Source: a virus. From it: a stretch of DNA of 39,620 bases. Made by a program: the position numbers and the translations under genes. Positions 1-39,620 of the stretch are shown here, one piece after another (the first letter of the stretch is position 1; each line of letters begins with the position of its first letter). The DNA is taken from positions 1 to 39,620 of IMG/VR virus record IMGVR_UViG_3300036770_005021; one strand, given 5' to 3'. The notes beneath the pieces are model-generated. The model ran no database searches, was not told where the DNA came from, and worked only from the letters and a program-made list of their open reading frames with translations.

Positions 1-127
1 CCCAACTACGAAGCTAACTCCACATAGCAAAAGACGCATAAAGAAGCAGTCTCATCCAATGGAACCCCCCTGTTACTCTCCCTAATCATATACTCCGCTG
101 ATACAGCCTTCAGCCTATCACACAACT
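1..127. repeat. Terminal direct repeat, left copy (contig circularisation overlap)
   Basis: These 127 bases are identical to 39494-39620. A perfect overlap of exactly 127 bp is what a de Bruijn assembler run at k=127 leaves on a circular or terminally redundant molecule. I therefore read it as an assembly overlap on a 39,493-bp circle rather than as biological terminal repeats. Genes at both ends should be read across the join. Confidence 0.9.
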
Positions 128-170
128 CTCTGTAAGCTCTCTTCCTCTTTTCCTCTTCATTCTTCTCCAT
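6..170 (-). CDS. Small unknown protein, ends at an in-frame TAG beside the contig join
   Basis: This 54-aa ORF starts at an ATG at 170, with a G-rich ribosome site (GGGGG) 5 nt upstream, and stops at TAG (8-6). The N-terminus is charged (MEKNEEEKRKRAYREL), and the C-terminal half is rich in Cys and hydrophobic residues. The frame stays open after the TAG across the contig join for another 45 codons (39498-39361), so the two parts may be one gene split by an amber codon. The pattern 'G-V-x-x-D' followed by Cys and small hydrophobic residues recalls the next gene (39078-39377), suggesting distant paralogs. It lies just upstream of terL in the late operon. Function unknown. Confidence 0.55.
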   Translation of the reverse strand: MEKNEEEKRKRAYRELCDRLKAVSAEYMIRESNRGVPLDETASLCVFCYVELAS

Positions 171-568
171 AATCCCCCAAACCTAAAGTATTTTTGAGCA
201 TACAAAAACTTATAGGATAAGCACAAGAATAGAAAAAGTCTTTGGTGAAATTTGGTGGAGAGGGGTGGTGGGGGTAGTACTATATATATTTATATACACA
301 CGGGGTCATCGGGGGTCGATTCTCGTCGGGGTATGTAACCTTTTCTTTACTCCCCCCTCCTTCTCAGGGAGGGAGTGCATGTGTCGCAAGTCATTAACCC
401 TCAACTTACTCACACACGCTTTCACCTCTCTCACACACTCGCGGTGCAATGGCGGTGCAACGAAGAAAAGATTATGAGCCCTAAAGTGTATCGATAAGTC
501 CAGCTATCCACACACTTCCCCCTTGCTCCCCTTGTGTCTACACCTTATATATAGCAAGCCGTGTGAGG
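171..568. other. Non-coding gap between candidate small terminase and the terL operon; repeat-rich
   Basis: I see no convincing gene in these 398 bases. They hold an AT run (about 280-297), three TCGGGGT-like repeats (about 302-332), a GC hairpin pairing ACTC..CCCTCC with GGGAGG-GAGT (about 350-378), two CTCACACAC repeats (about 409-437) and an 11-bp tandem repeat GCGGTGCAAYG (about 442-464). Clustered short repeats beside terminase genes would suit a packaging (pac) or regulatory site, but nothing here proves it. Confidence 0.4.
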
Positions 569-970
569 CTAGGCCTCGATGTCCTCAACTTGCTCTTGCT
601 TGCTTGACTGATCTAGTCCAGATATCTCTTGTACTAGCTGTTGCAAGTTGAGTGTGTTTACCGATACGCCCGTGTTGCTGTAGCCCCTACCCTTCCCTAG
701 CTGCGTTAAGAGGAAGGTGGCAGCCTTTAAAGCTTCCCTCGGCGTCTTTGCGCAGCTATCCATTAGAGCGTCTATTACAGTCTCAGCCTTGTCTAGCTTC
801 TCCTCTATCTCAGCTTCTCTGATTTTCAGTAGAGCTAGCTTAAGCTCTGAGCTTGAGTTTATGAGAGCGTAGAGCTTTCTGGTATTGACTTTGAGCAGCT
901 TCGAAGCTCTGGACACGTTGCCGTCTGTTTTTTCGAGGGCTCTTAAGGCCTCTAGCTCGTGTACACTCAC
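569..970 (-). CDS. Candidate terminase small subunit (HTH plus helical oligomerisation region)
   Basis: The conserved part begins HELEALRALEKTDGNVSRAS, a Fis/terminase-type helix-turn-helix. It is followed by a charged helical stretch (REAEIEEKLDKAETVIDALM) and a helical tail ending near GKGRGYSN, a layout common in phage small terminases that bind pac DNA. It is the first gene of the late minus-strand module that leads to terL. The open frame continues upstream to 1114, but a near-consensus promoter occupies 1085-1114. The ATG at 1087 lies inside its -10 box, and the TTG at 1114 is the -35. I therefore prefer the GTG at 970, with a G-run 10 nt upstream (133 aa). Other DNA-binding functions are possible. 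Confidence 0.55.
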   Translation of the reverse strand: MSVHELEALRALEKTDGNVSRASKLLKVNTRKLYALINSSSELKLALLKIREAEIEEKLDKAETVIDALMDSCAKTPREALKAATFLLTQLGKGRGYSNTGVSVNTLNLQQLVQEISGLDQSSKQEQVEDIEA

Positions 971-1084
971 ACCACCATTTCCCCCCACTTCTCTCCCCAC
1001 TCTCTTTTTCAGGCCTTTGTGACAAGGGTCAAGTGCATGCGCTTTGTATCGTCGCTTCGCTTGTCGCTTGCTTCCTGATACGAT

Positions 1085-1114
1085 CATATAGCAATTTTTT
1101 GAGTTTTTTGTCAA
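1085..1114 (-). promoter_or_regulatory. Strong sigma70-like promoter reading left into the late module
   Basis: On the minus strand TTGACA (1114-1109) is followed, after 18 bp, by TATATG (1090-1085), with A-rich flanks. It should start transcripts near 1077, upstream of the candidate small-terminase gene. It is the best promoter match I found in the window. Confidence 0.65.
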
Positions 1115-1217
1115 GGGGTTTGCAAATTTTTTTGTTAAGTTGGGGTTATAGACTTGATTTTTATTGTGTATAAGTATGTGTAGATAAACGGCTTATGAGT
1201 AAAGAAATTTATAGCAG

Positions 1218-1245
1218 TTGCATTAAATGATCATAGTGATATAAG
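1218..1245 (+). promoter_or_regulatory. Promoter for the plus-strand early operon
   Basis: TTGCAT (1218-1223) is separated by 16 bp from TATAAG (1240-1245). It lies 33 bp upstream of the ATG at 1278 and diverges from the minus-strand promoter at 1085-1114. Confidence 0.5.
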
Positions 1246-1277
1246 ATAATGCCATCTTCAAACGGAGGAGATGGAAG

Positions 1278-1802
1278 ATGAGAACGATTGAAACCGTAGT
1301 CTACAGCTACGATGAGCTAAGCGAAGAGGCTAAGGAAAAGGCTATTGAAGCAATGAGCGATATAAACACCCATGATCGTTTGTACGAGCATGTATATGAA
1401 AAATGGATAGAAAAGCTTGAGGAAATGGGTTTTAGCAAACCAAAGATTTATTTTTCAGGCTTCTATAGCCAAGGCGATGGAGCTTCTTTTGAGTGTGAGT
1501 ACGTCGACGCGCAAAAGATTTTAGGCAACAAGCCTTTTAGTGGACAAATTCAGTGCAATTTTGTTCGCGGTGTAGATAGGCCGTACTTAAACGCGACATA
1601 CTCGACGTTTTGGGAAGAAAGGGATCTTTCTACAGAGCTAGACGATCTTTGCGATGAGCTTTTAGAGATATACAGAGACGTTTGCTATGAAATTTACGAC
1701 TCTTTGAGAAAAGAATATGAGTATCTAATAGGACGTGAGGCGATTGAAGATACAATCAGAGCAAACAACTATGAGTTTACAATAGACGGCAAACCAGTTT
1801 AA
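1278..1802 (+). CDS. Conserved phage hypothetical protein (antitoxin-like family)
   Basis: This 174-aa acidic protein opens with a recurring phage motif, an N-terminal 'TIETVVYSYDELSEEAKEKA', followed by 'FSGFYSQGDGASFE' around residues 60-73. Proteins of this kind are often labelled antitoxin-like in phage genomes, but I know of no proven function. The start is supported by GGAGGAG about 7 nt upstream. That ribosome site lies in the loop of a possible hairpin (CATCTTC 1253-1259 with GAAGATG 1274-1280) whose stem contains the start codon, so translation may be structure-controlled. First gene of the operon. Confidence 0.8.
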   Translation: MRTIETVVYSYDELSEEAKEKAIEAMSDINTHDRLYEHVYEKWIEKLEEMGFSKPKIYFSGFYSQGDGASFECEYVDAQKILGNKPFSGQIQCNFVRGVDRPYLNATYSTFWEERDLSTELDDLCDELLEIYRDVCYEIYDSLRKEYEYLIGREAIEDTIRANNYEFTIDGKPV

Positions 1803-1804
1803 GC

Positions 1805-1842
1805 CTCAAATTTCTCCTAGATTTTTCTAGGGGATTCTTGAG
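1805..1842 (+). other. Nested intergenic hairpin
   Basis: CTCAA (1805-1809) pairs with TTGAG (1838-1842), and inside it CCTAG (1816-1820) pairs with CTAGG (1827-1831). No U-run follows, so it looks like an RNA processing or stability structure between two co-transcribed genes rather than a terminator. Confidence 0.4.
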
Positions 1843-1869
1843 CTTTAAACAAAAACAAATAGGTAAGAA

Positions 1870-2175
1870 ATGAACAAACGAGACGAAATCACAACAACCG
1901 ACATTTCAGACTTTGGATCAAGAGAACGAGCAATGCTTGTTGATCTCTTGATTGCATGGGAAAAGCAAGGATTGCCCGACGATTTTTACGAAGATGAAGT
2001 TGTCCCAATGATGAACAAGAATAGTGGAAATGTGTTCCTCACAAACTCAGAATACCAAGTTGCAATGATGAACGGAGATAGGCTGGAAAGCTTTTACTCT
2101 TGTTTCAATTGTGGGCATGAAGGCTTTTCAGAGGGCTGCCAATTGAATGACGATGGATGCAATCAGTGCAATTAA
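1870..2175 (+). CDS. Small acidic protein with C-terminal Cys cluster
   Basis: This 101-aa protein is not recognised. Its last 25 residues contain four cysteines in CFNCG...GCQ...GCNQC spacing, suggesting a small metal-binding or disulfide knuckle. The rest is acidic and helical. It starts at ATG 1870 after an A-rich leader (AAACAAAAACAAATAGGT, 1847-1864) that is repeated almost identically before the next gene. Second gene of the early operon. Confidence 0.7.
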   Translation: MNKRDEITTTDISDFGSRERAMLVDLLIAWEKQGLPDDFYEDEVVPMMNKNSGNVFLTNSEYQVAMMNGDRLESFYSCFNCGHEGFSEGCQLNDDGCNQCN

Positions 2176-2200
2176 TAAAACAAAAACAAATAGGTGAGCA

Positions 2201-2647
2201 ATGAAAGAAACAAAAAAAACCTACTCTCAATATTTTACAACGAAGGAAAGGCCATCGGGCGAAAAGTTCGTTTTTCTGAAAGACGAAGCGCCTGAATCAC
2301 TAGAATCAATGATGATAGACATACATTTCGATTATTTTGACGGATGTCTCCTTAACGATTGGATTTACAGAGAGACTAGCTACGCTTTCGAGAGACTTGA
2401 GGAATACGAAAGCGAAAGCGACTATGAAAGAGCCGTTTGCGAAATAGAGCCGGACGTTTACACAAACGACTTGATTGAATGGCTTAAAAATCCCTATGCA
2501 ACTGATTATTGCAACGAAGAGCTGCAAGAGGGTCATAAACCAGATAGCTTAGAAAATCTTATCTCTACAGCTCAAGTTAGAGCGAAAGAGCGCATTTACT
2601 ATTCAGTATGGATATTTTTACAAAAACAAAGAGGCGAAAATGCTTAA
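2201..2647 (+). CDS. Unknown acidic early protein
   Basis: This 148-aa protein, rich in Glu, Asp and Tyr and predicted mostly helical, is not recognised. It has the same A-rich leader as the gene before it (2178-2198) just upstream of ATG 2201. Its 3' end overlaps the next small ORF by 8 bp, the first of three consecutive overlaps (to 3016). Small acidic early proteins of phages often bind host enzymes, but nothing here shows a target. Confidence 0.7.
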   Translation: MKETKKTYSQYFTTKERPSGEKFVFLKDEAPESLESMMIDIHFDYFDGCLLNDWIYRETSYAFERLEEYESESDYERAVCEIEPDVYTNDLIEWLKNPYATDYCNEELQEGHKPDSLENLISTAQVRAKERIYYSVWIFLQKQRGENA

Positions 2648-2765
2648 AACTCTTATGGGGCTTCGCTTTCTTATGCTGTTAATGAAGATTGCAGAGGATA
2701 ATAGGGTGAAAATAGAAAAGAGAGAAAAAGAAGAAAAAGAAAGGAGCAACAAGAAAGATGTTTGA
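2640..2765 (+). CDS. 41-aa small protein: hydrophobic N-terminus, charged tail
   Basis: The ATG at 2640 overlaps the end of the preceding gene by 8 bp, after an ACAAAAACAAA-GAGG leader like those of the two upstream genes. Residues 1-17 are hydrophobic with Met and Leu (MLKTLMGLRFLMLLMK), and residues 20-41 are a Lys/Glu-rich helix. It may be a short membrane-anchored protein. Its end overlaps the next ORF by 8 bp, which supports translation coupling. Function unknown. Confidence 0.55.
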   Translation: MLKTLMGLRFLMLLMKIAEDNRVKIEKREKEEKERSNKKDV

Positions 2766-2853
2766 TTTTTTCATGAATTGGCTTGCTGCGTTTCTTGTCT
2801 TTGAGCATGATCGAAAGAGAGAGGAAAATGACAAACCAAAATCTCGTCATTAA
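2758..2853 (+). CDS. 31-aa small membrane-type protein
   Basis: It starts at ATG 2758 with AAGGAG 11 nt upstream. Residues 1-15 (MFDFFMNWLAAFLVF) could span or sit on a membrane, and the rest is charged (EHDRKREENDK). It overlaps both neighbours (8 bp and 26 bp). Reality rests on the ribosome site and tight packing. No function can be assigned. Confidence 0.45.
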   Translation: MFDFFMNWLAAFLVFEHDRKREENDKPKSRH

Positions 2854-3016
2854 GATTATTCACAAAAACCTTTTCGGAAAGGATTTTTACTATCCCGTTT
2901 GCGAAAAGGGAAGGATTCTTTTAAAGCTGGCTGGAGGAAAGCCAGCTTTTAATCAAAACGAAGTTAACCTCTTGCACCAAATTGGCTACGAGCTTGAAAT
3001 GGCCGACCGATTCTAG
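2828..3016 (+). CDS. 62-aa unknown early protein
   Basis: The start is taken at ATG 2828, preceded by GAGAGAGAGG, rather than an in-frame ATG at 2783 that has no ribosome site. The sequence (MTNQNLVIKIIHKNLFGKDF) looks like a small mixed alpha/beta domain with 'YYPVCEKGRILLKLAGGKPA' in the middle. It is the last gene of this overlapping run and converges on the minus-strand ORF at 3046. Not recognised. Confidence 0.6.
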   Translation: MTNQNLVIKIIHKNLFGKDFYYPVCEKGRILLKLAGGKPAFNQNEVNLLHQIGYELEMADRF

Positions 3017-3025
3017 ACATAGAGG

Positions 3026-3051
3026 GTTTAAACGACACTCTCTTTTTAAAC
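3026..3051. terminator. Possible bidirectional terminator between convergent genes
   Basis: GTTTAAA (3026-3032) pairs with TTTAAAC (3045-3051) across a 12-nt loop, with T-runs next to the stem. It lies between the end of the plus-strand gene at 3016 and the end of the minus-strand ORF at 3046. The stem is AT-rich and weak. Confidence 0.3.
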
Positions 3052-3219
3052 TGCCCTTTGTTCGGCTGCCGTTGAGATTTCCCTAAGCAATGCCGCGATT
3101 GGAGAAACTCGTTTATATATTCCGATGATATCTTCCACTTGTAAGTTATGCTCATTGGCCAGTTCCTTTATCACAATCGATGATGATAAAAAAATATCTT
3201 GAAAAATCTGTTTGTTCAT
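3046..3219 (-). CDS. 57-aa minus-strand small protein, regulator-like size
   Basis: The start is ATG 3219 with GGTGGG 4 nt upstream. A possible promoter (TTGCTT, 16 bp, TATTCT) precedes it. The protein is predicted helical (FLSSSIVIKELANEHNLQVE), resembling a short helix-turn-helix or oligomerisation segment, but no family is recognised. It sits alone on the minus strand between two plus-strand genes, a typical place for a small regulator. The role is inferred from position only. Confidence 0.45.
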   Translation of the reverse strand: MNKQIFQDIFLSSSIVIKELANEHNLQVEDIIGIYKRVSPIAALLREISTAAEQRAV

Positions 3220-3290
3220 GGTACCCACCGATTAAAGAATAGATTGCGTTAAGTATTAAGCAATTCTATCTTTTTTGAAAAGGGAAAACC

Positions 3291-3602
3291 ATGAATATTG
3301 AAAATTTTAGACAATTAAACGTTCCGGGAAAAGTATTGGCCGTGTTTGATCTTAGGCTTAAAAACGGCATTCTTTACCGAGGGATGAAAGTGATAGAAGG
3401 AAAGGGGGGAAGCTTTGTTTCTTTTCAGTCCATCAAAGATGCCGAGGGGAAATGGGTTAGCGTCGTCGAATACCCAGCGTATAGCCACAAAGCTTTTCTG
3501 ATGGAAGTCACGGAAGCTTTAAAGGCTCAGGGCAAGATTGCCGTTAAGCAACCAGATACCGACGTTGCTAAAATGGCGCAAGAGGCTTTCAACGAGTTTT
3601 AG
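3291..3602 (+). CDS. SpoVG-like DNA/RNA-binding protein
   Basis: Of 103 aa, residues 14-50 carry the SpoVG pattern: 'KVLAVFDLRLKNGILYRG' followed by 'MKVIEGKGGSFVSF', close to the family's R-G-x-K-V-I-E-G-x-x-G-x-F-V-S-F core. SpoVG proteins are small site-specific nucleic-acid binders best known as regulators, and homologs occur in phages and plasmids. Length is typical. Start chosen at ATG 3291 after AAAGGG. The gene is followed by a large inverted repeat that can act as its terminator. Confidence 0.65.
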   Translation: MNIENFRQLNVPGKVLAVFDLRLKNGILYRGMKVIEGKGGSFVSFQSIKDAEGKWVSVVEYPAYSHKAFLMEVTEALKAQGKIAVKQPDTDVAKMAQEAFNEF

Positions 3603-3621
3603 CCAAAAACCTCTTTAAACC

Positions 3622-3697
3622 CACCAAATTTCGATTATCTTTCTCAAGAGCTACCTAGACTTGTCTTTTGAAAGATAATCGATTCTAGTGGTGTTTT
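3622..3697. terminator. Large inverted repeat between convergent genes
   Basis: CGATTATCTTTC (3632-3643) is perfectly complementary to GAAAGATAATCG (3670-3681) across a 26-nt loop. CACCA (3622-3626) pairs with TGGTG (3689-3693) outside it, followed by TTTT. It fits a terminator for the SpoVG-like gene. The 12-bp perfect arms are unusually long for that job, so a protein or recombinase site is possible. Confidence 0.5.
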
Positions 3698-4259
3698 AAG
3701 CCCATCCCTGACGATTCTGAGCTTCGCTCTCCATCCTCTTTTGATAACCTCGTTGAGTTTCGTTCTTTATCCCGTCAAACAATTCTTTAAACTTATCAGG
3801 CTTTCCGCATGTGCCCCCAGGAGGGTGAGGCCAGTACCCGCCGGTGTAGGGTTCGGGCAGCTTGTCGCCACCGGCTGTTGCGACGCAAACGAGGTAGCCT
3901 TTTCCGCCGAGGTTGTTGAAGATGTTGCAAAGCTGTTCTTTGAAGCCTAGCTGGCCATTCTCGTTTCGGCAAGACATGTGGAAAGAGAGGGGGCAAGCGA
4001 AGTTGTTTTCGTTTTGCTTCAAACTAAAAGTCACGTTTTTATACTCTTTAATTCTACGTACTTGTTCGTATTTCTCGGATTCATAATTAAAGATATTGTC
4101 CGTCACAGCATCGCTTATCTCAATCTTTAGCGAGCTTCCCTCAGGTATGCGCACTCTAGCCATCTGCCTGTTGAAAAAGTTAACGTTTATCATGCAGTCT
4201 GGATGTGGTTGAGGAGCGCCTGGCTTTTTATCCGCTCCCTCTTGATCGTACTTACTCAT
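3696..4259 (-). CDS. Unknown protein of the replication operon
   Basis: This 187-aa protein is not recognised. It has a predicted beta-rich centre (MINVNFFNRQMARVRIPEG), a Gly/Pro-rich stretch (EPYTGGYWPHPPGGTCG, near residue 140) and five scattered Cys. Its ATG overlaps the stop region of the replication protein by 8 bp, so it is probably translated from the same mRNA as the third gene of that operon. Confidence 0.65.
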   Translation of the reverse strand: MSKYDQEGADKKPGAPQPHPDCMINVNFFNRQMARVRIPEGSSLKIEISDAVTDNIFNYESEKYEQVRRIKEYKNVTFSLKQNENNFACPLSFHMSCRNENGQLGFKEQLCNIFNNLGGKGYLVCVATAGGDKLPEPYTGGYWPHPPGGTCGKPDKFKELFDGIKNETQRGYQKRMESEAQNRQGWA

Positions 4260-5328
4260 CTCTTTTCCTAAGTTTAAATATTCTAATCATTTCCTGTTCA
4301 AAATAAGAGGGTTCCGATGTTAACAAAACTCTTTCTCCAGTGTCAAGGCGGACTAGGTGAGTATCGCTCAGGAAAAACTCGGTGTGAAATCGATTGCCGT
4401 CGGCTCTGAAAGAATGCTTTACCTGCAAAGCTAGTTCTCGGTTCTGCTGCTTCCAGCCAGCCTCTCCCTTCTTTGGCATGGATTTAACAAGAATCTTGTC
4501 GAAATTGCGCCTGAGTCCGTCTGCCGATTGAAGCGTTTTGTGCCAAAAATCGTCTTTGAAGGCGAAGTCTATCACGCGATTGAGGTCTTCGACCGTCCTT
4601 CCGTCGAGGCGTATAGCCAGATCGATCTCCTTTGCCCATTTCCGAGGGTCGGGGGCTTTGGCCTTTGGGTTGACCTCGGAAACGTGCCTCCACAACTTAG
4701 CGGCTATGTTAAGAGCTTCCTCGGGGATAGGCTTTTCTTCTTTCTTTTGCTTTTTTGGGGTTGGTATCTCTACCGTCCCGACATCCGCATCGGATGAGGG
4801 TCGCCCCCCGTTTCGGGGCGGGGGGGGGAGACACTCCTCTGGAGTGTCGACAAGAGAGTTAAATCTGTTTAAGTATATGTTTTTAGTATCTGGTATAGGT
4901 GTGGGAGGTCTCCTTTCTCCATTTGGGAGGTCTCCTTTCTCCATTTGGGAGATCTCCCTTTCGTAAAAATTATTTGAAAATTCGTTCTCGTTTACGAAGG
5001 CGTACCAAGCTGTTCGGTCAAATGCGGACTTGTTGAAATTTCCTTTTATCAAGACTGGCTCAAAGTCTTTTCCGTCCTTTTTGCTTTTTCTTCCTCTGCC
5101 TGTGCATAGCCTTTCTAAAATAGCTCTGATTTCTTCTTTAGTTAGATATGGAAATCTGACTGCGATTTCGTCTAGCGTTTGATACGTCCACGTTCTTCCT
5201 TCGTGAAAATTTTTCCCCATACTTCTGTTAAAAGAGATCCAGTGCTGGAAGTGGTGAATGAGGACAGCCTCAAGCGCTCCGTATTTCTGCGCAAGTTCTA
5301 TGTCGAAAGAATGGTGCATTGATCTCAT
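4252..5328 (-). CDS. Replication initiation protein (lambda O / DnaD-like organisation)
   Basis: This 358-aa protein has an N-terminal winged-helix region (LAQKYGALEAVLIHHFQHW; TYQTLDEIAVRFPYLTKEEI) of the type found in phage replisome organisers. A low-complexity linker follows, then a C-terminal helical domain (WRHVSEVNPKAKAPDPRKWA) like those that recruit helicase loaders. The open frame extends to 5409, but the ATG at 5328 overlaps the upstream stop as ATGA (5328-5325) and has a GGAAGGCGG site, so I use it. The linker DNA contains three 22-bp palindromic iterons (4903-4958) and one copy of the 72-bp in-frame repeat (4790-4861). An origin inside the linker of its own initiator gene is the known lambda O arrangement. 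Confidence 0.75.
   Translation of the reverse strand: MRSMHHSFDIELAQKYGALEAVLIHHFQHWISFNRSMGKNFHEGRTWTYQTLDEIAVRFPYLTKEEIRAILERLCTGRGRKSKKDGKDFEPVLIKGNFNKSAFDRTAWYAFVNENEFSNNFYEREISQMEKGDLPNGERRPPTPIPDTKNIYLNRFNSLVDTPEECLPPPPRNGGRPSSDADVGTVEIPTPKKQKKEEKPIPEEALNIAAKLWRHVSEVNPKAKAPDPRKWAKEIDLAIRLDGRTVEDLNRVIDFAFKDDFWHKTLQSADGLRRNFDKILVKSMPKKGEAGWKQQNRELALQVKHSFRADGNRFHTEFFLSDTHLVRLDTGERVLLTSEPSYFEQEMIRIFKLRKRDE
4790..4861. repeat. 72-bp palindromic in-frame repeat, copy A
   Basis: Identical over all 72 bases to 5365-5436. It contains a GC hairpin (CCCCG-TTT-CGGGG with G-rich flank) and a perfect 8-bp hairpin (GACACTCC-TCT-GGAGTGTC). On the minus strand it encodes SLVDTPEECLPPPPRNGGRP plus two serines, in frame inside the replication protein linker. 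Confidence 0.9.
4903..4958. repeat. Three 22-bp palindromic iterons, candidate replication origin
   Basis: Units begin at 4903, 4925 and 4947 with an exact 22-bp period. Each carries GGGAGRTCTCC, and the third (GGGAGATCTCCC) is a perfect palindrome. The first two units are identical. AT-rich DNA lies on both sides (4861-4900 and 4958-4985). Position within the initiator gene and helical-scale spacing match iteron origins of lambda type. Confidence 0.65.
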
Positions 5329-5885
5329 TTTCCGCCTTCCCGTTTTTGCATTCTGGAAACGTTTTCGGATGAGGGTCGCCCCCCGTTTCGGGGCGGGGGG
5401 GGGAGACACTCCTCTGGAGTGTCGACAAGAGAGTTATTACTCTCTCTAAGTACTTTCTCTAGATATGTATTATTAATAGTGGGGGTCTGTCCAGGGACGG
5501 GGCGATCCAGGGACGGGTTTTTGCATTCTGGAAACATTTTTTGAAATTCTTCCGAAGAAGTCTTAGTTTCAAAGACATAGTATTCCCAGGCGACGATTGC
5601 CCTATGGGGGGTCAGCACTTTCACCCTGTGGACATATCCAGCCCTCAAAAGCACGTTCATTAGCCGTCGGATGGTGTCTACGCTTACCCCATACTCCTTG
5701 GCTAAGTTAGCAGTTCTTATCGTCCAACTTGCTGGCTTAGAAAGTAGCCTCGCCCAAAATCCTGCTGCTTCAAATGTTAAGTTTTGGTCGTTAAGCGATC
5801 TGTTGTTTATGATCGTGTAAGGATTATTCCTGTCGTGTACAATCCGTATGATGGATTGACTAGAATTTGTGTTTTGATTTAGCAT
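5325..5885 (-). CDS. Winged-helix replication/regulatory protein (HTH_36-like)
   Basis: Of 186 aa, residues 30-95 (NLTFEAAGFWARLLSKPASW, then LAKEYGVSVDTIRRLMNVLL) match the winged-helix domain common in phage and plasmid replication initiators and replisome organisers. It is first in the operon and coupled by ATGA to the next initiator. The C-terminal 35 residues look added: they contain the 72-bp in-frame repeat (copy B) and part of a 24-bp direct repeat (5342-5365 and 5517-5540), so the original end may have been displaced. The start codon region ATGCTAAATCAAA is duplicated 22 bp upstream, creating a tiny 6-codon leader ORF. Confidence 0.7.
   Translation of the reverse strand: MLNQNTNSSQSIIRIVHDRNNPYTIINNRSLNDQNLTFEAAGFWARLLSKPASWTIRTANLAKEYGVSVDTIRRLMNVLLRAGYVHRVKVLTPHRAIVAWEYYVFETKTSSEEFQKMFPECKNPSLDRPVPGQTPTINNTYLEKVLRESNNSLVDTPEECLPPPPRNGGRPSSENVSRMQKREGGK
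5342..5365. repeat. 24-bp direct repeat, copy 1 (partner at 5517-5540)
   Basis: GTTTTTGCATTCTGGAAAC plus five bases matches 5517-5540 with one mismatch. The two copies bracket a 151-bp segment that includes 72-bp repeat copy B, suggesting a duplication or insertion at the 3' end of the first replication gene. Confidence 0.75.
5365..5436. repeat. 72-bp palindromic in-frame repeat, copy B
   Basis: Exact copy of 4790-4861, read in the same frame near the C-terminus of the upstream winged-helix gene. Identity over 72 bases with unrelated flanks points to a recent copying event. Confidence 0.9.
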
Positions 5886-5920
5886 ATTACCTGCTTTGAT
5901 TTAGCATGTTCATTGCTGTT

Positions 5921-5948
5921 GGGGGAGTTCAAGCTCCCCCTTCTTTTT
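5921..5948 (+). terminator. Rho-independent terminator on the plus strand
   Basis: GGGGGAG (5921-5927) pairs with CTCCCCC (5934-5940), followed by TTCTTTTT. It points along the plus strand although no plus-strand gene precedes it. It would therefore end an antisense transcript over the start of the replication operon. Confidence 0.65.
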
Positions 5949-6010
5949 GCGCCCGTGCGCCTCAAACTTTGTACCAGTCCTAGAAAATCTGCGCCACACT
6001 TTAAAGCTTG

Positions 6011-6039
6011 TTGTCGGAAAATCTGTGTTTGGATACAAT
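6011..6039 (+). promoter_or_regulatory. Plus-strand promoter ahead of a terminator
   Basis: TTGTCG (6011-6016), 17 bp, TACAAT (6034-6039). Expected start near 6046. A strong terminator follows only ~20 nt later, so the product is either a very short RNA or an attenuated leader for the recombination operon. Confidence 0.55.
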
Positions 6040-6045
6040 GATGAG

Positions 6046-6106
6046 TGCATTTTTAGTTCTTTTTAGGGGATCAGTGCTTCTAACACTCGATCCCCACCTT
6101 TTTTTT
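6046..6106 (+). ncRNA. Candidate ~60-nt small RNA or attenuator leader
   Basis: This interval lies between a good promoter (6011-6039) and a strong intrinsic terminator (6066-6106), with no room for a protein. It may be a free small RNA, or a leader whose terminator is read through under antitermination to express the genes from 6264. Inference from sequence signals only. Confidence 0.4.
6066..6106 (+). terminator. Strong Rho-independent terminator
   Basis: GGGGATC-AGTG (6066-6076) pairs with CACT-c-GATCCCC (6084-6095), 11 pairs with one bulge, then ACC and eight T residues (6099-6106). Confidence 0.75.
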
Positions 6107-6111
6107 CAGCC

Positions 6112-6140
6112 AGTATGACCTAATCAATAGTTAACGTCAA
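6112..6140 (-). promoter_or_regulatory. Minus-strand promoter for the replication operon
   Basis: On the minus strand TTGACG (6140-6135), 17 bp, CATACT (6117-6112). It is divergent from the recombination operon. A perfect 10-bp palindrome AGCAATTGCT (6157-6166) lies just upstream and could be an operator for this control region. Confidence 0.45.
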
Positions 6141-6226
6141 TCGTAATCATTTTTATAGCAATTGCTGTTAGTTATTTTTTTAATCTGCTTGAAATTTATT
6201 TTTGATGGTGAGATACCCCGTTGTTA

Positions 6227-6243
6227 ACGCCTGTCTGTCAGGC
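6227..6243. promoter_or_regulatory. Inverted repeat before the RusA gene, possible operator
   Basis: CGCCTG and CAGGCG flank a 5-bp centre about 20 bp upstream of ATG 6264. A weak promoter (TTGAAA at 6189, GATACC at 6212) precedes it. It could be a repressor site or an mRNA hairpin near the ribosome site. Confidence 0.35.
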
Positions 6244-6263
6244 GATTAATCTTGGAGGTTTTG

Positions 6264-6719
6264 ATGCTCGTCGTAACGATCCCGGGGATACCGATCCCTT
6301 GGAAGGGACCCGTGGTCACAAAAAGGGGCTGTTTCTCGCCTAGGTACAAAGAAATGAAGATCGTTAGGGAGATTGTTAAGGAACAGTATTCCGGCGAGGT
6401 TTGCGTTGATGCCGTTTGGTGTTCGTTCTTGTTCGTTATGCCCATTCCTTCCGGCACTTCGCAAAAGAAAAGAAAAGACATGCTTGCCGAAAGGATTCTT
6501 CCGACTAAAAGGCCGGATAGAACAAATATGGCCAAATTCTACGAGGATTGCCTTAATGGGATCGTTTATGCCGACGATTCACAGATCGTCGATGGTCCTG
6601 TATCTAAAGTCTATGGAGAGGATCCGAAAACGGTTATAGCAATAGTTAACTTGGTCAACGAAAAGTTCTTTAAACCAGAGGGCGAATTGTCTCGTGTAGT
6701 AAGGAGGCGTCTTGACTAA
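6264..6719 (+). CDS. rusA: RusA-family Holliday junction resolvase
   Basis: This 151-aa protein resolves Holliday junctions as a dimeric endonuclease in phage recombination. The family signature is clear near residues 82-107: K-R-P-D-R-T-N, then FYEDCLNGIVYADDSQI, with D85, D95 and D104/D105 as likely catalytic or metal residues. The usual second Asp of 'PDxDN' is Thr here, a variant common in the family. The frame is open from a TTG at 6252, but GGAGG at 6254-6258 sits 5 nt before ATG 6264, which is the real start. First gene of the recombination operon. Confidence 0.85.
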   Translation: MLVVTIPGIPIPWKGPVVTKRGCFSPRYKEMKIVREIVKEQYSGEVCVDAVWCSFLFVMPIPSGTSQKKRKDMLAERILPTKRPDRTNMAKFYEDCLNGIVYADDSQIVDGPVSKVYGEDPKTVIAIVNLVNEKFFKPEGELSRVVRRRLD

Positions 6720-6768
6720 ATTGTTCCAATCATGTCATACTACAAACCGTAACAAAAAGGAGGCTTAG

Positions 6769-7614
6769 ATGGCCAGTAGAACGGACTTCGCTCCGGCGCT
6801 TTTGCCGACGAAGGAAGAAATGGATGTAATATTCCAGATGACAAAATCGGCTCATGAATCGAAGTATTTAGATAAGCTTGGTGGAGCTGCGGGGGTTTTC
6901 TCGATTGCTTTGTATGCAAGGGAGATGGGCATTCCGATCATGACTGCTCTTTTCGGGGGGATGCAAAATGTCCAAGGCAAGATCACCATGAGTGCGGAAA
7001 TGATGCATTCGCTCATTCGGCAAGCGGGGCATAAGGTAGAGATCCTTGTATGCGATCAAAAGCAGTGTTCTCTTAAGGGAGTCCGAAAGGATACGGGAGA
7101 GACGTACACCTCTACCTTTACAATGGACGACGCTAAGAGGGCGGGGCTTGTGAGGTCTGGCGGGTCATATGACAAGTACGCCGACGACATGCTGTTTGCA
7201 AGAGCTTTAACGAAACTTCGCCGTAGACTCTTCCCTGATGTTGGGACGAGGTCTTATGTAGATGGAGAGCTGGATGACATTAAAGAAGAGGCTCAAAAGG
7301 CTGCTAAAGAGCCTAAGCAAGAGGCTTTGGAGCATCCCAAAAAGGCTGAGATCATTGAGATCAATCCAGTCGAGGAGATTAAGGGAGAGGTCGTTCCTCT
7401 GGCTTCCGAGCCTTTGATCCCAGAAAATGAGGTTGCTTTGATAGAAGACAGGCTTGCGCAATTCGAGGGTTCCTCTTTGCGATCCGACCTTCTTGTCTAT
7501 TTCTCTAAAAAGGCTCGTCTTGAAAAGGTCGCGTCCTCTTTCGGGGAAATTCCCGCGTCTTACATAGCGACAATCTATCGCTGTATAGATCACAAAGAAA
7601 ATTCAAAGTCATAA
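6769..7614 (+). CDS. RecT-like single-strand annealing protein
   Basis: This 281-aa protein carries the pattern 'REMGIPIMTALFGGMQNVQG', 'SAEMMHSLIRQAGHKVEI', then 'FTMDDAKRAGL' and 'MLFARALTKLRRRLFPDV', known from phage recombination proteins encoded beside exonucleases. The N-terminal ~175 residues hold the conserved core, and the tail is Lys/Glu-rich. The neighbour downstream is a YqaJ-type exonuclease, the usual partner in Red-like annealing systems, and RusA is upstream. Start at ATG 6769 after AAGGAGG. Assignment to the RecT superfamily is by motif memory and context, not by search. Confidence 0.65.
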   Translation: MASRTDFAPALLPTKEEMDVIFQMTKSAHESKYLDKLGGAAGVFSIALYAREMGIPIMTALFGGMQNVQGKITMSAEMMHSLIRQAGHKVEILVCDQKQCSLKGVRKDTGETYTSTFTMDDAKRAGLVRSGGSYDKYADDMLFARALTKLRRRLFPDVGTRSYVDGELDDIKEEAQKAAKEPKQEALEHPKKAEIIEINPVEEIKGEVVPLASEPLIPENEVALIEDRLAQFEGSSLRSDLLVYFSKKARLEKVASSFGEIPASYIATIYRCIDHKENSKS

Positions 7615-7618
7615 AAAA

Positions 7619-7638
7619 ACCCCTCTTGCGGGAGGGGT
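7619..7638 (-). terminator. Hairpin with U-run on the minus strand
   Basis: ACCCCTC (7619-7625) pairs with GAGGGGT (7632-7638). The seven-base T-run needed for termination is on the minus-strand side (7619-7613), so the signal faces antisense transcripts. On the plus strand it may only stabilise mRNA between two genes. Confidence 0.45.
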
Positions 7639-7655
7639 AAACAAAATAGGAGCCA

Positions 7656-8588
7656 GTGATGATATCAGAATCTTACGTCAACCCGAAATTAACTTACAAG
7701 GTTATTGATGGAAAAGAGGCTGTTCAGGGATCGCCTGAATGGTTAGCGTTTAAGAAAGGGAAGTTTGGTGCGTCTCAAGCGGCCACCGTGATGGGTCTAA
7801 ATCCCTACCAAACTAAGAATGCGTTTTGGATAGAATGCGTAAGCGGCGAGTCCAAGAAGTTTTCCAGCCAGGCTATGAAAAAGGGGCTTGAGATCGAGCC
7901 TGCTGCGAGAGCTTGGATAAGCAAAGTTTATGGGCTAGACTTTCAGCCTATGGTTATTCAGTGCGTAGAGCGTCCTTATCTTATGGCTAGCTTGGACGGC
8001 TTTGCTTTTGACGAGCGTGGAGAGCCTTGGGGAATCGAGATTAAAAATCTACACCCTAAGACGCACCAAAGGACGCTTAACGAGGGTGTTATCCCCGAAT
8101 ACTACGTGATCCAGATGCAAGCCCAGATGGCTTTGTCTGGAGCTGCAAAATGGGTCTATGTGAGCTGGAGCGAGGAGGAGCCTTGCTATCTTGAGGTTAA
8201 AAGGAACGAGGATTGGGTTAGGAAAATCTTAAACGCCTTTGAGGAATTTAAGCATCTTGTGGACACGAGAAAGCCTCCCGAGCTAGAAGATAACGATGCT
8301 GTTTTGGTCGTTGATCCTGATATAGAGGCGTTGGCAAGTCAATATGCTGATATCGATGAAGCGTACGATCAGATATGCGAGGCGAGAGAAATAATCAGGC
8401 AAAAGCTTTTTGAGGCTGCTGCAAAGATTCATTCTCGCATTGACATTGCTGGTAAACTTCTAGTGACAAAAACGACACAAAAAGGTAAAGTAGATTACTC
8501 ATTAATTCCAGAGCTTGCTGGAGTTGATTTAGACAAATATAGAGGAAAAGAGGTTGAGGGATGGCGGATAACGAAACCGAAATCTTAA
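7656..8588 (+). CDS. YqaJ / lambda-exonuclease-like recombination nuclease
   Basis: This 310-aa protein has a PD-(D/E)XK core. 'GKFGASQAATVMGLNPYQ' near residues 35-52 is the family start motif, then 'KKGLEIEPAAR' (E79/E81), 'MASLDGF' (D114), 'WGIEIKNLH' (E128, K130) and the Q motif 'VIQMQAQMALSG' (Q153, Q155). All catalytic positions are present. It would resect double-strand ends so that the upstream annealing protein can load. The start has AGGAGCC upstream; ATG 7656 and 7659 are both possible. It overlaps the next gene by 28 bp. Confidence 0.88.
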   Translation: MMISESYVNPKLTYKVIDGKEAVQGSPEWLAFKKGKFGASQAATVMGLNPYQTKNAFWIECVSGESKKFSSQAMKKGLEIEPAARAWISKVYGLDFQPMVIQCVERPYLMASLDGFAFDERGEPWGIEIKNLHPKTHQRTLNEGVIPEYYVIQMQAQMALSGAAKWVYVSWSEEEPCYLEVKRNEDWVRKILNAFEEFKHLVDTRKPPELEDNDAVLVVDPDIEALASQYADIDEAYDQICEAREIIRQKLFEAAAKIHSRIDIAGKLLVTKTTQKGKVDYSLIPELAGVDLDKYRGKEVEGWRITKPKS

Positions 8589-8965
8589 TAGACGAAAAAG
8601 AGATCGACGAAAAAGAAAAGCTGATGGAACACTTCCGTCGCAAGCAAAGGGAGCGCACAAATCGCTGGCGAGCTGCCAACCAAGACAAGATAAGGGAAAG
8701 AAATAAATCTTATTATTATAGGATCGGCAAGGCTCGCGCCAAAGAAAAGCTTAAAGAGCTTAAAAAAGATCCTGAGTGGCGTAAGAAGAACTGCGAATAC
8801 AAAAAGCGCTATCTGGAAAACAACGAAACTGCCAGAAAGAAGCAGAGGGCTTTGTATGTCACCTATTACTGGAAGAATAGGGAGAAGGTTCTTGAAAGAA
8901 GGCGTGAGGCGTACAGAAACAAGCGCGACAGGCTGTTGGGTTTGAAAAAAGAAGGCGAGCAATAG
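8561..8965 (+). CDS. Basic, coiled-coil-type protein of the recombination operon
   Basis: This 134-aa protein has an acidic start (NETEILIDEKEIDEKEK) followed by strongly basic repeats of the type 'Y-x-x-N-x-x-x-x-R-x-x-x-x-x-Y', for example YLENNETARKKQRALY and YWKNREKVLERRREAY. Such repeats often bind nucleic acid. It overlaps the exonuclease gene and is followed by a terminator, so it is the last gene of the operon. No enzyme motif is visible. A DNA-binding accessory role is inferred. Confidence 0.65.
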   Translation: MADNETEILIDEKEIDEKEKLMEHFRRKQRERTNRWRAANQDKIRERNKSYYYRIGKARAKEKLKELKKDPEWRKKNCEYKKRYLENNETARKKQRALYVTYYWKNREKVLERRREAYRNKRDRLLGLKKEGEQ

Positions 8966-8977
8966 GCTCGCTTTTTT
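8955..8977 (+). terminator. Terminator of the recombination operon
   Basis: GCGAGC (8955-8960) pairs with GCTCGC (8966-8971) across a 5-nt loop, then six T residues. The stem overlaps the stop codon of the preceding gene. Confidence 0.85.
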
Positions 8978-9020
8978 GTAGAACCGTGTATAACCATATA
9001 TAAGTTGGTAGAAAGTTAAA

Positions 9021-9266
9021 ATGGACACGATTTCTTTAATTACTATCGCAACCGTTGTGGTTGCTAACATCGGAACCGTGATAGGTTTGTTTACGTGGGC
9101 AACTAACCATGCTGCTAGCGATGCAAAATCGCTAAGAGATTCTATGGAAAAATCCTCTCAGGACACAAGAAGGATACTTGAATCAATTCAGGCTGAGATC
9201 AAGGATTTTCACGGGAGGCTTTGCTCCATAGAAGAAAGAAATTCCAAGAAAATACTAAAAGATTGA
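9021..9266 (+). CDS. Membrane-anchored coiled-coil protein, paralog 1
   Basis: This 81-aa protein has residues 4-27 (ISLITIATVVVANIGTVIGL) as a transmembrane segment, and the rest is a charged helix ending EIKDFHGRLCSIEERN. The same plan and the same ending (EIKDFHGRLCAIEER) occur in the protein at 12367-12594. It is a class of small phage membrane proteins of unknown function that could be holin-like or exclusion-like. The gene overlaps the next by one base (TGATG). Confidence 0.7.
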   Translation: MDTISLITIATVVVANIGTVIGLFTWATNHAASDAKSLRDSMEKSSQDTRRILESIQAEIKDFHGRLCSIEERNSKKILKD

Positions 9267-9400
9267 TGCCTGTTAAAGAGACATACCCTAATTGGATATG
9301 CCTACACTGCGCAAGAAAGCTAGGACGTAGCAATACGTCCATAGTGTCTACTTGGCACACTGGGGCGTGTGGTTGGTGCAGTAAATACTCCCTCAGCTAA
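9266..9400 (+). CDS. 44-aa zinc-ribbon protein
   Basis: ATG 9266 overlaps the preceding stop (TGATG). The protein has two CxxC pairs (WICLHCARKLGR... ACGWCSKY) around 'STWHTGAC'. A small phage family with the pattern P-x-W-I-C-x-x-C ... T-W-H-x-G-x-C-x-x-C is known and probably binds zinc. It lacks the long tail seen in many relatives. Role unknown. Confidence 0.7.
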   Translation: MPVKETYPNWICLHCARKLGRSNTSIVSTWHTGACGWCSKYSLS

Positions 9401-9404
9401 AGCA

Positions 9405-9444
9405 GAAGGCTTCTCCCAGTTAAGGGGCCTTCATTTCCCTTTTC
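9405..9444 (+). terminator. Probable terminator after the zinc-ribbon gene
   Basis: GAAGGC (9405-9410) pairs with GCCTTC (9427-9432), with CCC/GGG pairing inside, followed by a broken T-tract (ATTTCCCTTTT). Confidence 0.5.
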
Positions 9445-9522
9445 CAAAAACGAATTTTTTTAAAATAGCCAGTGATCCACCAACAAGTAACAATCCTCTA
9501 ACCAAAACCCAAATCCATTGAA

Positions 9523-9631
9523 CCTCCCCATGGCTAAAGCCAGGGGATTCCTGACGAGCAGCTAGGCTGCTCCCTCGAGGCTCGTTCCGAGCCCAACAAT
9601 GAGCGTGTTCAAAATCCTGATTGGTTTTGAA
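9523..9631. mobile_element. Structured relic resembling an IS200/IS605 end (omegaRNA-like)
   Basis: Four consecutive hairpins lie in about 110 bases with no gene: CCCC-a-TGGCT / AGCCA-GGGG (9526-9546), GAGCAGC / GCTGCTC (9556-9572), GGCTCG / CGAGCC (9579-9593) and TTCAAAA / TTTTGAA (9608-9631). The first, with its 'TGGCTAAAGCCA' core, looks like ends of IS200/IS605 elements that carry tnpB. No transposase gene adjoins it. I infer a remnant or a transposon-derived RNA, and it borders the peptide cassette. Wider gap 9401-9738: apart from the terminator, this relic and the promoter at 9683, I see nothing. Confidence 0.4.
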
Positions 9632-9682
9632 TGATACCGAATTTACAGCCTAAACAGCAAAAACTAAAATATTTTTTACTAA

Positions 9683-9712
9683 TTGACTATCAACCAAACA
9701 TTTATGTAAGAT
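9683..9712 (+). promoter_or_regulatory. Promoter for the peptide/membrane-protein cassette
   Basis: TTGACT (9683-9688), 18 bp, TAAGAT (9707-9712). Expected start near 9719, 20 bp before the ATG of the first peptide gene. Confidence 0.45.
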
Positions 9713-9738
9713 GTCCGCTCTTTCAAAAAAGGAGTCTT

Positions 9739-9972
9739 ATGTTAAGTGGAGTTTCCAGTTCGCTTCCGTCTTTTGGTGTACCTATCTTAAATTCCCCAAT
9801 TAAGGCAGCTACACTTACCTTGTTAGCCCTCGCGATTTTGTCAAATATCCCAAAGGCGGAAGGAGGCCCCATTACATGCGCCATGTGCTTTACGACATGC
9901 TTAGCTATTGTCAAAGAGCCAACAACTTGCTCAGGCATTTGCGCGTCGCTTTGTGCGGCCCCTTTAGCGTAG
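9739..9972 (+). CDS. Secreted-type Cys-rich peptide, cassette member 1
   Basis: The start is ATG 9739 with AAAGGAGT 5 nt upstream; the longer frame from 9631 lacks a ribosome site. The 77-aa precursor has a hydrophobic leader (KAATLTLLALAILSNIPKAE) ending in A-E-G/G-P, which could be cleaved by signal peptidase I or read as a GG-type leader. The predicted mature part, starting at GP, has six Cys (CAMCFTTC ... CSGICASLC) in ~35 residues. The first 18 residues (SSSLPSFG) and the leader match the gene at 10198. Toxin-like, bacteriocin-like or signalling roles are all possible. No family is proven. Confidence 0.6.
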   Translation: MLSGVSSSLPSFGVPILNSPIKAATLTLLALAILSNIPKAEGGPITCAMCFTTCLAIVKEPTTCSGICASLCAAPLA

Positions 9973-9977
9973 GTGAT

Positions 9978-10190
9978 ATGAACGAAGAGCCAACATTTCA
10001 CATAATCGGAGTAATCGTCTTTGCAGTAGTCCTAAAGGCTTTCTTGGGCGCGCTGTTTGGTGTGTGGGGAGTTTCTATCTCTCCATTTAACGGGAAGGTG
10101 AAGTTTCGTTTTAGAAACATTGCCAGCGCTTTCCTAATCATCTTGTCGCTTTACCAAATTTTCGGATGTCTATTTTTAAAAACAAACTAA
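9978..10190 (+). CDS. 70-aa membrane protein between two peptide genes
   Basis: ATG 9978 follows AGGTGA. Residues 9-30 (IIGVIVFAVVLKAFLGALFG) and 49-66 (ASAFLIILSLYQIFGCLF) are two likely transmembrane helices with a basic loop between them (NGKVKFRFRN). It begins 5 bp after the first peptide stop and ends 7 bp before the next peptide start, so the three are co-transcribed. An immunity, holin-like or export role is suggested by context only. Confidence 0.6.
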   Translation: MNEEPTFHIIGVIVFAVVLKAFLGALFGVWGVSISPFNGKVKFRFRNIASAFLIILSLYQIFGCLFLKTN

Positions 10191-10197
10191 GGATTTT

Positions 10198-10413
10198 ATG
10201 ATTCAAGGTATCTCTAGTTCGCTACCATCTATCGGCTTTTCGCCGATGTCATCGCCTGTAAAAACAGCAGCAATTACATTGCTTGCTCTTTCCATCTTAT
10301 CGAGCATCCCAACTGTATCAGCCGGCCCCATTGCCTACGCCACATGCGTATCGGCATCAGGCCCTTGGGGAGCCGTTCTTTGCCTTCCATTACTCTTAGC
10401 ACCAGGAGCGTAG
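10198..10413 (+). CDS. Secreted-type peptide, cassette member 2
   Basis: This 71-aa precursor is clearly related to member 1: ISSSLPSIG, then a hydrophobic leader (ITLLALSILSSIPTVSA) ending V-S-A before GP, a good signal-peptidase site. The predicted mature part (GPIAYATCVSASGPWGAVLC) is short and has two Cys and a hydrophobic Pro-rich tail. It starts 1 bp ahead of the third member. Function unknown. Confidence 0.6.
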   Translation: MIQGISSSLPSIGFSPMSSPVKTAAITLLALSILSSIPTVSAGPIAYATCVSASGPWGAVLCLPLLLAPGA

Positions 10414-10414
10414 C

Positions 10415-10699
10415 ATGTACGCAAGAGCAGTATCAGCAGCAGCACCGATTGCAACATATGCACTATCGACAGCAAGCAACGCGGCTCGACAAATGACGAT
10501 CCAAAAAGTGGGGACTTTTGTTCTTGGAACCTTGGGTATTTTAGCCCTAGACTCCATGACCAAAGCCGAAGCGGGCCCAGCGGCAGAGATCGCTTGTATG
10601 GCAGCGTGTAGCGCAGCAGCTTTTACGCCGTGGGGCATTGCAGCCTATCCGGCTTGTATGACTGCTTGCGTTTTAGTTGGGCTTTTGCCAGGTCCATGA
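10415..10699 (+). CDS. Secreted-type peptide, cassette member 3
   Basis: This 94-aa precursor has a longer Ala-rich start and a hydrophobic leader (FVLGTLGILALDSMTKAEA) ending A-E-A before GP, as in the other two members. The mature part has four Cys in two CxxxC pairs (CMAAC and CMTAC) around FTPWGIAAYPA, ending LLPGP. The A-x-A/GP junction, CxxxC spacing and Pro tail recall small 'AGP..C..C' secreted peptides seen in various eukaryotes and microbes. That comparison is from memory. The next gene starts inside its stop region. Confidence 0.6.
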   Translation: MYARAVSAAAPIATYALSTASNAARQMTIQKVGTFVLGTLGILALDSMTKAEAGPAAEIACMAACSAAAFTPWGIAAYPACMTACVLVGLLPGP

Positions 10700-11079
10700 T
10701 GCTAGCATTATTGATCGGAATTAGTTGCATCCTCCCAGCACTTATCGGTGTTGGGATGGAACTTTTGGGCATCGATACGCGGGAAAAGAAGCAAGCCTAC
10801 CTTTGGACTGTATGCTTTTCCATTTTGTTTACATTTTTCATAGGGACGGTAATAGAAGTGGATTCGGAAAATTTTTCAGAGATAAGCTGTAGAGTTTTAC
10901 CAGCAATTATTTACATTATAGAGATCGCCTTTGCGTCGCTTCTCGTGCAATGCTCGATCAACATCCTGTTCAACATCTCCTTTCAGATACGGAGATACTT
11001 TGGGATTTTTATAGGGCTTTTGGGATTGGGATTGGTTGTTGGAGCGTTATTCAACAATATTATTCTGAGTGTTTTTTGA
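10696..11079 (+). CDS. 127-aa multi-pass membrane protein closing the cassette
   Basis: ATG 10696 overlaps the preceding stop as ATGA. Four hydrophobic segments are visible (MMLALLIGISCILPALIG; YLWTVCFSILFTFFIGTV; VLPAIIYIIEIAFASLLV; YFGIFIGLLGLGLVVGAL), so it is probably an inner-membrane protein. Translational coupling to a secreted-peptide gene suggests immunity, export or a joint membrane action. No family recognised. Confidence 0.6.
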   Translation: MMLALLIGISCILPALIGVGMELLGIDTREKKQAYLWTVCFSILFTFFIGTVIEVDSENFSEISCRVLPAIIYIIEIAFASLLVQCSINILFNISFQIRRYFGIFIGLLGLGLVVGALFNNIILSVF

Positions 11080-11091
11080 ATCCAGGGCAAG

Positions 11092-11305
11092 CTACTGAAC
11101 TTTGACTTGCTGAGATACCACGCCATTACCACAGGCTCTAATTCTGTGTGCCCGATAGGGAGGCCCATCATCCACTCCAAGAAGGGGAAATTCAGTTTCT
11201 TCCCAGTAGACGGTCGATTTCGCAATAGGCGATTGGTTTGACCCATTCTTTGAGAGCGATTGAGATCCCTCCGTATCCACTAAAGAGATCGAGTCCTCTG
11301 AGCAT
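11092..11305 (-). pseudogene. Decayed C5 cytosine-specific DNA methyltransferase
   Basis: Three pieces of one enzyme survive in different minus-strand frames. From ATG 11305 comes motif I, MLRGLDLFSGYGGISIALKE, continuing to AYCEIDR and a stop at 11192. A second frame gives FLEWMMGLPIGHTELEP, typical of the C-terminal half. A third gives YRAHRIRACGNGVVSQQ, matching motif X. The central ~200 residues, including the catalytic PC motif, are missing. The gene has suffered a large deletion and frameshifts and cannot be active. Confidence 0.7.
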
Positions 11306-11394
11306 TCTAAGTAAATCCACATAATTTTTTGTCACCCTAAGTTAAGTAAATATTTGAGTCAACAAGAAATATAGGGAGTAGTAATCTTTGCCTC

Positions 11395-11619
11395 ATGGAA
11401 AAATACGACATCAAAGAAGGGGATGTAGTCCAGCTAAACCCCGAACACAAATTTGCTGGAATGCTAGTTGTATGCATAGAACCAAAAGAATGGGGCTGTC
11501 AAGGATATCTCATGAGCGAGAAAAACTTCGAGGCCGTGCGCTTTGAGGGTGTTGCGTTCTTAAGGCCGAAGTTTGAAGAATTTGAATATGTGGGGAAGAT
11601 TGTGTGGACGAGGAAGTAA
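11395..11619 (+). CDS. Conserved small phage protein (DVVQLNPEH family)
   Basis: This 74-aa protein starts KYDIKEGDVVQLNPEHKF with 'GCQGYL' in the middle and ends with 'FEYVGKIVW'. I recall near relatives in other phages, always unannotated. It is probably a small beta-barrel domain. It overlaps the next ORF by 16 bp. Confidence 0.7.
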   Translation: MEKYDIKEGDVVQLNPEHKFAGMLVVCIEPKEWGCQGYLMSEKNFEAVRFEGVAFLRPKFEEFEYVGKIVWTRK

Positions 11620-11756
11620 AAGCTCTTCACCTTTATAGATTGATGGGGAGCGCTCTTCAAACAGAAGGCATCGACGAGCTTAGAGTCGTGCTTGGGAGTG
11701 ATGGCGAGTTAGAAGTGCATGTGAGTTTTCAGCCGAAAAAGGATGGGGAATCTTGA
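11604..11756 (+). CDS. 50-aa unknown protein, GTG start
   Basis: GTG 11604 has GGGGAAG about 3 nt upstream. The protein (VDEEVKALHLYRLMGSALQT...) looks like a compact helix-plus-strand domain ending 'ELEVHVSFQPKKDGES'. Reality rests on the ribosome site and overlap with the preceding gene. Function unknown. Confidence 0.5.
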   Translation: MDEEVKALHLYRLMGSALQTEGIDELRVVLGSDGELEVHVSFQPKKDGES

Positions 11757-11798
11757 ACTGGCCTTCCGCTTGCGTAATAATTGCAATAATTATATGTT

Positions 11799-11825
11799 CC
11801 ACTGCATTGTGATTGCAGTGGTTTT
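11799..11825 (+). terminator. Intrinsic terminator
   Basis: CCACTGCA (11799-11806) pairs perfectly with TGCAGTGG (11814-11821), then TTTT. It ends the short operon 11395-11756, or lies as a leader hairpin before 11828. Confidence 0.55.
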
Positions 11826-11827
11826 AA

Positions 11828-12049
11828 GTGGAGATTGACACTAGAACGTGTAAGATATGCGGCTTCACGGGAGCGAGCTGCATCTACTTTGCCACTTCCA
11901 AATACAGCCATGAATGCAAGGAGTGCCGTCGAAAACGCAACATTTCTTGCAAAAGAAGGCATCACGGAATACCGTCTTTGCAAAATAAATCGAATTTAAG
12001 AAACGCTTGGGGGGCAAAGATTATACATGGACGAAGACAGGGAGATTAA
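11828..12049 (+). CDS. Zinc-finger fragment resembling the start of an HNH endonuclease
   Basis: This 73-aa ORF has a GTG start. Residues 8-36 contain CKICGFTGASCIYFATSKY followed by ECKECRRKR, the N-terminal zinc knuckle found in many phage HNH endonucleases (C-x-x-C ... C-x-x-C). No HNH catalytic core follows. The reading frame changes character after residue 43 and stops, so this is either a stand-alone zinc finger or a truncated endonuclease. It overlaps the next small ORF. Confidence 0.45.
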   Translation: MEIDTRTCKICGFTGASCIYFATSKYSHECKECRRKRNISCKRRHHGIPSLQNKSNLRNAWGAKIIHGRRQGD

Positions 12050-12131
12050 GGGCTTTGTCATAGGCTGCGCGTTTTTTGGCATTGCTGCAATGGCTTTGCT
12101 TTATATTCTATGGAGCAAGGGCTGGTCTTAA
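12027..12131 (+). CDS. 34-aa single-pass membrane protein
   Basis: ATG 12027 opens MDEDREIKGF followed by one hydrophobic helix (VIGCAFFGIAAMALLYILW) and KGWS. The layout fits a small N-in membrane protein, such as a holin-like or regulatory peptide. The ribosome site (G-run 14 nt upstream) is distant, which lowers confidence. Confidence 0.4.
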   Translation: MDEDREIKGFVIGCAFFGIAAMALLYILWSKGWS

Positions 12132-12252
12132 TTTCTATTCCATATTTTCAAAAAAATCTTAGTCTCTAAAAACGTGCATCAGCGTGCGCGCACTTAATCC
12201 CAATTTGTGATCCGAGTTTTTCTGCTTCCCGTTAAACTTTTTAGTATCAATA

Positions 12253-12279
12253 AAGGGGGGGTATCCCCTTGCGTTTTTT
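12253..12279 (+). terminator. Terminator in the 12132-12366 gap
   Basis: AAGGGG (12253-12258) pairs with CCCCTT (12265-12270), then GCG and six T residues. A second, weak CTCT/AGAG hairpin with a T-run lies at about 12283-12308. Otherwise I see no gene in this 235-bp gap. Confidence 0.6.
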
Positions 12280-12366
12280 ATGCTCTCCTAAATTAGAGTC
12301 CTTTTTTTAGTAACTTTACAAAAAGAAACGTGACATATAAAATGTTGGCGAAACAAGGAGTTTTTT

Positions 12367-12594
12367 GTGGAAATGAGTTGGATTCAAGTATTGGTTATTG
12401 CTTTTGGAAATATTGCTTGGATGTTGCCTTTGTTCTTTTGGGTGAGGTCTGAATCGAGAGCCGACGCTAGGCATTTCGACAACGAAACAAAAGCTATTCG
12501 TAGGGAATTGATCGACGTTATGCGATCCATCGAGCAAGAGATTAAAGACTTTCACGGAAGGCTTTGTGCTATTGAGGAGAGGCGTAAGCAATGA
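12367..12594 (+). CDS. Membrane-anchored coiled-coil protein, paralog 2
   Basis: This 75-aa protein starts with GTG 12367, 6 nt after AAGGAG (an internal ATG is at 12373). A hydrophobic segment (IQVLVIAFGNIAWMLPLFFW) is followed by a charged helix ending EIKDFHGRLCAIEERRK, nearly the same ending as the protein at 9021. DNA of the two differs at many third positions, so the duplication is old. It is coupled by ATGA to the serine recombinase gene. Confidence 0.7.
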   Translation: MEMSWIQVLVIAFGNIAWMLPLFFWVRSESRADARHFDNETKAIRRELIDVMRSIEQEIKDFHGRLCAIEERRKQ

Positions 12595-13199
12595 AAGTCG
12601 GATATGTCAGGGTCAGTGCGCCCGATCAAAATCCAGCTAGGCAGCTTGAGGGCGTTGAGCTGGATATGCGATTCGAGGAATATGCCTCGGCAAAGAGCTA
12701 CGAACGTCCAAAGCTTCTTGAGATGATCAACTTTGTCCGAGATGGCGACGAGGTTTATATTCATTCTCTTGATAGAGCAGCAAGGAATGTGGGCGATGCG
12801 AGACGGCTTATCGAAACCTTGAACAGTAAGAATGTCCCGGTTCATTTCGTTAAAGAGGGGCTTTCCTTTAGAGGGGGAGATTCGCCTGTTTCTGTGCTAA
12901 TGCTTAATATCCTTGTTTCGGTTGCTGAGTTTGAGAGAGCCTTGATCTTAGAGAGGCAGAGAGAGGGTATCGCTATAGCAAAGAAGAAAGGGGCGTATAA
13001 GGGTGCTAGGTGTAAATGGGACGAGTCGGTAGCTCCTCGAATGATCAATATGCTAAATATGGGCATGTCGATCCCTAAGCTTGCCCAGCAACTTGATGTG
13101 ACGATACCGACTGTATATAAGTACATGGAAAAGTTTGGCATTAAAAGAAACAAGACTAACCAGTTTAAGTTAGAAAAAGAGCCAGAGGAGGCAATTTAA
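12591..13199 (+). CDS. Serine recombinase (resolvase/invertase family)
   Basis: This 202-aa protein has the N-terminal catalytic domain with nucleophile S9 in MKVGYVRVSAPDQNPARQ, 'YIHSLDRAARN' with D61/R62/R65, and helix E 'EFERALILERQREGIAIAKK'. A short C-terminal helix-turn-helix (IPKLAQQLDVTIPTVYKYM) binds DNA. This is the small resolvase/invertase layout, not the IS607 type with an N-terminal HTH, so it is probably not the transposase of the adjacent tnpB. It may resolve multimers, invert a segment, or act in integration. Coupled (ATGA) to the upstream membrane-protein gene. Confidence 0.85.
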   Translation: MKVGYVRVSAPDQNPARQLEGVELDMRFEEYASAKSYERPKLLEMINFVRDGDEVYIHSLDRAARNVGDARRLIETLNSKNVPVHFVKEGLSFRGGDSPVSVLMLNILVSVAEFERALILERQREGIAIAKKKGAYKGARCKWDESVAPRMINMLNMGMSIPKLAQQLDVTIPTVYKYMEKFGIKRNKTNQFKLEKEPEEAI

Positions 13200-13238
13200 T
13201 ATGTACGTATCATATGAAATAGATTTTCATCCTATTGA

Positions 13239-13290
13239 CGAGGTGGAAACCCATCCCTTTAGGGGTGGGAGGAAACCTCGCTCCTTTTTT
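13239..13290 (+). terminator. Double-stem hairpin with U-run between recombinase and tnpB
   Basis: CGAGGT (13239-13244) pairs with ACCTCG (13275-13280), and inside it CCCATCCC (13250-13257) pairs with GGGGTGGG (13262-13269) around TTTA, then CTCC and six T residues. It works as a terminator for the recombinase gene. The CCCATCCC-TTTA-GGGGTGGG core also looks like hairpins found beside tnpB elements, so it may mark the left part of the insertion. Confidence 0.55.
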
Positions 13291-13328
13291 GATTGCTTTA
13301 ATTCCTCTTGTGGTGAAAAATATTCTCC

Positions 13329-14420
13329 ATGGAAACACGAACAGTATGTTGCAAGCTTCTTACTACTCCGCCAATCAATACCGCCTTGCAAGAAACAAGC
13401 GAGCGTTTTTCCGATTCATGCAACTATGTTCTTAAAATAGCTGTCGAAGAAAAAACTAACAATGCAATCAAACTGCATAAGTTGTGCTATGCAAAAATTA
13501 GAGAGTTGTTTTGCCTTTCCGCAAATCTTGCTGTTAGAGCAATCAGGCGCGTTGTTGCTTGCATGACTAAATTGAAAGGTAAGCGCAAACAACCTAAAAA
13601 ATTTAGTGCAAAAAGCGTCGACTATGATGCGCGTATTTTTTCCTATCGAGAACGGGATGAAACCGTTTCTTTGACTACGACAAAGGGTCGTATCCGAGTA
13701 TCGATGATTCTTGGTGAACATCAACGAAAGTCTCTCAAAGGACAAAATCCCACTTCCGCAACCGTTATAAAGAAGGGAAAGGATTGGTATATCCATATAG
13801 TAGTCGAGTTTACTCCAATCCCGATTGATGGCACCGTAGTAATGGGAATCGATCTTGGTGTAAACAATATAGCTACTACTTCTACGGGATTGCGGATTGA
13901 AGGAAAAGAGAGACAAGACTTTAAACAAAAACAAGCAAATGTACGAGCAAGTTTGCAGTCCAAAGGAAAGAAAGGCACAAGAAAAGTTCTGAAAAAACTT
14001 TCGGGATATGAAAAACGAAGAATTAAATACGAAAACCATGTTCTTTCTAAACAACTTGTAGAGGATGCCAAAAGGCATAATTGCGGAGTAATTCGCATGG
14101 AACAGCTTAAGGATATTCGATCCAAGACGAAGACGTGGAACAAACATCTTAACCGCATGGTGGCTGGATGGAGCTTTTACCAACTGCAGCAATTTGTTAT
14201 TTACAAGGCAGCTGCCTTTGGTATTGCTGTCGAATTTGTTAATCCTGCTTATACAAGTCAAACTTGTCACCATTGTTTAAATTTAGGCTCTCGAAAGGGA
14301 GAGCGTTTTACTTGTTTAACCTGTGGCGAGCAACATGCAGATGTAAATGCATCGCATGTGATCGCTTTAGGCGGGATTGCCTGTAAACCAGTCCGAATTA
14401 GCGCCCGTAAGGGCAGTTAA
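13329..14420 (+). CDS. tnpB: TnpB (RNA-guided nuclease of IS200/IS605/IS607-type elements), no TnpA partner
   Basis: This 363-aa protein starts METRTVCCKLLTTPPI, the usual TnpB N-terminus (start ATG 13329). All catalytic parts are present: RuvC-I D175 in MGIDLGVNN, RuvC-II E258 in VIRMEQLKDI, the zinc ribbon C313/C316 and C329/C332 (TCHHC, TCLTC), and RuvC-III D338 in HADVNASH. TnpB is known as an omegaRNA-guided DNA endonuclease that favours transposon retention. No Y1 transposase is nearby, so it is a stand-alone (IS1341-like) copy. Length is near typical, with no frameshift. The 3' end folds into a possible guide-RNA scaffold. Confidence 0.9.
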   Translation: METRTVCCKLLTTPPINTALQETSERFSDSCNYVLKIAVEEKTNNAIKLHKLCYAKIRELFCLSANLAVRAIRRVVACMTKLKGKRKQPKKFSAKSVDYDARIFSYRERDETVSLTTTKGRIRVSMILGEHQRKSLKGQNPTSATVIKKGKDWYIHIVVEFTPIPIDGTVVMGIDLGVNNIATTSTGLRIEGKERQDFKQKQANVRASLQSKGKKGTRKVLKKLSGYEKRRIKYENHVLSKQLVEDAKRHNCGVIRMEQLKDIRSKTKTWNKHLNRMVAGWSFYQLQQFVIYKAAAFGIAVEFVNPAYTSQTCHHCLNLGSRKGERFTCLTCGEQHADVNASHVIALGGIACKPVRISARKGS

Positions 14421-14451
14421 AAGCTTTCGCCTTTAGGCGAGAGTTGTTTAC
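14383..14451 (+). ncRNA. Candidate omegaRNA scaffold at the tnpB 3' end
   Basis: GTAAAC (14383-14388) pairs with GTTTAC (14446-14451), enclosing two hairpins: GCCC-GTAA-GGGC (14403-14414) and CTTTCGCC-TTTA-GGCGAGAG (14424-14443). Overlap with the end of tnpB is where omegaRNAs are found. Downstream, two more hairpins occur (CTTTTGGC/GCCAAAAG at about 14485-14507; TGGC/GCCA after it). The exact 3' end and the guide cannot be fixed by eye. Confidence 0.5.
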
Positions 14452-14537
14452 CAATACAGCGTTTACTTTAAAAGAAGCCGTTACTTTTGGCTGGATGCCA
14501 AAAGACGATTGGCGCGCAAGCCATCTGGTGCACGGGG

Positions 14538-14765
14538 CTAAAGAACATCGTCAGGATTGTTGATTGTGATGTATCTAACACGCCTAGGGTTTATGAGTAT
14601 CTCTGGCGTTTGAAGCTCTTCGTCGGCTGAAAGGTGGATAAGAGTTTCTTTGTCTAAATTTTGAAAGGTTGACGCTATCTTAAGGATTGTGTCTTCCTTT
14701 TCTTCGTCCTGACAAAGCATTTCTACATAGTCGTCGGCTGTAAAGTGAATCTTGAATAGAAGCAT
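14538..14765 (-). CDS. 75-aa unknown protein at the end of the late module
   Basis: Acidic protein (MLLFKIHFTADDYVEMLCQD...) with a strand-helix start and a C-terminal 'RRVRYITINNPDDVL'. Not recognised. It is the last minus-strand gene before the tnpB insertion and follows a small membrane-protein gene. Confidence 0.6.
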   Translation of the reverse strand: MLLFKIHFTADDYVEMLCQDEEKEDTILKIASTFQNLDKETLIHLSADEELQTPEILINPRRVRYITINNPDDVL

Positions 14766-14805
14766 AAATCCGTCCTTGATGGCAAAATCTTATTTGATTT
14801 TCTGT

Positions 14806-15057
14806 TTAAAGAGAAGGTCTATCTCGTTCGTCGAACCAAGTGATCCTTTCGTCTCCATCTGGGCTAAAGTCTACGTCCACGCCAGTGTATTCCTTGATAA
14901 GTTCTTCTGTATATTCCTCTATAGGATTGTCTGGGAGCGAGCAAGATTTAAGTAAAAGCATCATGCAAAATAGTGCCGAAGTGCTGATAAGAGAAATGAG
15001 AAATACAGGATCTCTGACCGCTTCTGCATATGGCAATAGATATTCTTGTTTTTGCAT
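14806..15057 (-). CDS. Small membrane protein with conserved acidic tail (possible lysis/spanin-like)
   Basis: This 83-aa protein has residues 17-36 (PVFLISLISTSALFCMMLLL) as a transmembrane helix ending at KSC, then NPIEEYTEELIKEYTGVDVD-F-SP. Small phage proteins with an 'EE..EE.I...TG...D..P' tail after one membrane helix recur in several phages. The place after the fibre genes is where lysis genes often sit, so a holin/spanin-like role is possible but unproven. The Cys is not in a clean lipobox. Confidence 0.6.
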   Translation of the reverse strand: MQKQEYLLPYAEAVRDPVFLISLISTSALFCMMLLLKSCSLPDNPIEEYTEELIKEYTGVDVDFSPDGDERITWFDERDRPSL

Positions 15058-15071
15058 TTAGTTATCCTTTT

Positions 15072-15857
15072 CTATGTGTTCCTATAAACATACAAAGATA
15101 CGCCTAATGAGGGGGCTGCGGATGTAATGCCGCCTACTCCTGCCGATGTAATCTTAAAGTTCGTTACGTGGAATGGGGGTAGTCCTACCATTAACATCGC
15201 TCCGCCGAAAAATCCATATTGAAATGCTGTTGGTGATGTATCGGCTGAAGAAAAATTCCCGTAAAATTTAGAGAGAAAGTTGCCGTTAATGTTCGATGCT
15301 CCCTGCACAAAGCTAAGATCGAAAGCGAGCCCTCCGTTAATGCCGCTGTCGTGGACTGTTTTCCCTAGAATTACGTGTGACGTAGAGCTTGATTGTGTTG
15401 GCGCTCCGCCAGTGTAGTAATAAGAAGTGTGGCCGCTGAAGTAGTTCCCTGCTGCCTGGTAAGTGGCGCCTCCGTCTACGGAGAAGGTCATAATAATGTC
15501 GTCGCCGTTAGTTAGTGGAAAAATCGGGCTTTTTGAGACAAGCTTGAGCATCCCGTAGCGAGCGCCTCCGCTTAACGCGAATGTGTAGGCCGACACGTCT
15601 ATAACGATCTCTCCGCCGATTACAGGATTGTCCCCAATATAGATAAGCCCTGATGTTGGAGTCTGCCAAGAAACGCCTGTAGGGGACACGCTATCTGCTG
15701 TTAAAACAGTTCCGTCGGCTCCGACCGGAAAAGAGACGGCGCTCGCACCGTCTCCAACCAGAAGGCTTCCCAGAGCCGTATTAGGAGGAGTATACGGCGT
15801 AATGGACTGCCCTACTAAGTCGAACTTTTTAGTAAGAGGGTTAAATTTAAATGACAT
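15072..15857 (-). CDS. Tail fibre/tip protein
   Basis: This 261-aa protein starts MSFKFNPLTKKFDLVG, a start common to phage tail proteins. A module follows, 'GSLLVGDGASAVSFPVGADG' then 'VLTADS....GVSWQT', that is shared with neighbouring fibre genes. The C-terminal ~180 residues are Gly/Ser/aromatic-rich and beta-structured, probably a receptor-facing domain. A 1-bp gap separates it from the next upstream gene. Confidence 0.7.
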   Translation of the reverse strand: MSFKFNPLTKKFDLVGQSITPYTPPNTALGSLLVGDGASAVSFPVGADGTVLTADSVSPTGVSWQTPTSGLIYIGDNPVIGGEIVIDVSAYTFALSGGARYGMLKLVSKSPIFPLTNGDDIIMTFSVDGGATYQAAGNYFSGHTSYYYTGGAPTQSSSTSHVILGKTVHDSGINGGLAFDLSFVQGASNINGNFLSKFYGNFSSADTSPTAFQYGFFGGAMLMVGLPPFHVTNFKITSAGVGGITSAAPSLGVSLYVYRNT

Positions 15858-15858
15858 A

Positions 15859-16173
15859 TCAACCGTAGCTTATGATTAATGGGTTTGCCCTGTCGCTCCA
15901 ACGGAACTTGTACGAGTTGCTTGGCCTGTCCCCACTGCCTGTATAAAATGGAAACTGGACTGAAGTCAAGTTATTGTTTGCGTCGTAGGTCTGGAATGCC
16001 AATTGCCACACGGGATCGGTTTCAGAGGAGCCTGGACGAGCAAATCCCTTATAAGTAAGGTTGTTGTTTACGTCGTATTCTCCTCTAAAGGTTTCGTCTG
16101 TGAACGAGTCTTGGTTCACTGATCCGTATCCGTCTCTCGATCCTTTCGATCTGTTGATATTTGGGTCTGCCAT
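15859..16173 (-). CDS. Small conserved virion-associated protein
   Basis: This 104-aa protein contains two similar halves built on 'EYDVNNNLTYKGFARPGS' and 'TYDANNNLTSVQFP', suggesting an internal duplication of a beta-hairpin unit. It ends 'RWSDRANPLIISYG'. It lies between fibre genes and is probably a structural or adaptor part of the tail. Exact role unknown. Confidence 0.6.
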   Translation of the reverse strand: MADPNINRSKGSRDGYGSVNQDSFTDETFRGEYDVNNNLTYKGFARPGSSETDPVWQLAFQTYDANNNLTSVQFPFYTGSGDRPSNSYKFRWSDRANPLIISYG

Positions 16174-16182
16174 GTTTTTGCC

Positions 16183-16551
16183 TTAGATTAAAAATTCCGT
16201 AATAATAACATATCCCGTTGCACCGTCTCCCCCTACAAATGGGCCGTTAGCGCCTACGGCAATCGCTCCGCTACCGCCTCCCCCTCCAGCCCCTATACAC
16301 TCGATCATACACCAAGCCATTCCCGCCGTTGGTGTATATGTGCCGTCAGCTGAAAAAGTTTGGATAGCAATAGACGTAAATCCAGAGCCAGAAAATGTTT
16401 GCCATTCAACTCCATCCGCTTGTGCGCTATTGGCTGTTAAGACTTGGCCATCAGTGCCCACAGTCCTAACAATAGGACGAGTTCCGTTGCCAACCAAGAG
16501 AGAACCCTTAGTGTTGTTGTATTCTGCGTTCCATGCGCTGTTTGATGACAT
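16183..16551 (-). CDS. Short tail fibre with glycine-rich tip
   Basis: This 122-aa protein has N-terminal 'SNSAWNAEYNNTKGSLLVGN' plus 'RPIVRTVGTDG', nearly the same as the next gene. The C-terminus is a Gly-rich tip domain (IECIGAGGGGGSGAIAVG, GGDGATGYVIITEF) as found in trimeric fibres. It is short for such a fibre and may be a trimmed copy. Confidence 0.65.
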   Translation of the reverse strand: MSSNSAWNAEYNNTKGSLLVGNGTRPIVRTVGTDGQVLTANSAQADGVEWQTFSGSGFTSIAIQTFSADGTYTPTAGMAWCMIECIGAGGGGGSGAIAVGANGPFVGGDGATGYVIITEFLI

Positions 16552-16572
16552 TGGTTACTCTTAGTTTTGCTA

Positions 16573-17217
16573 TTAGGTTTGAGACAACAAGCATCCAGAG
16601 AAATGAGACTCAAAAGTGCTTCCCAACGTTCCTCCCCCTATATCAAGAGTATTTCCAGCTCCGTTTGCAACGGTTGCTACAACTCTTATTTGGGTTCCAG
16701 CAGCAAATAGTTGTTTTACAGAATAGCAGCTAACATATACATCACCCGCAGCTCGAACAGCTCCTATGTTAATCACATCTCCGTAAAAAACTACTGGACC
16801 AGCATTAACAAAAATTCCTGTTGAAAGGACGGTCATTGCAGCAGTTACGTTGTTAAACCTCAATACAATATTAAATAAATATTCCCCGGTTATAGGACAG
16901 GTGAATACAGTATCGGCCCCTATTGTGGAAAGGCTGCTAGAAGTGTCGTAAGCAATCGATACGGTTGCGCCTCCTGTTGTCCCGAAAGTCCAAGTAGTTC
17001 CAGCTCCTGTAACGTTAGATGCCCCTACAGAAAGAAAAGCATCAAATTTTGGATTTAATGGATACTTCCAATTTACTCCATCAGGTTGGGAGCTATCCGC
17101 TACCAAGGCTGTCCCGTCTGCTCCTACTGTCCTAACAATAGGTCTGGTTGCGTTCCCAACAAGAAGTGCGCCCTTCGCGCTGTTATACTCTGCATTCCAT
17201 GCCGAATTAGAAGTCAT
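16573..17217 (-). CDS. Tail fibre with C1q-like C-terminal domain
   Basis: This 214-aa protein has the same N-terminal attachment module as the preceding entry (SNSAWNAEYNSAKGALLVGN). From residue ~60 a C1q/TNF-like jelly-roll is suggested: 'FDAFLSV', 'TVSIAYDTSS', 'FTCPITGEYLFNIVLRFNN'. C1q-like domains form trimeric receptor-binding heads. The two genes share modules, so they could recombine or serve as alternative receptor binders. Confidence 0.7.
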   Translation of the reverse strand: MTSNSAWNAEYNSAKGALLVGNATRPIVRTVGADGTALVADSSQPDGVNWKYPLNPKFDAFLSVGASNVTGAGTTWTFGTTGGATVSIAYDTSSSLSTIGADTVFTCPITGEYLFNIVLRFNNVTAAMTVLSTGIFVNAGPVVFYGDVINIGAVRAAGDVYVSCYSVKQLFAAGTQIRVVATVANGAGNTLDIGGGTLGSTFESHFSGCLLSQT

Positions 17218-17238
17218 TTGTTCCTCACATTTAATTTT

Positions 17239-18465
17239 TTAAACATATTCTCTCCAGTCCAAAGAGCCATAAATGTCTAAGTTGACTCCTAGCGGGGTTA
17301 CGCATAAAACAACCTCATCCCTAGTTCCTGATATAGACGCTCCCGGATATTTTGCACTGTAGATCGGAGCTGCTACAGCCGAACTAACTGCTCCATAGCC
17401 TGATTGTATGATTGATCCGCCTGTAACGGTTGTTGTGCTTGGATTGCCTACCGTATCCCCTTTTGCAATCTGAACAGAAGAATTTATCTCATCCACATAA
17501 GTAAATACGCCTGCGACTGTCGGATTCAAACGAAGTTCCCAAAGAAAGTTATCCGTAGTCGCCGCCAAAACGGTTTGATTGAGTGTATTTACTACAGCTC
17601 CGATATGGTTCGATTTTAGCCTCAATCCTAACATGGCATATGATGTGCCGATTGTATTTGCGTTAACAAAAGTTGCGTCTAAGTTTGCTGATCTGACAAT
17701 TCCATTTTCTTCAAGTCCCCCTTCAGAAATAACTGAAGAGCAGATTGTAACGAATTCGGCAGCAGCTCCCGTTCCGTCATTGGATATTTCATATCTAAGA
17801 GGAAGGTTTGGCGTGGACATGTAAACTAGGGATAAGTTGTTTGCATTCAAAAACTGATGGCAGTAGTAAATAATGCCGTCTATCACAAACCCAAATCTTA
17901 CCCTTCCTACACCTAACCATTCATAGTCAATGATTAGAATTTGAGATTTGGTTAGATCAAGCGATATTCCGCTTGGACCTGTTCCATTGAGAGGATCGAT
18001 ATTCCAGGCTGATTGCAAAACTCTTGTGTCTACGGCAACGCCCGATGTAAATGTCCTTCTAGCCGCATAAAGATTGCTTCCGTCTAGCTCAATAAATAAT
18101 CCGTTGTTAGCATCAAATTGCCCGAATCTGCGCTTAATCCCTGCCGTAACTCCATCGCTAATAACCGCTGTCATGAAAATAAGCTGGGATTTTCCGGGCT
18201 GGTAGTTAAAAGACATGTAAGTTTGTCTAACCCTTGTTCCGGCAGTTAAATTGCCTACTGCTATTGTCGTAGAGGCTTGGTTAGTGTTGTATGTTGAAGA
18301 TGTTCCGGCGCCAGATGTTTGAGCATCATCCCAAAAAAGAGCTTGGTTATCAAAAATTTGCTTTGAGTCAAAAAGAGTATGTGGTTCTGATGTTCTCCAT
18401 CGCCCGAAAGCATCAATGCTAGGGGAGTCTGATGCTTGTACATTTACGTTTCTAATTAAAGTCAT
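17239..18465 (-). CDS. Conserved tail/virion protein
   Basis: This 408-aa protein starts at ATG 18465, which overlaps the upstream stop as ATGA; an ATG at 18477 is also in frame. It opens with a motif found in many phage virion proteins, SPSIDAFGRWRTSEPHTLFD, and has long beta-rich segments (VRQTYMSFNYQPGKSQLIFM). It ends 'LDWREYV'. Location among the fibres suggests a fibre base or decoration protein. Confidence 0.7.
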   Translation of the reverse strand: MTLIRNVNVQASDSPSIDAFGRWRTSEPHTLFDSKQIFDNQALFWDDAQTSGAGTSSTYNTNQASTTIAVGNLTAGTRVRQTYMSFNYQPGKSQLIFMTAVISDGVTAGIKRRFGQFDANNGLFIELDGSNLYAARRTFTSGVAVDTRVLQSAWNIDPLNGTGPSGISLDLTKSQILIIDYEWLGVGRVRFGFVIDGIIYYCHQFLNANNLSLVYMSTPNLPLRYEISNDGTGAAAEFVTICSSVISEGGLEENGIVRSANLDATFVNANTIGTSYAMLGLRLKSNHIGAVVNTLNQTVLAATTDNFLWELRLNPTVAGVFTYVDEINSSVQIAKGDTVGNPSTTTVTGGSIIQSGYGAVSSAVAAPIYSAKYPGASISGTRDEVVLCVTPLGVNLDIYGSLDWREYV

Positions 18466-18758
18466 ACCACATACCAATTTGCATTATTTGAAAGTACGGT
18501 GAGACATTCGCCAGGAAGAATCTGTTGAAAACCTTCTCCGTCAATCTGTTCAGCCCCTGTTGGCAAAAGCTGAATTGTTCCCGATCCCGAGTTTTTTATT
18601 TCATAGATTTTGTTTTGCTTGCCGACAGCGGTTGGAAGCGTTACATCGAATGAATTTGCCGTACACAAGATAAAATAATCTGACGCGAGCACGTTGTAGT
18701 TAGCATTTACGCTTGAGAAAGACCTGCTTACTATGTTGTTGCACGCATTTGCTGTCAT
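18462..18758 (-). CDS. Small tail fibre domain protein
   Basis: This 98-aa protein has the pattern 'YFILCTANSFDVTLPTAVGK' and 'IKNSGSGTIQLLPTGAEQID', ending 'NANWYVV', a beta-sandwich repeat common in phage fibres ('F.V.LP......IKN.......T.....G...I'). Stand-alone here. Coupled by ATGA to the next gene. Confidence 0.65.
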   Translation of the reverse strand: MTANACNNIVSRSFSSVNANYNVLASDYFILCTANSFDVTLPTAVGKQNKIYEIKNSGSGTIQLLPTGAEQIDGEGFQQILPGECLTVLSNNANWYVV

Positions 18759-18776
18759 ACAGTCCTTTGGCTATTT

Positions 18777-19193
18777 TCAAAATACATAATAGCTTGTCCC
18801 GTTAAAGATAAATCGTGCGCTTTGATAGTTCACGTTCATCGTATATGTAGCAGCTCCGTCTATTGTCACTACACCGCCGACTGTTGTAACAGAAATGTTG
18901 AAGGTTGCAGCCGTTCCTGTTGCGTCTTTTACTACATACACGCGACCTATTGTCGGGGCATCAGGTAATTGGATAGTTCTAGCTGCAGAAGTATCCACAG
19001 GAATAAAATACTCTGTCGTGCTCCCTACAACATAAGGACTTGATGCGACGGTAGGACTAATCGCTACTTGCTGAAGTCCTGACGCTTGAAAAATTGGAGT
19101 TCCCGTTCCAGCTGATACTAAAAGCTGGCCAGAGGTTCCCACTGTATTAGTAGTAACCCCCTTTGTGCCATCATAATAAACAATCGTTCCCAT
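18777..19193 (-). CDS. Tail fibre protein
   Basis: This 138-aa protein is read from ATG 19193, which overlaps the upstream stop by one base (TAATG); the longer open frame to 19310 has no ribosome site. It starts MGTIVYYDGTKGVTTNTVGT with the 'GQLLVSAGTGTPIFQ' fibre motif, then a domain of the 'R.IQLPDAP..GRVYVVKDATG' type like the neighbour at 18462. A short fibre or fibre segment. Confidence 0.65.
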   Translation of the reverse strand: MGTIVYYDGTKGVTTNTVGTSGQLLVSAGTGTPIFQASGLQQVAISPTVASSPYVVGSTTEYFIPVDTSAARTIQLPDAPTIGRVYVVKDATGTAATFNISVTTVGGVVTIDGAATYTMNVNYQSARFIFNGTSYYVF

Positions 19194-19960
19194 TAATTTC
19201 CTACCTTGTATCCAAAGAATTGTGCCTTGCCTTGCACAACACTTATTGTTTTTGGGCCTCCCTGAAGCAGCCAGTCTACAAAAATGCCTTGACCTGCAGT
19301 CCCATACCAAAAACCATGTCCAACATTAATTCCTGATGGTGTGCCTAAAATTGTATAAGATGGAAAAGGATTACGATATCCATCAAATACACGTCCTATG
19401 CCGCCATCTCTTATTAATAATCGTTCTAGAGTATGTGCTGATGTAAGACCTTGGTAGCGTATATTTACAAAAAAGAAGTACAGGCCATCGCTAGGAAGGG
19501 TAAAGATTCCTGTTAGTGGATCGTATGCAGAACCGTGGTTAGCTAAAACATTATCAAATATCATTGGGGATAGAGGGGAAGCATCGCCGGTAACGTTAGT
19601 TATATTCGTTGTTTTGGTTGCTGCAAAATATGCCTCAGGAGAGGTTCCTCCCCATGTAGGCAAAGCTGCCGGGCCTCCTGAAATCAAAAACTGACCAGCC
19701 ACGCCTGTTGATGCACTTTGCAACGGTCCTGTGCTTGTGGTTCCACCGCAAATTAAAGAATAGGGAGTGGTAGATGTAACACCCGTTCCTCCTCCTTCAA
19801 CTACGGCTGTCCCGAAAGCTGGATCCGCTGCGTTCCCTTGAGATATCAATGGAACGCCTGAAGTTGCCGATGGCGCAACGCTTGTTATTTGATTATTTGC
19901 CCCACCAACCAGTGTGTTGTATTGCACTGGCTTGTAATTGCATCCGTTGTTCGTAGGCAT
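19193..19960 (-). CDS. Tail fibre with C1q-like head
   Basis: This 255-aa protein has N-terminal repeats 'NTLVGGANNQITSVAPSATS' and 'VVEGGGTGVTS' of the standard fibre kind. From residue ~110 a C1q-like domain follows: 'YFAATKTTNITNVTG', 'YDPLTGIFTLPSDGLYFFFV'. It ends with an aromatic-rich strand. Likely receptor-binding, parallel to the C1q-like gene at 16573 but unrelated in detail. Confidence 0.7.
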   Translation of the reverse strand: MPTNNGCNYKPVQYNTLVGGANNQITSVAPSATSGVPLISQGNAADPAFGTAVVEGGGTGVTSTTPYSLICGGTTSTGPLQSASTGVAGQFLISGGPAALPTWGGTSPEAYFAATKTTNITNVTGDASPLSPMIFDNVLANHGSAYDPLTGIFTLPSDGLYFFFVNIRYQGLTSAHTLERLLIRDGGIGRVFDGYRNPFPSYTILGTPSGINVGHGFWYGTAGQGIFVDWLLQGGPKTISVVQGKAQFFGYKVGN

Positions 19961-19979
19961 TGTCCACCTATTTAATTGT

Positions 19980-21245
19980 TTATGCTAATGTCCAGTTTCC
20001 TACTACAGAATTTGCTATCCAAGTAGAGCTGGCTGCTCGATAGGTAAGGTGCAGAGCATCTCCATCATCCGATCCTACAGCCGTTCCTCCTACAGAGGAA
20101 GCTGTGTTCCCGATCTTAATTGTTTGGCCTGCGTTTGCTTGTACAGTTAGCGCAAAAGCTCCGTCTACTTTAAACGCGACTACGTCTCCCTGTGCTGGAG
20201 CTGCGGGCAGCGTAAGAGCAATCGATGCTGTAACGAACGATCCGCTGAAAGAGGTAACGGTTGTGGGAGCAGCTTGATCTGTCCATACAATCCCTGTTCT
20301 TCCTCCAACCAACTGAACCCATCCATCGGTTGCCGTAAAGTGTGCAGAATCATAGCTTGAGGTTCCGCGGAACGACCCTAATGCTGCTGCTGCTGTTTCT
20401 GCATAGGGTTGCCAGTTTTGTTTTTGCTGCGTGACAGTCGCGTTGATGTTGATTGCAGAACCAATGTTTGATACATCGGAAAAGATTAAGGTTCCAGTTC
20501 CTATAGCAAACTCACCGGAGACAGCAGAGCAATTTACAATTGAATGGTAAATTTGCGCGGATGCTCCTGGAACAACAAAATTGATCGTTTCTAAAGAAGA
20601 CGATGCTTTTGAATGCTGAATTAGCGTGCTTGATGCGCCCCCTGCCTCAGAAATAATGTGATCTGCGGCGGAGACCTCTGAATACTCAATAGAGATGTCG
20701 TTACTTGCGTTCGCGCTTACTAATGACGAAGCTGTCGAGCTTGCTTTTGACCTAAAAAGCTGCGCTCCTCCGTTAGAGACCAGGTTAAAGCAAAACGAGC
20801 TAGAATCTACTTCTGATTCAAAAAGAGACATGAAGCCGCTTGCTCCCGACGATGTAAAGACATTGGCTGCTGCTGTGGCCTTACAATTGATTAAAACAAC
20901 GACTGCAACGCCCGCCCCGTTATTTGCTTCAATAGCGGTTCCCAAGGAGGAAAAATTGATATACTGGAATATCGCAAGTCCGTCAAAAGATGCCGTGTGC
21001 GAACCCACAATATTTACAGACTGAGCCTTTCCGTCTGTAGAGGCTCCGATAATCTGTACTCCATTGGGTATGGATAAATCTTCTGTGTAGGTACCGGATC
21101 GCACATACACAACGTTATATCCTGAAGCTACTGCGTCGTTTGCTGCTGCTTGGATGCTGGTGTAGTTGCATCCGTCGCCTAATACCGTTCCAACAACATA
21201 CGGCCCTAGTCCGAACTTATTATCTGAATTTGACCATCCTGGCAT
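19980..21245 (-). CDS. Beta-helix tail fibre/tailspike-like protein
   Basis: This 421-aa protein has an N-terminal part (CNYTSIQAAANDAVASGYNV, VVYVRSGTYTEDLSIPNGV) in the style of right-handed beta-helix/pectin-lyase folds, followed by repetitive Ser/Ala/Asn turns to about residue 280. The last ~130 residues (SYDSAHFTATDGWVQL ... VVGNWTLA) form a module shared with the gene at 21268. Whether it has depolymerase activity cannot be told; no catalytic acid pair stands out. Confidence 0.7.
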   Translation of the reverse strand: MPGWSNSDNKFGLGPYVVGTVLGDGCNYTSIQAAANDAVASGYNVVYVRSGTYTEDLSIPNGVQIIGASTDGKAQSVNIVGSHTASFDGLAIFQYINFSSLGTAIEANNGAGVAVVVLINCKATAAANVFTSSGASGFMSLFESEVDSSSFCFNLVSNGGAQLFRSKASSTASSLVSANASNDISIEYSEVSAADHIISEAGGASSTLIQHSKASSSLETINFVVPGASAQIYHSIVNCSAVSGEFAIGTGTLIFSDVSNIGSAININATVTQQKQNWQPYAETAAAALGSFRGTSSYDSAHFTATDGWVQLVGGRTGIVWTDQAAPTTVTSFSGSFVTASIALTLPAAPAQGDVVAFKVDGAFALTVQANAGQTIKIGNTASSVGGTAVGSDDGDALHLTYRAASSTWIANSVVGNWTLA

Positions 21246-21267
21246 AATTTATCCTTGATTTAATGTT

Positions 21268-22005
21268 TTAAGCTAACAACCAGTTACCGCCAGCACCTGC
21301 GCAACATTGCCATTCGCTAATAGAAGCGCGGAAAATTAAGCGAAGGGCGTCGCCGAACTGCGAGCTTGTTGCCGTTCCGCCCGCCCCTGACTGTACGTTT
21401 TGTATACGGATTGTTTGTCCAGGTGATGCTGTTACAACCACTCCGCCGCCAACATTGTCAATAATCTCGATTGTTTGCCCGTCTAGAGTCCCGATTGGAA
21501 GCGAATAAACTCCTGCTGCTGTTGCGAAGTATCCATTGGTAATGGCCATAGCAACGGGGCCTGAGTCTTGCCATACGAAGGCAACAGAGGCGAGAGATTG
21601 CACAAAACCGTCTGCATCTACGCTAAATTGTGCGCTGTCAAAATGAGCCACACCGTTTACAGCTGCGTTAGGAACTGCGGATGCAGAAGATCTTTGTACT
21701 GTTACTTGGTTCGCAACAATTTGGGTTACTACACCGTCCACGTTAATTCCTGCTGAGAAGAATCCGGGACCTGCTCCAACGTTGATACCGCCTGTATTTG
21801 TGAAGTTGAAGTTGTTAAGAATGGGAGCAAAGTTGTTTATCATTTGAACGCCTGCGGCGATGACTGATAGCGTTGCTGGCGATACGGCGATATCGTCGGC
21901 TGTCGCTGCGTTTACTTCTTCTTGAGTTGCAAAGCGAACGTCTCCAGTCCATTTTTGGGTTGCTTTACGACCATTGTATGAGTTGCTGCGTGCAAATTTC
22001 GGCAT
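21268..22005 (-). CDS. Tail fibre protein, first of the fibre cluster
   Basis: This 245-aa protein has N-terminal 'NGRKATQKWTGDVRFATQEE', like fibre/tip proteins that attach to the hub. Its C-terminal ~130 residues (HFDSAQFSVDADGFVQSL ... GGNWLLA) match the end of the next fibre, so the pair shares a tip module. Start ATG 22005 follows AGAGG. Confidence 0.7.
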   Translation of the reverse strand: MPKFARSNSYNGRKATQKWTGDVRFATQEEVNAATADDIAVSPATLSVIAAGVQMINNFAPILNNFNFTNTGGINVGAGPGFFSAGINVDGVVTQIVANQVTVQRSSASAVPNAAVNGVAHFDSAQFSVDADGFVQSLASVAFVWQDSGPVAMAITNGYFATAAGVYSLPIGTLDGQTIEIIDNVGGGVVVTASPGQTIRIQNVQSGAGGTATSSQFGDALRLIFRASISEWQCCAGAGGNWLLA

Positions 22006-22088
22006 AGTAACCTCTTTGAGTTCTTATCCGCACATTGTTATAGAAAGAGAATGAAATCAAATCGTTTTTGCAATATGGTTAAAATTAA

Positions 22089-22102
22089 TACGTAATTACG
22101 TA
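22089..22102. promoter_or_regulatory. Perfect 14-bp palindrome, candidate operator
   Basis: TACGTAATTACGTA reads the same on both strands and sits directly before the ribosome site (AAGAGAGGTG) of the RHH-like gene at 22115. It is the right size and place for autoregulation by a dimeric ribbon-helix-helix protein. Confidence 0.6.
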
Positions 22103-22114
22103 AAGAGAGGTGTT

Positions 22115-22306
22115 ATGTTCGTAAAAACAAAGAGGCTTAACTTTAAATTTGCTGCTGACGAAGTAGATCAGTTTAGGTATATGTGCTTGATAACCAACAC
22201 ATCAATGACTACGTTTGTGAGGTCTGCAATAAAAGACAAGATTAAAAAGATTAGGGAGGCGGAGGAGAAGAAGAGGGCGGAGAAGGCTTCCTCTTGTTCC
22301 CCATAA
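22115..22306 (+). CDS. Ribbon-helix-helix (Arc/Mnt/CopG-like) small repressor candidate
   Basis: This 63-aa protein has a strand (KTKRLNFKFA), a helix (DEVDQFRYMCLIT), a turn, then MTTFVRSAIKDKIKKI, which fits the RHH fold. A charged tail follows. It is alone on the plus strand within the minus-strand tail module, between the fibre and ejection genes, and overlaps the 3' end of the ejection gene by 56 bp. In P22 the Arc and Mnt RHH repressors (immI) also lie near gene 16 and the tailspike gene. Target genes are unknown. Confidence 0.6.
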   Translation: MFVKTKRLNFKFAADEVDQFRYMCLITNTSMTTFVRSAIKDKIKKIREAEEKKRAEKASSCSP

Positions 22307-24899
22307 CTTTAACTAAAAATCGTGCTGCTGCCGATTCTGTTGGTGCTCCGTGATCTACGGCAAGAATAAGGTCTTCCACATTACGGATAAATTGAGGATC
22401 AAAAAGAATGCTGGCTGTTTTTCTTGCTGTTCCCAAAAGTGCAACATCTGCAATCAAATTATAAAACTTTCCTCTGGTTACAGCTTTCCACATATCGTTT
22501 AATATCTTTGTGGCTACGGCTACATCCGCCGCTTTTGTTGCGCTTTTAGATGCGTTATAAAATTTAGATCTAACTTTTCGCATCTTATTTAGGTTTTTTT
22601 CTAGCCTTATCAAAGCTTCTAAATTGGAATTTCCCAAAAGTTCTTTTAAAATTTCTCTATTTCCTTGTTTTCTAAGCATTCGGCTTAAATGGGCTGGCGT
22701 AATGTTTTCGCTTGGAGTAAGCCCATATCGAAAGATATCCTCTATTTTTTGTGCTGCTAAAGCGTTAAAAAGGTCTTGGCCTCCGTCTACGCTTCTTAAG
22801 AATTGTCTAAGCTCTCGTATTCCTTCTGGATTTCCCATTCGACCAAGAAGCTTATCTATCCCGCCGTCTAAAATCGATCTTCTTAAAGTTTCCTCTTGAG
22901 TTGGTGGCTGCGTGCGATCTCTTACATATCGCTCAATATTCCTTCTTGCGTTTTCCCCTAAAACAGAAATAGCTTCTTCTGGTTCTTGCGGAGTTTTAGC
23001 GGAGACGAGATTTTTTTGCGCATAATCTCTTCTTATCTGACGTAAAAGCCTTGTTCCTTCTTCACTTTGTTCTAAAATTGGTTGTAATGCTCGAATTAGG
23101 TCTGGTGTGGTTGCTATTTTTTTGTAAAGAGAGCTCGGCTTGCTTAATGTTTCATGCTTTTCTGAATATAGAGGCCGCATTGCTTGATTGTTGTATCTGT
23201 TGTAAAAATCTGTATATAGACTGTTCAGTTGTTCAAATTCTGTAAGTTTTTCTGGAGGAAGAGCTGCTCTTATTTCATTTGTTAAGTCTGAAAATAATTT
23301 GTTTATTAATCTATCTGTATTTGAATTAACAACAGGCCATTTATGTCTTGATCCAATGGATTGTTTTGCCTCGATCAGGTCTTGTATAGTATGCGGCCTA
23401 AATCCAACAATATTTCCGCTTTCGTCAAGCTCGACCAGCCTGCCCATCACTCTTCTCAGAACTAAATTTAACGCGCTTTCTTTTGGCGATAGCATTCCTA
23501 AGTTTCCTGAAAGCTGCTGTAAAGAGTCTTGCGTTTCGGCTGTAAGTCTTGGAAGCGGAAATCTTTCTTGCCCGAGGCTTTGTTTAAACTGTTCCCATTG
23601 TCCGGAAAGCTCTCTTTGCTGCATCCGCCGGCTTTCTTGGACGTGGCGCGCTATAGAGCGTCCTGCTTGTTCCGTGGTTGCAAATCTTGTTGGAGATATG
23701 GAATTTAGGAATTGCTCATTAATTTGCTCTTGAGGAACTGTATCGGTTGGTCTGCCTAATGCTCTTTCTGTTTCAAAAGCGAGAACATCTCGTCCTGGAG
23801 CCTCAGACGCTGTTTTTGTAGCTCTTTCAATTTCATTTAAAAATTGTTCGTCTATCAATTCCTGAAGGCGTTGCTTTGCTGGACCGGCTAGAGAAGATTC
23901 TCCTAGCATGTCTAAAATGCCCTGTATCTCGTTGTTTCCCGTTATATACCCTAGGTCAGCCTGTATTCCTGATGCACGCATTTCTTTAATCGCATCTTTA
24001 ATAGCTTGGAATTCTTCAGCAGTAGAGCCTTCTTTAACCATTTGGCTAATGAATTTCGCTAGTGAATCATTAATAATTTCTGTTGGTGCTTCGCTTAAAT
24101 TTCTGAAAAATGATCGGATTGTATTTGGGCTTGATTTTGGTGAGGGGATATTTTGCCCTGATATAGATGCTTGTGGTTGAGGCTCTTTTGTTACAGATAT
24201 CGGCCTTGTTTTTATGGTTGTAGGGCCTTTTGGTTTTGGAACTACTTTTGCTTTAGAAACAAAATTCTTTGCTGCGCTTCTTATCCCGTAGGCTGATGAG
24301 ATTAGCCCATAAATGGCTTCTGCCTGCCTTTCCTGCTTGTCAAAAGCCTCTCTCTCTTCTGGCGACATGTCTTTTTTAAGGTAATCAGAAAATGCTGTAG
24401 CCGGACCCTTTTGATCTTCCGGGCTTTTAAAGCGCATTGGTTGCTTTTGCTTATACTCTTCAGGCGGATGGCTTGGTATTATTGCTGCTTTTTTCTCTCC
24501 AGTTTCTTCTTCTGTTAAAGCCGACATTAATCCCGCATAGGATTCAGGGTCGAACATGCTCTGTACAAATTTAAGCGCTCCGGTAGTTTTTGCAGAAGGG
24601 AGCAATGGCTTGCCTTCTTTTGCTCTCTGGATATTTGCTTTATGAATATCCTCCCCCGCTTTATACCCTTCTTTCAGCGTATCCCATATAGCCTGCCCCC
24701 CTCTCTTTGCGCTTCCAATTAGTCCTCTTTCAGAAAGAGGCTTCTCTGGTTTTGCTTGCATTCCTCTTGTAAGCGCGGATTCTTGACCTGTTGGTGTATC
24801 CAAAACGAATCCGGGAGGAAGCGCGGGCGATGCCTGTTGAGGTGGCGTGTCCAAGACAAATCCCTCTGGAAGCCCGAAATTGTTTACGCTGGCTGCCAT
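22251..24899 (-). CDS. Large internal virion (DNA ejection) protein
   Basis: This 882-aa protein starts with two copies of an 'LPxGFVLDTP' motif (residues ~10-37) seen in phage internal proteins. Long helical, Glu/Arg/Gln-rich stretches follow, including 'AISVLGENARRNIERYVRDR'. Size and position suit the P22 gp16 / gp20-like ejection protein set, which leaves the capsid to form the DNA channel. No lysozyme or other enzyme motif is visible. The C-terminus is Ser/Pro-rich (KRKPSPPSSSPPPP). The start overlaps the preceding gene by 16 bp. Confidence 0.7.
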   Translation of the reverse strand: MAASVNNFGLPEGFVLDTPPQQASPALPPGFVLDTPTGQESALTRGMQAKPEKPLSERGLIGSAKRGGQAIWDTLKEGYKAGEDIHKANIQRAKEGKPLLPSAKTTGALKFVQSMFDPESYAGLMSALTEEETGEKKAAIIPSHPPEEYKQKQPMRFKSPEDQKGPATAFSDYLKKDMSPEEREAFDKQERQAEAIYGLISSAYGIRSAAKNFVSKAKVVPKPKGPTTIKTRPISVTKEPQPQASISGQNIPSPKSSPNTIRSFFRNLSEAPTEIINDSLAKFISQMVKEGSTAEEFQAIKDAIKEMRASGIQADLGYITGNNEIQGILDMLGESSLAGPAKQRLQELIDEQFLNEIERATKTASEAPGRDVLAFETERALGRPTDTVPQEQINEQFLNSISPTRFATTEQAGRSIARHVQESRRMQQRELSGQWEQFKQSLGQERFPLPRLTAETQDSLQQLSGNLGMLSPKESALNLVLRRVMGRLVELDESGNIVGFRPHTIQDLIEAKQSIGSRHKWPVVNSNTDRLINKLFSDLTNEIRAALPPEKLTEFEQLNSLYTDFYNRYNNQAMRPLYSEKHETLSKPSSLYKKIATTPDLIRALQPILEQSEEGTRLLRQIRRDYAQKNLVSAKTPQEPEEAISVLGENARRNIERYVRDRTQPPTQEETLRRSILDGGIDKLLGRMGNPEGIRELRQFLRSVDGGQDLFNALAAQKIEDIFRYGLTPSENITPAHLSRMLRKQGNREILKELLGNSNLEALIRLEKNLNKMRKVRSKFYNASKSATKAADVAVATKILNDMWKAVTRGKFYNLIADVALLGTARKTASILFDPQFIRNVEDLILAVDHGAPTESAAARFLVKVMGNKRKPSPPSSSPPPP

Positions 24900-25741
24900 T
24901 GACCGCCTCTAAAGATTATTTTCTGTCCATTAGGCCCTGTGGCGGTTTGCCCTTCCTGAATTTGCGGAGCGGCGGGAGCTGCTTGAATCGGTTGTTGTAC
25001 GGCTTGTTGCTGTGGTGGCTGTTGTGCTGGTTTGGTTTGTGGAAGCGTTTTTAGCCCTCTTTCTTTAGCTAGATTGAGAAGCGCCGTCCTGTCGATTGGC
25101 TGTCCTTCAGATTCAAAAGCGTCTGCAATTCCCATTAACTTGCCCAGCATTACGGGCGCTGTATCTGAGGATTTAGGGGGTCGATTTAATATGTAGTTCC
25201 ATTTTTGTATTGCTAAAGGCCCTTTTGGGTTAAGCATCTCTCTTAAAGCACCGACAAGCCCAATCATGCTATTGTCAAATTGCTCGTCATACGCCTCTCC
25301 CTGCGCTCCCGGCGCATAGCTTGGCCTTGCTCCAGAAATGTCTCTGCCTGCCATTCTTGACTGGATCATATTCACGGCATTATCAAATGAAAACTGGGCG
25401 TTGCTTTTTGTTTCAGCCCCTTTTGCTTTTTGCTTTAGATACTCTTTGGCTAGATCAGGTCTTAGGTTTCTAGGAACTCCTAAAGCTTCTTGTGCCTGAG
25501 CCTGTCTTTCAGATTGAATCTGATTAAACTTATTCTGTAGCAAAGAAGCCGCGATCTCTCTGTTTTGGGGTGAGACTTGAGTTAAAATTCGTCCCATTAC
25601 GTTTTGAACCTCTTCAGGAGAAGCATCCCCGATCTGAGATAGAATTTGGTCGATGCCTCTTAGCTCGGTTCCTCTCTGGATTCCCCCGCCTAGGTTCCCA
25701 CCTATGGATCGTCCTAATTCAAATGGCGATGGCATTGTCAT
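24884..25741 (-). CDS. Internal virion (ejection) protein
   Basis: This 285-aa helical, Gln-rich protein has an N-terminal 'FELGRSIGGNLGGGIQRG' and a Pro/Gln linker near residue 235. The C-terminus (TATGPNGQKIIFRGGQWQPA) carries a small 'G..I.F..GQW' end motif found in phage internal proteins. It is coupled by ATGA to the upstream gene. Function inferred from order and composition. Confidence 0.65.
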   Translation of the reverse strand: MTMPSPFELGRSIGGNLGGGIQRGTELRGIDQILSQIGDASPEEVQNVMGRILTQVSPQNREIAASLLQNKFNQIQSERQAQAQEALGVPRNLRPDLAKEYLKQKAKGAETKSNAQFSFDNAVNMIQSRMAGRDISGARPSYAPGAQGEAYDEQFDNSMIGLVGALREMLNPKGPLAIQKWNYILNRPPKSSDTAPVMLGKLMGIADAFESEGQPIDRTALLNLAKERGLKTLPQTKPAQQPPQQQAVQQPIQAAPAAPQIQEGQTATGPNGQKIIFRGGQWQPA

Positions 25742-26406
25742 GATTCAAATCCTTTGGCTTCCGGTTCTTGCCTTTCAGGTTTGTTGTCTCTTGATGGGGA
25801 GAAGAATGGTTTCGATGAGATCCCGGCTACAGCATCTCCGAACTGATCGCTAGACAGGTATCCGGCAGCTCCTTGCAAAGCCCCTTCTAGTCCAGATACT
25901 CTCGCTGGCGCGCCATTGCCTTGGTTTAAAATGCTCGAAATCCCTCCCGCTCTTCGATTCGCTGCGCTTTCGATGCCTTGCTGTCTTGCCGATGCTATCT
26001 GGTTCTCAATGTCGATTCCAGCCCTAGCTAAAGCGTCTTCCATCCCCGTGCTTCTTTGCGCTCCCGAAGCAATGTAGGCTTGTTGGATTCTAGGAAAGGC
26101 TTGCTGCTGAATTTGCCTACGGTAAGGCTCTGCTATGTTTTGCTGGAACTGCTGCTCGTTAAAGTTAAAAAGGTCGCTGTAAGGGCCTCTTCCTTGAATT
26201 GATTCTAACAGCTGGTCGATAAGATGCCGTTTTGTTTTTTGCATCTTTGTTTCAGTGTCTTGCCTGCTGCTTAAATAGCCTCCAAGCGCGCCGCCTAGAA
26301 GCCCAACGCCTGCTCCAATTGCATTTCCCCAACCGGGCACAACCGATCCCGCCGCGGCTCCTGTTGCGGCTCCTGTTAGAGCGCTGTCCCAAATTCCTTG
26401 TGCCAT
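25738..26406 (-). CDS. Membrane-active internal virion protein (P22 gp7-like position)
   Basis: This 222-aa protein has residues 9-48 as a Gly/Ala zipper (SALTGAATGAAAGSVVPGWG ... AGVGLLGGALGGYL), able to enter membranes. A helical Gln-rich body follows. This matches small ejection proteins that insert in the host envelope. Start ATG 26406 follows GAGG. First of three ejection-type genes. Confidence 0.65.
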   Translation of the reverse strand: MAQGIWDSALTGAATGAAAGSVVPGWGNAIGAGVGLLGGALGGYLSSRQDTETKMQKTKRHLIDQLLESIQGRGPYSDLFNFNEQQFQQNIAEPYRRQIQQQAFPRIQQAYIASGAQRSTGMEDALARAGIDIENQIASARQQGIESAANRRAGGISSILNQGNGAPARVSGLEGALQGAAGYLSSDQFGDAVAGISSKPFFSPSRDNKPERQEPEAKGFES

Positions 26407-26413
26407 AAAATCC

Positions 26414-26680
26414 TCAAGATAGTTGCACCCAAGTTACCGTGGTAGTGGATGTGTGCTGTGTTAACATTTCTACTTTATTAGTAGCAGTATTTATGTTTAT
26501 TGTGCCATCGGATAAAAACGTGTCATTTACTTGTCCGTCTACATTTCTTTGGTATACGTCTGGCTTTTGGTTGATCGCTCTGGCCAAAGTCTTGTACATG
26601 TCGGACATTAATCTAAGAAGTTCTTCCTGAGTAATGTTTTCTGGGTTGCCCACTTGGAAGTATTCAGGAAGTCTAGACAT
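26414..26680 (-). CDS. Small tail-associated protein
   Basis: This 88-aa protein, with a helical first half (NITQEELLRLMSDMYKTLAR) and a beta-rich end (TNKVEMLTQHTSTTTVTWVQ), lies directly after the hub gene. It may be a needle- or adaptor-like part of the tail. No family recognised. Confidence 0.6.
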   Translation of the reverse strand: MSRLPEYFQVGNPENITQEELLRLMSDMYKTLARAINQKPDVYQRNVDGQVNDTFLSDGTININTATNKVEMLTQHTSTTTVTWVQLS

Positions 26681-28570
26681 TTACGCCGCCGTTGTTATTG
26701 ATCCTTCCTTGCAGTGGACGCGGATCGATGTGATTACTATTTGCGCTTTGTCGCTGTTTTGGCTCATATTTAAGGTAAAAAAGTTGGCTTCTTGGTTAAC
26801 AACAATGGTCAACCACTGCTTGCTCTTTTGTGTAGGAACGAATGGAAACAGGTCTGCGCTTTTAATGATGTTGTTTTCATAATCCATGTTTATATCAACA
26901 TGTAAATATGCATCGCCGTTTTGATTGTCTGAGTTTATTAGGAATTCAATATGGGATATATAGACTTTGCGCCCGTCTTTCCTAAAGGGATTAAATGGAG
27001 AGGTTTTTGCAAAAAAGCGTATTTGGGCTGAGGCGTATCCTCCTGAAGTATAAACGCCAAATAAGGTTGTGTTGATGTTTACCGTTATAGTGTTTCCTGC
27101 TACAGAAAGAACTTCACCCACCTTCCCATTTATCTCTGTCATTCCAGCAACATTGTCTATGTAGACAAATTGCCCTACATGGAACTCAGGATCGGATAGG
27201 GTTATGACGGCATTTCCTGCGTTTGTAATGCCTGTGATATTAGAGAACCCATCGTCATAATCTGAGTTAAGCTGATAGATTCGGCTAAAATCATCGCCTG
27301 CAAGCGTTTTTTGAACTCTGTCGCCGATCCCGATCCTATTCCATATCTCTTCAGTTGTGTTCATCTGAAGCCAAGAGGGATTGATTACTTCGTCGATATC
27401 GTTCCACGCGAGGTCTATTCCTTGATATCCCTCCCCAAAAACGCTGAAATACCATCGGTTAAACGCAAAAGTGCTTTCTTTGTAGTTGTAGACAAGCGTT
27501 TTGTTTTGAGATAAATCCGTGTCGCTTGCGTAGATGTCCCTATACGAGAAGATAAACTGGTCTGTTTCTCTATCGAATCCTCCATATGTCAACTCGATGT
27601 CTACTTGGTCTATGTCGTTGCGAGTGAAATAGGGAAGCTTGTTGTCAAAGCGAAGCGATTGACGGTTATCTGTGGTGATAAGTCCGTTTTGTCCAAGAGA
27701 CTTTACTTCGTAGTTCCATTGAACGGCTGAAAATGACGCGTCTGTTCCTGTGACAGACGGAATACGTCTTAGGAAGTAGGGATTAAATGGGTCTGTTGTC
27801 TTTTCTGCAACCCAGTTTGATGCTTGTAGGTTCAAAATGAGAACATCACCCATAATGCTCTGGCCATTAATAAACTCAAAAGAATCAATATTAAAAAGTC
27901 CTGATCCGGGCACATTAAACTTATCTCCATTTCCTGTGCCGTCTCTTATGCCTGAATATAAAATGCCTTGTCCATATGTCTGCAATGTCGTTTCTGGAAC
28001 AATAAAATTAATGCGGCCATTGAACCATACGACATATTTAGCTCGTATTAGATTGCCTATAGAGGCTGCTGGCTGCTGGAAGTCTGGGTTATCAAGAATA
28101 TAGCTTTTAACGTCCGTACCGTCATAGAAATAGATGGTGTTCATTTCTCTTCCGGTAAAGACAAAACGACGAGTTCCCGTTTTAGTAAAATAGCTTGTTC
28201 CTGAGACGTACCCGTCGTTTGAGGTAATCCCGAAATTGGTTCCGGCTACTGATCCAGCCATAGGGACTTGAAGCCATAGATCGACAACATTGTCGTATTT
28301 GTAGAGGTATTTTTTTGTGACTGCTAAGGTTTCTCTCTCGCCTAGCGGGGTGGTATCGTTAAAGATTCCCATAACGCGAGTTCCGTCTGGTAGGTCTCCT
28401 ACCTGATCTCCCAAGACGTTAGCAAATTGCGTGTAACCGCGGCGCGATTTTAGCTCTTGTCTATAAACGTATCCGTCAAGAATTGTTTCAAATGCGTCTT
28501 CAGGATCAAGAAATGCAACTCCAGATTCGTCAATAGCCGTTCTAAATCCAGTAATTTCATAGACTTGCAT
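26681..28570 (-). CDS. Tail hub / DNA stabilisation protein (P22 gp10-like position)
   Basis: This 629-aa mostly beta protein has 'MQVYEITGFRTAIDESGVAF' at the start and repeated propeller-like strands (WYFSVFGEGYQGIDLAWND). Near residues 440-510 there is an inserted FCCH-type domain ('ITNAGNAVITLSDPEFHVGQ', 'VAGMTEINGKVGEVLSVAGN', 'VYTSGG'). Size and order after the adaptor gene suit the tail hub that closes the portal channel. Assignment is by position and fold impression. Confidence 0.65.
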   Translation of the reverse strand: MQVYEITGFRTAIDESGVAFLDPEDAFETILDGYVYRQELKSRRGYTQFANVLGDQVGDLPDGTRVMGIFNDTTPLGERETLAVTKKYLYKYDNVVDLWLQVPMAGSVAGTNFGITSNDGYVSGTSYFTKTGTRRFVFTGREMNTIYFYDGTDVKSYILDNPDFQQPAASIGNLIRAKYVVWFNGRINFIVPETTLQTYGQGILYSGIRDGTGNGDKFNVPGSGLFNIDSFEFINGQSIMGDVLILNLQASNWVAEKTTDPFNPYFLRRIPSVTGTDASFSAVQWNYEVKSLGQNGLITTDNRQSLRFDNKLPYFTRNDIDQVDIELTYGGFDRETDQFIFSYRDIYASDTDLSQNKTLVYNYKESTFAFNRWYFSVFGEGYQGIDLAWNDIDEVINPSWLQMNTTEEIWNRIGIGDRVQKTLAGDDFSRIYQLNSDYDDGFSNITGITNAGNAVITLSDPEFHVGQFVYIDNVAGMTEINGKVGEVLSVAGNTITVNINTTLFGVYTSGGYASAQIRFFAKTSPFNPFRKDGRKVYISHIEFLINSDNQNGDAYLHVDINMDYENNIIKSADLFPFVPTQKSKQWLTIVVNQEANFFTLNMSQNSDKAQIVITSIRVHCKEGSITTAA

Positions 28571-29233
28571 CTAGCCCCCAAAGCATACAATCCAGCCTTG
28601 TTGGATATTGTCGTTTAAAGCGCCTGTGGCCTCCGAAAGAAGAAATAGACAGCTAAGCGTGTTCTTATTTCCTAGCGTTCCGCTGTTGCTTGTTGGGCTA
28701 AATACTGTTGGAGTGGTTAGCCCTGTTGTTAAACCAACCCCACCACCTAGCATTAAATAATTGCTATTAGGAAGAGCTGTTGCAAACGTGAGTGCGTATC
28801 TACCTGTTGTCTGTCTAACAACGCTGGAGCAATTATAGGCATAAATAAGAGTTTGAGCTACGTTTCCTGCGACGTTATTAAAAACCGCAAGCGACCTTAT
28901 GCCCAAAAGTTGCATAATGGAATTGCCGTTTCTGACAAAAGGCTGGCAGTTAGTCGATGCTCCTCCTGCCGTTTCTGTTGTCGGAACTAAAAACCTGCTG
29001 AAATAAACTAAGTCCATTCCCGTTGCTAAGGCTGGATCAACAATTACGGTCGGCGTAGCGTCGTTAGACGCTTGCATTTGCGCAAATCTGTGATGTCCGT
29101 CTTCGTCCGTACCTATATTCCAGAAATGGTCTTTGTTCATTTCCGTTTCGATATAGGTCGTGTTCTGCTGCAACGGAGTGGTGTTTAGCCTTACGGACTT
29201 AGTTCCGTCAGGGGCTACCGAGTTCCACGGCAT
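28571..29233 (-). CDS. Virion structural protein
   Basis: This 220-aa protein starts 'MPWNSVAPDGTKSVRLNTTP', like phage proteins encoded beside hub genes, with 'HFWNIGTDEDGHHRFAQM' near residue 35. The rest is beta-rich with many Asn and Thr. It could be a hub-binding fibre base or head protein. The gene directly abuts the hub gene. Confidence 0.65.
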   Translation of the reverse strand: MPWNSVAPDGTKSVRLNTTPLQQNTTYIETEMNKDHFWNIGTDEDGHHRFAQMQASNDATPTVIVDPALATGMDLVYFSRFLVPTTETAGGASTNCQPFVRNGNSIMQLLGIRSLAVFNNVAGNVAQTLIYAYNCSSVVRQTTGRYALTFATALPNSNYLMLGGGVGLTTGLTTPTVFSPTSNSGTLGNKNTLSCLFLLSEATGALNDNIQQGWIVCFGG

Positions 29234-29235
29234 AA

Positions 29236-29454
29236 TTACCTGCCTTTAACGCCTTTTTTCTTCTGAGGCTTTATTCTTGGTTTCTTTGAATAGCCCATTG
29301 TCTTTTTAGCTCTTTTAAGAGCTTGAGCAATATCATTAGGCTTTCTGGAAGGGAAGTTGTCTTTTGCTTGTTCGACATCATCCTCGTTTTCCGCGACTGC
29401 TGCGTATTTTTTTCCCGATACGAGCTTTCCCATTTTTCCTTTCTTTTTTCGCAT
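29236..29454 (-). CDS. Small basic protein
   Basis: This 72-aa Lys-rich protein (MRKKKGKMGKLVSGKKYAA...) has an acidic patch at EDDVEQAKDNF and a basic end (KKPRIKPQKKKGVKGR). ATG 29454 follows GAAGG; ATG 29433 is also possible. It overlaps the preceding gene by 77 bp. It is probably a nucleic-acid or capsid-binding minor virion protein. Confidence 0.55.
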   Translation of the reverse strand: MRKKKGKMGKLVSGKKYAAVAENEDDVEQAKDNFPSRKPNDIAQALKRAKKTMGYSKKPRIKPQKKKGVKGR

Positions 29455-29578
29455 TGGATACCTTCTTTACCTTTTTAGGTAGTTTTGTTCTGTTTGATGT
29501 CTCTCTTTCCCATTCTAATGCTAAATCAGGCTTGTTAATATGCATCCATTTTCTCTGAGCTTCCGATTTAAACACCAT
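29378..29578 (-). CDS. Small conserved phage protein (FKSEAQRKWMH family)
   Basis: This 66-aa protein is read from ATG 29578 (MVFKSEAQRKWMHINKPDLA), a start known from many phages as 'MPFKSEAQRRYMH'. The tail is Lys-rich. The first codons overlap the 3' end of the HNH endonuclease gene in another frame. A second, truncated copy of this gene start (ATG-CCG-TTT-AAA-TCG-GA) lies upstream of the HNH gene at 30119-30133, showing the original junction before insertion. Confidence 0.65.
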   Translation of the reverse strand: MVFKSEAQRKWMHINKPDLALEWERETSNRTKLPKKVKKVSNAKKERKNGKARIGKKIRSSRGKRG

Positions 29579-29588
29579 AATTAAAACC
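29562..29588. repeat. 27-bp direct repeat flanking the HNH gene, left copy
   Basis: On the minus strand GGTTTTAATTATG, two variable bases, then GTTTAAATCGGA. It differs from 30119-30145 at two adjacent positions. This copy supplies the working start of the FKSEAQ gene and the last codons of the HNH gene. Confidence 0.85.
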
Positions 29589-30083
29589 AATATATTTCAT
29601 TGCTTTTCTAACATATTCAATTTCCATGTCTAACAATTTTATATACACATTACACTTGTTACACAAAAGCCCAGTCGCAACGTTTGTTCCTGGTCGATGA
29701 TCTACTACTTCCGGATTTCTTTCGCATAAAGCACACGTTCCATTTTGTTTTTCAATTAACTCATCCCACTGAGGTTTCCCAATTTTATATCTACGCGCTC
29801 TAGCTCTCCAACTTTTACTTGGAACGCAAATTTTGCAATAAAATTTGTGTCCAGAGCAAGTTCTTGTAAATTTTTCTTGGCAAACCTGACATATTCCATA
29901 TGCTTCTTTATTTAGTGTTCCTTTTTTTCTATTAACATAAGCATCTGTATATTGTTTTTTAAGACATGTCTCGCTTCCGCATGTTCTGTAATAGCCTTTG
30001 TTTCTCCCTGAACTAAAATTTTTTTTTGGTTCATTATCACAATACTTGCATTTTCTTTTTAAATTTTTGGAAATAAATACCAT
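29568..30083 (-). CDS. HNH/EndoVII-type homing endonuclease, inserted
   Basis: This 171-aa protein is cut-site-specific DNA endonuclease-like. The C-terminal part has the EndoVII/HNH pattern: WDELIEKQNGTCALCERN, VVDHRPG (D128, H129), GLLCNKCN (C141, C144, N145). The N-terminal half has further Cys pairs (CKYC, CQVC, CKIC) that could bind zinc or DNA. The gene is more AT-rich than its neighbours and is flanked by 27-bp direct repeats, so it is a recent free-standing insertion. Its start codon lies in an 8-bp hairpin (30077-30084 with 30105-30112) with AAGGGG in the loop, a control also known for T4 homing enzymes. Confidence 0.8.
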   Translation of the reverse strand: MVFISKNLKRKCKYCDNEPKKNFSSGRNKGYYRTCGSETCLKKQYTDAYVNRKKGTLNKEAYGICQVCQEKFTRTCSGHKFYCKICVPSKSWRARARRYKIGKPQWDELIEKQNGTCALCERNPEVVDHRPGTNVATGLLCNKCNVYIKLLDMEIEYVRKAMKYIGFNYGV

Positions 30084-30112
30084 AAATACCCCTTAAGCAA
30101 AGTCTATGGTAT
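30077..30112 (-). promoter_or_regulatory. Start-codon hairpin of the HNH gene
   Basis: ATACCATA and TATGGTAT form an 8-bp perfect stem. On the minus strand the stem contains ATG (30083-30081), and the loop contains AAGGGG. Folding of a long late transcript would hide the start, while a short local transcript lacking the 5' arm would expose it. Confidence 0.5.
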
Positions 30113-30118
30113 ATAACC

Positions 30119-30145
30119 TCCGATTTAAACGGCATAATTAAAACC
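30119..30145. repeat. 27-bp direct repeat flanking the HNH gene, right copy
   Basis: Matches 29562-29588 with two mismatches. It contains the stop codon of the adaptor gene (30138) and the ancestral start M-P-F-K-S-E of the interrupted small gene. Confidence 0.85.
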
Positions 30146-30830
30146 TCGGAAAGCATCTGCTTGTTTTTATATTTCCATGCATCCTTGACAATAGCAGTTT
30201 CCTTTCATGGCTAAAGTCTGCTTGAATCTGCTGGCGAGTCTCTCCATCGTATCGGTAATCTCTTGCGTAATTTAGAGCGGCTCCATAAGCCAAGTAGCGC
30301 ATCCAGTAGTCAAACGGAAGAGAGGGATCGCCTATATCTGAAAATGTAGGGGCGACTTTGTAGCCGAATATGAACACATCGTAAGAAGTGTTAGGGATCG
30401 TCCTAAACACCATTTGCGTGCCATAATACAGCATATCTGTCGGGAAGCCAGGTATCAGTATATCTTCGTTGTTTACGCCCCAAATATCATAGAAAATGCC
30501 CGGGTCTTGGAAAATCGATAATCTGTTCCAAGAGTATGAGCTATTCGGGGGCAGCGTCAGCGTTATGAACGCCTCCATTGAAATTGTCGCGAACTGATCC
30601 GTGGCTCCAACATCGTTAAATGTGTAAATGCCTGTTGGGTTGGTATTGTCGATGGTAAATCGTAACGTACCGTACTGCTCGAATACCTTGATATCGTCAG
30701 TCATCGTGAGATTAATAAAATCGTCTAGATACTGCTTCAACACGGTGTCTGTTGAGTCGGGGTCAATCTCATTGCGCCTAGCAAGCGTTAGGCGCATGGT
30801 TCGGAGGCAGTCGGATACGAACTGTGCCAT
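30138..30830 (-). CDS. Head-tail adaptor protein (P22 gp4 position)
   Basis: This 230-aa protein has a helical N-terminus (LRTMRLTLARRNEIDPDSTD, then VLKQYLDDFINLTMTDD), a beta-rich middle with jelly-roll feel, and a helical end (YLAYGAALNYARDYRYDGET). It fits connector proteins that stack below the portal. Gene order portal-coat-adaptor-hub supports this. The start overlaps the upstream stop (TAATG). Confidence 0.6.
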   Translation of the reverse strand: MAQFVSDCLRTMRLTLARRNEIDPDSTDTVLKQYLDDFINLTMTDDIKVFEQYGTLRFTIDNTNPTGIYTFNDVGATDQFATISMEAFITLTLPPNSSYSWNRLSIFQDPGIFYDIWGVNNEDILIPGFPTDMLYYGTQMVFRTIPNTSYDVFIFGYKVAPTFSDIGDPSLPFDYWMRYLAYGAALNYARDYRYDGETRQQIQADFSHERKLLLSRMHGNIKTSRCFPRF

Positions 30831-31276
30831 TAGGCGCTTTCCTTATCGTAAACTTCCCTGAAAGAGAATCTTGGCTCAAATCCAACGATCCTATTTTCTA
30901 CTGTTCCGTCTGGATTGGTAAAACGCTTCCATTGGTTCCTTCCCTTTTTTTGCAGATAATCGATAATACAAAGAGGAAGTTTGTAAACCTTTGTTGGCTT
31001 CAGTTCTTTCTTAAACTCAATTTCAGAGTTGGACAGATAAACTGGAAGTGGGTTCATTGGCTGGTCGTTCCTAAAGAATTCCACTTTTTTATGCGGGTGT
31101 AATTCGATTGGAGCCGGTTTGATTGGGTATCTTGCGATGCGTAGCCTTTTGTTGGCTTTGGATGCCGCTTCGTTGTATCTCTTGTAATCTTCAAGCGTGT
31201 TGAGAGGCATAGAGCTGATTGAATCAGGTTCTGCGTCTGTGCTTTCTAATGCTTTATCTATTTTTGTCTTTCTCAT
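30830..31276 (-). CDS. Small virion protein of the head-tail module
   Basis: This 148-aa basic protein is predicted mixed fold, with 'PIELHPHKKVEFFRNDQPMN' and 'VENRIVGFEPRFSFREVYD' at the end. Not recognised. It sits between the decoration-like gene (after a terminator) and the adaptor gene, so a head-tail completion role is likely. Confidence 0.6.
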   Translation of the reverse strand: MRKTKIDKALESTDAEPDSISSMPLNTLEDYKRYNEAASKANKRLRIARYPIKPAPIELHPHKKVEFFRNDQPMNPLPVYLSNSEIEFKKELKPTKVYKLPLCIIDYLQKKGRNQWKRFTNPDGTVENRIVGFEPRFSFREVYDKESA

Positions 31277-31282
31277 TTTTCT

Positions 31283-31311
31283 CCTAAAATAAAGGGGGAG
31301 TTTCCTCCCCC
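31283..31311 (-). terminator. Terminator after the coat/decoration genes
   Basis: On the minus strand GGGGGAG (31311-31305), loop GAAA, CTCCCCC (31300-31294), then TTTATTTTAG. A GNRA tetraloop on a 7-bp GC stem makes a strong hairpin. It may set a higher level of coat mRNA than of downstream genes. Confidence 0.75.
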
Positions 31312-31317
31312 GTGTTG

Positions 31318-32097
31318 CTATGACGTAAAGGTTCCTAGGTCAACAAATTGACCCCACTTGTAGATTTCCATCAGGAACTCGTCTCCCAAAGCGCCCATAA
31401 CGGCAGAGCCGACGAGCAATTGGTATGTTTCCGGATTGAATTCATATGGGTTAGGAACGTAAGGCGTTACGTTATATGGAGGCTGTTCAGGGTTGTTGAG
31501 AGTCAAAACTCTTGTCTCAATAACAACTCGGCCACCTGAAACGTATGCAGTGAACAATGTAGAATCAACGGGGTCGCCGCTGATTACATCGTACAAAGAG
31601 AACGTAGTTGGGCTAAGCACCACAATCCCATAACGGTTTCCATCCAACTGATCCATTCCGCGAGGAACTGGCATGTCGCTGCCTAAGTCGGTAAAGCGAG
31701 CAATTTGATTGGTCTGGAAGCCGTGAGGCGCTGTTGTTGTCACAACGCAAGGATTAGCTTGGGTTATGTTAGAAATTAGCGCTCTAAACGATGGAGTGCC
31801 AGATGCGATGTCCGCAACAGTAAAGCCGTTAGCAAGTGTGTCGACAAAGTTCTGGTTTCCTGTAACTCCGTTATCAACGATCACCCTTTGCTGATAGGCT
31901 TGGGCTGCCGCTGTCTGGGTTCTAAACCATGTGCTTACCGGAAACTGACCTGCCACGCCCCACTGAGTAAGGTTATTGAACCTCACCATGTCGGGCTGAA
32001 AGCCGCATATTTCCGAGAAGTTAAAGGTGTGGGCTGTGCCGAACGAAATAAATTTCGCTGCGGCTGTCATTGTTTGCCCTTGAAATAAGTCTGCCAT
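31318..32097 (-). CDS. Head decoration / virion protein with FCCH-like domain
   Basis: This 259-aa protein starts 'MADLFQGQTMTAAAKFISFG'. Residues ~105-195 look like an FCCH-type beta domain ('ITQANPCVVTTTAPHGFQTN', 'VSGGRVV'), as in the hub protein. It ends 'MEIYKWGQFVDLGTF'. It directly follows the coat gene, where decoration or head-completion proteins are found. Confidence 0.6.
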   Translation of the reverse strand: MADLFQGQTMTAAAKFISFGTAHTFNFSEICGFQPDMVRFNNLTQWGVAGQFPVSTWFRTQTAAAQAYQQRVIVDNGVTGNQNFVDTLANGFTVADIASGTPSFRALISNITQANPCVVTTTAPHGFQTNQIARFTDLGSDMPVPRGMDQLDGNRYGIVVLSPTTFSLYDVISGDPVDSTLFTAYVSGGRVVIETRVLTLNNPEQPPYNVTPYVPNPYEFNPETYQLLVGSAVMGALGDEFLMEIYKWGQFVDLGTFTS

Positions 32098-32107
32098 AGT
32101 TGTCTCC

Positions 32108-33055
32108 TTAAGCCGCGGCTTTAGTTGAAAGCAGTGTTACGATGTGGCTGTCATCTAAGATCGCCGCATTGAACCATGCAGTGAAGCCCATAGATTGAAA
32201 GCGATTAAGATAGTCATTAAAGCCAAGAGGCTTAAGGATCATCTCGGTAGACACCTCGTCTAGGCCAACATACCCATAGGCGTTCGCGCCGATAAATGTG
32301 TTGTTGTAAACGGGCACGCCTGGTATAGTTACGCTCTCGTTATAGACGAGAGTAGATGTAACCCATCTTGATTCGTCGATTGCTCCGAACTCAGCTTGCA
32401 GCACGGGATCTTGGCTACCGTACTGGGAAGTTGGAACGAAGGAATCGATAGAACGAATGTCGGGCTTTAGCTTTACGTGCGCCGTTACCCAGTATGCGGG
32501 TTCTACAGGGCCAGTGCCAAAGCGCATAGTGCCTTCGACGGTTGGTGTCATCTTCTCTGTGTCGTTTTCATCCAAATAGGTGATGGCTCTTTGGATGTCT
32601 ACGTCTGTCAGCTCAGTAATGGGCTGGCCGTTAACGCCGTTTAGGCAAGAAATTTGCGGAACGGCGGAGTTCATAACGTCGCGTGTAACCTTGTCGAGCA
32701 TGGTATGCATGGCTTGAGAAAGGTTGTCGGCTGTTTCGTTCGCTGTGTCGTCTTCGACGGAGAGAACGACAGTCCTAGAGAGGAGAACGACTTCTCCGAA
32801 CTCTTGGATGGTGACGTTGATGTCGAATTTGTTGACTTGTACAGGGGCTGGGTCAGCACCTTCTGGCAGCACAACAGGATCGGAAGGCAAGTTCTCTTGC
32901 CGTCTGAACGCCATTGTAAGTGTATTCTTTTGGGGAAGCGTAAACGCTCTACCAAAAAGATTGTGTACGTTCCTTGGTTTGGAACGTTGCAGCAACGCTC
33001 TATGTGCCCAACGGTCTGCCATTGAGCCATAGGTTGATGTAGTAGTTACAGACAT
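32108..33055 (-). CDS. Major capsid protein (N4-gp56 family)
   Basis: This 315-aa protein is the shell subunit. Recognised by 'FDINVTIQEFGEVVLLSRTV' and 'TADNLSQAMHTMLDKVTRDV' (residues ~78-130), typical of the N4-gp56 coat family, then 'PTVEGTMRFGTGPVEPAYWV'. Length is usual for the family. It lies after the scaffold gene, as expected, and is followed by a decoration-type gene and a strong terminator. Confidence 0.85.
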   Translation of the reverse strand: MSVTTTSTYGSMADRWAHRALLQRSKPRNVHNLFGRAFTLPQKNTLTMAFRRQENLPSDPVVLPEGADPAPVQVNKFDINVTIQEFGEVVLLSRTVVLSVEDDTANETADNLSQAMHTMLDKVTRDVMNSAVPQISCLNGVNGQPITELTDVDIQRAITYLDENDTEKMTPTVEGTMRFGTGPVEPAYWVTAHVKLKPDIRSIDSFVPTSQYGSQDPVLQAEFGAIDESRWVTSTLVYNESVTIPGVPVYNNTFIGANAYGYVGLDEVSTEMILKPLGFNDYLNRFQSMGFTAWFNAAILDDSHIVTLLSTKAAA

Positions 33056-33071
33056 GTAAGCCTCTTACGGC

Positions 33072-33704
33072 CTACCTTTTCCTGCGCTTTGCTGCTCTCC
33101 ACTCAGCGAATTCTTTATCGCTCATGGACATTACGTCCATTGCTTCATTCATCGCTGCCGCTTTCGGAACTGCTCCCGGCGATCCCGGAGCTTCTTTTTT
33201 AGCTGTAACAGCCGGTTTTAAGGCTGCTTTTTGTTTAGGGGTTAATTTATCCATTAATTCCCAAGCCTCTTCATACCGGTTAGGAGCTGCTTCTATCGCA
33301 AGTTTAAGGTGTGGCCTTTGTTTTAAAAATTCAACTAGTTTTTCGTTTACAAATTCTGCTTTCTCTGGATTGCTCTCAATCCAGAGGTCTTCTTTGACTT
33401 GCCTTTTCAGAGCTTGTGTCTGAACTCGCAAGTCTTCTTTTGTAGCAGCTTCATAACGGGAATCATCTTCTTCAGGAGGAGCTGGCTGAGCTGATTTCTT
33501 TTCTAGCTGTTCTTTGTACCATCTAGCTTCGTGTTCAGCGTCTTGCCTTTTCCTTCTTTCCTTCAGCACTGCCGCTAAGGGCACTTGCTGTTGGGTTTCC
33601 TGAGATGTTTCCTGTTCTAAAGCATCAACCTCTGCAATTTGCTGCTCTGCAACTTCTTGCTCAGGTTCTTGCTCCATTTCGTGCGCGACAGCGGATTCTG
33701 TCAT
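33072..33704 (-). CDS. Scaffolding protein
   Basis: This 210-aa protein has a strongly acidic Glu/Gln-rich N-terminus (EMEQEPEQEVAEQQIAEVDA), a coiled-coil middle (LKERRKRQDAEHEARWYKEQ) and a basic C-terminal end (EFAEWRAAKRRKR) that would bind coat protein. This charge pattern, size and place before the coat gene are those of P22-type scaffolds. Confidence 0.8.
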   Translation of the reverse strand: MTESAVAHEMEQEPEQEVAEQQIAEVDALEQETSQETQQQVPLAAVLKERRKRQDAEHEARWYKEQLEKKSAQPAPPEEDDSRYEAATKEDLRVQTQALKRQVKEDLWIESNPEKAEFVNEKLVEFLKQRPHLKLAIEAAPNRYEEAWELMDKLTPKQKAALKPAVTAKKEAPGSPGAVPKAAAMNEAMDVMSMSDKEFAEWRAAKRRKR

Positions 33705-33733
33705 ATTTCCCCTCCGTTAACGTGAATTTGCCC

Positions 33734-34108
33734 TCACGATGGCATTGCGCCCTTTGCTTGAAGGTAGGCGACACCTTGAGTGTTAAACTCCACTCTGAGT
33801 TTTTTCCCCTCTACTTTTGGGGGAACAGTCCACAGCCACTCGCATATCCCTCTTTTGTTACAAACCCAAAAAACAATGGTATTTGTAATAAACCCGGGGA
33901 GATACTTAGAGCAGCGGATTTTTTGCCGAGAATTCTTTGCGTCAGATTTCTCGTGGAAGATAATGAAGTAAGGCTCGTCTTTTTTCTGGTTCGCCATGAC
34001 GATCTTTTCTATCGCCATGTTCAGATACTTCTTCAAAGTCTCTTTCTCATCCATGAAATCTGGGTGAAGCAATAGAGATGTCTGAGGAATTTCAAGCCCT
34101 GCCATCAT
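33734..34108 (-). CDS. Conserved head-module protein of unknown function
   Basis: This 124-aa protein is mixed alpha/beta, with 'FMDEKETLKKYLNMAIEKIV' and 'YFIIFHEKSDAKNSRQKIR'; the central strands could be a small nucleic-acid-binding fold. Start ATG 34108 or 34105. Located between portal and scaffold. Similar small proteins occur in this slot in related phages. Confidence 0.6.
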   Translation of the reverse strand: MMAGLEIPQTSLLLHPDFMDEKETLKKYLNMAIEKIVMANQKKDEPYFIIFHEKSDAKNSRQKIRCSKYLPGFITNTIVFWVCNKRGICEWLWTVPPKVEGKKLRVEFNTQGVAYLQAKGAMPS

Positions 34109-34305
34109 TACATTCCGCTTTGTCCTCTAAGCGATTCTTTTTGCGAATGCGCTTTTTGCATCAGCTTATCCGCTTTTTTCTGGTCGGCATTCATGCCGGG
34201 TCCGCACTTGCTAGAGGTTCTCGATGGCTGGCTCATCGGATTAGACTTGTAACTGCACAAGCCTTTGCCGGAAGTCATCGACCCCTTTCCTTTGCTATAC
34301 GCCAT
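34108..34305 (-). CDS. Small Ser/Lys-rich virion-module protein
   Basis: This 65-aa protein is low-complexity with repeated 'SKGKGSMTSGKG' and a helical basic tail (ADQKKADKLMQKAHSQKESL). It overlaps the next gene by one base. Such small basic proteins beside the portal are common, often of unknown role. Confidence 0.55.
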   Translation of the reverse strand: MAYSKGKGSMTSGKGLCSYKSNPMSQPSRTSSKCGPGMNADQKKADKLMQKAHSQKESLRGQSGM

Positions 34306-34386
34306 AATACAACTCCTGTTATGGTCTAACGTGAAAATAGCAAATAAAAAATATTTTACAATACAAATGATGGTTTTGGAGGGGAA

Positions 34387-34740
34387 ATGTATATTAATGA
34401 TCCGGAATGGGACAAAATTGTCTCGGAAATGTGCGACATAATCGAAATGATCGAGTCGGTCACAATCGACGAATTGGATTCTAGAGAGATTCTGGTAAAG
34501 GCTCTTTTGAAGCTTAAAAAGGCTGCCTATAGGGTCGTGAATCTTGAGGACGAGGCAATACCAGAGGCAATTCCTAAAGAACTTAATGCTAGAGAAAAGC
34601 TAATTGCGTCAAGAAACGAAATGAGGGATTTTGTAAGGCTGGCTGTAAGCAAGTACGCAAAAAAAGAAATAAAAAAACAAAAAAAGCGAAAAAGGAAGTC
34701 TAGTAAGTTACCTTGCCAGCTCCCCCAAATCCCTCATTGA
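34387..34740 (+). CDS. Lone plus-strand protein inside the head module
   Basis: This 117-aa protein has an acidic helical N-terminus (WDKIVSEMCDIIEMIESVTI) and a strongly Lys-rich end (AKKEIKKQKKRKRKSSK). GGAGGGG precedes ATG 34387, and a TACAAT box with an AT-rich upstream region lies ~25 bp ahead. It runs against the late genes and overlaps the 3' end of the portal gene by 41 bp. It may be an independently expressed 'moron'. Function unknown. Confidence 0.6.
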   Translation: MYINDPEWDKIVSEMCDIIEMIESVTIDELDSREILVKALLKLKKAAYRVVNLEDEAIPEAIPKELNAREKLIASRNEMRDFVRLAVSKYAKKEIKKQKKRKRKSSKLPCQLPQIPH

Positions 34741-36880
34741 AGTTCGGCGCGTCACCTGCCATGGGCTGCGGCGAGGCTTGCGCTTGGCTTGGCGTTGAGG
34801 ATTCGATGTCTTCTTCGATACTTTCTGCTTTGTTGCCTGTTTGCACTTCGGCTTTTTGTTTTTGCGCCTCTTCTTGCTGTTCGAGCATTTGGAGGAACTG
34901 GATGACTTGCAAGAGCCTGCCGTCATGCATTTGGGCGATCTCAGTAATCGTTTTAGCGCGATCCAGAGTAGCTTGAGCGCGGTCTTGCTCTCCTTTTGCC
35001 ACACGCTCAGACGCAAGCGCAAGGTTGGATTCTGTTCTGGATCGTCTTTCTTCCGCAAGGCCGAGCCTTTCTTCTTTCGTGGCATGAAGCACCTCAAGTT
35101 GAAGCTGTTGAGCTTGAGCCTCAAGCTGCTTTTGCTTCGCTAAAGTTTCGTCTTGTTTTGCCATAGCCTTTTGGAGATCGCTGAGGCCAGCGACTTCCAA
35201 AGCTCGGACAATCTCAGACTGAGGGACATCCACAATCCCTTCTCGTTTGAGATTAACCAGCTCGTAATAATATGCGTCCTTCTGAGATTTCGAACGTACT
35301 CCTTCTTTAATGACGGCATCGTATTGTTCGAATTGGTTATCATAAAACTGCTCCGTTGGCTCTCTTCCTAAAATTCTTGCAACTTTAGCGGCTGGATAGT
35401 TCGCTTGGACAGCTTTCATTACAAGCCCTCCAATGACCTCTTGCGCCCTCTCTACATTGTCAATAATTTTACGGTTAGCGCGCAACCCTTGTGCAATTCT
35501 AACTTGTGCCAACCGTCCAGATATCTCGGCATTGCCTTTTTCATCAACGCCTAGAACGGATTCGTTTACGTTTGAAAGGGTAAGTGCTAACTGATCTAAT
35601 ACTTGCTGATATTCTATAAGAGAGGGGTTCGCTTCCCCTCCTTTTAGTTCCTGTACTGAGTCTAGCCCTGCTGGCGCGTTCTCAGGATCAACGCCGATAA
35701 GCTTGTTCTGACCTGATTGCTGCATGTCGGTGGGGTCTGGGACAGAGCCTATGAGGTATTTGTAGCCTGTTGAAATGGTGGAATCCATCATGTCCACAAT
35801 CTTCATGTGGCGTTTGTTGAACTGCCTTTGGGTAAAGTAAAGCGAGGCTGGGATGCCTTGAATCCTTTGTGATGGCATCCAGATAGATGGTTCAAAGTAG
35901 CAAAGGATCGGGGCGAAGGGGTATGTGTGAACGATTCCAGTCTTGTCTTCGCCTCGATACACCAATTTTCCGTTGAGCATTACATGGAGATCAACAAAAT
36001 CCCTGTTTACTTCCATTATCTCCATGTCGGGAATATCTTTGGTCTCCTCGGGGGTTCCACTCGATTCTTTCAGCCTTTTAAAGCGTTTTATGCCAATTTG
36101 GAGTTTATCGACCTCATCTTTGGGTAAATCTGTGATGTCCCGGTAGAATCCTGAGTCCTTATCGACCAGCATCCGCCTTTTCTTGGTGCATCGCTTATAG
36201 TATTGGTCGTAGGCCATGAGGTTGCGATTGCGGCTGAGCGTCGTGAAGTTGGGGTGGTAGCTTAAAAACTTGTCGTCGCGGAAGGCATTTTGGATGTCAT
36301 CTATCTCTTTCGGGTCTACAAAGGGGATGAGCTGCTTGATCATCGTCCTGTCCAGCAAGTCTCTTGTGATCGCAAAGGCTGCGTCGCTTAAGTCTATCCT
36401 TTCGAACGTTGGATCGAGGTAAAAGCTGTTAAAGGTACGCTTAAAAAACTTGATATCGCCATTTACAAAGTCGTTGCTATAGTCCATGTAAATGCCGCAA
36501 AGAGATATTCCGGACTTAAAAGACTCGTCTGCCGCGTCTAATAGCGTGTTGTAGCCATCTCCTTTGTCCCAAATATAGTAAGAAAGGGTTGTGAAGTCGT
36601 CGGCCGTCTGTACGTCGCTTCCCTCTACAGGCTCGATCACTACAGAGGCTAAATTGTCCCTAAGATAGCCTGAAAAGAACTGCAAAGGGCGCCTGATAAT
36701 GTTCATCTCAAGCGGCTCTCTGCCCTCTTTGGATAGTTCTTGCCTTTCTCTATCGCTCCAAGTCCATCCGCTAGCAGCTAGAGTAAAAACCTGGGCATTA
36801 GATACAAAAGGCGACCAATAATCGTGGCAATAACGGTAATTTTCTTGGAATTCCGACCATGTTTCTGCATCTGACAGCAT
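34700..36880 (-). CDS. Portal protein (P22 type)
   Basis: This 726-aa protein is the dodecameric DNA channel at the capsid vertex. Length matches the P22 portal (725 aa). Features are the N-terminal 'FQENYRYCHDYWSPFVSNAQ', 'EMNIIRRPLQFFSGYLRDN' (~58-76), 'FNSFYLDPTFERIDLSDAAF' (~150) and a long Gln/Glu/Ala-rich C-terminal coiled-coil region (~560-690), the barrel segment. The gene follows the TA pair, which separates it from terL. Confidence 0.88.
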   Translation of the reverse strand: MLSDAETWSEFQENYRYCHDYWSPFVSNAQVFTLAASGWTWSDRERQELSKEGREPLEMNIIRRPLQFFSGYLRDNLASVVIEPVEGSDVQTADDFTTLSYYIWDKGDGYNTLLDAADESFKSGISLCGIYMDYSNDFVNGDIKFFKRTFNSFYLDPTFERIDLSDAAFAITRDLLDRTMIKQLIPFVDPKEIDDIQNAFRDDKFLSYHPNFTTLSRNRNLMAYDQYYKRCTKKRRMLVDKDSGFYRDITDLPKDEVDKLQIGIKRFKRLKESSGTPEETKDIPDMEIMEVNRDFVDLHVMLNGKLVYRGEDKTGIVHTYPFAPILCYFEPSIWMPSQRIQGIPASLYFTQRQFNKRHMKIVDMMDSTISTGYKYLIGSVPDPTDMQQSGQNKLIGVDPENAPAGLDSVQELKGGEANPSLIEYQQVLDQLALTLSNVNESVLGVDEKGNAEISGRLAQVRIAQGLRANRKIIDNVERAQEVIGGLVMKAVQANYPAAKVARILGREPTEQFYDNQFEQYDAVIKEGVRSKSQKDAYYYELVNLKREGIVDVPQSEIVRALEVAGLSDLQKAMAKQDETLAKQKQLEAQAQQLQLEVLHATKEERLGLAEERRSRTESNLALASERVAKGEQDRAQATLDRAKTITEIAQMHDGRLLQVIQFLQMLEQQEEAQKQKAEVQTGNKAESIEEDIESSTPSQAQASPQPMAGDAPNFNEGFGGAGKVTY

Positions 36881-36950
36881 TCGATTAAACCAAATAGTTT
36901 AATCTTTGCATAACAGTGGAGAAAATTTAACTCAACACGAAATTCTTAAG

Positions 36951-37211
36951 CTATTTTCGGTAAATGTCTTTTCTATCGTCAATTTCAATAACTAAAATAA
37001 CAAGGATAGAGTCTACAATCTTAAAAATTATCCTGTAATCTCCCTGCCTTATTCGGTAAAAAACTCCAATTTTACCTTTGAGTTTTTCTATCTTCTTCTC
37101 GCGAGGATTTTCCTTTAAGGTATTGATTCTATCTACGATTTTTCCAGCGGCATACTTGTCTATAGATTTTAAAAATTCAGACGCTCTTTTTTCGTACTCG
37201 ATACTATACAT
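36951..37211 (-). CDS. relE: RelE-family toxin
   Basis: This 86-aa protein is a ribosome-dependent mRNA interferase in this family. Features are 'YEKRASEFLKSIDKYAAGKI' at the start, 'LKGKIGVFYRIRQGDYRIIF' (R53, R55, Y59, R60) and a C-terminal 'IEIDDRKDIYRK' with the usual Arg/Tyr. All hallmark residues are present, so it should be active. ATG overlaps the antitoxin stop by 8 bp. Confidence 0.85.
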   Translation of the reverse strand: MYSIEYEKRASEFLKSIDKYAAGKIVDRINTLKENPREKKIEKLKGKIGVFYRIRQGDYRIIFKIVDSILVILVIEIDDRKDIYRK

Positions 37212-37509
37212 CAGAGCTGTCTCCGTGAATCATCTCCCACATCTCGTCTGACGAATAAAGTCTTGATTCACTCCCATCCTTATATCTAACAAAGCGAATA
37301 CCGTCTTTTTCAAAAAAATATTCCTCTTCTTTTAGAACTTCTTTTTTCTCTGATAATAATCTTTCTACATCCCATTTAGATTCATAATCGTCTATCATTT
37401 TGTTTACAGCATCTAAAATAAATTGTTTTACTGTAATGCCTAGCCTTTTAGAACAAAGCTTAATAAAAAGAAACTCATCGTCAGGCACTTCACATACTAT
37501 TCTGCTCAT
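37204..37509 (-). CDS. relB: RelB-like antitoxin (RHH type)
   Basis: This 101-aa protein has an N-terminal ribbon-helix-helix (IVCEVPDDEFLFIKLCSKRL, GITVKQFILDAVNKM) that binds DNA and dimerises. The acidic C-terminal half (KEVLKEEEYFFEKDG...) should wrap the toxin. The start is ATG 37509 after TAGGAGT; the open frame to 37530 runs into the operator. It is followed by relE with an 8-bp overlap, standard for the pair. Confidence 0.8.
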   Translation of the reverse strand: MSRIVCEVPDDEFLFIKLCSKRLGITVKQFILDAVNKMIDDYESKWDVERLLSEKKEVLKEEEYFFEKDGIRFVRYKDGSESRLYSSDEMWEMIHGDSSDV

Positions 37510-37519
37510 AAATACTCCT

Positions 37520-37556
37520 AAAATGTACATTTTACCACAAAATGTACATAATGCAA
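37520..37556 (-). promoter_or_regulatory. TA promoter with two palindromic operators
   Basis: On the minus strand TTGCAT (37556-37551), 16 bp, TAAAAT (37534-37529). A perfect palindrome AAAATGTACATTTT (37520-37533) covers the -10, and a second AAAATGTACAT (37539-37549), centred 19 bp away, lies in the spacer. This suits cooperative RelB/RelBE autorepression. Confidence 0.7.
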
Positions 37557-37558
37557 GA

Positions 37559-39094
37559 CTAAATCTTAAATGGCCTTTGAGCTACAGCCTGCTTGTGCTT
37601 TTCCCAAGCCCCAATCGTCGTTCCGCAAACCTCGATGTGCGTTACGGCCTGCATGGCGTACTGGAAGCTATCGGCATAGTCAGAGGCTGGGTTGTGAAGT
37701 GGCGTGTCAAGCCACATGCCGCTCTTCTCGCTCCAAGTCTTTTGGTACTTGGCGAGCTGCTCTAGGAGGGGCTTAACTCTTTGGATGTTGAAAACGCATC
37801 GGTCGAATTTGGCCTTAGCGTTAGAAATGAGCAGTTGTTTCTCTGTCTTTTTTAAAACTAGAATCTTTGTATGGGTCTCATCAAAAAACTTCCTCATGTC
37901 GCGTTCGTAAGTGTTTTCAACTCTCACACCATCCCTGGTTTTAGCGTCATGAGGAAGAAAGATCGTTTTAATCCTATAGTGGCACTTATTGTTTCTAATG
38001 AAGGCTGCGTAAAAGTCAGCCCCTTTGTCTTTATCTGCATAGAAATCGATGACCCTGATCTCTCCGTGTACGTGCTGGAAGAAGATCATGACCGTTGCGT
38101 CGTTGACCCCCAAGTCCATTGCCACATATACAGGCTCCATAGAGTCGAAAGGATTCGAGCTAAGCACTCGGTTCTCATGATATGCTTTCTCGATGCATCT
38201 CTGGAAATAAAAGGCATCAGAAGAGGCCAGAAGCGATTCTGTGGCTGTAGAGGGAAACTCTTGCTTAACCTTCTCGCCTAAAATCTTCGCTTGATGGACG
38301 TACCAGTTCTTTTGGCCTTTAGTAAGGACTATCTTATTCTTATCCTCAAGCTTCTCAAAGTACTCGACCATATCGATGTCATACTCAATATCGTGGTCAA
38401 GCGTGTAGCCGTTCTCTCGATACCAAGGAAAGAAGAAGAGCTTGTATTCCATTGTGCTTAAGTTCTCGTCGCCCCTCTCTACGCAAGAAGCGATCATGTC
38501 AGCAAAAAAGCCAGAATTGCCCTCGGCGGTACTCTCGATAATAACCGTTCCGTTAACAGGAACCGTCTGAAGCGTTCCGGTCACAACCTCTTCTGCTTTT
38601 AGAGGATTCCGGGAGCAAGTTTTCCCAAACTCGCTGACTAGAACGTATTGATACGCTCCTCCCCTCAAAGTCGTGTCTACCCTTAAAAAGCTTCCGTTAT
38701 GGAACGAAATCTCCCTAGCGGATCTATAGTTAATGCGGCAGTATTGCTCTTTGATCGCTGGGGGTAGACTATCAATAGCTGTCCCAATAATCCTTTTGAA
38801 GATGTGCTGGGCGTGTTCTAAGCTATAACTAACGATCCCCGCTGCGCTGTTATCCTTGAAAAGGATTGAGTCCAAAAGGTACAAAACAGCAAACGTTGAC
38901 ATTCCGAGCTGCCGGGCTTTTAAGATAACGTTCCTTGAATGAAGCCCGGAGTACACATCCCTTTGCACTCCGTTCATCCTAAAAGGAACGCAATTGCCGT
39001 TCTTGTCTATAATACTGTAAAGATTGCTCAGCCTCCACTCCTGATCGGCCATCAACCTTAAGTACCTCTTAGCCTCTTCATTCAGGCTTAGCAT
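37559..39094 (-). CDS. terL: Terminase large subunit
   Basis: This 511-aa protein is the ATPase motor and nuclease for DNA packaging. ATPase: 'ILKARQLGMST' (R61, G64, S66, T67) as the Walker A-like loop, 'YVLVSEFGK' with E155 as Walker B/catalytic, and 'IIESTAEG' (188-190) as motif III. Nuclease: D327 in YVAMDLGVND, D383 in FLPHDAK, D472/D475 in SDYADSF. It overlaps the upstream 99-aa gene by 17 bp. It is complete and of normal length. Confidence 0.92.
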   Translation of the reverse strand: MLSLNEEAKRYLRLMADQEWRLSNLYSIIDKNGNCVPFRMNGVQRDVYSGLHSRNVILKARQLGMSTFAVLYLLDSILFKDNSAAGIVSYSLEHAQHIFKRIIGTAIDSLPPAIKEQYCRINYRSAREISFHNGSFLRVDTTLRGGAYQYVLVSEFGKTCSRNPLKAEEVVTGTLQTVPVNGTVIIESTAEGNSGFFADMIASCVERGDENLSTMEYKLFFFPWYRENGYTLDHDIEYDIDMVEYFEKLEDKNKIVLTKGQKNWYVHQAKILGEKVKQEFPSTATESLLASSDAFYFQRCIEKAYHENRVLSSNPFDSMEPVYVAMDLGVNDATVMIFFQHVHGEIRVIDFYADKDKGADFYAAFIRNNKCHYRIKTIFLPHDAKTRDGVRVENTYERDMRKFFDETHTKILVLKKTEKQLLISNAKAKFDRCVFNIQRVKPLLEQLAKYQKTWSEKSGMWLDTPLHNPASDYADSFQYAMQAVTHIEVCGTTIGAWEKHKQAVAQRPFKI

Positions 39095-39377
39095 CAGACT
39101 TTCTCTTCTTTAATTCCTCTAAAAGCCCTCTATATTCAACCTCGACGCTGTCTGCGTAGTCTTTTACGTCCGAAGAAAAGTCCTCGTAGCTAAGTCCTCC
39201 GTATGCGCATAGCAAAAGAACCATTCTAAGACAAGACACGTGCGCTGCAAAATAAGCGTCCTTAGCAGATACACCTTCACCAGTCATCTCCTTGAGACAT
39301 TCATTGACCCGGTCTAATATCCTGTTACCACAAGAATTTATAAGCTCGCTCGTTTCTTCTTTACTCATCCTCTCCAT
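39078..39377 (-). CDS. Small helical protein directly before terL
   Basis: This 99-aa protein is helical (LINSCGNRILDRVNECLKEM), with a Cys/Leu-rich core 'CLRMVLLLCAYGGLSYEDF' and a charged end. It is coupled to terL by overlap. It resembles the ORFs at 6-170 and 39361-39498 in its 'GV..DA' plus Cys-rich core. It could be a small-terminase-like or unknown late protein. The separate HTH gene at 569 is the better small-terminase candidate. Confidence 0.6.
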   Translation of the reverse strand: MERMSKEETSELINSCGNRILDRVNECLKEMTGEGVSAKDAYFAAHVSCLRMVLLLCAYGGLSYEDFSSDVKDYADSVEVEYRGLLEELKKRKSDAKPE

Positions 39378-39498
39378 CCTCTTCTTCGTCTCTTTTATAT
39401 GCCTCTAGCGTCTCATTATAATTCTCCTTGCCACTATCAATCGTTTTAACAATATAACTTTTGTGTACTTCAAACTCAACCCCGCAAGCAGCCCCCAA
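39361..39498 (-). CDS. Acidic ORF after the in-frame TAG (second part of a split gene?)
   Basis: A 45-aa frame from TTG 39498 (LGAACGVEFEVHKSYIVKTI...) ends EEEDGEDE and TAA at 39361. It directly continues the frame of the ORF at 6-170 after its TAG. Either the two are one gene with an amber stop (mutation, or readthrough), or this is a coupled gene with a TTG start. It overlaps the next gene by 17 bp. Confidence 0.45.
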   Translation of the reverse strand: MGAACGVEFEVHKSYIVKTIDSGKENYNETLEAYKRDEEEDGEDE

Positions 39499-39620
39499 CT
39501 ACGAAGCTAACTCCACATAGCAAAAGACGCATAAAGAAGCAGTCTCATCCAATGGAACCCCCCTGTTACTCTCCCTAATCATATACTCCGCTGATACAGC
39601 CTTCAGCCTATCACACAACT
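39494..39620. repeat. Terminal direct repeat, right copy
   Basis: Identical to 1-127. It contains the 3' part of the small gene at 6-170 (here 39499-39620, lacking its start). Confidence 0.9.

What the first reader, a model, noticed from the sequence alone, without database searches (positions are those of the whole stretch)
9739..11079. Cassette of three related secreted-type peptides interleaved with two membrane proteins
Three small precursors (77, 71 and 94 aa) share a hydrophobic leader ending A-E-G, V-S-A or A-E-A immediately before Gly-Pro, then Cys-containing, Pro-ended mature parts with 6, 2 and 4 Cys. Two are alike from the first residues (SSSLPS.G). Between and after them lie a 2-helix and a ~4-helix membrane protein with spacing of 1-7 bp or ATGA overlap. 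Peptide genes plus tightly coupled membrane genes is the layout of bacteriocin/immunity, toxin/exclusion or membrane-lysis systems, but I recognise no known one. It lies in the accessory part next to an IS-like relic. It could also stand in for the unrecognised lysis genes.
Basis: partly seen in the sequence, partly recalled or inferred. Interest (0 to 1): 0.8.

Follow-up and report, generated by a model that had tools for sequence, protein, structure and literature searches.

The report
Phage-encoded secreted cysteine-hairpin peptides
An uncultured tailed phage carries three related genes for tiny, apparently secreted, membrane-loving peptides whose paired cysteines should staple them into a helical hairpin; the same undescribed peptide family turns up singly in a few other phages, so it is a real but optional phage gene kind whose job is still unproven.

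Summary
Three ORFs (77, 71, 94 aa) with a hydrophobic leader ending A-x-A/G before Gly-Pro, interleaved with a 2-helix and a ~4-helix membrane protein, are present as described. P1 and P2 are paralogues under purifying selection in their leaders (pS 0.74, pN 0.28), while their mature parts have diverged. No Pfam, PHROGs, NCBIfam or PADLOC family matches above cut-off. Degenerate-pattern scans of IMG/VR found homologous peptides in five other phage contigs. At least three belong to the same phage clade as the window; one is a more distant phage. This defines an undescribed family: A-x-A|GPxxYxxCxxxC ... CxxxCxPxLxAPTP, with a 29-45 aa, neutral, very hydrophobic mature part. AlphaFold (low overall confidence) models the mature parts as helical hairpins, which the CX3C-Xn-CX3C spacing could staple. 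In all five homologous loci the peptide stands alone, without multi-helix membrane genes and at different genome positions, so 'peptide plus immunity pair' is not a property of the family. The family is patchy: none in 44 other relatives. Most likely these are exported, disulfide-stapled, membrane-active accessory peptides (exclusion or bacteriocin-like). Which membrane they act on is unknown, and so is the host. Lysis is unlikely.

The parts
9739..9972 (+). P1, 77-aa precursor: 42-aa leader (A-E-G) | GPITCAMCFTTC...CSGICASLCAAPLA, 6 Cys; ribosome-binding site AAGGAG
9978..10190 (+). P4, 70-aa protein with two hydrophobic segments; orphan
10198..10413 (+). P2, 71-aa precursor, paralogue of P1 in the leader: 42-aa leader (V-S-A) | GPIAYATC...LCLPLLLAPGA, 2 Cys
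10415..10699 (+). P3, 94-aa precursor: 53-aa leader (A-E-A) | GPAAEIACMAAC-X15-CMTACVLVGLLPGP, 4 Cys as CX3C-X15-CX3C
10696..11079 (+). P5, 127-aa protein with about four hydrophobic segments, ATGA overlap with P3; orphan
9683..9712 (+). promoter-like TTGACT-18-TAAGAT upstream of P1 (no excess of such sites over shuffles; weak)

Best explanation
P1, P2 and P3 are members of a previously undescribed phage accessory (moron) family of exported peptides. The leader directs export and is probably cut at A-x-A|Gly-Pro. It releases a 29-45 aa, neutral, strongly hydrophobic peptide. In most members two CX3C motifs, one per helix, would oxidise outside the cytoplasm into a disulfide-stapled helical hairpin that inserts into or lies in a membrane. 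There it most likely alters the envelope of the infected cell (superinfection exclusion) or acts on competing cells, bacteriocin-like. In this phage the gene has been duplicated and diversified into three variants, and the two membrane proteins interleaved with them may be local partners or self-protection. Shown: the genes, the family, purifying selection on the P1/P2 leaders, the conserved GP/Cys pattern, patchy presence in related phages. Computed but low confidence: the helical hairpin. Inferred: cleavage, disulfides, membrane insertion, biological purpose, role of P4/P5.
For: Features as described. P1/P2 leader pS 0.74 against pN 0.28. Homologues L129, L134/G336, L149/G337 and L157/L162 share A-x-A|GP, Cys at mature position 8 in all 7 distinct members and at 12 in 6 of 7, mature charge 0 or -1, GRAVY mostly about 1.2. 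Reciprocal profile searches and shuffles. AlphaFold models P1 helices 44-57 and 61-73 and P3 helices 55-69 and 74-90, pLDDT about 70-80 in the mature part only. The best PDB sequence match to the profile is nigellin-1.1, aligned over its CX3C region, E=0.19, not significant. Patchy: 0 of 44 other relatives.
Against: No experiment. Signal peptidase cleavage was judged from motif and hydropathy, not by a trained predictor. The n-region is long (about 20-35 aa), so the leader may not be a classical signal peptide. Leaders alone are not detectably homologous between the window and outside members. P2 has only 2 Cys, so it cannot form a double staple. Mean model confidence is low (57) and no fold match is significant. 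The host is unknown, so the target membrane is a guess.
Confidence: 0.5

Rival explanations
1. Bacteriocin/immunity (or toxin/antitoxin-like) operon: the three peptides are killing peptides and P4 and P5 are dedicated immunity proteins.
For: Tight interleaving with 1-7 bp gaps and ATGA overlap; exported hydrophobic Cys peptides; diversified mature parts behind a conserved leader.
Against: All five homologous loci lack any multi-helix membrane gene within 1.5 kb, so an immunity partner is not required by the family. P4 and P5 are orphans. The peptides are neutral, not cationic.
Confidence: 0.2
2. Secreted effectors acting outside the bacterium, for example on membranes of a eukaryotic cell if the host bacterium is intracellular.
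For: Long serine/proline-containing n-region before the hydrophobic core in several members; strongly hydrophobic Cys-stapled mature part. I recall similar AGP...CxxxC...APTP secreted peptides from amoeba-associated bacteria and from eukaryotes; this is an untested lead.
Against: Host not identified. The only relative in a genome bin is a separate contig in a Bacteroidales MAG, and 395 Bacteroidota genomes lack the peptides (one weak hit with an internal stop). No eukaryotic collection could be searched.
Confidence: 0.17
3. Lysis proteins (small holin-like or disruptin-like peptides) replacing the unrecognised lysis genes.
For: Hydrophobic small peptides; no lysis family is visible among the PHROGs listed for the other window proteins (25 of 55 families shown).
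Against: 0 of 44 relatives carry the peptides although they must lyse too. Position varies: next to the recombination genes, beside terminase, or between portal and terminase. A better lysis/spanin candidate is the recurrent one-helix protein family of 9021-9266 and 12367-12594, found in 20 loci each, with only weak Rz-like hits.
Confidence: 0.08
4. The leader is not cut: the products are three-helix membrane proteins.
For: The leader is modelled as one helix followed by a two-helix hairpin.
Against: A-x-A/G before an invariant GP in every member, and a helix break there in both models.
Confidence: 0.15

Closest known systems
alpha-hairpinins (plant defence peptides; CX3C-Xn-CX3C helix-loop-helix, Cys1-Cys4 and Cys2-Cys3; PMC7191063)
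   Same: Four-Cys spacing in P3 and most phage homologues, predicted helical hairpin, secreted precursor; nigellin-1.1 is the only PDB sequence hit of the profile (E=0.19)
   Different: Much more hydrophobic and neutral; phage-encoded; invariant GP start and APTP-type end; no significant homology
Sec-dependent bacteriocins with small membrane immunity proteins (from general knowledge)
   Same: Exported small peptides beside small membrane proteins in one operon
   Different: No family match; immunity-like genes absent at the homologous loci; neutral peptides
TIGR04117 Cys-Xaa-Xaa-Xaa repeat radical-SAM target peptides
   Same: Weak sub-threshold hits of P3 (E 0.0012) and of two homologues (E 0.0055, 0.25) over the CxxxC region
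   Different: 18.9 bits against a cut-off of 50; no radical SAM domain among the 41 other window proteins scanned
Phage superinfection-exclusion membrane peptides (moron genes; from general knowledge)
   Same: Small exported or membrane peptide, optional, variable position
   Different: No sequence similarity to any PHROGs family; function untested

Membership tests
AGP-type phage peptide family defined here | hydrophobic leader ending [AVG]-x-[AG] directly before GP | tested here: met
AGP-type phage peptide family defined here | Cys at mature position 8, then CX3C pairs | tested here: met
   C8 in all 7; C12 in 6 of 7 (P2 lacks it)
AGP-type phage peptide family defined here | C-terminal AP-T/G-P type end | tested here: inconclusive
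   APTP/MPTP in the outside members; APLA, APGA, LPGP in the window
alpha-hairpinin | C1X3C2-Xn-C3X3C4 | tested here: met
   P3 CX3C-X15-CX3C; P1 contains CX3C-X9-CX3C plus two extra Cys; P2 does not fit
alpha-hairpinin | significant sequence or fold similarity to known members | tested here: not met
   E=0.19 by sequence; no significant fold hit
bacteriocin/immunity pair | immunity protein gene linked to peptide across homologues | tested here: not met
   0 of 5 homologous loci
bacteriocin/immunity pair | killing and specific protection | not testable with these tools
   needs expression assays
radical-SAM modified CxxxC peptides (TIGR04117) | score above curated cut-off and a radical SAM enzyme nearby | tested here: not met
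   18.9 bits against 50; no radical SAM
phage lysis proteins | present throughout the phage clade, matching lysis families | tested here: not met

The most novel reading that the evidence does not exclude
A new class of phage-borne, disulfide-stapled hydrophobic helical-hairpin peptides, exported from the infected cell and diversified by duplication, that act on a membrane beyond the infected cell (a competing bacterium, or the vacuole of a eukaryote that houses the phage's bacterial host).
Probability: 0.25. Interest if true: 0.8.

Novelty: new variant of a known kind. Interest (0 to 1): 0.5.

Why it matters
It identifies an undescribed peptide family, reduced to a searchable signature, in an abundant uncultured phage clade. 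If the peptides are exported stapled hairpins, they are a compact source of new membrane-active peptides and give a direct handle on what optional phage genes do to the envelope. The one-line pattern lets anyone find further members and identify the host.

Tried and rejected
Single-protein searches of IMG/VR, phages and plasmids with P2, P3 or P5 found nothing, and the P1/P2 alignment found nothing in GTDB or IMG/VR. Only hand-made degenerate patterns succeeded, and most pattern hits there are chance ORFs. Host search by major capsid protein gave one contig in a Bacteroidales bin. Bacteroidales genomes lack good relatives of the small membrane protein P0014 apart from that genome and Bacteroidota lack the peptides, so the binning is not good evidence of host. 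DNA similarity to plasmids: none. Codon usage: uninformative. Leader-only profiles: no reliable cross-detection. A weaker candidate in L032/L114 (PKAEG|FGTIGCIICLASGVGLPVCWIPC, E 0.0095) was not counted as a member. Rfam: nothing. IS607 reading of the resolvase rejected: 12591-13199 has resolvase then a C-terminal HTH (invertase-like).

Full report
What the window is. The window is a 39,620-base IMG/VR virus record from an uncultured tailed phage. Portal (PHROG 156), major head protein (PHROG 1357) and terminase are recognisable. Its head protein has at least 132 relatives in IMG/VR; the 80 kept are about 79-87% identical. The cassette lies downstream of the rightward RusA, RecT-like and RecE-like genes and before an invertase-like recombinase and TnpB.

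The observation. All five ORFs, their spacing, the leaders and the Cys counts are as described. The peptides are genuine genes. P1 and P2 are aligned paralogues: over 50 codons there are 60 differences, at codon positions 17/10/33, with pS 0.74 and pN 0.28, and amino-acid identity far above random placement. The conserved part is the leader up to GP; beyond GP the two have diverged. P3 is a weaker relative (local alignment z about 4).

Homologues. Library searches gave no family above cut-off. A degenerate DNA pattern for AGPIAYxxC in IMG/VR gave 16 stretches, of which two encode the same architecture. A pattern for CxxxCxPxLxAPTP added a third. AGPxAYxxCxxxC added two nearly identical ones. 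The members are L129 1381-1626, L134 2133-1873 (minus; contig G336), L149 1805-2089 (contig G337), and L157/L162. A profile built only from outside members ranks P3 (E 5e-7) and P2 (6e-7) just below its own members among 26,931 ORFs; P1 is marginal (0.05). The reverse profile from the window alone finds all five outside members at 1e-9 to 3e-4, while chance pattern hits stay at 0.26 or worse. Shuffling within leader and mature part never reaches the real scores. Caveat: the outside members were chosen by motif, so the AGP...C part is partly selected. P3 did not shape the patterns and is the cleanest test. Leaders alone do not cross-detect.

Anatomy. Every member has [AVG]-x-[AG] before GP, a hydrophobic core of mean hydropathy 2.1-2.4, a net positive n-region, and a 29-45 aa mature part of charge 0 or -1 with GRAVY mostly 1.0-1.3 (0.45 in L162). 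Cys at mature position 8 is invariant and position 12 holds in 6 of 7. AlphaFold, with seven sequences, gives two helices in the mature part of P1 and of P3 at pLDDT about 70-80. The leaders are poorly determined and mean pLDDT is 57. Foldseek against PDB gave nothing significant. The only PDB sequence match to the profile is nigellin-1.1 (E 0.19), consistent in Cys spacing with alpha-hairpinins as described in PMC7191063 but not evidence of descent.

Context in relatives. In L193/L194 (the L157/L162 contigs) the peptide sits beside a small DNA-binding-like gene and the terminase. In G336 it lies between portal and terminase. In G337, a more distant phage (portal 26% identical), it lies on the far side of the recombination genes. 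In L129 it is near a recombinase and P14-like proteins. No multi-helix membrane gene lies within 1.5 kb of any of them. Of 50 records searched with the family profile, only the five already known match; 44 other phage relatives and the MAG do not. The family is therefore an optional, mobile single-gene trait. The window's triplication and its link with P4 and P5 are special to this phage, or at least not seen elsewhere.

Mechanism. The simplest reading is export through the leader, cleavage before GP, oxidation to a stapled hydrophobic hairpin and membrane insertion. Optional presence, duplication and divergence of the mature part behind a constrained leader fit an arms-race role such as superinfection exclusion or bacteriocin-like action. 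A core lysis function fits poorly. This is inference; no function was tested. P4 and P5 could be partners or self-protection, or unrelated passengers.

Host. Unresolved. The one genome-bin hit is a separate 33-kb contig in a Bacteroidales MAG. Clear ribosome-binding sites and the absence of the peptides in 395 Bacteroidota genomes do not support that host. A recollection of similar secreted peptides in amoeba-associated bacteria and eukaryotes could not be tested.

Noticed in passing
window 9021-9266 (+) and 12367-12594 (+): Two paralogous small proteins, one N-terminal membrane helix plus a helical tail ending E-x-KDFHGRLC-x-IEER; matched in 20 loci each among relatives, sometimes in tandem, with only weak Rz-like spanin hits; candidate lysis or envelope proteins of the clade.
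   Followed up: partly
window 11192-11335 (-): 47-aa fragment (GLDLFSGYGGI) resembling the N-terminus of a cytosine DNA methyltransferase, with 4 matching relatives: likely remnant.
   Followed up: no
window 9221-9400 (+): Cys-pair (zinc-ribbon-like) reading frame resembling the tail of membrane + zinc-ribbon proteins in relatives (L107, L121); appears truncated here.
   Followed up: no
window 12591-14420 (+): Invertase/resolvase-type serine recombinase followed by a TnpB; the recombinase is also present in L129 and G337 (about 45% identity) near the peptide gene or in the same phage.
   Followed up: partly
window 4252-5409 and 5325-5885 (-): The two adjacent replication-type genes share the segment 'NSLVDTPEECLPPPPRNGGRPSS', suggesting an internal duplication.
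   Followed up: no
L032/L114 (contig G018): 99-aa exported-type peptide PKAEG|FGTIGCIICLASGVGLPVCWIPCG...; weak profile hit (E 0.0095), possibly a diverged or analogous member.
   Followed up: partly
L096 415-1 (-), contig G022: Partial protein with two closely spaced hydrophobic helices and a serine-rich N-terminus, reminiscent of chlamydial inclusion-membrane proteins; a possible host hint, no library match.
   Followed up: partly
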